Source of the DNA: Ottowia sp.
GTDB lineage: Bacteria; Pseudomonadota; Gammaproteobacteria; Burkholderiales; Burkholderiaceae_C
Direction: 5' to 3'
NCBI GenBank assembly: GCA_017997715.1
Contig: JAGOEM010000011.1
Coordinates: 1-33,390, forward strand
Length of the DNA stretch: 33,390 nt
Shown: positions 1-33,390 of the stretch, in pieces
Layout of the letters: each line of letters begins with the position of its first letter
How positions within the stretch are numbered: position 1 is the stretch's first letter
Position numbers and translations under genes: made by a program
The notes under the pieces: model-generated
What the model saw: the letters and a program-made list of their open reading frames with translations, nothing else
What the model was told of the DNA's origin: nothing
Database searches by the model: none

Positions 1-1428
1 CCCAACGCCCAGGCAGGCCCCAACCAGGCCCAGCGCGCGCTGGCTGGCGTGGGCGAATGGCTGCGCACCCATGCGGGCTTGATCCGCGCGCTGCAGTGGG
101 TGGTGGTGCTGGTGTACGCGGTGCTGCTGGTGGTGCCCGCCCTGCTGCCGCTGCCAGACCGCACGGCGCATATGTGGAACAACCTGACGATCGCCGCGGA
201 ATTCGCCTTCTGGGGCATCTGGTGGCCTTTCGTGCTGGTCAGCATGGTGCTGTTCGGGCGGCTGTGGTGCGGCGTGCTGTGCCCCGAAGGCGCGCTGACC
301 GAATGGGCCGCCAAGCGTGGGCGCGGCCGCGGCGTGCCGCGCTGGATGCGCTGGGGCGGCTGGCCGTTCGTGGCCTTTGTGTGCACCACGGTCTACGGCC
401 AGCTGGTCAGCGTGTACCAATACCCGAAGGCCGCGCTGGTGGTGCTGGGCGGCAGCACGGTGGCGGCGGTGGTGGTGGGTTACCTGTACACGCGCGGCAA
501 GCGCGCCTGGTGCCGCTACCTGTGCCCGGTCAACGGGGTGTTCGCGCTGCTGTCCAAGCTGGCGCCCATGCATTACCGGGTGGACGACGCGGCCTGGCGC
601 CTGACGCTGGAAGACCAGGCTGGCGCACAAGCCCCGCGCACCATTCCGATCCGCGCCGCCGCCGTGGACTGCGCGCCCATGCAGCCGCTGCGCCGCATGC
701 AGGGCAACTCGGGCTGCCACATGTGCGCGCGCTGCAGCGGCCACCAGGGCGCCATCGCGCTGCAATGGCGTTCGCCCACCGAAGAGGTGGTGAAGGTCGC
801 CGCCACCGAGGCCGACCATTGGCAGACCTGGCTGATCGTGTTCGGCCTGCTGGGCGTGGCCATCGGCGCCTTCCACTGGAGCGCCAGCCCCTGGTTTGTG
901 GCCGCCAAGCAGTGGATCGCCACCTGGTTGGTGGACCGCGACATCTTCTGGCCGCTGGAAAGCAACGCTCCCTGGTGGGTGCTGACCCACTACCCCGACC
1001 AGAACGACGTTTTCACCTGGCTGGACGGTGCGCTGCTGATCGGCTATGTCGGCGTCACGGCGCTGGTGTGGGGCGGCGTCACGCTGGCGCTGCTGGCGCT
1101 GGGCGTGCGCCTGGCCGGGCCGTGGCGCACGCAGCGGCTTCACCACTTGGCGCAGGCGCTGATTCCGGTGGCCGGCATCGGCGTTTTCCTGGGGCTGAGC
1201 GCCGTCACGCTGACCCTGCTGCGTGGCGAAGGCATCGTGCTGCATTGGGTGCAACCGTTGCGCCTGGCCTTGCTGGTGGCGGCCAGCCTGTGGTCGCTGC
1301 GGCTGGGCTGGGGCGTCCTGCGCGCCTGGGGCTTGCCGCGGGCGCGCGCGGCGGGGGCCTTGCTGCCGGTGGCCGTGGCGCTGGCCTGGGTGGGCAGCGC
1401 CTGGGGCTGGCTGTTCTGGTGGTGGTAG
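1..1428 (+). CDS. ftrD: FtrD-like polyferredoxin membrane protein (5' end outside window)
   Basis: Membrane 4Fe-4S protein, probably the electron-donating polyferredoxin FtrD of the FtrABCD ferrous iron uptake system. The reading frame is open to the left edge, so the true start cannot be fixed; a GTG at 49 is the first candidate inside the window. From that GTG the protein has 459 residues. It shows a first membrane span, then GRLWCGVLCPEG, a YGQLVSVYQYP segment, AWCRYLCPVNG and GCHMCARC. These cysteine clusters are typical of NapH/CcoG/FtrD-type iron-sulphur proteins. Four or five further hydrophobic segments follow, ending in a tryptophan-rich tail. The run of W and YP residues between the first two Cys clusters fits FtrD better than NapH or CcoG; this is judged from memory of the family. 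The FtrABC partners would lie upstream, outside the window. The Fur-boxed gene downstream on the other strand agrees with an iron context. Confidence 0.75.
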   Translation, partial: PNAQAGPNQAQRALAGVGEWLRTHAGLIRALQWVVVLVYAVLLVVPALLPLPDRTAHMWNNLTIAAEFAFWGIWWPFVLVSMVLFGRLWCGVLCPEGALTEWAAKRGRGRGVPRWMRWGGWPFVAFVCTTVYGQLVSVYQYPKAALVVLGGSTVAAVVVGYLYTRGKRAWCRYLCPVNGVFALLSKLAPMHYRVDDAAWRLTLEDQAGAQAPRTIPIRAAAVDCAPMQPLRRMQGNSGCHMCARCSGHQGAIALQWRSPTEEVVKVAATEADHWQTWLIVFGLLGVAIGAFHWSASPWFVAAKQWIATWLVDRDIFWPLESNAPWWVLTHYPDQNDVFTWLDGALLIGYVGVTALVWGGVTLALLALGVRLAGPWRTQRLHHLAQALIPVAGIGVFLGLSAVTLTLLRGEGIVLHWVQPLRLALLVAASLWSLRLGWGVLRAWGLPRARAAGALLPVAVALAWVGSAWGWLFWWW

Positions 1429-1470
1429 CGCCACCCGGCGGCGCTACACGGTACGGTTCAGCGCCGCCAT

Positions 1471-1530
1471 TTGCTATATGTTAAATAGCTGCCTTCGCAT
1501 GACTGGCGGGCGCTGAAGCCACTTTTTATT
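1471..1530 (+). repeat. Interspersed palindromic element, copy 1
   Basis: Starts with TTGCTATATG and ATAGCTGCC, then a GC-rich half ending in GGCGCTGAAGCC and a T-rich tail. It lies between two convergent genes and ends at the stop codon of the leftward one. It may act as a terminator for both; this is inference from position and the T-rich end. Confidence 0.75.
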
Positions 1531-1533
1531 TAT

Positions 1534-2310
1534 TTACCAGCGCAGAGCCAGGCCCACGCCCACGGTGTTCGACACCGGCTTGCTGCCCAGGCTGCGGCGC
1601 CAGCCGATGTCCAGGTCGGTCTTGTCGTTCACGTGGAAGATCGCCCCCAGCAGCGCGAACTTCTCGGTGCGGCGCCCGCCGGGTTCGGCCCCCCGGCTGG
1701 CCCCGATGTCGGCCGCCAGCGTCCACTGTTCGCTGGCCTTGAACAGCACCGCCGTCGATGCCGCCCACAGGTGCTTGCGGTCGCCGAACTTGTTGTCGTT
1801 GTAGGTGTAGCCGGCGTTGGCCAGCCAGCTCCAGTCGCCCGCTTCCAGGTTCGAGATCAGCGTGACGCTGGCCGTGGCGCGGCCATTGCCCAGGCCCTTG
1901 CTGCTGCTGCCCGTGGGCAAGGTGGCGGCCGGGCGCAGGCCCAGCGACCAGCCCTTTTCGTTGTCGTATAAGCGCCACTTGGCCTGCACGGTGACATCGC
2001 CCACGCCGCTTTGCGCGCCCTCGCCCGCCACGCTGTTGCGCAGCAGGGGCAGGTTGGCGGCCACATCCAGGTTGTCGGCCACGCCGCGCGTGACCGTGGT
2101 GTTGAGCTGGCGCTCCCAAGCCGTCACGCCGGCATCGCGCGTGCGCGTGTGGTCGGTGTTCACCTCCAGCTGCCAGTTGCCATCGCCCTGGGTGCCGGTG
2201 TCGTCGGTCACCAGCGGGTGGGCGGCCTGCGCCGCCAGGGGCGCCCATGCCAATAACGTGAAAACGGCGCAAGAGGCCAGTGCCGATGGGAAGGGACGTG
2301 AGCGGTTCAT
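1534..2310 (-). CDS. Fur-regulated outer-membrane protein, MetA-pathway/transporter-like
   Basis: A secreted protein of 258 residues. The N-terminus (MNRSRPFPSALASC, then a hydrophobic stretch ending AAQA before AHPL) is a good Sec signal peptide, which is why the ATG at 2310 is preferred. ATGs at 2343 and further upstream would add an unlikely leader. The mature part alternates polar and hydrophobic residues in short strands and ends LGVGLALRW-like with a terminal aromatic residue, as outer-membrane beta-barrels do. The pattern of an N-terminal HPLVTDDTGTQG followed by ELEVNTDHT-like strands matches the Phenol_MetA_deg/transporter family as I remember it. No phenol genes are nearby. The Fur box in its promoter instead suggests a role under iron limitation. 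The substrate is unknown. Confidence 0.7.
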   Translation of the reverse strand: MNRSRPFPSALASCAVFTLLAWAPLAAQAAHPLVTDDTGTQGDGNWQLEVNTDHTRTRDAGVTAWERQLNTTVTRGVADNLDVAANLPLLRNSVAGEGAQSGVGDVTVQAKWRLYDNEKGWSLGLRPAATLPTGSSSKGLGNGRATASVTLISNLEAGDWSWLANAGYTYNDNKFGDRKHLWAASTAVLFKASEQWTLAADIGASRGAEPGGRRTEKFALLGAIFHVNDKTDLDIGWRRSLGSKPVSNTVGVGLALRW

Positions 2311-2416
2311 GAGGGACGCCAGAAGTGAAAGGGTGGACGACATGCCCCGCACGGGCCGCGGCGCGAACCACGGGCCAGCCCCGGCGCAAGTCCCACGGTC
2401 TAGCGTGGGCACAAAA

Positions 2417-2447
2417 AGTATAGGAATGAATGCAAATGATTCGCATT
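2417..2447 (-). promoter_or_regulatory. Fur box and promoter of the leftward outer-membrane gene
   Basis: On the + strand 2429-2447 reads AATGCAAATGATTCGCATT, a 19-bp near-perfect palindrome matching the Fur box pattern (GATAATGATAATCATTATC). On the minus strand a TATACT -10 hexamer sits at 2422-2417. The palindrome covers the -35 and spacer region, as expected for iron-dependent repression by Fur. The expected transcript start is about 100 bases before the chosen ATG at 2310. Visible directly: the palindrome and the -10. Inferred: Fur binding. Confidence 0.75.
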
Positions 2448-2515
2448 GACAAAAATCAATGCATCCGCGTTCAGCGCCCGATGCTCACTTCACCCCTCCA
2501 GCGCAAGTTTCCTCC

Positions 2516-2521
2516 TATAAT
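2516..2521 (+). promoter_or_regulatory. Probable -10 of rpsU
   Basis: A perfect TATAAT stands 130 bases before rpsU. I cannot find a good -35 at the usual 16-18 bp distance, so the call rests on the hexamer and its position. Confidence 0.45.
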
Positions 2522-2541
2522 TGAAGGCTTTGCTGGCAAAC

Positions 2542-2578
2542 GCCCTGCCGGCCACATACTAGTTCTAAGAGGCAGGGC
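2542..2578 (+). other. Inverted repeat in the rpsU leader
   Basis: GCCCTGCC (2542-2549) is perfectly repeated as GGCAGGGC (2571-2578) with 21 bases between. It would fold into a hairpin in the 5' untranslated part of the rpsU transcript, about 70 bases before the start codon. No T-run follows, so it is not a simple terminator. A regulatory leader is possible but unproven. Confidence 0.4.
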
Positions 2579-2650
2579 AACATTTGCGGCACATGGCGTG
2601 GGGCCTGATCTACCCCGCACCCGCTGGCCGCACACCGATCGAAAAAACGA

Positions 2651-2863
2651 ATGACCACTGTACGTGTAAAAGAAAACGAGCCGTTTGACGTTGCCCTGCG
2701 CCGCTTCAAGCGCACCATTGAAAAGCTGGGCCTGCTGACCGAGTTGCGCGCCCGCGAGTTCTATGAAAAGCCCACCGCCGAGCGCAAGCGCAAGAAGGCA
2801 GCCGCCGTCAAGCGCCACCACAAGCGCGTGCGCAGCATGCAACTGCCCAAGAAACTCTACTGA
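2651..2863 (+). CDS. rpsU: 30S ribosomal protein S21
   Basis: S21 is a small basic protein of the 30S platform near the 3' end of 16S rRNA, where it helps mRNA base-pairing during initiation. The 70-residue product has the family's normal length. The typical N-terminus ([18 protein letters not shown]) leads into FKR, a [15 protein letters not shown] block and a lysine/arginine-rich tail ending in LPKKLY. The ATG at 2651 gives exactly the family start. The rpsU-yqeY order is common in Proteobacteria, but the usual dnaG and rpoD do not follow yqeY here. A terminator separates rpsU from yqeY. Confidence 0.97.
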
Positions 2864-2878
2864 GTTTGCTTGGCAGTC

Positions 2879-2950
2879 AAGCGGTTCGCCTCGGCAGACC
2901 GCTTCGCACCACAAGGCTCGCCGGGGACGCTCAGCGGGCCTTTGTTGTTT
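2879..2950 (+). terminator. Terminator after rpsU
   Basis: Two hairpins follow the rpsU stop. AAGCGGT (2879-2885) pairs with ACCGCTT (2898-2904). GGCTCGC (2915-2921) pairs with GCGGGCC (2934-2940), with one G-U pair, and is followed by TTTGTTGTTT. The second has the form of a Rho-independent terminator. Partial read-through into yqeY is possible. Confidence 0.7.
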
Positions 2951-2975
2951 CTGAATTGCCCCAGAAGGAGATGCC

Positions 2976-3422
2976 ATGAGCTTGAAAGACCAAATCACCG
3001 AAGACATGAAGACCGCGATGCGCGCCAAGGACACCGAGCGCCTGGGCACCATTCGCCTGCTGCAAGCAGCCATCAAGCAACGGGAAGTGGACGAGCGCAT
3101 CACGCTGGACGACGCGGCCGTCGTGGCGATCCTCGACAAACTGCTCAAGCAGCGCAAGGACAGCATCGAGGCCTTCACCAAGGCCAACCGCCAGGACCTG
3201 GTGGACAAGGAAGCGGCCGAAGTGCTGGTGCTTCAGGCCTACCTGCCTGCCCGCCTTTCGACGGCCGAGGTTGCGGCCGAGGTCAAGTCCATCGTTGCCG
3301 AACTGGGCGCCAGCGGCCCAGGCGACATGGGCAAGGTGATGGGCGCTGTCAAGGCGCGCCTGGCCGGCAAGGCCGACATGGGCGAGGTCAGCCAGGCGGT
3401 CAAGGCAGCGCTGAACGGCTGA
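2976..3422 (+). CDS. yqeY: GatB/YqeY domain protein
   Basis: A protein of 148 residues covering the complete YqeY family. This helical fold resembles the tail domain of GatB, the amidotransferase subunit that binds tRNA. The precise function of the stand-alone form is not known. Seen here: the opening SLKDQITEDMKTAMRAKDTERLGTIR-type helix, an IKQREVDER segment, a YLPARLS turn and a C-terminal GxMGKVMGAVKARLAGKADM motif, all family signatures. The start at 2976 is supported by AGAAGGAGA just before it. It follows rpsU, as in many bacteria. Its last codons overlap an imperfect octamer repeat (3411-3442). Confidence 0.95.
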   Translation: MSLKDQITEDMKTAMRAKDTERLGTIRLLQAAIKQREVDERITLDDAAVVAILDKLLKQRKDSIEAFTKANRQDLVDKEAAEVLVLQAYLPARLSTAEVAAEVKSIVAELGASGPGDMGKVMGAVKARLAGKADMGEVSQAVKAALNG

Positions 3423-3442
3423 ACGGCTCAGCGGCTGAACGA
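3411..3442 (+). repeat. Imperfect octamer tandem repeat at the yqeY stop
   Basis: Four units in a row: CTGAACGG, CTGAACGG, CTCAGCGG, CTGAACGA. The first two supply the last codons and the TGA stop of yqeY. Confidence 0.7.
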
Positions 3443-3563
3443 CTGGGTTGCGCCACTGGCCCTGTCGCCGGCCAACCGCCCTCGCCCAAGCCGCGGCCTG
3501 CCCAAAGGGGTGGCACGGCCGCACTCAAGCACGCACGCACGCCCGGCGAATCAGCGCGCCAAC

Positions 3564-3591
3564 GCCCCGTCCACCATGCGGCGGACGGGGC
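3564..3591. terminator. Hairpin between convergent yqeY and solute-binding gene
   Basis: GCCCCGTCC (3564-3572) and GGACGGGGC (3583-3591) form a perfect 9-bp stem with a 10-base loop. It lies between two converging genes, a usual place for a two-way terminator. No strong T-run follows on either strand, so the terminator function is inferred. Confidence 0.5.
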
Positions 3592-3626
3592 TGGCCGGAT
3601 TTACCCGGTCGTGGCTGCGCAGGCAG

Positions 3627-4769
3627 TTAGGCGCCCGGGTGCAAACCCAGCACGCCGGGGCTTGGCGGGCCTTGCACGTCGCCGAAGTACATCACGAAGG
3701 TCTGCCGCCAGCGTTCGACCAGGGCACGGTCGGCCATGAATGCGGGGAATTCCTCCAGGTGGGCGTTGGCATAGGTCCAGACGGGGCGCAGGCCGCCGGC
3801 CGGCTGCACGTCGGTGCGCACCGACCAGCCGTTGTAGTACTGGCCCTGGCGCTCGCGCGAGATCTGCCAGCTCAGGTACAGCTTGGCTGCATTCAAGCGC
3901 TTGGCGCCTTTGAGGATGGCCGCACGCTGGCCCCAGGCCATGAACGGGTGGCCCTGTGCCACTGCCCAGCGCACCGGCGCATCCGGCCCCGTCAGAGAGC
4001 CTGAGCCACCCACGCCGATCAAGGCCTTTTTCTGCGCCAAGGCTTCGCGCGGCGTGTGCGTGCCGCGGGCAAAGGCGATTTTCTGTTGCGCCATGCGTTC
4101 CACCCATTGCCAGCCGTAGGCCTCGGCATACAGCTTGTAGAGGAACAGCGAAGCGTCGTCGTCCTGCGGATACGACGAGGCGATCTTCCCCGTCCACTGC
4201 GGCAACGCCAGATCTTCCGGCGTGGCGGGGGCTTGCCCGGCCGTGCCGGCCACGTCGTACATGAAGCTGAACGCCAGCACACCGATGGACAGCCAGGCAC
4301 CATCGGGGTCGCGAAAGCTCTTGTGCAGCCCGGCGAAGCCGGCGGGCTTGTAGGCGTGCAGCCGGCCTTCACGCTTCCAGCGCACGAAGTCCTGCAGGGT
4401 TTGCAGTTGCACCACGTCGGGCACCTGTGATTTGGTGGCGATCTGGTTGTCCACCCGCACGTCGTGGATCTTGCTGTAGTCGACCACGATGTCGATCTTC
4501 AGATCGGGAAAACGCTTCAGGAAGGCCGCCTTGGTCGCGTCCTGCTGCTGCGCCGTGTCGCCGCCAGCGTAGACCACCAGCGTGCCGCCCTCGGCAACGG
4601 CCGCGCGGTACAGCGCATCCAGTTCGCGCGTTTCCGCTTCGGCCGAAGCGGCTGCGCTGGTTGAAGGGCCCGCAGCCCAGGACAGGTTGGCGCTCAGCAT
4701 GGCGGGCAGCGCCAGCGAAGAGGCGAGGAGCTTGCGACGCTCGATGGAAGGCAAAGTCGGCTTGGTCAT
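3627..4769 (-). CDS. Periplasmic solute-binding protein of an ABC transporter
   Basis: A 380-residue exported protein of the iron/putrescine-type extracellular solute-binding family (SBP_bac_6-like). The N-terminus contains ERRKLLASSLALPAMLSA, a twin-arginine-like or Sec signal, with cleavage likely after NLSWAA. The mature part begins with EGGTLVVYAGGD and ATKAAFLKRFPDLKI, typical of FbpA/SBP_bac_6 proteins, followed by VPDVVQLQTLQDF and a C-terminal hinge region. The chosen ATG at 4769 starts the signal peptide; the reading frame extends upstream without signal character. No permease or ATPase genes are beside it, so it is an orphan binding protein here. The substrate cannot be told from the sequence. 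It lies 58 bases behind the NADP-binding protein gene and is probably transcribed with it. Confidence 0.75.
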   Translation of the reverse strand: MTKPTLPSIERRKLLASSLALPAMLSANLSWAAGPSTSAAASAEAETRELDALYRAAVAEGGTLVVYAGGDTAQQQDATKAAFLKRFPDLKIDIVVDYSKIHDVRVDNQIATKSQVPDVVQLQTLQDFVRWKREGRLHAYKPAGFAGLHKSFRDPDGAWLSIGVLAFSFMYDVAGTAGQAPATPEDLALPQWTGKIASSYPQDDDASLFLYKLYAEAYGWQWVERMAQQKIAFARGTHTPREALAQKKALIGVGGSGSLTGPDAPVRWAVAQGHPFMAWGQRAAILKGAKRLNAAKLYLSWQISRERQGQYYNGWSVRTDVQPAGGLRPVWTYANAHLEEFPAFMADRALVERWRQTFVMYFGDVQGPPSPGVLGLHPGA

Positions 4770-4827
4770 GTGTGTGTTGTCGGTAAGGTGGTTGAGTTGA
4801 AGCGATTGCGCCAGCGGGCAAGCGCCC

Positions 4828-5460
4828 TCAGTCGCGGTGCAGCCAGGTGGGGGCAATCTGCGTGCCCTGGCCGGCGCCATAGGCAAAGTAGATGTTCAAG
4901 CCCGCCAGGGGCTCCAGGTAGCGGGCGTTTTTCAAGCCGCCTGCGTCCACCGACTTGAACCCGGCGCTTTCTGCCAGCGCCTGCACCTTGGCTTTGGCCG
5001 CTGCGTCATCGCCGGCAATGAACACGGGCGCGATCTGGCCCGCCGCAAAGGCTGGGCCACGGTCCAGCACCTGTGCCAGCACGGTGTTGAATGCTTTCAC
5101 CACGTGCGCACCGGGCACCCGTTTGGCCAGCTCTTCAGAAGCCGAGGTGGTGTGGCCCAGCGTCAGCGCCATGTAGTCGGGCGTCAGCGGGTTGGTGATG
5201 TCGATCACCACGCGGCCGGTCAAATCGCCCAGTGCGAGCAGGGCTGCCGGTGCGTCGGCGTAGCCCACGGCCAGCACCACCACTTCGGAATCGGCCAGGG
5301 CGTTGGCGGCGTCCAGCGCCGTGACGTTGGTAAAGCGGCTGGCCAAGGCCTGTGCCTTGGCCGTGTCGCGGCCAGTCACCCGAACCTGGTGGCCCGCTGC
5401 CGAGAATTGCTTGACGAAGCCGGCGCCCATGTTGCCGGTTCCTACGACTGTGATCTTCAT
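4828..5460 (-). CDS. NADPH-dependent F420 reductase-like oxidoreductase
   Basis: A 210-residue Rossmann-fold protein. The start MKITVVGTGNMGAGFVKQF contains the dinucleotide-binding GxGNMG turn. It is followed by VRVTGRDTAKAQAL, where the arginine after the second strand suggests NADP(H), then VVLAVGYADAP and VVIDITNPLTPDY. VVKAFNTV is characteristic of the family of F420-dependent NADP reductases and ferric-reductase-like relatives. F420 itself is unlikely in a betaproteobacterium, so the true partner is unknown. The ATG at 5460 has AGGAG upstream on its strand. It is divergent from the LysR gene, a layout typical of a regulator and its target. The solute-binding gene follows in the same direction. 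Confidence 0.75.
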   Translation of the reverse strand: MKITVVGTGNMGAGFVKQFSAAGHQVRVTGRDTAKAQALASRFTNVTALDAANALADSEVVVLAVGYADAPAALLALGDLTGRVVIDITNPLTPDYMALTLGHTTSASEELAKRVPGAHVVKAFNTVLAQVLDRGPAFAAGQIAPVFIAGDDAAAKAKVQALAESAGFKSVDAGGLKNARYLEPLAGLNIYFAYGAGQGTQIAPTWLHRD

Positions 5461-5569
5461 TCGAAACTCCTTTGAACACCCGTCATCGACGGAGTGGCTC
5501 CATGGTATTAACATCTGTTATTGAAATAAATACGATTAACAAAAACTCATTGTTTCGAATATAGATACT
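5461..5569. promoter_or_regulatory. Divergent promoter region with possible LysR site
   Basis: A short AT-rich gap between a LysR gene and its divergent neighbour. AACAA (5538-5542) and TTGTT (5550-5554) form an interrupted palindrome of LysR-box style close to the LysR start. The exact operator is a guess; the location is what supports it. Confidence 0.4.
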
Positions 5570-6517
5570 ATGTGGGACAAATTTAGAGCCATGAACGCCT
5601 TCCTGGCCGTGGTGGACGCCGGCACCTTTGTGGGGGGCGCAGACGCCACCGCGCAGTCCAAGGCGGCCGTGTCCAAGCAGATTGCCGAGCTGGAATCGCG
5701 CCTGGGCGTGCGGTTGCTGCACCGCACCACGCGCAGGCTGTCGCTGACCACCGCGGGCGAGGTCTACTACCTGCGCTGCAAGGACGTGCTGGCCAGCCTG
5801 CGCGATGCCGAATCCGAGATCACCGACCAGACCAGCCAGGCCCATGGGCGCCTGCGCATCGGCGTGCCGCAGGACTTTGGCCTGCGCCACCTGACGCCGC
5901 TGTGGGGCCCGTTCATGCAGCAGAACCCCCGGCTGCAGCTGGACGTCAACCTGACCGACCGCACGGTGGATCTGGTGGAAGAGGGTTACGACATGGTGGT
6001 GCGCATCGGCAACCTGCCCGATTCGACGCTGGTCGCGCGGCCGCTGGCGCAATCTGGCGTCACGCTGTGCGCCGCCCCCAGCTACCTGCAGGCCCACGGC
6101 TACCCGCAGACGCCGGACGACTTGGCCGAGCACTGCCTGCTGTCGTACAGCTACCTGGCCACTGGCAACGAATGGCGCCTGGTTGACCCCAGTGGCCAGC
6201 CCAGCACCTTGCGCATACAGCCGCGCATGCAGGTCAACAGCGGCGAAACCTGCCGCCGCTTGGCCCTGGCCGGCCACGGCATCACGCGCCAGCCAGACTT
6301 CATGCTGTACGAAGACCTGCGCGAAGGCCGCCTGATCGAGCTGCTGCCCGAATGGCGCAACCACCCGCTGCCCATTTACGCGGCCTACCCCACCCGCACG
6401 CTGATGCCGATGAAGGTGCGCCGCCTGAGCGATTTTCTGGCCCAGGCCCTCAGCAACCCGGCGTGGGCCCTGCCTGCCAGCGCTGCCCAAGCCGCGCGCC
6501 AGGAGGGCACGGGCTGA
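5570..6517 (+). CDS. LysR-family transcriptional regulator
   Basis: A 315-residue LysR regulator. The N-terminal winged helix-turn-helix spans about residues 5-65 (AMNAFLAVVDAGTF, then SKAAVSKQIAELESRLGVRLLHRTTR). An effector-binding domain follows from about residue 90 (GRLRIGVPQDFGLRHLTP) to 300, with the usual YDMVVRIG and GHGI blocks. It belongs to the CrgA/DsdC-like group common in Burkholderiales. The ATG at 5570 gives MWDKFRAMNAF; an internal ATG at 5591 is possible but would cut the family's usual first residues. The likely target is the divergent NADP-reductase and solute-binding pair. The inducer is unknown. Confidence 0.92.
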   Translation: MWDKFRAMNAFLAVVDAGTFVGGADATAQSKAAVSKQIAELESRLGVRLLHRTTRRLSLTTAGEVYYLRCKDVLASLRDAESEITDQTSQAHGRLRIGVPQDFGLRHLTPLWGPFMQQNPRLQLDVNLTDRTVDLVEEGYDMVVRIGNLPDSTLVARPLAQSGVTLCAAPSYLQAHGYPQTPDDLAEHCLLSYSYLATGNEWRLVDPSGQPSTLRIQPRMQVNSGETCRRLALAGHGITRQPDFMLYEDLREGRLIELLPEWRNHPLPIYAAYPTRTLMPMKVRRLSDFLAQALSNPAWALPASAAQAARQEGTG

Positions 6518-6721
6518 ACACTGCGAGCGATTGGCGCAGCCTGCTCAGGCGGGCGCCGATGCAGCGGGCCCTATGCCATGACATGTGCCAGCGCGGGCCC
6601 CGCACCGGCCCCACCCGCACCATGCGCGCGGCCACAGGCAGCGCCGCGTGCGCAAAGCCGTACCGCCAAGTCAAACCGGCTGCACAGGGCAGCCAGTTGT
6701 CAGGGGTGCGCGGGCCGTGGC

Positions 6722-8095
6722 TCAGTTGCCCGCCACCTTCATCCGGTTGATCAGCACCGATCCCACCGTCTTGGCGCCGTAGGTGTACGCATCAGCGCCC
6801 ACCGCCTGGATGCCCTTGAACATGTCGCGCAGGTTGCCGGCGATGGTGATCTCTTGCACCGGAAAGGCGATCTCGCCGTTTTCCACCCAGAAGCCGCTGG
6901 CGCCGCGCGAATAGTCGCCGGTCACGTAGTTCACGCCCTGGCCCATCAGCTCGATCACGAACAGGCCAGTGCCCAGTTTTTTCAGCATGGCCTGCAGGTC
7001 ATCGGCGGCGCGCGTCTGGCGCGATGTCAGCACCAGGTTGTGCGAACCGCCCGCGTTGCCGGTGGTCTTCATGCCCAGTTTGCGCGCCGAATAGGTGCTG
7101 AGGAAATAGCCTTCCACCTGGCCCCGGTCGACCAGCTTGCGTGCCTGCACGCGCACGCCTTCCTCGTCAAAGGGCGATGACCCTTTGCCGCCGCGAATGA
7201 ACGGGTCTTCGCTGATGTCGATGTGCTTCGGAAACACCGTCTTGCCCAGCGAATCGGCCAGGAAGGTGGTCTTGCGGTACAGCGCACCGCCGCTGATGGC
7301 CTGCGCGAAGCCGCCCAGCAGGCCGGCGGCCAGCGGCGATTCAAACAGCACCGGGCATTCGCGCGTGCTGATCTTGCGGCTTTTCAGCCGGCTCAACGCG
7401 CGCTCGGCCGCGTAGCGGCCCACCGCTTCGGGGCTGGCCAGGTCGCAGGCGTTGCGCTCTGAGCTGTACCAGTAGTCGCGCTGCATGTCGCGCCCTTTGC
7501 CGGCGATCGGGGCCACCGACAGGCTGTGGCGCGAACTGGCATAGCCACCGCGAAAGCCGTGCGTGTGCGCGCTGAAGAAATGGCTTTGCTGCGCCGATAC
7601 GCCCGCGCCTTCGCTGTTGGTGATGCGCTTGTCCACGCCCAGCGCCGCGCCTTCGCACTGCAGGGCCATCTCGGCCGCTTGTTCGCTGGTCACGGGCCAG
7701 GGGTAGAACAGGTCCAGATCAGGCTGTTCGGCCGCGGTGGCGATGTCGGCCACATCCGGCAGGCCGGCCACCGGGTCTTCGGCGGTGAAGCGCGCGATGT
7801 CGTAGGCGGCCTGCACGGTGCGTTCGATCGCGGCGCGCGAAAAGTCCGACGTGCTGGCGTTGCCCCGGCGCTGGCCCAGGTACACCGTCACGCCCAGCGA
7901 TTTGTCGCGGTTGCGCTCCACCGTCTCCAAATCGCCCTTGCGCACGCTGACGCTGAGGCCCGAACCTTCGGACGCCTCGGCGCCCGCATCGGTGGCGCCC
8001 AGCTTCTTGGCGTGCGCCAATGCGGTGTCGACCAGGTCTTCAAAGAACGCGCGGGAATAAGAAAAGCCCGCCAGGGGCTTGGAGGTGTCTTGCAT
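6722..8095 (-). CDS. pmbA: Metalloprotease-related protein PmbA/TldE
   Basis: PmbA (TldE) pairs with TldD to form a protease that in enterobacteria matures microcin B17 and degrades CcdA. TldD carries the metal-binding motif and PmbA is the non-metal partner. The 457-residue product matches the family length. Seen here: an N-terminal domain with GAEASEGSGLSVSVRKGDLE and ERNRDKSLGVTVYLG, a middle block with KISTRECPVLFESPLAAGLL, and the C-terminal GVNYVTGDYSRGASGFWVENGEI and EITIAGNLRDMF signatures. A GTG three bases earlier (8098) is an alternative to the ATG at 8095. It is divergent from darP, a pair conserved across many Proteobacteria. tldD is not in the window. Confidence 0.95.
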   Translation of the reverse strand: MQDTSKPLAGFSYSRAFFEDLVDTALAHAKKLGATDAGAEASEGSGLSVSVRKGDLETVERNRDKSLGVTVYLGQRRGNASTSDFSRAAIERTVQAAYDIARFTAEDPVAGLPDVADIATAAEQPDLDLFYPWPVTSEQAAEMALQCEGAALGVDKRITNSEGAGVSAQQSHFFSAHTHGFRGGYASSRHSLSVAPIAGKGRDMQRDYWYSSERNACDLASPEAVGRYAAERALSRLKSRKISTRECPVLFESPLAAGLLGGFAQAISGGALYRKTTFLADSLGKTVFPKHIDISEDPFIRGGKGSSPFDEEGVRVQARKLVDRGQVEGYFLSTYSARKLGMKTTGNAGGSHNLVLTSRQTRAADDLQAMLKKLGTGLFVIELMGQGVNYVTGDYSRGASGFWVENGEIAFPVQEITIAGNLRDMFKGIQAVGADAYTYGAKTVGSVLINRMKVAGN

Positions 8096-8362
8096 CACGG
8101 CATTTTAGAACTCCCCCTTGGGGCCCTAATGCGCCGTCCGCTCTCTTTTTGCGCGCTGCGCGCTTCGGGCGGGGCGGCAACGCGCGTCCCCGCACCAGGT
8201 GCAGCGCCCGCGTTCGTCGGCTTGGCCTGCTGCGCGGGCTTGGGTTGCAGGTTGTGCAGCGCGCGGCTGAGCGGCGGCGAGCATGGATGAGGCTGAGGCC
8301 ATCGCCTGCCAAGGCGAGCCCCGGCCGCTGCCCTTTGCCGTCGCGCCCAACGGATTCAGGGC

Positions 8363-8416
8363 AAAATCGGCCATCCGCGCACTCCCTTGCTGCGCAACCA
8401 GCTATCAAATTCAAAG
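8363..8416 (-). repeat. Interspersed palindromic element, copy 2, at the darP start
   Basis: Reads AAAATCGGCC, then a GC-rich middle (GCGCACTCCCTTGCTGCGCA), then CCAGCTATCAAATTC. It aligns base for base in its outer parts with the copy inside trmJ. It ends five bases before the darP ATG, so the element forms the leader and the ribosome-binding region of darP. Confidence 0.7.
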
Positions 8417-8420
8417 CGCC

Positions 8421-9119
8421 ATGTCCCGTAAACCCAAAAAAGGCTATTTCGTCCGCGGCAAGTTCGTGGCCGAAGGCAGTGAAATGGACGAGGCCCTGCA
8501 GCGCGAAATGCGCGGCGACGGCCCCAGCAAGACCGACCTCAAGGCTCTCAGCACCGAATTGCAGGCGCTGGGCGAAGAGCTGCTCAGCCTGCGCACCGAC
8601 CTGTTCGACGCGCTCGATCTGCCCACCAAGCTGGTGGACGCGCTGCACGAGCTGCGCCGCATCACCAATTTCGAGGGGCGGCGGCGCCAGGCCCAGTTCG
8701 TCGGCAAGCAGATGCGCCTGCTGGACGACGAGCAGGTGGCCGCCGTGCGCGAAGCGCTGGAGGTGCAGCGCAAAGGTTCGGCCAAAGACACGCTGCGCCT
8801 GCACGCGGCAGAAAACTGGCGCGACCGCCTGATTGCCGATGACGATGCGCTGAACGCCTGGGTCAGCCAGTTTCCCGACACCGACATCCAGCAGCTGCGC
8901 GCCCTGGTGCGCCAGGCCCGCAAAGACGCCCCCAGCGCCACCGCCGCAGCGCAGGCCGAAAGCCAAGGCCAGGCGCCGCGCCAGGGCCGCGCCTACCGCG
9001 ATCTGTTCCAGCTGGTGCGCAACACGCTGGAACAGGCCGAGGCTGCGGCCAGCCAGCAGCCGGTGCAGCCCATCGACCCGGATGAGGCAGGATATACCGA
9101 CGATGCGCGCGCCAGATAA
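8421..9119 (+). CDS. darP: Ribosome biogenesis factor DarP (YjgA, DUF615)
   Basis: DarP (dual-action ribosomal protein, formerly YjgA) binds pre-50S particles and helps late assembly of the large subunit near the peptidyl transferase centre. The product has 232 residues, longer than the E. coli protein (about 183). The extra length lies in a C-terminal tail rich in Ala and Gln (from about residue 170). The core motifs are SRKPKKGYF at the start, LDLPTKLVDALHELRRITNFEGRRRQ, QFVGKQMRLLD and a WRDRLIADDDALNAWV segment. The ATG at 8421 gives the expected start; the frame is open further upstream but encodes no homologous sequence. A repeat element sits just before it, and a partial copy begins at its stop. 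Confidence 0.93.
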   Translation: MSRKPKKGYFVRGKFVAEGSEMDEALQREMRGDGPSKTDLKALSTELQALGEELLSLRTDLFDALDLPTKLVDALHELRRITNFEGRRRQAQFVGKQMRLLDDEQVAAVREALEVQRKGSAKDTLRLHAAENWRDRLIADDDALNAWVSQFPDTDIQQLRALVRQARKDAPSATAAAQAESQGQAPRQGRAYRDLFQLVRNTLEQAEAAASQQPVQPIDPDEAGYTDDARAR

Positions 9120-9144
9120 GCGCTGGCAGCTATGAATTGAATAG
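9108..9144 (-). repeat. Interspersed palindromic element, partial copy 3
   Basis: AAGCGCTGGCAGCTATGAATTGAATAG matches the AT-rich half and one arm of the hairpin; the other arm is only loosely present in the end of darP (GCGCGCCAGAT). It spans the darP stop and fills the gap to mog. Confidence 0.5.
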
Positions 9145-9154
9145 TGATCAAGCC

Positions 9155-9754
9155 ATGAGCGACACCCCGCCAGACGCCGTCACCATCGGCATCGTCTCGA
9201 TCAGCGACCGCGCCTCCAGCGGCGCCTATGAAGACAAAGGCCTGCCCGCGCTGCAGGCATGGCTGACACGCGCGCTGCGCAACCGCATCACCTTTGCCCC
9301 GCGCCTGATCCCCGACGAACAGGCCACCATCAGCCAGACGCTGATTGACCTGGTGGATGCCGGCTGCGCCCTGGTGCTGACCACCGGCGGCACCGGCCCG
9401 GCCCCGCGCGACGTAACACCCGAAGCCACGCTGGCCGTGGCCGACAAGGAAATGCCAGGCTTTGGCGAACAGATGCGCCAGATCAGCCTGGCCTTTGTGC
9501 CCACCGCCATCCTGAGCCGCCAGGTCGCCGTGGTGCGTGGCCGCGCGCTGATCATCAACCTGCCCGGCCAGCCCAAGGCCATTGCCGAAACGCTGGAAGG
9601 CCTGAAAGCCGCCGACGGCACGCAGCAGGTGCACGGCATCTTTGCCGCCGTGCCCTATTGCATCGACCTGATCGGCGGGCCATACCTGGAAACGGACGAC
9701 GCGGTGTGCAAGGCCTTTCGGCCAAAGAACGCGGTGCGCCCGGCGCGCGGCTGA
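9155..9754 (+). CDS. mog: Molybdopterin adenylyltransferase
   Basis: Mog activates molybdopterin by adenylation before molybdenum insertion, a cytosolic step of molybdenum cofactor synthesis. The 199-residue product has the family length. It begins VTIGIVSISDRASSGAYEDKG, then carries the nucleotide-binding TTGGTGPAPRDVTPEAT motif and the INLPGQPKAIAE motif that close the active site in the MoaB/Mog/MogA family. The ATG at 9155 is preferred over a TTG at 9137. It follows darP in the same direction 35 bases downstream. No other molybdenum genes are in the window. Confidence 0.93.
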   Translation: MSDTPPDAVTIGIVSISDRASSGAYEDKGLPALQAWLTRALRNRITFAPRLIPDEQATISQTLIDLVDAGCALVLTTGGTGPAPRDVTPEATLAVADKEMPGFGEQMRQISLAFVPTAILSRQVAVVRGRALIINLPGQPKAIAETLEGLKAADGTQQVHGIFAAVPYCIDLIGGPYLETDDAVCKAFRPKNAVRPARG

Positions 9755-9771
9755 TAGCGCACTGCCGCGTG

Positions 9772-9803
9772 GCGGCGTGGCGTGGCGTGGAGTGGAGTGG
9801 CGG
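9772..9803 (+). repeat. Low-complexity GGCGTGGCGTGG / GGAGTGGAGTGG tract
   Basis: Short tandem pentamers (GCGTG, then GAGTG) just after mog. With the CAGCAC triplet run near 9950-9968, this gap (9755-10037) holds low-complexity DNA and one palindromic element but no gene that I can support. Confidence 0.5.
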
Positions 9804-9979
9804 CGCAGCGTGCGCTTTCAAATTTCCAACCTGCCTTTGCGCCGCAACGGCTGATGAAGCCACGGTCCGCTGCACTGCGCTGCGGGGCGCGGCCATCGCT
9901 GCGCAGCCTCGGGTTCAGCGCGCAGCAACAGTAAAAAAATCGGCCGCCACCAGCACCAGCACCAGCAAGGCGCGACAAC

Positions 9980-10033
9980 GCTATCCTATCAATAGCTGCC
10001 AGCGCCCATCCAGCGGGCGCTGTCGGCCTGAAA
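9980..10033 (+). repeat. Interspersed palindromic element, copy 4
   Basis: GCTATCCTATCAATAGCTGCC is followed by AGCGCCC / GGGCGCT, a perfect hairpin, and TCGGCCTGAAA. It lies between convergent mog and the IPTL-CTERM gene and stops four bases short of the latter's stop codon. Confidence 0.8.
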
Positions 10034-10037
10034 CACC

Positions 10038-12896
10038 TCAAACCCGACGCTGACGCAAGCGCACCCCGCCCACCATCGCCGCCAGCGCAGCCAACAGCAT
10101 CAACGCCCAGGTGCCCAGCGCAGGCACGGCCACCGTGCCCGCCGGGGTCGTCGGCCCCGTGGGGTCGCTGATGGCGCCATCCGCCGCGTCACCGTCGCCA
10201 CGGCCACCGTCGGTCACGCTGAAGGTGGCGGTCTGGCCGGCCACGCTCAAGCCATCGGGCTCAAAGTAGTCCAGCGGTGCACCAACGGCAGGGCTGCCGT
10301 ACTTGGTGTAGCCGGTCACCGGCTGCGGCCAGTTCACGGTCATCGTCACGGTGCTGCCGGTGGTGCAGCCCACCACGCGGAAGCGGAACATGCCCTGCGG
10401 CAGGGCCTGGCCGGGAGGTGGTGCGGCCGGCGCGGCGATGAAGCCGGTCTGGGCCATGTCAAAGCGGCAGGCGGGGCCGCCGCCGACAAAGCTGGCACTG
10501 CCCATGCCGCCCGGCGCGCCAGGCATTGGCACGATGGAGCCTTCCACATATGGCGCGCAGGTCACCGCCACGTTGGTGACGTTGGCTGTGGCGTTGCCGC
10601 TGTTCTGGCTTGCGGTGCAGCGCTGGCCATCGGGCTGTGCCGCCACGGTCACCGCATACGGGTTGCCGTGGCTGACGGCAGCGCCAAAGGTGAACGGCCC
10701 ATTGGCGGCCATCGCGCTATCGTCCGCGCCGTTGTTCTGCAGCACCAGGCCGCTGCCGGTCAGGTCACTGACCGTGCCGCCGATGGTGTAGGTGTTGACC
10801 ACGCAGTCGACCGCCACGTTGGTCACGCTGGCGGTGGCGCTGCCACTGCCGTTGCTCACGCTGCAGGTGTAGCCGGCCGGCTGCGCTGACACGGTGACGG
10901 CATAGGCCTGGTTGTAGCCCAGTGTTTGGCTGAAGGCGAAGGGGCCATCGGCCGCCACGCTGATGGTTTCACCGTGGTTGGTCAATTGCAGCCCGCCGCC
11001 TGCCAGGCCGGTGGCCCTGCCGCTCAGTGTGTAGCGATCGCTGGTGCAATTGACTTGCACGCCCGTCACGTTGGCCATCAGGTTGCTGCCTGTGCCGTTG
11101 CTGACCACGCAGGTTTGACCGGGCGGAGCGGACTGCACGGTCACGCTGTAAGACCCGCCTTGAACCACACCGGTGGCAAAGGTGAAAGGCACGCTGCCGG
11201 GCAGCGACAAGGTGTCGCCGCCGTTGTTGAGCAATGTCACTGGGCCGCTGGCGCCGTTGATGGTGCCGCCCACGGTGAAGGTGATGGCGCGGAACACCGC
11301 GGATGCGGTCTGGCTGGTGCCCAGCGCCAGCGTGCAGCTGCTGCCGGCAGTGCCCTGGCAGGCGCCGCCCCAGCTGGCCAGTTCGCTGTTCGCGTTGGCA
11401 AAGGCCCGGATGGTGACGCTGCCCGAGCCGGTGGCGCTGCAGGCGCCGCTGGCCTGCGTTGTGCACGTTGGGCCGTTGGTGGTGGCCAGGTAGCCGGGGC
11501 CGCTGTGCGACAGGCTCAGCGTCGACACCGGGGCCGTGCGCTCCACCGCGCCCTGCGTGCAATTTTGCCCCGCCGCACGCGGCTGGCCGCGCTGGTCCGT
11601 CGCCGGGCAGTTGACCGCCGCACCCAGCGCCAGCACCGGACTGGTGACGGCAGGAAGCATGGTCTGGCCAAAACCGCCGTTGTTGGCCAGCGCAGCCAGC
11701 TGCGGGTCGGCAGTGCTGATGTCGCTGCAGGCGGGCGCCGCGCAAGTCTGCTGCAGGGTCGTGCTGGTCACGGTGGCGGTGGCCGAGCCCTCAGCGTAGA
11801 TGTCCGCCCCGCTCCTTGCCTGGTTGGCCCAGAAGAGGCTGTTGGTGATGACTGGCGTGGCTCGGCGGCCCGTGGCGTAAATGGCCCCGCCAAGCTGGTT
11901 GGTACCGGTCGCCTGGTTGCCGCTGAAGGTGACCTGGTTCAGCCGCAGCGCACTGGCGCCCGAAAGCGCACTGATGTAAATGGCGCCCCCATAAGAGATC
12001 GGGTTGGTCGCCGGAGCGATGGCAAGGTTGCCTGAAAACGTGGCATTGGTGATCACCGGGCTGGCAATGCCGCCAGAGCCACCGGTTGACAAATGGATTG
12101 CCCCACCCCTGGCGGCCTGGTTGCCTACGAAGGTGGCGTTGCTGATGGTCGGGCTGGCCGTGCCACTCGTCTGCCCGTTGCTGTCCACAGAGACATAGAT
12201 GGCGCCGCCAGTGGTCCACACGGCCACCGGCGTTCGGGCGCCGTTGCCGTCAAACACCACATCGGTCAGCGTGGGACTGGCGTTACCACGGGTCTGCGCA
12301 TCCAAAAACAACGCACCGCCGAAGTCGGCAAAGTTGGCCACAAACCGCACCTGACGGATCGTTGGATTGCAGGTGCGGTTTTGCGTCAGCGCGGGCTGGG
12401 CGCTGCCCATCGCCTTGCACTGAATGCCGCCACCCCAGAAAGCACGGCCCCGGGTGATAGTGAGCCCCTCGATGACGGTTGCACTGGTGATGGAGCCGGT
12501 GGTCGCGGAGTTGCCGGTCGTGCCGTCAATGACGAGCACCTGCCGCAGGTCCTCCCCATCCAGCACGGTGACGCTGGCATCTATCGGTGTGGCGCGTTCC
12601 GTGCTGGCGATCTCGTTGCCCTCAAAGCCACCGTACAGCTGCAGGTTGCGTGTGATCTGGAAGGCGATGGTGCCGGTGCCGGTGTACGTGCCCTTGGCCA
12701 CCCAGATTTCGGTGCAAGCGCTGCGTGCCAGCGCGCTCGCCAGCGTGGTGGGCTGCCGCCAGTCTGCGCCCGCGTTGCCTGCGGCCCCGTCCGTCGTCAC
12801 GCGACAGATATCGGCCCAGGCGGGCAAGGCCGCCAGCGCCAGCGCGGCGATGCCGCCCCGCACCAGGTGGCGCGACCAGTTGATCCAGCTGCTCAT
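10038..12896 (-). CDS. Large secreted IPTL-CTERM protein with beta-helix and three tandem repeats
   Basis: A 952-residue exported protein. Residues 1-28 form a signal peptide (ending LAALPAWA). About 30-450 is a right-handed parallel beta-helix of pectate-lyase/choice-of-anchor-Q type, with recurring GGAIY, NATFSGN and ASPxITN turns. About 538-785 contains three tandem units of roughly 80 residues, each with a start like YTIGGTV, a PFTFG centre, YAVTV and a Cys pair. Next comes a domain like 'choice-of-anchor U' (RVVGCTTGSTVTMTVNWPQP, then DGGRGDGDAADGAISDP). The C-terminus has VPALGTWAL, a hydrophobic span and RLRQRRV. That tail is a variant of the IPTL-CTERM sorting signal. The ATG has AGGAG upstream. 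It is likely attached to or released from the envelope; the ligand is unknown. No exosortase-like gene is in the window. Confidence 0.88.
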   Translation of the reverse strand: MSSWINWSRHLVRGGIAALALAALPAWADICRVTTDGAAGNAGADWRQPTTLASALARSACTEIWVAKGTYTGTGTIAFQITRNLQLYGGFEGNEIASTERATPIDASVTVLDGEDLRQVLVIDGTTGNSATTGSITSATVIEGLTITRGRAFWGGGIQCKAMGSAQPALTQNRTCNPTIRQVRFVANFADFGGALFLDAQTRGNASPTLTDVVFDGNGARTPVAVWTTGGAIYVSVDSNGQTSGTASPTISNATFVGNQAARGGAIHLSTGGSGGIASPVITNATFSGNLAIAPATNPISYGGAIYISALSGASALRLNQVTFSGNQATGTNQLGGAIYATGRRATPVITNSLFWANQARSGADIYAEGSATATVTSTTLQQTCAAPACSDISTADPQLAALANNGGFGQTMLPAVTSPVLALGAAVNCPATDQRGQPRAAGQNCTQGAVERTAPVSTLSLSHSGPGYLATTNGPTCTTQASGACSATGSGSVTIRAFANANSELASWGGACQGTAGSSCTLALGTSQTASAVFRAITFTVGGTINGASGPVTLLNNGGDTLSLPGSVPFTFATGVVQGGSYSVTVQSAPPGQTCVVSNGTGSNLMANVTGVQVNCTSDRYTLSGRATGLAGGGLQLTNHGETISVAADGPFAFSQTLGYNQAYAVTVSAQPAGYTCSVSNGSGSATASVTNVAVDCVVNTYTIGGTVSDLTGSGLVLQNNGADDSAMAANGPFTFGAAVSHGNPYAVTVAAQPDGQRCTASQNSGNATANVTNVAVTCAPYVEGSIVPMPGAPGGMGSASFVGGGPACRFDMAQTGFIAAPAAPPPGQALPQGMFRFRVVGCTTGSTVTMTVNWPQPVTGYTKYGSPAVGAPLDYFEPDGLSVAGQTATFSVTDGGRGDGDAADGAISDPTGPTTPAGTVAVPALGTWALMLLAALAAMVGGVRLRQRRV
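10553..11285 (-). repeat. Three tandem ~245-bp coding repeats in the IPTL-CTERM gene
   Basis: Approximate units 11285-11040, 11039-10797 and 10796-10553 each encode about 80 residues with the shared frame ...GGTV, LxNNG, PFxF, YxVTV, GxxC, NVTxVxVxC. The protein repeats are clearly related but their DNA has diverged. Boundaries are approximate. Two conserved cysteines per unit suggest a disulphide in each module. Confidence 0.75.
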
Positions 12897-13423
12897 GAAT
12901 GCTCCTCAGGTTCTGATGCGCCTTGGCCAGCGCCGCGCAGGCGGCCGTGGCACGGCCAGGCGAATGAACCAAAGGTAGCCGACCTGTGAGCATTTGTATG
13001 TCGCCCAAACGGGCGACAAAGCCACAGTGGATGAAGCCCGCGCTTGCTACAAACCTAGAAGCATTCAGCATTCAGCAAGGCAAAGGAAGATGGCCGAATC
13101 CATTCCATATCCGCCATCCACCCAGCCCGGCAAGCTGTTGGGTGACGACAGGGGCACATCAGCCCACCCAAACAGCGGTCGCCGCCAGCAGTCGCCCAAA
13201 AGGTGCGGCAGCGCAAACCCGTGCAACGGAGCGTCAACGGACCGGGACGCTGCGGCACGCGGCAACCCTGCGTGCGATTGTTCGCACGTTGGCTGCGCGC
13301 GCCAGCCGCCATCACGGGCTGGCTGCGATACTGCAAGAGCGCTGCCCGCCAAGCGGGGCCAAGCGCCGACACATAACCACAAGCACTGAATTTCGGCAGC
13401 CACAGGGAGGCGGCCCGTACAAC
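12897..13423. other. 527-bp gap without a supported gene
   Basis: Lies between two divergent genes, so it should hold both promoters. It contains a perfect 8-bp inverted repeat, TGTCGCCC (12999-13006) and GGGCGACA (13011-13018), with a 4-base loop. Open frames cross it on both strands, but none has a ribosome site, family likeness or coherent composition. I see no palindromic element of the interspersed family here. Confidence 0.5.
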
Positions 13424-14479
13424 ATGAAGACATACTTGATTTATGGCGCCGGGCACCTGGCGCTGCTCGCTCTGCTGCTCACGCTGTACTGGAAGAACCG
13501 ACGTCAGAAAAAACAGCAAGATCAGTTGGTCAGCAAGCTGCGCGGCCAGCATTTCTGGCGCATCAACCTGGCACGGCCAGCGTTCTTCCAGCGTTGGCTG
13601 CGACTGATGCCAGGCGAGGCCAAGGGCGTGCTGATCGACGATGGCGATGCTTTTCGCATCAAGGGGTTCTGGCTGAAGGACAACCGCGCGTTTGATTCGC
13701 GCATTCCCAAGTCGTCCGCTGCCGTGGAATGGCTGGGCAACCAAAGCCTGCGCTCAGGCAACCTGCATTGGGCGCAACTGACCACACCCAAGGGTCCGCT
13801 GCTGTTCAGTGCGGACACGGGCATGTACGCCCTGCCCTCGCGCGAGGCGCTGGCCGACATCTTCCGCGCGGCCTTTCCTGACTACCCGCTGGGCGCCTCG
13901 CAAACCGCCGACTTCGCGCTGGAAAAAAACCCGCGCAGCCTGGGCACGGCGATCCTGTTTCTGGCGCTGATGGCCTTTGCGCTGTTGGACACCTTTGTGT
14001 TCAACCCCCTGGAGGTGCCAGATGTGCAGATTGGCTGGATCTTGGGCAACCCGTTGACATGGGTGAGCGTGATTGTTCTGGCCGGTGCACTGGGCTTCGG
14101 CCTGTACCGGTTTCTGACCGCTGCCAGCGTTCCATCACGGGAATCGTGGGCGCTGACCTTCATGACCACCTTGATGGTTCTGGCCGCTGCCCTGCCTTTG
14201 GCCAAGCGCGTGGATCAGCTGTTGGCCAGCGAAGCAGCGCGGCCTTATGCCTACCGCGTCGCACAGCCCAACCGGCTGGAACCCGTTGATACCAAGCTCG
14301 GCTTGCCGCCCCTGATGTTTCCGCGCATGCGCGATTACTGGACCGACTACGGCGTGGGCAAAGAGGTGCAAGTGCCCTACCTGCGCGGCCCTATGGGGCT
14401 GTGGCAGCTGGACCACGACCAGTTCGGCCCGCCGATCCGCGCCTACTACGAGAAGAAAGATGCGGCGGCTGGACGATAG
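13424..14479 (+). CDS. Unrecognised membrane protein
   Basis: I do not recognise the family. The 351-residue product has a first hydrophobic segment (about residues 3-21), followed by a basic stretch (WKNRRQKKQQ). A soluble part of about 140 residues follows, then three hydrophobic spans near 166-185, 205-225 and 243-262, and a C-terminal soluble part of about 90 residues with several WTDYG/PRMRDYW-type aromatic patches. The ATG at 13424 is chosen because CAGGGAGG lies about 12 bases upstream and the N-terminal span starts there; the frame continues far upstream without sense. The soluble part between span 1 and span 2 could face either side. It is divergent from the IPTL-CTERM gene. No function is claimed. 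Confidence 0.75.
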   Translation: MKTYLIYGAGHLALLALLLTLYWKNRRQKKQQDQLVSKLRGQHFWRINLARPAFFQRWLRLMPGEAKGVLIDDGDAFRIKGFWLKDNRAFDSRIPKSSAAVEWLGNQSLRSGNLHWAQLTTPKGPLLFSADTGMYALPSREALADIFRAAFPDYPLGASQTADFALEKNPRSLGTAILFLALMAFALLDTFVFNPLEVPDVQIGWILGNPLTWVSVIVLAGALGFGLYRFLTAASVPSRESWALTFMTTLMVLAAALPLAKRVDQLLASEAARPYAYRVAQPNRLEPVDTKLGLPPLMFPRMRDYWTDYGVGKEVQVPYLRGPMGLWQLDHDQFGPPIRAYYEKKDAAAGR

Positions 14480-14487
14480 CCGGCTGG

Positions 14488-14553
14488 TTTAAGACACGAA
14501 TTAGCCGCCAGCGCGCAATGGCGCGGCGCGAGCAGCTACTGTTTGGATAGCAT
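14488..14553 (-). repeat. Interspersed palindromic element, copy 5
   Basis: AATTAGCCGCCAGCGCGC, then a mirror arm GCGCGGCGCG, then AGCAGCTACTGTTTGGATAGC. A diverged copy just downstream of the membrane protein gene. Confidence 0.6.
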
Positions 14554-14642
14554 ACGTCGATCTGCTGCTGCGGTGCTGGCAGGCTTGCTTGAGGGGTTTG
14601 TTCCGCAACAACCCAGCCAGCGGCCCTGGCAGTCATGTACGA

Positions 14643-14698
14643 CCTGCCGCCTGTCAGGTTGCGATGGCCGCGAACCTGCGTTCAGGCGGTGCGGCAGG
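14643..14698. other. Two-tier stem-loop between two palindromic elements
   Basis: Outer stem: CCTGCCGCCTG (14643-14653) pairs with CAGGC...GGCAGG (14683-14698) with a 5-base bulge. Inner stem: CAGGTT (14655-14660) pairs with AACCTG (14673-14678). The loop has 12 bases. The structure is flanked on each side by a palindromic element, in a gap of 372 bases (14480-14851) with no gene. Confidence 0.5.
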
Positions 14699-14739
14699 CA
14701 GCTTCGGCGAGAACGGCACCCGAACCGCACGCAACAAAC

Positions 14740-14790
14740 GCTATTGAATTGAAAGCTGCCGGCGCCCATCTGCATTGCGCTGCAGCCTGA
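14740..14790 (+). repeat. Interspersed palindromic element, copy 6
   Basis: GCTATTGAATTGAAAGCTGCC, then GGCGCCCATCTGCATTGCGC, then TGCAGCC. A full-length copy about 60 bases beyond the lipoprotein stop. Confidence 0.75.
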
Positions 14791-14851
14791 TTGGATCAAT
14801 GACCGAAGCCAGGCGCGCCAATCATGGCGCCGTCGTTTCGTCGCGAAAGCC

Positions 14852-15316
14852 TCAGTCAGCGGTACAGAAACGGGAAGCTTCGGTGATTTGGCTGCGCGAT
14901 GCTTGTCTGGCGCGCAGCGCCACCGTTCGCCCATCTTGGGTACGCACGTCGAGGGTGCAGCGTTGGCCATCCAACGCAAGGCGCGCCGCATAGCGCTGGC
15001 CTGGCAGCGGCGTGAACGTGGCGATCATGAAGCAGGCGCGGCGCGTGTCGGTGTTTAACGTCTCTACCGAAAAGGACAGCGGTGTGCCCGCAGGCACTTT
15101 GACGGTCGACGCGGTCACCACGCGCCTGCCCTGGCATTCTCGATGGTCGTCGTACAGGCGCAGGTTGACTTTTTGGCCAGCAGGCTGCACCACGGTCAGC
15201 TGGGCGGCCGGGCCGCTGGTGGGTTCCACGTAGTCGTTGTGAACCACCGCGCAGCCGGCGCTGCCCAAGACCAGTGCGGCGGCAGCGGCGGCGGCAAGCG
15301 CGCTGATTGATTGCAT
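14852..15316 (-). CDS. Small putative lipoprotein
   Basis: A 154-residue protein with a long Ala-rich signal and the lipobox LGSAGC, with Cys22 as the lipidation site. The mature part has four cysteines (in ECQG, RACF, RCTL and RFCTAD), enough for two disulphides, and a beta-rich pattern (VNLRLYDD, GTPLSFSVETL, RYAARLALDGQRC). I do not recognise a named family. The ATG at 15316 lies 23 bases behind the cysE stop, so it is probably the last gene of a trmJ-cysE-lipoprotein transcript. Residue 20 (Ala) rather than Asp follows no inner-membrane retention rule visible here; position +2 after Cys is Ala, which favours outer-membrane sorting. Confidence 0.72.
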   Translation of the reverse strand: MQSISALAAAAAAALVLGSAGCAVVHNDYVEPTSGPAAQLTVVQPAGQKVNLRLYDDHRECQGRRVVTASTVKVPAGTPLSFSVETLNTDTRRACFMIATFTPLPGQRYAARLALDGQRCTLDVRTQDGRTVALRARQASRSQITEASRFCTAD

Positions 15317-15339
15317 CAGTTAATCGCCCCCAAAAGAGG

Positions 15340-16110
15340 CTACTTGCCCACCAAGTCGTTCAACTTGCCGGCTTCAAAGCTTTCTTCCAGCGCGGCTTCC
15401 TTGGGCACGCAGTCGGGATCCTGCTTGCCGGCCAGGCGTTCCACCGCTTGCCACAGCAGCGCGATCTGGTGTTCCTGGCTGGCGGTGCCGTCGATCAGGC
15501 CGCGCAGGGCCAGGCTGACGGGGTCGTCGCTGCTGGTGACGCCGTAGGCTGAAAAGCCCAGCTTGGCGGCGGCTTCTTCGCGGCGCGCGTCGGCGTCGGC
15601 CTGGATGATGCGGGCGGGGTTGCCCACTGCGGTGGCGCCGGGGGGCACGGGTTTGGTGACCACCGCGTTCGACCCCACCTTGGCGCCGTCGCCCACGGTG
15701 AAGCCGCCCAGCACCTGGCTGTTGGCGCCGACGATGACGCCCTTGCCCAGCGTGGGGTGGCGCTTGCTGCCCTTGGTCAGCGATGTGCCGCCCAGCGTGA
15801 CGCCCTGGTAGATGGTGCAGTCGTCGCCGATTTCGGCGGTCTCGCCGATCACCACGCCCATACCGTGGTCGATGAAGACGCGCTGGCCAATGGTGGCGCC
15901 GGGGTGGATTTCGATGCCCGTGAGAAAGCGGCCCCAGTGCGATATCCAGCGCGCCAGCCAGAACCAGCGTCGCAGCCACAGCCCGTGCGCCACGCGGTGC
16001 AGCACCAGGGCGTGAAAGCCGGGGTAGGAAAACACCACGTCCCACACGCTGCGCGCGGCGGGGTCACGCTCAAGAATGGCGTGGGTGTAAGAGCGGATGC
16101 GCTGGAACAT
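15340..16110 (-). CDS. cysE: Serine O-acetyltransferase
   Basis: Acetylates L-serine with acetyl-CoA to O-acetylserine, the first step of cysteine synthesis, in the cytosol. The 256-residue product has the short N-terminal helical domain ([21 protein letters not shown]), then the left-handed beta-helix of hexapeptide repeats ([25 protein letters not shown]... GVTLGG). It carries the catalytic His-Asp region HPGA and DHGMG, and the [12 protein letters not shown] turn. A C-terminal tail of about 75 residues goes beyond the hexapeptide core. The ATG at 16110 is chosen over an upstream TTG at 16140. It follows trmJ in the same direction. No cysK or isc genes lie beside it. Confidence 0.96.
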
Positions 16111-16375
16111 GGTCGGCTGCGAGTCTAACGCCGCTGTCAACCGGGTGCAGGCGACGCTGGGGGGTGCCTCTATTCACCCGCGCCCGCGCATTCCGCCCGG
16201 CGGGCCGGCCGCGGATCGCCGCACCATGTGGCGCCCAAGCGTCCTTGTCCGACGCCTGCTGCGTGGAACCCCGCATCGGACAACGCTGTACCGCTTGCGC
16301 GATCTGCGCCAACGCCATGGCATGTACGAGATGCCCGGCCCAACCCCTCAGCGGCGGCGACGGTTGCTTCTGGTG

Positions 16376-17218
16376 CTACTGCGGCGGCGCTGCACGCGAC
16401 CGACCGGGCGCCTGGGCCGAAGCGGCCTGCATCGCCTTGGCAATCCCCCGCAGGATGTGGATTTCTTCCACCGTGGGCTGGGCGCGGTTGAACAGCTGCG
16501 TCAGCCGGGGCATCAGCTTCTTGGGCGCGGCGGGGTCCAGAAAACCAATGTCGATCAGCGCCTGCTGCCAGTGCGCCAGCATGCCGGCCTGCTGCGCGGC
16601 GTCGGCGTGGGTGGGGGCGGCGGTGGCCGGCTGCACGCCAAAACCCCAGCCGCGTGCCTGCAGCGCCTGGCGCCAGTCGTAGGCGATCAGCTGCACGGCG
16701 GCGGCGATGTTGAGCGAGCCGTAGGCCGGATCGGTAGGAATGCTGAGCGCGACGTGGCAGCGGTACACATCGTCGTTGGCCATGCCGTAGCGTTCTGAGC
16801 CAAACAGGAACGCCACGCCTTGGGGCTGCGCCAGATCCAGGGTAGTTTTATGTGCAAAATCGGCCTGTAGCGCCCTATCTTCCTGCGCAGGCAGCTCATC
16901 ATTCAATAGCATATTGAAATGCGCACGGGGCGCCTGCGTGGGTGGGCCGAAGTCGCGCGGGGTCATGGCGGTGGCGCACAGGTGGGTCATGCCGTCCAGC
17001 GCTTCTTCCAGCGTGGCCACGCTGCGCGCGCGCGCCAGCACGTCGGCGGCGCCGCTGGCGCGTTCGATGGCCTCGTCGCGCGTCAGCACGTCGGGCCAGC
17101 GCGGGCGCACCAGCACCAGGTCGTCAAAGCCCATCACCTTCATGGCGCGGGCGATGGCGCCCACGTTGCCGGCGTGGCTGGTTTCAATCAAGACAAAACG
17201 CGTGCGGGGCTGAAGCAT
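16376..17218 (-). CDS. trmJ: tRNA (Cm32/Um32) methyltransferase TrmJ with repeat-derived insert
   Basis: SPOUT-class 2'-O-methyltransferase acting on position 32 of the tRNA anticodon loop. The 280-residue product opens with RFVLIETSHAGNVGAIARAMKVMGF, the family signature, and has VAFLFGSERYGM and ALSIPTDPAYGSLNIAAAVQ, which make the SAM-binding knot. Between motif 1 and motif 2, about residues 101-126 (FNMLLNDELPAQEDRALQAD...) are not typical of the family. Their DNA is a copy of the interspersed palindromic element (16843-16918), in frame. The inserted stretch is also much richer in A and T than the rest of the gene. The insert lies in a loop ahead of the knot, so the enzyme may still work. 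The ATG at 17218 gives the standard start. Confidence 0.94.
   Translation of the reverse strand: MLQPRTRFVLIETSHAGNVGAIARAMKVMGFDDLVLVRPRWPDVLTRDEAIERASGAADVLARARSVATLEEALDGMTHLCATAMTPRDFGPPTQAPRAHFNMLLNDELPAQEDRALQADFAHKTTLDLAQPQGVAFLFGSERYGMANDDVYRCHVALSIPTDPAYGSLNIAAAVQLIAYDWRQALQARGWGFGVQPATAAPTHADAAQQAGMLAHWQQALIDIGFLDPAAPKKLMPRLTQLFNRAQPTVEEIHILRGIAKAMQAASAQAPGRSRAAPPQ
16843..16918 (-). repeat. Interspersed palindromic element, copy 7, in frame inside trmJ
   Basis: AAAATCGGCCTGTAGCGCCC, then CTGCGCAGGCAGCTCATC and ATTCAATAGC. It matches copy 2 (AAAATCGGCC...) and copy 11 (TAGCGCCC...GCGCAGGCAGCT). In the trmJ frame it is open throughout and encodes about 25 residues. Confidence 0.8.
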
Positions 17219-17306
17219 CGGGCGATTGTCGCGCGCCGCGCGGCTGCGCCCCGCCGGTGGGGCGGGCGGCTAACATCGCCGCTTTCATTTCACCCAAGCC
17301 TTCACC

Positions 17307-17624
17307 ATGACCACCGAAACCATCGCCAACGTCACCCTGACCACCCAGGCCAATGTCTACTTTGACGGCCGATGCGTGTCGCACGGCTTTACCGCCGCCG
17401 ACGGCAGCAAGGCCAGCGTGGGCGTGGTGCTGCCCGCCACGCTGACTTTCACTACCGGCGCGGCCGAAACCATGGAATGCGTGGCCGGCGCCTGCGAATA
17501 CAAACTGGCCGGCTCGGACCAATGGCAGCGCTCGGCCGCAGGCGATACCTTCGGCGTGCCGGCCAATTCGTCGTTCGACATCCGCGTGACCGACAGCTAC
17601 CACTACATCTGCCGCTACGCCTGA
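17307..17624 (+). CDS. ppnP: Pyrimidine/purine nucleoside phosphorylase PpnP
   Basis: A 105-residue single-domain cupin (DUF1255, YaiE) that splits nucleosides with phosphate to a base and ribose-1-phosphate. Seen here: ANVYFDGRCVSHGFTAADGSKASVGVVLP, the family's opening, then ETMECVAGACEYKL and FGVPANSSFDIRV, then the closing YHYICRY. About ten residues longer than the E. coli protein at the N-terminus. It is divergent from trmJ and followed by a palindromic element that ends in a T-run and probably terminates it. Confidence 0.95.
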   Translation: MTTETIANVTLTTQANVYFDGRCVSHGFTAADGSKASVGVVLPATLTFTTGAAETMECVAGACEYKLAGSDQWQRSAAGDTFGVPANSSFDIRVTDSYHYICRYA

Positions 17625-17637
17625 ACGCGGCCTGTCC

Positions 17638-17694
17638 GCTATGGATACGGTAGCTGCTGGCGCTGGATGGACAAGCGCCAGTGGCTTTTTTTAT
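17638..17694 (+). repeat. Interspersed palindromic element, copy 8, with terminator form
   Basis: GCTATGGATACGGTAGCTGC, then TGGCGCTGGATGG / ACAAGCGCCA and a run of seven T after GGC. The hairpin plus T-run looks like a Rho-independent terminator for ppnP, 13 bases after its stop. Confidence 0.8.
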
Positions 17695-17742
17695 GCCTCA
17701 TCCATGCTGAAGACGGGCTGACGAACAAGATGCCTTACGCAT

Positions 17743-17771
17743 GCAATTGATTGCTTTAGTCAATCAATTGC
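17743..17771. promoter_or_regulatory. Perfect 11-bp palindrome, probable operator of the MarR-GNAT gene
   Basis: GCAATTGATTG (17743-17753) and CAATCAATTGC (17761-17771) are perfect inverted repeats separated by 7 bases, ending 15 bases before the gene start. MarR regulators bind such AT-rich palindromes next to their own gene, so autoregulation is likely. Binding itself is inference. Confidence 0.75.
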
Positions 17772-17786
17772 CCTAAGCTTGCGCGC

Positions 17787-18716
17787 ATGAACCGCGACGA
17801 AATCGACCCTGCCGACGTCAAGCTGCTGCGCGCCTTCAACCGCACGTACACGCAGCGCATCAGCGTGCTGGAGCCCTACCTGGGCAGCACGCTGTCGCTG
17901 ACCGAGGTGCGCATCCTGTACGAACTGGCGCACCAAGGCCCGTGCGCCGCGGCCGATCTGGCGCGTGAGCTGGCGCTGGACGCGGGTTACCTCAGCCGCG
18001 TGCTGCGGCAGTTCACGCAACAAGGCTGGATCGCCGCCGAGCCGCACCCCGACGATGCGCGGCGCAAGCAACTGGCGCTGACGCCCGCCGGCTGGGCGGT
18101 TTTTGAGCCGCTGCAGCAGCTCTCACGCGAGCAGGTCGCCGACGTGCTGGCCACGCTGGCGCCCGACCACCGCGCCCAGCTGGTGGCCGCGCTGCGCACC
18201 GCGCACGGCCTGCTGAACCCGGCGCAAACGCCCACCCGCACCGCCGTGCTGCGCGAGCCGCGCCCCGGCGACATGGGCTGGGTGATCGAGCAGCACGGCG
18301 CGCTGTACGCCAGCGAATTCGGCTGGAACAGCGCGTTCGAAGCGCTGGTGGCCGAGATCGTCGCGGGCATGCTGCGCACGCACGACCCGGCGTGGGAACG
18401 CGGCTGGATCGCCGAGCTGGACGGCCAGCGCGTGGGCTCGGTCTTTGTGGTGCGCAAAAGCCCGACCGAGGCGCAACTGCGCCTGCTGATCCTGTCGCCC
18501 GGCGCGCGCGGGCTGGGCCTGGGCGGACGCCTGACGGACGAGTGCATCGCCTTCGCCCGCGCCAAGGGCTACGCCAAGCTGGTGCTGTGGACCAACGCCA
18601 ACCTGCTGGCGGCGCGCGCCATCTATGCCCAGCGCGGCTTTCAGCGGGTGGCCAGCGAGCCGTACCACGGCTACGGCCAGGATCTGGTGGGCGAAAGCTG
18701 GGAACTGGTGCTGTAA
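17787..18716 (+). CDS. MarR-type regulator fused to a GNAT acetyltransferase
   Basis: A 309-residue two-domain protein. Residues about 10-145 are a MarR winged helix-turn-helix domain (LTEVRILYELAHQGPCAAADLARELALDAGYLSRVLRQF..., then PDDARRKQLALTPAG). Residues about 155-305 are a GNAT acetyltransferase (REPRPGDMGWVIEQHGALYASEFGW, then LRLLILSPGARGLGLGGRL with the acetyl-CoA binding turn, then LWTNANLLAARAIYAQRGFQ). This fusion is a known bacterial architecture. The acetyl acceptor and the ligand are unknown. The ATG at 17787 lies just behind the palindrome. It stands alone, with ppnP before it ended by a terminator. Confidence 0.92.
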   Translation: MNRDEIDPADVKLLRAFNRTYTQRISVLEPYLGSTLSLTEVRILYELAHQGPCAAADLARELALDAGYLSRVLRQFTQQGWIAAEPHPDDARRKQLALTPAGWAVFEPLQQLSREQVADVLATLAPDHRAQLVAALRTAHGLLNPAQTPTRTAVLREPRPGDMGWVIEQHGALYASEFGWNSAFEALVAEIVAGMLRTHDPAWERGWIAELDGQRVGSVFVVRKSPTEAQLRLLILSPGARGLGLGGRLTDECIAFARAKGYAKLVLWTNANLLAARAIYAQRGFQRVASEPYHGYGQDLVGESWELVL

Positions 18717-18767
18717 CGCGGGCTTGGTCAGGCACGTGCGCATGCGCCGCCTGGCCAGCGCGCCAGC

Positions 18768-18793
18768 GGCCACTGGCCACTGGCCACTGGCCA
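18768..18793 (+). repeat. Heptamer tandem repeat GGCCACT x3.7
   Basis: Three full units of GGCCACT and a partial one, about 50 bases after the MarR-GNAT stop. A possible slippage site; no function is claimed. Confidence 0.8.
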
Positions 18794-18860
18794 AGCACAT
18801 TCATTGAGCATGCTTCTGCCCTGTTGCGTGCCCCGCATCAAGGTGTGAACCAACGCAGAA

Positions 18861-18919
18861 AGCTATCTATTTAGTAGCTGCCTGCGCCCATTCAGATTGC
18901 GCGACAGGCCTATTTCACT
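18861..18919 (+). repeat. Interspersed palindromic element, copy 9
   Basis: AGCTATCTATTTAGTAGCTGCC, then TGCGCCCATTCAGATTGCGC, then GACAGGCC and an AT-rich tail. It lies in the 295-base gap between the fusion regulator and the MFS gene. Confidence 0.8.
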
Positions 18920-19011
18920 TAAGTTTTCAGTCGTTCATCCAGCGGATTCGCAAGCCCCGGCAACACCGCACGCCAAGCCGCACCGCCCCCATCTGGTGCT
19001 ACGCTGGCCCG

Positions 19012-20313
19012 ATGCCCACGCCTGTGCCCACCGCCGCTGATTCCCCCGCTGAACCACCCGCTGGAACACGCGCTGACGCCAGCCTGATCGATTCGCGCAC
19101 GGCGGCTTGGCGGCTGCTGGTGGTGGTCTTGCTGGTCACGCTGGGCAACAGCAGCATGTACGTGGTGTCGGTGGTGCTGCCGGCGGTGCAAAGCGAATTC
19201 GGCATCGGCCGCGCCCACGCCTCGTTGCCCTACACCGCCATGATGATCTGCCTGGGCCTGGGCGGTTTGTGGACCGGCAAGTGGGCCGACCGCTGGGGCA
19301 TTGCCCGCGTGCTGTGGATGGGCGCGGCAGCGGTCGGCGCGGGCTACGCGCTGGCCGCCGCCAGCGGCAATGTGTGGATGTTCGGGCTGGCGCACGGGCT
19401 GCTGGGTTTGCTGGGCGGCGCATCGACCTTTGCACCGCTGATGGCCGACACCGGCCTGTGGTGGAACAAGCGGCGCGGCGTGGCCATGGCGGTGTGCGCC
19501 AGCGGCAATTACCTGGCCGGCACGCTGTGGCCGCCGCTGGTGCAATGGGGCATCACCCATTACGGCTGGCGCCCCACCTATCTGGCGCTGGGCTTGTTCT
19601 GCGGCCTTGGCATGGCGCTGCTGGCCTTTGCCATGCGCCGCCCATCGCCCGCGCTGCAGACCGGGCTGCCCGCCGCCAAGGCCGCACCGCGCGCCACGCC
19701 CTGGCCGGCCGATCGCCCGTTTGGCCTGCGGCCCGCCCACGCGCAAGCACTGGTGTGCCTGGCCGGCGTGGCCTGCTGCGTGGCGATGTCGATGCCGCAG
19801 GTGCACATCGTCGCCTATTGCACCGACCTGGGTTTTGGCCCGGCGCGCGGGGCAGAAATGCTGTCGCTGATGCTGTTCGCCGGCATCATCAGCCGGCTGG
19901 TGTCAGGCTGGATCTGCGACCACATCGGCGGCGTGCGCACGCTGCTGCTGGGCTCGGCCCTGCAAGGGGTGGCGCTGCTGATGTTTTTGCCCGCCAGCGG
20001 CATGATGTCGCTGTACGCGGTGTCGGCCATGTTCGGCTTGTTTCAGGGCGGCATCGTGCCGGCCTACGCCATCATCGTCCGCGAACACTTCCCCGCGCGC
20101 GAAGCCGGCGCCCGCACCGGCGCCGCCATCATGGCCACGCTGATCGGCATGGCGCTGGGCGGCTGGATGTCCGGCTGGGTGTTTGACCTGACGGGCAGCT
20201 ACCGCGCGGCCTTTCTGAACGGCATCGCGTGGAACCTGCTGAATCTGTCGATCGTGGGGTGGTTGTATTGGCGCACGCGGGCGCTCGGGCTGGCACGGGT
20301 TGGCGCTGCATAG
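19012..20313 (+). CDS. MFS transporter, oxalate/formate-antiporter-like
   Basis: A 433-residue inner-membrane transporter with about twelve hydrophobic segments in two halves, split by a polar loop near residues 205-245. The cytoplasmic loop between spans 2 and 3 (GKWADRWGIARVLWMG) is the MFS signature, repeated as SGWICDHIGGVRTLL in the second half. The pattern around TGLWWNKRRGVAMAVCASGNYLAGT is typical of the monocarboxylate/oxalate-formate group. The N-terminal 30 residues are Pro/Ala-rich and polar; a later start is possible. Substrate unknown, probably a small carboxylate. It is not in an obvious operon. Confidence 0.88.
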   Translation: MPTPVPTAADSPAEPPAGTRADASLIDSRTAAWRLLVVVLLVTLGNSSMYVVSVVLPAVQSEFGIGRAHASLPYTAMMICLGLGGLWTGKWADRWGIARVLWMGAAAVGAGYALAAASGNVWMFGLAHGLLGLLGGASTFAPLMADTGLWWNKRRGVAMAVCASGNYLAGTLWPPLVQWGITHYGWRPTYLALGLFCGLGMALLAFAMRRPSPALQTGLPAAKAAPRATPWPADRPFGLRPAHAQALVCLAGVACCVAMSMPQVHIVAYCTDLGFGPARGAEMLSLMLFAGIISRLVSGWICDHIGGVRTLLLGSALQGVALLMFLPASGMMSLYAVSAMFGLFQGGIVPAYAIIVREHFPAREAGARTGAAIMATLIGMALGGWMSGWVFDLTGSYRAAFLNGIAWNLLNLSIVGWLYWRTRALGLARVGAA

Positions 20314-20338
20314 CGCCAAGCCGCGGAACGCCGACCCT

Positions 20339-20361
20339 ACCGCAGCATGTTGTGCTGCGGT
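20339..20361 (+). terminator. Hairpin after the MFS gene
   Basis: ACCGCAGCA and TGCTGCGGT form a perfect 9-bp stem with a 5-base loop, 26 bases after the stop. No T-run follows on the + strand, so termination is uncertain. Confidence 0.4.
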
Positions 20362-20487
20362 GTTGGACGCCCAAGAAACTCGGCCGAGGCGCCGCAGTTG
20401 AAGGACGCCTGCCGGAATGAGCCAGTGCGTGCGGATTGTCGCAAGACGCTGCGGCGAACCGTTGCTTGATCCGGTGTTGCGACGGCG

Positions 20488-20988
20488 TCAACCGTTGCCC
20501 TGCTGACCGGGTTGCAAGCCCACTTCCAGCGCGGCGGTGCTCAATAGGCGATGAACTGGATGCACCAGCTGCACTGGATGCACTGGATGCACTGACATGC
20601 AGCGTTCACCGCTTTCTTGCGCGGCCTGCAGGCACATCGCCAAGGCGCCCTGCCAGTCGCCGGCCAGCAGCAACGCGCCGGCGCCATCACTGATTGCGCG
20701 CGGCAAATGGTCCACCGCGGCCAGCACGGCGGCCTCGGCGCGGGCTTGCGCGTCGAAGTCTGCCGCGCTGGCAAAGCGCGCCACAAAGCCTGCGCCCGCC
20801 AGCGCGGCGATGCAGGCGTGGGCGGTGGTGTCGTCTGGCAGATGCAGCGCGGGTTTGCCGCCGCCAATGGCCTGGTTCAGCGCCAGGCGCGCCGCGGGCG
20901 CGTCGATCTCTGCAAGGGCTTGCATCACCGCCAGCGCACGCGGCTTGTCGCGCACGCGGCGCAGGCGAAAGATTTCTATGGTGCGCAC
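20488..20988 (-). CDS. Hypothetical protein, possible L7/L12-C-terminal-like domain
   Basis: A 166-residue protein read from a GTG at 20988; a stop codon inside the upstream palindromic element rules out a longer form. The first 75 residues (RALAVMQALAEIDAPAARLALNQAI, then CIAALAGAGFVARF) have the helix-helix-strand spacing of the L7/L12 C-terminal domain, with the closing AGAxVE-like turn. This is a weak resemblance judged by eye. The middle part is Ala-rich helix. Residues about 133-145 (HPVHPVQLVHPVH) are encoded by an in-frame tandem repeat of CATCCAGTG. It is 62 bases behind murB in the same direction. No function is claimed. Confidence 0.6.
   Translation of the reverse strand: MRTIEIFRLRRVRDKPRALAVMQALAEIDAPAARLALNQAIGGGKPALHLPDDTTAHACIAALAGAGFVARFASAADFDAQARAEAAVLAAVDHLPRAISDGAGALLLAGDWQGALAMCLQAAQESGERCMSVHPVHPVQLVHPVHRLLSTAALEVGLQPGQQGNG
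20550..20597 (-). repeat. In-frame tandem repeat of about 9 bp (TGCACTGGA on the + strand)
   Basis: Around 20555-20595 the + strand repeats GATGCACTG-like units, with one diverged unit (CCAGCTG). On the coding strand they give His-Pro-Val triplets near the end of the hypothetical protein. Confidence 0.75.
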
Positions 20989-21002
20989 TGGCGGGGCGTT
21001 AC

Positions 21003-21054
21003 GCTACGGTTTATATAGCTGCCTGCGCACGTCCAGCGTGCGCTACAGCCCTAA
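21003..21054 (+). repeat. Interspersed palindromic element, copy 10, at the murB stop
   Basis: GCTACGGTTTATATAGCTGCC, then TGCGCACGTCCAGCGTGCGC, then TACAGCCCTAAATG. The murB stop codon (21051-21053) falls in its end, and it also gives the in-frame stop ahead of the next gene. Confidence 0.85.
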
Positions 21055-22103
21055 ATGACCACAGGCTCTGGCTCCAGCCGGATACCAAAGCGCTCGTACA
21101 CGCTGGTCTGTATGGCTTTGGCCAGCGTCATCACTTCGCCGCCGGTGGCGGGGTTGTCGGTGCCGCCGCGGTTGACCAGGACCAGCGCCTGCTTGTCGTA
21201 CACGGCGGCGTTGCCCACGCTTTTGCCCTTCCAGCCACAGGCGTCGATCAGCCAGCCGGCGGCCAGTTTCACGCTGCCGTCGGGCATGGGGTAGTGCACC
21301 ACTTTCGGGTCGCGGCCGATGATGTCCTGGCATTGTTCGGGCGACACCGTGGGGTTCTTGAAGAAGCTGCCGGCGTTGCCGATGACGGCGGGGTCGGGCA
21401 GCTTGGCGCGGCGGATGGCGACGATCCAGTCGTAGATCTGCTGCGCGCTGGGCGCGGTGATGCCGGTCTCTGCCATGCGGCGTTCCAGATCCAGATAACC
21501 CAGCACGGGCTGCCAGGCCTTGGGCAGCGCGAAGCGCACGCGCAAGATCAGGGCGCGGCCGGCCAGGCCCAGGTCGCCCGGCTCCAGCGCGGTGTGCTTG
21601 AAGACCGAATCGCGGTAGCCAAAGCCGCATTGCGCGGCGTTCAGCGTGAACAACTCGCCCGTCAGCAGGTCGATGGCGTCCAGCTCATGAAAGCGGTCTT
21701 GCAACTCGACGCCGTAGGCGCCGATGTTCTGCACCGGCGTGGCGCCCACGGTGCCGGGAATCAGCGCCAGGTTTTCCAGGCCGGGCAAACCTTGGCGCAG
21801 CGTCCAGCCGACGAAGTCGTGCCAGTTTTCGCCGCCACCGGCTTGCACAATGGTGTGGCGCTCGGTCTGGCTGACGATGTGGCGCCCGGGCACTTCGACC
21901 TTGAGCACCACGGCCTTGAGGTCGCCGGTCAGCACGATGTTGCTGCCGCCGCCCAGCACGAAGCGCGGCAGCAGGGCCAGATCGGCATCGGCCAGCACGG
22001 CGTGCACATCGTCTTCGCTGCGCACGCGCACCAGTGCGGCGGCACGGGCGGAAATGCCAAAGCTGTTGAGTGGCTGAAGGGGGACGTTGCTTTCCACGAA
22101 CAT
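21051..22103 (-). CDS. murB: UDP-N-acetylenolpyruvoylglucosamine reductase
   Basis: FAD enzyme that reduces the enolpyruvyl group to make UDP-MurNAc, the second committed step of peptidoglycan synthesis. The 350-residue product is the type I (E. coli-like) form by length. Seen here: NSFGISARA near the start, FVLGGGSNIVLTGD for the FAD phosphates, LALIPGTVGATPVQNIGAYG, the GYRDSVFK loop of type I enzymes, and GNAGSFFKNP carrying the catalytic serine. LEPEPVVI at the end carries the glutamate. The start at 22103 (MFVESNVPLQPLNSF) is the family start. It is divergent from the DUF2164 gene. Its stop lies within a palindromic element. Confidence 0.96.
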   Translation of the reverse strand: MFVESNVPLQPLNSFGISARAAALVRVRSEDDVHAVLADADLALLPRFVLGGGSNIVLTGDLKAVVLKVEVPGRHIVSQTERHTIVQAGGGENWHDFVGWTLRQGLPGLENLALIPGTVGATPVQNIGAYGVELQDRFHELDAIDLLTGELFTLNAAQCGFGYRDSVFKHTALEPGDLGLAGRALILRVRFALPKAWQPVLGYLDLERRMAETGITAPSAQQIYDWIVAIRRAKLPDPAVIGNAGSFFKNPTVSPEQCQDIIGRDPKVVHYPMPDGSVKLAAGWLIDACGWKGKSVGNAAVYDKQALVLVNRGGTDNPATGGEVMTLAKAIQTSVYERFGIRLEPEPVVI

Positions 22104-22157
22104 GGGAGAATTGTCGCACCGCAACACCGCGCCCCTACCCGCTAACGCCTTCGCGCC

Positions 22158-22424
22158 ATGGCCATCGAGATATCCAGGCAAGACCGCCAGCAGGCGATCG
22201 ATTCGCTGATGCGCTATGCCGCCCAGAACCTGGATGAACCCATGGGCAACGTGGCCGTTGGCGCGCTGCTGGGCTTCTTTCTGGAAGAGATTGCGCCGCT
22301 GGTCTACAACCAGGCGGTGGCCGATGTGCAAGGACGGCTGCTGGCGCGTGTGCAAGAGGTGGATCTGGAAGTCCATCAAGACGCTTTTCAATACTGGCGC
22401 AAGTTCGACCGGCCGCACCGCTGA
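22158..22424 (+). CDS. DUF2164 family protein
   Basis: An 88-residue helical protein of the DUF2164 family. Seen here: [54 protein letters not shown], the family pattern, followed by a short polar tail ([13 protein letters not shown]). Function not known. It lies 55 bases from the divergent murB start and 47 bases before yajQ, which probably belongs to the same transcript. Confidence 0.85.
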
Positions 22425-22471
22425 ATGCGGGCACCATTCGCAGCGCCACGGCAACCACAAGGAGTGAATCC

Positions 22472-22957
22472 ATGCCTTCTTTCGACACAGTTTGCGACCC
22501 CGACATGGTGGAAGTGAAAAACGCGGTGGAAAACTCCGCCAAGGAAATCGGCACGCGCTTTGACTTCAAGGGCACCAGCGCCGCCATCGAGCTGAAAGAC
22601 AAGGAAATCACCCTGCTGGGCGACGCCGACTTTCAGCTGCAGCAGGTGGAAGAAATCCTGCGCAACAAGCTGACCAAGCGCAATGTGGATGTGCGCTTTC
22701 TGGACAAAGGCACCGTGCAGAAGGTCGGCGGCGACAAGGTCAAGCAGGTCATCACCGTCAAGAGCGGCATTGCCAGCGAAGACGGCAAGAAGATCCAGAA
22801 GCTGATCAAGGAAAGCAAGCTGAAGGTGCAGGCCGCCATCCAGGGCGACGCGGTGCGCGTCACCGGCACCAAGCGCGACGACCTGCAAGCGGTGATGGCG
22901 CTGCTGCGCAAGGACATGGCGGACCTGCCGCTGTCGTTTGACAATTTCCGGGATTGA
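22472..22957 (+). CDS. yajQ: YajQ family nucleotide-binding protein
   Basis: A 161-residue complete YajQ. Members have two ferredoxin-like domains; in Xanthomonas and Pseudomonas the protein binds cyclic di-GMP and acts with a transcription factor, while a general role is not settled. Seen here: [32 protein letters not shown] at the start and [30 protein letters not shown] in the second domain, ending LSFDNFRD. The ATG at 22472 has AAGGAG nearby. Its stop overlaps or touches the next gene. Confidence 0.96.
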
Positions 22958-22959
22958 CG

Positions 22960-23721
22960 GTGCCGGGCCCCTTCGATTCGCCTGCCGCGCCTTCCCCGTT
23001 CTGCGACGCGAGGGCGGACACCGCCAGCGGACGGGCACAGCCCCGGCGCGGCGTGCGCTGGTCTAGCCTGCTTCGCGGCCGCTGGGCGTTGTCGACCGGG
23101 GTGCTGTTGGCCGCCGTGCTGTCTTTTCCTGCTGCTGCCCAGTCGGTGGTGTCGCTGCAGGGCATGCTGGGCAACCGCGCGCTGTTGATCGTCAACGGCG
23201 GGGCGCCGCGCGCAGTGGCACCGGGCGATACGCACCAGGGCGTGAAGGTGGTGTCGACCAGCGGCGACCAGGCCGTCGTGCTGGTGGATGGCCAGCGGGT
23301 CACGCTGCGGGTGGGCGAATCGCCCGCCAGCGTGGGTGGAGCCATGCAAACAGGGGGTGACCGCCTGGCGCTGACGGCGGATTCGCGCGGGCATTTCGTG
23401 ACCGCCGGCAGCATCGACGGCAAGCCGGTGCAGTTCATGGTGGACACGGGCGCCACCGTGGTGGCGCTGGGCCAGGGCGAGGCCGACCGACTGAAGCTGG
23501 ACTACCGCAATGGCCGACCGGTGCGCATGAGCACCGCCAACGGCACCGTGCAGGGCTGGGCCTTCAAGCTGCGCCAGGTTCGCGTGGGCGATGTCACCGT
23601 GTACGAAGTGGACGCCGTCGTCACGCCCGTCGGCATGCCCATGGTGCTGCTGGGCAACAGCTTTCTCAACCGGTTCAACATGCGGCGCGACGGCGATGCG
23701 ATGACCCTGGTGCGGCGCTGA
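22960..23721 (+). CDS. Retropepsin-like aspartic protease, TIGR02281 family
   Basis: A 253-residue protein from a GTG at 22960; a TTG at 22954 overlapping the yajQ stop is the alternative. After a polar N-terminus of about 30 residues comes a hydrophobic segment (TGVLLAAVLSFPAAAQ, about 44-60) that anchors or exports it. The C-terminal half is a clan AA retropepsin domain: GHFVTAGSIDGKPVQFMVDTGAT has the catalytic Asp-Thr-Gly, and VVLLGNSFLNRF-type MVLLGNSFLNRFNM gives the conserved closing motif. Such proteins probably act in the periplasm as dimers, each supplying one Asp. The physiological substrate is not known. It is probably co-transcribed with yajQ. Confidence 0.85.
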   Translation: MPGPFDSPAAPSPFCDARADTASGRAQPRRGVRWSSLLRGRWALSTGVLLAAVLSFPAAAQSVVSLQGMLGNRALLIVNGGAPRAVAPGDTHQGVKVVSTSGDQAVVLVDGQRVTLRVGESPASVGGAMQTGGDRLALTADSRGHFVTAGSIDGKPVQFMVDTGATVVALGQGEADRLKLDYRNGRPVRMSTANGTVQGWAFKLRQVRVGDVTVYEVDAVVTPVGMPMVLLGNSFLNRFNMRRDGDAMTLVRR

Positions 23722-23734
23722 ATCCGGCGCACCG

Positions 23735-24898
23735 ATGTCCGACTGTTTGAGGGACTTGGCTGCGCGCCGCCAAAGCGCCACACCCACCCAGCTGCTGTGG
23801 GGCGTGTGCGACGCCTTCGATGAGGCCGCGCCAGACTCAGCAGCGCGAACCCTGCCCAAAGCGCAGCAGTTGCATGCGTTGACGCGTTTTGCGCGCTTCA
23901 ACAGCCTGGCGCCCTTGCTGCGCGACGAACGGCACGTCGTCGAATGCGCGCTGGCCTTTGCGCGTCAGATTCAGGATGCGGAGGTGACGCGCCTGTTGGC
24001 CAACGCGCTTGCGGGGCAGGCCGCGCCAACACCGCGGATCAGCGTGCAATTGCCTGGCCAGCCGCCGCGCGACATCGCGGTCGATGCCGGCGCCGCCACG
24101 CAGTTTGGCGGACAGGACTGGGGCGGTACCGATCTGGCACTCAGCCTGGCGATGGAAGGGTTTGAAGCGGCGTTGCTGGACGAACTGATCGCTGCGGCAG
24201 GCAGCTTTGAACTGGCGCCGCCGCTGGCCGTGCGCCAGCGCGCCCAGGCGGACGCCCACACGGCCAACACCGCGCAGGGCCAGACGTCCGCCTCGCTGCT
24301 TCGTCAGTTGGTCAGCGCCCCTTCGCCGCAGATGGAAGTGGGCACCTGGGAACAGGCCGAAAGCCGCCAGTTTGGCCAAGGGCAACTGCTGCCATTGACG
24401 CACCTGGCCTACCCCGCGGCGGCGCCCGACTTGCTGGCTTCGCTGCACGCGAGCTACGGCGCTGCCGCATCCGATTTGCTGGCGATGTATGCCCTGCATG
24501 ATGGCGCCGAGCTTTTTCGCTACCAGGACGAATGCGGCTTTCACCTGGTGCCCATCGGCCAGTGGGCCGTCATGCTGCAGCAGGCGGTAGAATGGGCCGA
24601 GCAAGTGACCTGGCAGGACGAACAGGACGAGATACCTGCGTACCTGTACTCCGCCATCGCCTTTGGCCACATCCCCGGCGACAGCGGGCGCTGGCTGCTC
24701 ATCACCGAAGGCGCGCACGCGGGCTGCGTGATGCTTTCCGATAGCGACCTGATGGACGATGTGCCGCGCTTTCGCAGCATCGCGCACTTCATGGCGTGCC
24801 TGCTGACCGACACGCCGCGCATTCTGAATTCGGGCGGCTACGTCCAGTACGAGGTGGATGGCGAACAGCTGTACGGCGTGCGCTACCTGGATCGATGA
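23735..24898 (+). CDS. Hypothetical protein with a SUKH (SMI1/KNR4)-like C-terminal half
   Basis: A 387-residue protein 13 bases behind the protease gene. I do not recognise the N-terminal part (about 1-200, helical, Ala-rich). The C-terminal part from about residue 225 (LLASLHASYGAAASDLLAMYALHDGAELF, then GFHLVPIGQW, then IAFGHIPGDSGRWLLITEGAHAGCVMLSD) has the layout of the SUKH/SMI1-KNR4 superfamily. SUKH proteins are often immunity proteins against polymorphic toxins, but many are housekeeping proteins. No toxin is adjacent, so an immunity role is not claimed. Both the domain call and its limits are by eye. Confidence 0.6.
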   Translation: MSDCLRDLAARRQSATPTQLLWGVCDAFDEAAPDSAARTLPKAQQLHALTRFARFNSLAPLLRDERHVVECALAFARQIQDAEVTRLLANALAGQAAPTPRISVQLPGQPPRDIAVDAGAATQFGGQDWGGTDLALSLAMEGFEAALLDELIAAAGSFELAPPLAVRQRAQADAHTANTAQGQTSASLLRQLVSAPSPQMEVGTWEQAESRQFGQGQLLPLTHLAYPAAAPDLLASLHASYGAAASDLLAMYALHDGAELFRYQDECGFHLVPIGQWAVMLQQAVEWAEQVTWQDEQDEIPAYLYSAIAFGHIPGDSGRWLLITEGAHAGCVMLSDSDLMDDVPRFRSIAHFMACLLTDTPRILNSGGYVQYEVDGEQLYGVRYLDR

Positions 24899-24928
24899 GG
24901 CGCGACGCCGGGCCGTTGCCGATTACCT

Positions 24929-24986
24929 AACAAAACCACCTCTAGCGCCCGTCCAGTGGGCGCAGGCAGCTCTTGTTTTAAGAGCA
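24929..24986 (-). repeat. Interspersed palindromic element, copy 11
   Basis: AACAAAACCACCTCTAGCGCCC, then GTCCAGTGGGCGC, then AGGCAGCTCTTGTTTTAAG. It lies between convergent SUKH-like and ridA genes and ends at the ridA stop; the A-rich left end reads as a T-run on the minus strand, fitting a terminator for ridA. Confidence 0.85.
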
Positions 24987-25346
24987 TCAACGCTGCGCCG
25001 CTGTCACCACCACTTCGATCTTCCAGGCCGGATTGGCCAACGCTGCCTGCACCGTGGCGCGCGGCGGCGCGTTGCCCGGGGCCACCCAGGCGTCCCACAC
25101 CTCGTTCATGGCGCCGATCTCGGTGATGTCGGCCAGGTAGATCTGCGTGCGCAGGATGCGCGTCTTGTCGGAGCCGGCTTCGGCCAGCAGACGGTCGATC
25201 TGGGCCAGCACGTCGGCCGTTTGCCCGCGAATGTCGATGTCGCCGGCTTCGGGCACCATGCCGGCCAAATAGACCACGCCGTTGAACACAGCGGTTTCGG
25301 ACAGGCGCGCGCCCACATGGAAACGCTGAAGGTGGTTGTCGCTCAT
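24987..25346 (-). CDS. ridA: RidA family enamine/imine deaminase
   Basis: RidA removes reactive 2-aminoacrylate and related imines made by PLP enzymes. The 119-residue product shows [53 protein letters not shown] and the key APPRATVQA, with the arginine that binds the substrate carboxylate, then WKIEVVVTA. The ATG at 25346 lies inside the last codons of plsY: the plsY stop and ridA start overlap by four bases, showing translational coupling. Confidence 0.93.
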
Positions 25347-25969
25347 GCTTTTTTCTTGCTTCCCAGTTTGGATTCGGTGCCGGCCATCAGGCGCCGGATG
25401 TTTTCGCGGTGGCGCCAGATCAGCAGCGCGCCCATCGCCATCAGGGCCAGCGCCTTGTGGCCAGACGCCACCCAGGCCACGCCATTGCCCAGCAGGTAGT
25501 AGGCCGGGGCGAACACCGCCGCCAACATCGAGGCCAGCGACACGTAGCGAAAGAAGAACACGATGATCGCGAAGGTCAGCACGGTGGCCAGTGCCAGCAG
25601 CGGCTGAAACGCCAACAGCACGCCCACGGCCGTGGCCACGCCCTTGCCCCCCTGGAATCTGAAGAACACCGGGTACAAATGCCCCAGAAAAGCCGCCAGC
25701 CCGGCCAGCGCCTGCGTGCCCTCGCCCAGGCCATAGGGTTCGCCCAGCCACTTCACCAGCATGACGGGCAGCCAGCCCTTGAAAGCGTCGAGCAGCAGCG
25801 TGGCAATGGCCGCCTTCTTGCTGCCCGAACGCAGCACATTGGTCGCACCGGGGTTGCCGCTGCCATAGCTGCGCGGGTCGGACAAACCCATGGCGCGGCT
25901 GACGATGACGGCGAAGCTGAGCGAGCCAATCAGGTACGCGGCCAACGCGACCAACCAGGGCAAGACCAT
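25343..25969 (-). CDS. plsY: Acyl-phosphate glycerol-3-phosphate acyltransferase PlsY
   Basis: Inner-membrane enzyme that uses acyl phosphate to make lysophosphatidate, the first step of phospholipid synthesis. The 208-residue product has about five hydrophobic segments and the three family motifs: [32 protein letters not shown] and a third near [12 protein letters not shown]. The length is normal. The ATG at 25969 has AGGAG upstream on its strand. A palindromic element separates it from yidD. The C-terminus is lysine-rich (SKLGSKKKA). Confidence 0.97.
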
Positions 25970-25978
25970 GTGAACTCC

Positions 25979-26031
25979 TGAAATAATAGCTGCTTGCGCT
26001 TGATGGGCAAGCGACGGACTGCTATTTTGCC
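25979..26031 (+). repeat. Interspersed palindromic element, copy 12, at the yidD stop
   Basis: AATAATAGCTGCTTGCGCTTG / ATGGGCAAGCG, then GACTGCTATTTTGCC. The TAG stop of the yidD frame (26024-26022) lies in its end. It sits 10 bases before plsY on the minus strand. Confidence 0.85.
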
Positions 26032-26457
26032 ACCCAAATCAATGGGCCGATGGTTAGCACGGCAAGCAAGGCCACCAAAAAAACCATCCACAGTAACTGC
26101 CTGATCGGATCAGGCTGACGCGCTGTGCCGTCACCGCTGCCGCCACCCAGATCAGGCCAGCATTCATTGGAGATGCATCGGACATCGCACCCCGGATCGC
26201 ATTCGCCGCGCTGGGCAATCGGCGGACGGTGGTGGTGTTCGTGCAGGGCTTGGGCATGCTGGGCCACCTCACTGCATTGCTTCAACCTGCGCCGCAGCAG
26301 GCGCAGCCCAGAAAACACCCCGTAGCGGCGCACCAGCCGCAGCCCCACGCCCGAGCAACCGCTGCCGCTGCACGCGCAACGCACAGCCAAAGCCCTTGTG
26401 GGGCGACAGCCGGCGCTGATATAGCTGGATCAACCCGACAAGCGCCTGCCTGAGCAT
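26022..26457 (-). pseudogene. yidD: YidD membrane insertion efficiency factor, interrupted by a frameshift
   Basis: YidD assists insertion of membrane proteins through YidC/Sec. The N-terminal part, from the ATG at 26457, reads MLRQALVGLIQLYQRRLSPHKGFGCA, clearly YidD. After about codon 26-29 the frame loses sense. The +1 frame continues with SGSGCSGVGLRLVRRYGVFSGLRLLRRRLKQC, the conserved Cys-containing second half. The switch lies between 26360 and 26390, next to an AGCGGC repeat. One extra base, or two lost bases, explains it. The second frame then runs through a Cys/His-rich linker to a C-terminal membrane span ([22 protein letters not shown]), stopping inside a palindromic element. A sequencing error, a recent mutation or programmed frameshifting are all possible. 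Confidence 0.75.
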
Positions 26458-26477
26458 GTTTTTGGTGGCTCAGGCCG

Positions 26478-26969
26478 TCACAAATCAATCGCGCAATGCA
26501 CCGGCTGCGCGCCCAGCAACTGCACGCACACCTGCGGATCAATGCCGACCAGGTAGCCGCGCCGCCCGCCGTTGATGACGATGCGGGGCTGGTCCAGGAT
26601 GGTCTGCTCGATATACACCGGCATGTCGCGCCGCGTGGCGAAAGGCGAAGTGCCGCCCACCAGGTAGCCGCTGTGGCGGTTGGCCACCTCGGGTTTGCAC
26701 GGTTCGACCGATTTGGCGCCGATCTGGCGCGCCAGGTTCTTGGTGCTGACCTTGCGGTTGCCGTGCATCAGCACGATCAGCGGCTTGGCGTCCTGGTCTT
26801 GCATGACCAGTGTCTTGACCACGGTGAAGGGGTCAAAGCCCAGCACTTCGGCGCTGTGTTCGGCGCCGCCGTGTTCCAGGTATTCGTAGGGGTGTTCGGT
26901 AAAGGCGATGCCACGCGCGCGAAGCAACGCCGTGGCCGGCGTTTCGCTGACGTGGTGGGCCTTGGCCAT
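26478..26969 (-). CDS. ybaK: Cys-tRNA(Pro)/Cys-tRNA(Cys) deacylase YbaK
   Basis: Removes cysteine wrongly attached to tRNA(Pro). The 163-residue product has the whole YbaK/EbsC fold: TPATALLRARGIAFTEHPYEY at the start, DPFTVVKTLVMQDQDAKPLIVLMHGNRKVSTKNLAR with the catalytic lysine, and GYLVGGTSPFATRRDMPVYIE in the GXXXP-loop area, then INGGRRGYLVGI. The ATG at 26969 fits. It is 16 bases from the upstream small gene and 20 bases from yidD, in one leftward series. Confidence 0.95.
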   Translation of the reverse strand: MAKAHHVSETPATALLRARGIAFTEHPYEYLEHGGAEHSAEVLGFDPFTVVKTLVMQDQDAKPLIVLMHGNRKVSTKNLARQIGAKSVEPCKPEVANRHSGYLVGGTSPFATRRDMPVYIEQTILDQPRIVINGGRRGYLVGIDPQVCVQLLGAQPVHCAIDL

Positions 26970-26985
26970 GCCGGTTGGCGCGCGT

Positions 26986-27258
26986 TCAGGCCAGTTCGCC
27001 GCCCGATGCGTTGGCGTCGAACATGGCTTCGTCCCGCGATTTCACCGAGGCGCGCACGTCAAGCAGGATCGATGTCAGCTCCAGCTTGCCCTTGCGCCCG
27101 GCGATCTCGGCCATGGTGACCAGGTCACGCCCAAAACGGTCGCGCTGTTCCTGGCTCATGACTTGCGTCAGACACAGCGTGACCACGGTCATGGCGTCCA
27201 CCACGGCGTTGAGCGAGTTTGCTTCGAGGGGAAGTTCGGTATGGCGGGTAGGCGGCAT
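26986..27258 (-). CDS. Small hypothetical protein, helical
   Basis: A 90-residue protein that I do not recognise. It is mostly helical by composition (LNAVVDAMTVVTLCLTQVMSQEQRDRFGRDLVTMAEIAGRKG) with an acidic C-terminal end; no signal peptide or membrane span. It lies 16 bases before ybaK on the same strand, after an AT-rich stretch (27265-27310 on the + strand) that probably holds the promoter of the series. Confidence 0.65.
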   Translation of the reverse strand: MPPTRHTELPLEANSLNAVVDAMTVVTLCLTQVMSQEQRDRFGRDLVTMAEIAGRKGKLELTSILLDVRASVKSRDEAMFDANASGGELA

Positions 27259-27415
27259 GGGCGATGGCTTTGAAAATAAATACTACAAAAGTTACAACAA
27301 TTATCTTATGCCTGGCCCAGCGCCCCGGGGAGGAACTGTTTCACGCCCCGTGCCGTTGGATGGACCAGTTAAATCTTTTTCATGCCATTGCGCGACCTGC
27401 GCGACCTCGGCCGCG

Positions 27416-28474
27416 TCAGGCCGCCGGATCGCGCAATTCCTGCCGGATGGCATCGCAGGCGGCCAGAACTTCTGGCGTCAGCTGCACATCCCAAGCATCC
27501 AGGTTTTCGTTCAATTGCGCCAGTGTGGTGACGCCGATGATGGTGCTGGCCACCCGCCAGCTGCGGTAGCAGAACGCCAGGGCCAGTTGCGTGGGTGTCA
27601 GCCCGTGGCTGCGGGCCAGCGCGTTGTAGCGGCTGGCAGCCGCCACCGAGGCATCGCGCCCCCAGCGCTGGCTCTTCATGCGATCAAACAGGCTCATGCG
27701 GCCGCGCGGCGCAGCATCGCTGTGAATGCCGGTGGCGTCGTACTTCCCGGTCAGGGTGCCGAACGCCAGCGGCGAATACGCCAGCAGGCTCACGTTCAGG
27801 CGGTGGCAGGTTTCGTCCAGGCCGTTGTCGTGCACCCGGCTGGTCAGGCAGTAGGGGTTCTGGGTGCTGACGATGCGCGGCAGGCCGTGTTCTTCGGCCA
27901 GGCGCACAAATTCGTGCACGCCGTAGGGGGTTTCGTTCGACAGGCCGATGTGGCGCACCTTGCCTGCCTTGACCAGCTGGGCCAGCGCCTGCAGTTGCTC
28001 GCGGATCGGCGTGGCCGATTGCTCCTTGGCCGGTTCGTAATAGATGCCGCCGAAGGCCGGCACGTGACGTTCTGGCCAGTGAATCTGGTACAGATCGATC
28101 ACATCGGTTTGCAGGCGCTTCAGGCTGGCGTCGCAAGAGGCCAGGATGTCGGCCGCCGTCATGCCCTCGCCCGAGCGCACCCATGGCATGCCGCGCGAAG
28201 GGCCCGCCACCTTGCTGGCCAGCACCAGCTTTTGCCGCATGCCGGGCCGTGCGGCCAGCCAGTTGCCGATGAAGGTTTCGGTGCGGCCGTAGGTGGCCTG
28301 GCTGGGCGGCACCGGGTACATCTCGGCGGTGTCGAAGAAGGTGACGCCGCGCTCGACGGCGTGGTCCATGATGGCGTGCGCGTCGGGCTCGGCCACCTGC
28401 TCGCCGAACGTCATGGTGCCAAGGCAGATCGGGGTCACGCGCAGATCGCTGGTGCCCAGGGTGATGGGGGTCAT
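27416..28474 (-). CDS. tas: Aldo/keto reductase, Tas-like
   Basis: A 352-residue NADPH-dependent aldo/keto reductase resembling E. coli Tas. Seen here: TPICLGTMTFGEQVAEPDAHAIMDHAVERGVTFFDTAEMYPVPP, with Asp and Tyr of the catalytic tetrad, LVLASKVAGPSRGMPW with the catalytic lysine, DVIDLYQIHWPER with the histidine, VRHIGLSNETPYGV, TQNPYCL and AYSPLAFGTLTGKY. The start at 28474 (MTPITLGTSDLRV) is the family start; the frame is open further up. It is divergent from the alpha/beta hydrolase gene. The substrate is unknown. Confidence 0.92.
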   Translation of the reverse strand: MTPITLGTSDLRVTPICLGTMTFGEQVAEPDAHAIMDHAVERGVTFFDTAEMYPVPPSQATYGRTETFIGNWLAARPGMRQKLVLASKVAGPSRGMPWVRSGEGMTAADILASCDASLKRLQTDVIDLYQIHWPERHVPAFGGIYYEPAKEQSATPIREQLQALAQLVKAGKVRHIGLSNETPYGVHEFVRLAEEHGLPRIVSTQNPYCLTSRVHDNGLDETCHRLNVSLLAYSPLAFGTLTGKYDATGIHSDAAPRGRMSLFDRMKSQRWGRDASVAAASRYNALARSHGLTPTQLALAFCYRSWRVASTIIGVTTLAQLNENLDAWDVQLTPEVLAACDAIRQELRDPAA

Positions 28475-28583
28475 AGGGGATGAGGCGTTGGACAAAGAGA
28501 GGAACCTTACCCGATCCGGTGCCGCCGGGCATCCGCCCCGGCCCAAGCAGAGGACGGCACCATCCGGAATAATCTGCCGGCTT

Positions 28584-29513
28584 ATGTACGTCGCCCAACG
28601 CCCTTCCCGCAGCGAAACGCTGCCGCTTCGCCTTCACCAGTACCACGTTCGCCTTTGGGGCCGGCCGCAGCCCGGCACCGCGCCACTGGTGCTGGTGCAT
28701 GGGTGGATGGACGTGGCCGCGTCGTACCAGTTCATGGTCGAAGCGCTGGACCAGCGCTTCCTGGATGGCCGCCTGATCATTGCGCCCGACTGGCGCGGCT
28801 TTGGCCTGACCACCGGGCCGGCGTGCGATCACTACGACTTCCCCGATTACCTGGCCGATCTGGACGCCCTGCTCGATCACTATGTGGGCGATCAGCCGGT
28901 CGACCTGGTCGGCCACAGCATGGGCGGCCACGTCGCGATGATCTATGCGGGCGCCCGGCCCCAGCGCATCCGGCGGCTGGTCAACCTGGAAGGCTTTGGC
29001 ATGCCCGCCGCGCGAGCCGGCCAGGCCCCCAACCGCTACGCCCAATGGATGGACGAGATCAAATCGCTGCACGCGGGCAAGCTGGCACTCAAAACCTACG
29101 ACGACGCCGCGGGCGTGGCCGCGCGCCTGATGAAGACCAACCCCCGGCTGCCGCCAGACCGCGCGCAGTGGTTGGCCCAGGTCTGGGCCCGCCCCCAGAT
29201 CGGCGATGACGGCACGCAACGCTGGGCCGTGCTGGGCGACGCCGCGCACCGCGTGATCAACCCGCACCTGTTCCGCGTGGACGAAATCGAGGCCGTGTAC
29301 AGCCAGATCACGCGCCCGGTGCTGATGGTGGAAGGCAGCGACGACAGCCTGGGCGGGTGGTGGAAAGATCGCTACACGCTGGCCGAATTCCATCAGCGCC
29401 TGCAGGCCGTGCCCGCGTGCCAGCGCGTTGTGCTGCCCGACAGCGGGCACATGCTGCACCACGATCAGCCGGTGGCACTGGCCAAGCTGATCGAGGAATT
29501 CCTGGCCGGCTAA
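28584..29513 (+). CDS. Alpha/beta hydrolase
   Basis: A 309-residue serine hydrolase. It shows LVLVHGWMDVAASYQFMVEAL (oxyanion-hole HG), DWRGFGLT, GHSMGGHVA with the nucleophile serine, VEGSDDS near the acid, and PDSGHMLHHDQP with the catalytic histidine. A cap region lies between about residues 145 and 235. The ATG at 28584 gives MYVAQRPSRSETLPL; the frame is open further upstream over the promoter. The exact reaction (esterase, lactonase, dehalogenase) cannot be told. It stands alone, divergent from tas. Confidence 0.88.
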   Translation: MYVAQRPSRSETLPLRLHQYHVRLWGRPQPGTAPLVLVHGWMDVAASYQFMVEALDQRFLDGRLIIAPDWRGFGLTTGPACDHYDFPDYLADLDALLDHYVGDQPVDLVGHSMGGHVAMIYAGARPQRIRRLVNLEGFGMPAARAGQAPNRYAQWMDEIKSLHAGKLALKTYDDAAGVAARLMKTNPRLPPDRAQWLAQVWARPQIGDDGTQRWAVLGDAAHRVINPHLFRVDEIEAVYSQITRPVLMVEGSDDSLGGWWKDRYTLAEFHQRLQAVPACQRVVLPDSGHMLHHDQPVALAKLIEEFLAG

Positions 29514-29787
29514 GGCAAGGCGCGGCCAAGGTTTGTCTGACCGCCTTTTGACGTTGGACCGGCGCGCGGTTTGACCCCGCAAACGTCCCTCGAACAGCTT
29601 TTTCGGGTGACGCAGGGGATGCCACCCCTACCGGCCTGGCGGCGGGCCTGATCCGCATGCGCGCCAGCGCCCGGCCGGTGTTCGCGCTGGCATAGCCCAA
29701 GCGCCCACCGCGGGCGCGGTACGTGAGAAAATACCCGGTTGCCTCCCGGGACGAGCCGGGCCACGAAACATGCAGCAGGACACCACC

Positions 29788-30892
29788 ATGGACGCAGAAC
29801 GCATCAACCAGATCGGATCACGAATCGACGACCTTCGTGCGCGCACCGACGCGCTACGGGGGTATCTTTGACTACGCTGCCAAAGCAGAGCGGCTGAGGA
29901 CCGTCAACGCCTCGCTGGAAGACCCCGCCGTCTGGAACGACCCCAAGAAGGCGCAAGAGCTGGGCAAGGAAAAGAAATCGCTGGACGGCGTGGTTCAGGT
30001 GCTGGACGAGCTGACCCAAAGCCTGTCGGACAACGCCGAGCTGTTCGAGATGAGCCGCGACGAAAGCGACGAAGGCGCGCTGCTGTCCATCGACGCCGAC
30101 GTGGATGGCCTGTCGACCACGGTCGGCGACCTGGAATTCCGCCGCATGTTCAACCAGCCGGCCGACCCCAACAACGCCTTCATCGACATCCAGGCCGGTG
30201 CCGGCGGCACCGAAGCCCAGGACTGGGCCAGCATGCTGCTGCGCCAGTACCTCAAGTACGCCGAGCGCAAAGGCTTCAAGACCGACATCGAGGACGAAAC
30301 CCCTGGCGAAACCGCGGGCATCAAGGGCGCCACCATCAAGGTCGAGGGCGAATACGCCTACGGCCTGCTGCGCACCGAGACGGGCGTGCATCGCCTGGTG
30401 CGCAAAAGCCCGTTCGACTCGTCGGGCGGCCGGCACACCTCGTTCGCGTCGATCTTCGTCTACCCCGAAGTCGACGATTCGATCGAGATCGACATCAACC
30501 CGTCCGATGTGCGCACCGACACCTACCGCGCCAGCGGTGCCGGTGGCCAGCACATCAACAAGACCGATTCGGCCGTGCGCCTGACGCACATCCCCACCGG
30601 CATCGTGGTGCAGTGCCAGGACGGCCGCAGCCAGCACAGCAACCGCGACGTGGCCTGGAAGCGCCTGCGTTCGCGCCTGTACGACCACGAAATGCGCAAG
30701 CGCCAGGAAGAGCAGCAAAAGCTGGAAGACAGCAAGACCGACGTGGGCTGGGGTCACCAGATCCGCAGCTACGTGCTGGACAACAGCCGCATCAAGGACT
30801 TGCGCACCAACGTCGAAATCAGCGCCACGCAAAAGGTGCTGGACGGCGACTTGGATGCCTTCATCGAAGCCAGCCTGAAGCAAGGCGTGTAA
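29788..30892 (+). CDS. prfB: Peptide chain release factor 2 with programmed +1 frameshift
   Basis: RF2 ends translation at UGA and UAA. Reading starts at ATG 29788 and gives 27 codons ([16 protein letters not shown]..., ending RGYL) up to an in-frame TGA at 29869-29871. The site CGGGGGTATCTTTGAC has the Shine-Dalgarno-like GGGGG, the slippery CTT and the TGA of the classical prfB autoregulatory frameshift. After the +1 shift the frame continues from GAC at 29870 ([10 protein letters not shown]) to 30892. The total is 367 residues, the family length. SPF (residues 207-209) recognises the stop codon, and GGQ (252-254) cleaves the peptidyl-tRNA bond. Ala248, equivalent to E. coli 246, is the more active form. 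The gene is not a pseudogene. A strong terminator follows. Confidence 0.97.
29856..29871 (+). promoter_or_regulatory. prfB recoding site
   Basis: GGGGG, then TAT CTT TGA C: low RF2 lets the ribosome slip from CTT to TTT past the TGA, giving more RF2. This is the conserved feedback site of bacterial prfB. Confidence 0.95.
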
Positions 30893-30927
30893 TCGGCGGC
30901 CTGCCCGGCAGGCCCAAGCCGCCCTCA

Positions 30928-30967
30928 AGCCAGTCTGCGTACCCCCGCGCAGCCTGGCTTTTTGTTT
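30928..30967 (+). terminator. Rho-independent terminator of prfB
   Basis: AGCCAGTCTGCG (30928-30939) pairs with CGCAGCCTGGCT (30948-30959), with one mismatch and an 8-base loop, followed by TTTTTGTTT. It stands 35 bases after the prfB stop. Confidence 0.85.
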
Positions 30968-31391
30968 GCGGCACGCCCATGGGGCTTTCATAGGGCTGCA
31001 TGGCCCGGTGCGCTGCAAGCAGCCATCTGGTGCCTGGCGCTGCCAAGGCGCCACGCGGTCAGCGCGGTCAGCGCCACCACCGCTCGCCCGGCGACTTTGG
31101 TCAAGCGTGGGAAAATGCAAGGTTCACGCCCAGCATGAAGCCTTGATCAAAAAAACTGCGCCAACCCTATCGACGGGAAGCGGTCTGCTCGCCCCAGCAT
31201 GCAGGCACGGCACACGCCCGTTTTTTTCTGACCCACGGCTTCAAGCCTGAGTAGCCCTTCTTGTTTTGCTCCGCCTTCCCAATCCACCAAGCAGGCACGC
31301 GGCCCATGGAATGCGTCGCCCGTGCGCCGGCGTGCGGCCCAAGGCCCGATGAGCCACGGCAAGCAAGCTGGCGGGCGGAATGTTCAAGTGT
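30968..31391. other. Gap of about 420 bases without a supported gene
   Basis: Between the prfB terminator and the palindromic element before pepN. Contains short runs such as GGTCAGCGCGGTCAGCGC (about 31060-31075) and an A-rich stretch near 31148-31156. No frame has a ribosome site or family likeness. It should hold the pepN promoter, which I could not place. Confidence 0.4.
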
Positions 31392-31445
31392 TATTTATGC
31401 CTCCAGCGCCCTATCCACGGGCGCGGACAGCTATCAAAATTAAAG
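31392..31445 (-). repeat. Interspersed palindromic element, copy 13, before pepN
   Basis: TTATTTATGCCTCCAGCGCCC, then TATCCACGGGCGC, then GGACAGCTATCAAAATTAAAG. It ends about 15 bases before the pepN ATG, so it forms part of the pepN leader. Confidence 0.8.
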
Positions 31446-31460
31446 TAAAAAGGAATTCGC

Positions 31461-33390
31461 ATGCGCGAAGGACACAGCACCGTCACCCGACGTCAAGACT
31501 ACGCCCCGCCCGCTTTCTGGATCGACAGCGTTGCGCTGACGTTCGATCTGGAGCCCACCAAGACGCGGGTGCTCAACAAGATGACCCTGCGCCGCAACCC
31601 CGACGTGCCGCCGCAGGCGCTGCGCCTGGCTGGCGACGAGTTGAACCTGGCGCGCGTCCTGCTGGCCGGCCAGGGCTGCAGCTTCCGCATGGAGGGTGAA
31701 ACCCTGGTGCTGGAAAACCTGCCCGAAGGCACCGAGCCTTTCGAGCTGGAACTGTTCACCACCTGCAACCCCGAAAAGAACAGCAAGCTGATGGGCCTGT
31801 TCATGAGCGGGGGCGACTTTTTCACCCAATGCGAAGCCGAGGGCTTTCGCCGCATCACCTACTTCCTGGACCGCCCGGATGTGATGGCCACCTACACCGT
31901 CACGCTGCGCGCCGACAAGCAGCGCTACCCGGTGCTGCTGTCCAACGGCAACCTGATCGACGAGGGCGAGCTGGAGGGCGGGCGCCACTTCACCACCTGG
32001 CACGACCCGCACAAGAAACCCTGCTACCTGTTCGCCCTGGTGGCGGGCCAGCTGGTGGCGCGCGAGCAGCGCATCACCACCCGGTCGGGGCGCGACCATT
32101 TGCTGCAGGTGTTTGTGCGCCCGGGCGATCTGGACCAGACCGAGCACGCGATGAATTCGCTGGTGCATTCCGTGCTGTGGGACGAAGCGCGCTTTGGCCT
32201 GAAGCTGGACCTGGACCGCTTCATGGTCGTGGCCACGTCCGACTTCAACGCCGGCGCGATGGAGAACAAGGGCCTGAACATCTTCAACACGAAGTACGTG
32301 CTGGCCAAGCCATCCACCGCCACCGACGGCGATTTCGACGCGGTGGAAAGCGTGATCGGCCACGAGTACTTTCACAACTGGACGGGCAACCGCGTCACCT
32401 GCCGCGACTGGTTCCAGCTGTCGCTGAAAGAGGGGCTGACCGTCTTCCGTGACCAGGAATTCAGCCAGGACCTGGCCGGCACGGCCAGCGCGCGCGCCGT
32501 CAAGCGCATTCAGGACGTCATCAACCTGCGCACCCAGCAGTTCCCTGAAGACGCTGGCCCCATGGCGCACCCGGTGCGCCCGGATCAGTACCTGGAGATC
32601 AGCAACTTCTACACCACCACCATCTATGAAAAAGGCGCCGAGGTGGTGCGCATGTACCAAACCCTGGCGGCCAGCCCATCGGACCCGCTGGGGCGCGAGG
32701 GCTTTCGCCGCGGCATGGACCTGTACTTTCAGCGCCACGACGGCCAGGCCGTCACCTGCGACGATTTCGCCGCCGCCATGGCCGATGCCAACCCCGACAG
32801 CGAACTGGCGCGCCTGCTGCCGCAGTTCAAGCGCTGGTACAGCCAGGCGGGCACGCCGGTCGTCAGGGCCGAAGGCCGCTACGACAGCGCCGCGCGCAGC
32901 TACACCCTGACCCTGTCGCAAAGCTGCCCCGCCACGCACGGCCAGCCGGCCAAGCAGCCCTTCGTCATTCCCGTGCGGCTGGGCCTGGTGGGCGCAGACG
33001 GGCGCGACGTGCCGCTGCAGCTGGACCACTGGCAGCGCCCGGTGGAAGGCAGCCACACGCTGGTGCTGACCGAGCCCAGCGCCACCTTCACCTTTGTCGG
33101 TATCGACAGCGAACCCGTGCCTTCGCTGATGCGCGGCTTCTCGGCCCCGGTGGATCTGGAATGGAACGCCACGCCCGAACAGCTGCTGCACCTGCTGGCC
33201 AACGACAGCGACCCGTTCAGCCGCTGGGAATCTGCGCAGCGCCTGGCACTCGGCATCGCTATCGAACAGATAGCTGCCACCGCAGGCCCTGCAAGCGCTA
33301 CACCGCTGAACGATGCTTATCTGGCAGCGCTGCGCGCGGTGCTGCGCCACCCCGATCTGGATCCGGCTTTCAAAGCCCTGGTGCTGACGC
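31461..33390 (+). CDS. pepN: Aminopeptidase N (M1 family), 3' end outside window
   Basis: Zinc exopeptidase removing N-terminal residues from peptides in the cytoplasm. The first 643 residues are present. The ATG at 31461 has AAAAGG upstream. Seen here: an N-terminal beta domain (YAPPAFWIDSVALTFDLEP), GAMEN at residues 265-269 for the substrate N-terminus, and HEYFH (His301, Glu302, His305) with Glu324 eighteen residues on, the zinc site of M1 enzymes. The full protein is usually about 870-900 residues. At about residues 600-615 (AIEQIAATAGPASAT) the DNA is a copy of the palindromic element (33258-33305), in frame. The gene runs off the right edge without a stop. Confidence 0.95.
   Translation, partial: MREGHSTVTRRQDYAPPAFWIDSVALTFDLEPTKTRVLNKMTLRRNPDVPPQALRLAGDELNLARVLLAGQGCSFRMEGETLVLENLPEGTEPFELELFTTCNPEKNSKLMGLFMSGGDFFTQCEAEGFRRITYFLDRPDVMATYTVTLRADKQRYPVLLSNGNLIDEGELEGGRHFTTWHDPHKKPCYLFALVAGQLVAREQRITTRSGRDHLLQVFVRPGDLDQTEHAMNSLVHSVLWDEARFGLKLDLDRFMVVATSDFNAGAMENKGLNIFNTKYVLAKPSTATDGDFDAVESVIGHEYFHNWTGNRVTCRDWFQLSLKEGLTVFRDQEFSQDLAGTASARAVKRIQDVINLRTQQFPEDAGPMAHPVRPDQYLEISNFYTTTIYEKGAEVVRMYQTLAASPSDPLGREGFRRGMDLYFQRHDGQAVTCDDFAAAMADANPDSELARLLPQFKRWYSQAGTPVVRAEGRYDSAARSYTLTLSQSCPATHGQPAKQPFVIPVRLGLVGADGRDVPLQLDHWQRPVEGSHTLVLTEPSATFTFVGIDSEPVPSLMRGFSAPVDLEWNATPEQLLHLLANDSDPFSRWESAQRLALGIAIEQIAATAGPASATPLNDAYLAALRAVLRHPDLDPAFKALVLT
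33258..33305 (+). repeat. Interspersed palindromic element, copy 14, in frame inside pepN
   Basis: GCTATCGAACAGATAGCTGCC, then ACCGCAGGCCCTGCAAGCGC, then TACACCG. The AT-rich half matches copies 4, 6 and 10 closely; the hairpin part is diverged. It is open in the pepN frame. Confidence 0.7.

Follow-up and report, generated by a model that had tools for sequence, protein, structure and literature searches.

The TrmJ-like methyltransferase gene of the window (the whole stretch of 33,390 nucleotides analysed here), which would encode a tRNA-modifying enzyme, contains a copy of a genome-wide repeat of about 57 bp. We consider it likely that this REP-like repeat was captured in frame and is tolerated as a loop of the protein, and that selection or homogenisation maintains its DNA core. 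In-frame capture is a known kind of event, seen with Rickettsia palindromic elements (RPEs) and intragenic REPs. The present repeat family was not found in print. The features of the window are listed in Table 1.

A copy without the usual stops in this frame would have entered the TrmJ loop in an ancestor, or repeatedly in related lineages. The TrmJ-like protein would accommodate it as a surface loop. The DNA core would be kept in TrmJ by a DNA-level factor that reads the repeat or by homogenisation among copies. On this view the insert would owe its maintenance to its DNA, with the protein doing no more than tolerating it.

Table 1. The TrmJ-like gene and the repeat copies of the window.
Feature	Position	Strand	Remarks
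TrmJ-like methyltransferase gene, 280 aa	16376..17218	-	Best fold match E. coli TrmJ 4xbo; NCBIfam TIGR00050 154.6 bits, cut-off 167.15
Repeat copy in the TrmJ-like gene	16857..16911	-	Encodes residues ~103-121; E 1.5e-9, 34.5 bits (window profile without TrmJ); model R1 aligns 16850-16917, 57.3 bits
Repeat copy	1472..1526	+	
Repeat copy	8364..8418	-	Next gene probably starts just after it; in the longer ORF, orthologues match from residue 47 on
Repeat copy	9105..9145	-	Over the 3' end of a gene; common to G011
Repeat copy	9980..10028	+	
Repeat copy	14499..14552	-	
Repeat copy	14739..14792	+	
Repeat copy	17637..17691	+	Common to G011
Repeat copy	18862..18915	+	Common to G011
Repeat copy	21003..21056	+	At the 3' end of a - strand gene; overlaps it and supplies the stop codon; empty site in G023
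Repeat copy	24939..24986	-	
Repeat copy	25975..26013	+	Aligned with a G011 copy
Repeat copy	31395..31446	-	
Repeat copy	33258..33302	+	In a predicted ORF, strand uncertain (long ORFs on both strands)

The TrmJ-like gene and its repeat copy

The predicted fold of the protein has E. coli TrmJ (4xbo) as its best match (E 1.7e-19, TM 0.52/0.63). Its NCBIfam score (TIGR00050) does not reach the cut-offs that NCBI sets for TrmJ, so we call it TrmJ-like. The nearest protein is that of genome G011 (88%), followed among named records by that of Ottowia sp. GY511 (87%). The insert lies after the N-terminal block and before the FGSERYG block, two conserved blocks that we take to be the SPOUT motifs. The loop between them contains 34 residues, compared with 12 in E. 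coli TrmJ (4xbo), which lacks the segment. The GC content is 44.7% at 16843-16918 but 70.3% over the remaining gene, where no other 76-nt stretch falls below 57.9%. The translated frame is open across the insert, with 280 residues and no stop.

A profile built from the 13 non-TrmJ copies of the window recovered the TrmJ copy at E 1.5e-9 with 34.5 bits. This is the clean test, since an earlier profile and model R1 included copies that had been retrieved through their similarity to the TrmJ insert. The same profile matched 30 of 96 distinct TrmJ genes at E <=0.01, the window gene included, all in the loop. The codon-shuffle control gave 1 match in 1,920 TrmJ gene shuffles. A repeat finding within the window had grouped 8370, 16863, 24938 and 31399 into one family. 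The original prediction was thus borne out in placing an AT-rich repeat copy inside TrmJ, in frame and in the loop between the two blocks. It had assigned about 25 residues (101-126) to the element; the repeat-derived part is shorter, about 19 residues (103-121).

Modelling of the structure, which had been proposed as a check, gave a mean pLDDT of 82.4 from 33 sequences, with pLDDT <50 at 114-122. The repeat-encoded segment is probably a floppy loop. Low pLDDT, together with the high dN/dS given below, supports a protein that would tolerate the insert as a surface loop.

The insert across relatives and what is kept of it

We compared 110 TrmJ genes, which encode 96 distinct proteins, and called the repeat at >=10 bits. 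The repeat was present in 32 proteins. Another 38 had a short loop without the repeat, and 26 had a longer loop with no detectable repeat (one of these of unmeasured length). Loops with the repeat contain 39-58 residues (one of 94), and short loops contain 23-35. The typical gain is about 16 residues. The relatives therefore do include the expected short loops, with a smaller gap than the 25 residues foreseen, and the claim that related TrmJ proteins have no such segment fails for the 32 carriers. The original prediction also tied the added residues to the repeat DNA. This stands for the 38 proteins that have neither. Many of the 26 longer loops keep the codon pattern CTA..GAG by eye and look like decayed copies; some (L035, L065, L032 and L118) show no such pattern by eye.

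All + strand loop matches at E <0.05 lie in a single reading frame, which is fully open in 12 of 150 intergenic copies. Most matches begin at gene nt 308 and one begins 3 nt further; several Polaromonas copies and one Comamonas copy start 15-39 nt further on. The TrmJ locus was fetched from 30 genomes. Every one of the 16 that carry the insert has at least 83 repeat matches, a number reached by 1 of the 14 in which no insert was detected. In-frame capture, as originally proposed, here of a repeat found genome-wide, is supported by the TrmJ-blind profile, by loop length and by this restriction to repeat-rich genomes.

The TrmJ gene tree (95 rows, L108 left out) requires 13 changes between the short and long states, or 10 without the undetected long loops. 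It is poorly resolved. Such a tree gives no support for one ancestral insertion, and its 10-13 changes count against our preferred explanation. The TrmJ gene of G017 (L037:1930-2085, -) contains a second, unrelated palindromic repeat in frame directly after the first, and its loop reaches 94 residues. This second repeat had 60 matches listed in G017, counting itself (of 128 candidates, 40 were scored), with 37 more in G023, 11 in G000 (the window genome) and 0 in G011. Its presence marks the TrmJ loop as permissive.

The loop is weakly constrained as protein. Over 13 hand-chosen pairs with some species in common, dN/dS was 0.64 in the insert and 0.17 in other parts of the gene. The dS values were equal (0.38 and 0.37); a DNA constraint, if there is one, therefore acts at some positions only, which counts against the preferred explanation. 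A codon alignment was made of 50 rows, after 8 of 58 long-loop rows (L108, L118, L103, L065, L057, L066, L035 and L032) were dropped as unalignable. In it Glu108 is encoded by GAG in all 45 rows that have Glu, compared with 0.60-0.85 in five other conserved Glu columns. An ungapped alignment of 58 rows shows GAT in 37/37 for the Asp that follows the second GCG/GGG codon, although each of the eight other conserved Asp columns prefers GAC, and AAA in 31/31 for a Lys. Since this alignment was anchored on repeat letters (CT, xAG, C, GCG, GA), its unbiased letters are limited to the AAA codon and to the last position of CTA and GAT. In the codon alignment Leu104 uses CTA in just 28 of 50 rows; the core letters are not all fixed, and this counts against the preferred explanation. 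The GAG, GAT and AAA letters of the insert belong to the repeat and not to the codon habit of the gene. Parts of the repeat DNA core are retained in TrmJ even at synonymous letters.

The repeat profiles of G000 and G011 differ by 1.59, where 200 label shuffles gave 0.67 at most, and those of G014 and G023 by 1.53, against a shuffle maximum of 1.25. Sites within the fetched stretches were scored with each copy left out of its own profile. There were 13 sites for G000/G011, 6 for G011/G023 and 5 for G014/G023, of which 3, 2 and 1 lacked an element in the partner genome; among the three unmatched G000 sites, two are weak matches of 15.7 and 17.7 bits. Own-genome profiles fit orthologous G000/G011 pairs better than exchanged profiles in 10/10 cases, TrmJ included (mean 8.2 bits). 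The advantage was 4/4 for G011/G023 (mean 8.7 bits) and 2/4 for G014/G023 (mean 0.5 bits). In three of four genomes the TrmJ insert scores best under the profile of its own genome, although the margin in G014 is a mere 0.2 bits. The G023 insert instead favours the G014 profile, which, like the G014/G023 result, counts against the preferred explanation.

Repeat copies therefore drift with the family of their own genome in two of the three comparisons. Such a fit is expected of concerted evolution, through a shared DNA reader or copying between sites, but the closest pair is without the effect. The wider reading is that the roughly 1,000 repeats of a genome evolve in concert. The TrmJ copy would be a full member of this set, under DNA-level selection or homogenisation across genera, and the protein would merely accommodate it. 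We hold this wider reading only tentatively.

The loop could instead accept any repeat, so that the TrmJ copies would be independent and decaying, with no role as DNA and a likeness due to recent arrival. This seems to us rather unlikely. Its loop matches share one frame that few intergenic copies leave open, most of them begin at the same nucleotide, and repeated neutral decay would not readily give the uniform Glu108 and Asp codons. The same reading draws on the second repeat of G017, on the state changes of the tree and on the copies that start further along. The in-gene copies of other proteins lie in gapped, variable regions, and the G014/G023 copies do not track their own genomes, which also suits it.

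The repeat family and its placement

The repeat unit has the profile consensus TGCTATTAAATTGATAGCTGCCTGCGCCCGTCGATAGGGCGCTACAGGCCTATTTG. The window contains 14 detected copies, including the one in TrmJ, and 12 of the others have a GC content of 49-65%. G000 is a 3.7-Mb Comamonadaceae genome in 344 contigs. It contained 123 copies in 429 kb, in 20 stretches drawn from contigs already known to hold copies. The density of 0.286 per kb extrapolates to about 1,050 copies per genome, and a direct search of G000 gave at least 150 matches. G011 contained 107 copies in 400 kb (0.268 per kb), in 20 stretches of which 19 were evenly spaced and one held TrmJ. The reversed sequence of each gave 0 copies. 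G024, a genome of the same genus, had 0 copies in 912 kb. Across 60 genomes, the repeat was matched in 27 of 36 from this family and in 0 of 24 from other families. Rfam gave nothing at gathering scores. Plasmid and phage collections searched with the consensus gave no match, a weak test with copies this much diverged.

Pairing is almost universal among copies for just two inverted blocks, GCGC/GCGC and CT/AG. An RNA hairpin with compensatory changes was tried and rejected, being unsupported on 24 copies and on 197 copies. Stem pairing is unsupported within genomes, and this counts against the preferred explanation. Pooling 382 copies of four genomes makes the pairs 28-38 and 29-37 conspicuous (z 3.6-4.5). 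This lends no support to a hairpin, because the off-by-one pairs 29-38 and 28-37 are conspicuous too and the signal comes from differences between genomes.

Copies with their middle outside predicted genes are seldom between divergent genes (3/91 in G000 and 4/80 in G011). Between tandem genes they lie at a median of 23-27 bp from the upstream stop in these two genomes. The repeat supplies the stop codon of a neighbouring gene in G000 (21003-21056) and in G011 (L169:9918-9967). G023 has an empty site (L263:4328-4337) at the stop-supplying position, and its gene seems to end with TGA. The flanks there are too diverged to show a target-site duplication, which together with terminal inverted repeats would mark a MITE. 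No clean insertion boundary or target-site duplication was found among the copies, which counts against the preferred explanation. No strand bias of copies with local GC skew was seen.

Copies inside predicted genes numbered 30 of 123 in G000 and 18 of 107 in G011 (48/230), in all six frames. These lie >=30 nt from either end of a gene predicted by our own gene finder. Five of the 48 are within the first 50 residues, and the copy at 8364 is probably upstream of the real start. Against solved homologues, the gap opposite the repeat-encoded stretch is 13 residues in PgeF/YfiH, 9 in D-amino acid aminotransferase and 8 in EarP. It is 4 residues in Fmt and 2 in a COG1565 protein, and there is none at the second copy of EarP. 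Compared with G024, the PgeF-like, LipB-like and GlyS-like genes (the last two named by eye) show no net change in length at the stretch. Small or absent gaps mean that an in-gene copy is not always a longer protein today; several matches with little or no gain count against the preferred explanation. The EarP gene of G011 (L185:10396-11532) contains two copies in opposite orientation. Two copies each are also present in the large predicted genes L176:1-4074 (resembling UvrA by eye) and L182:1448-5815 of G011 and L153:3693-8372 of G000.

A classic REP or REPIN mobilised by a RAYT and still transposing, with TrmJ as one target, is improbable here. Such a family would account for the high copy number, the stop codons supplied and the few copies between divergent genes, as described for REPs in PMC3733652. 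A companion Y1 transposase is lacking: Y1_Tnp was unmatched in six repeat-bearing genomes (G000, G005, G006, G016, G020 and G021, three of them 99% complete) and present in genomes without a repeat match, such as G029, G033 and G035. On these grounds a RAYT link was rejected. A copy lies within 350 bp of 4 of 12 Y1_Tnp genes, where about 2 are expected at these densities, and 8 of the 12 have no copy within 1 kb. The tag at positions 14-17 is ATAG in 142 and GTAG in 23 of 197 copies. Positions are largely common to G000 and G011 (10/13). The 20 Y1_Tnp matches of G014 include several of identical score and some broken into two pieces, which suggests a recently multiplied insertion sequence.

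A native low-complexity loop that resembles the repeat by chance is hardly credible, despite the 26 longer loops without a detectable repeat and the LipB-like and GlyS-like matches of unchanged length relative to both relatives compared, given the E value obtained from 13 independent copies, the codon-shuffle control, the AT-rich patch, the correlation of the insert with repeat-rich genomes and the 0 copies in G024. The unchanged length at those two genes does mean that some in-gene matches may be chance or very old.

Relation to known repeats and meaning

RPEs are elements of 105-146 bp with long stem-loops (PMC2229807). As described there, they resemble the present repeat in being short, in occurring in intergenic DNA as well as in frame within many conserved genes of unrelated kinds, and in being tolerated in the protein. 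The RPE likeness first noted thus stands for behaviour, with about a fifth of copies in predicted genes, and not for unit length or a long stem: our unit has about 57 bp and only short fixed inverted blocks. It also differs in its extrapolated copy number of about 1,000 and in a TrmJ copy common to several genera.

GTAG/CGTC-tagged REPs have 20-40 bp, and some lie inside ORFs, including tRNA pseudouridine synthase genes (PMC3733652). They share with our repeat the placement between tandem and convergent genes near stops, the TAG stops supplied to neighbours and the ORF copies, according to the description there. Our repeat differs from them in its mostly ATAG tag, its longer unit, its share of copies in predicted genes and in that no RAYT link was found. 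The main text of PMC3733652 mentions none of the terms Comamona, Acidovorax, Delftia and Polaromonas. The BRE family of Betaproteobacteria, including Comamonadaceae, is mostly intergenic with some copies in genes. It is described with about 90 bp, 69% GC in Bordetella and at most 29 reported copies (PMC3110155). By that description, our repeat is set apart by its shorter unit, lower GC content and more copies. A literature search, sequence words included, found no paper describing this Comamonadaceae repeat family; the passages found in a Rhodoferax genome paper concern CRISPR only.

Rickettsia and some scattered REP cases provide the best-known examples of in-frame repeat capture. In the present family such capture is frequent, at about one-fifth of the copies sampled in two genomes, and the TrmJ case can be traced across several genera. 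The synonymous letters of the TrmJ insert let one ask directly which of the two, peptide or DNA, accounts for its retention. Should the concerted drift be confirmed, an unknown factor or copying process would act on about a thousand short sites.
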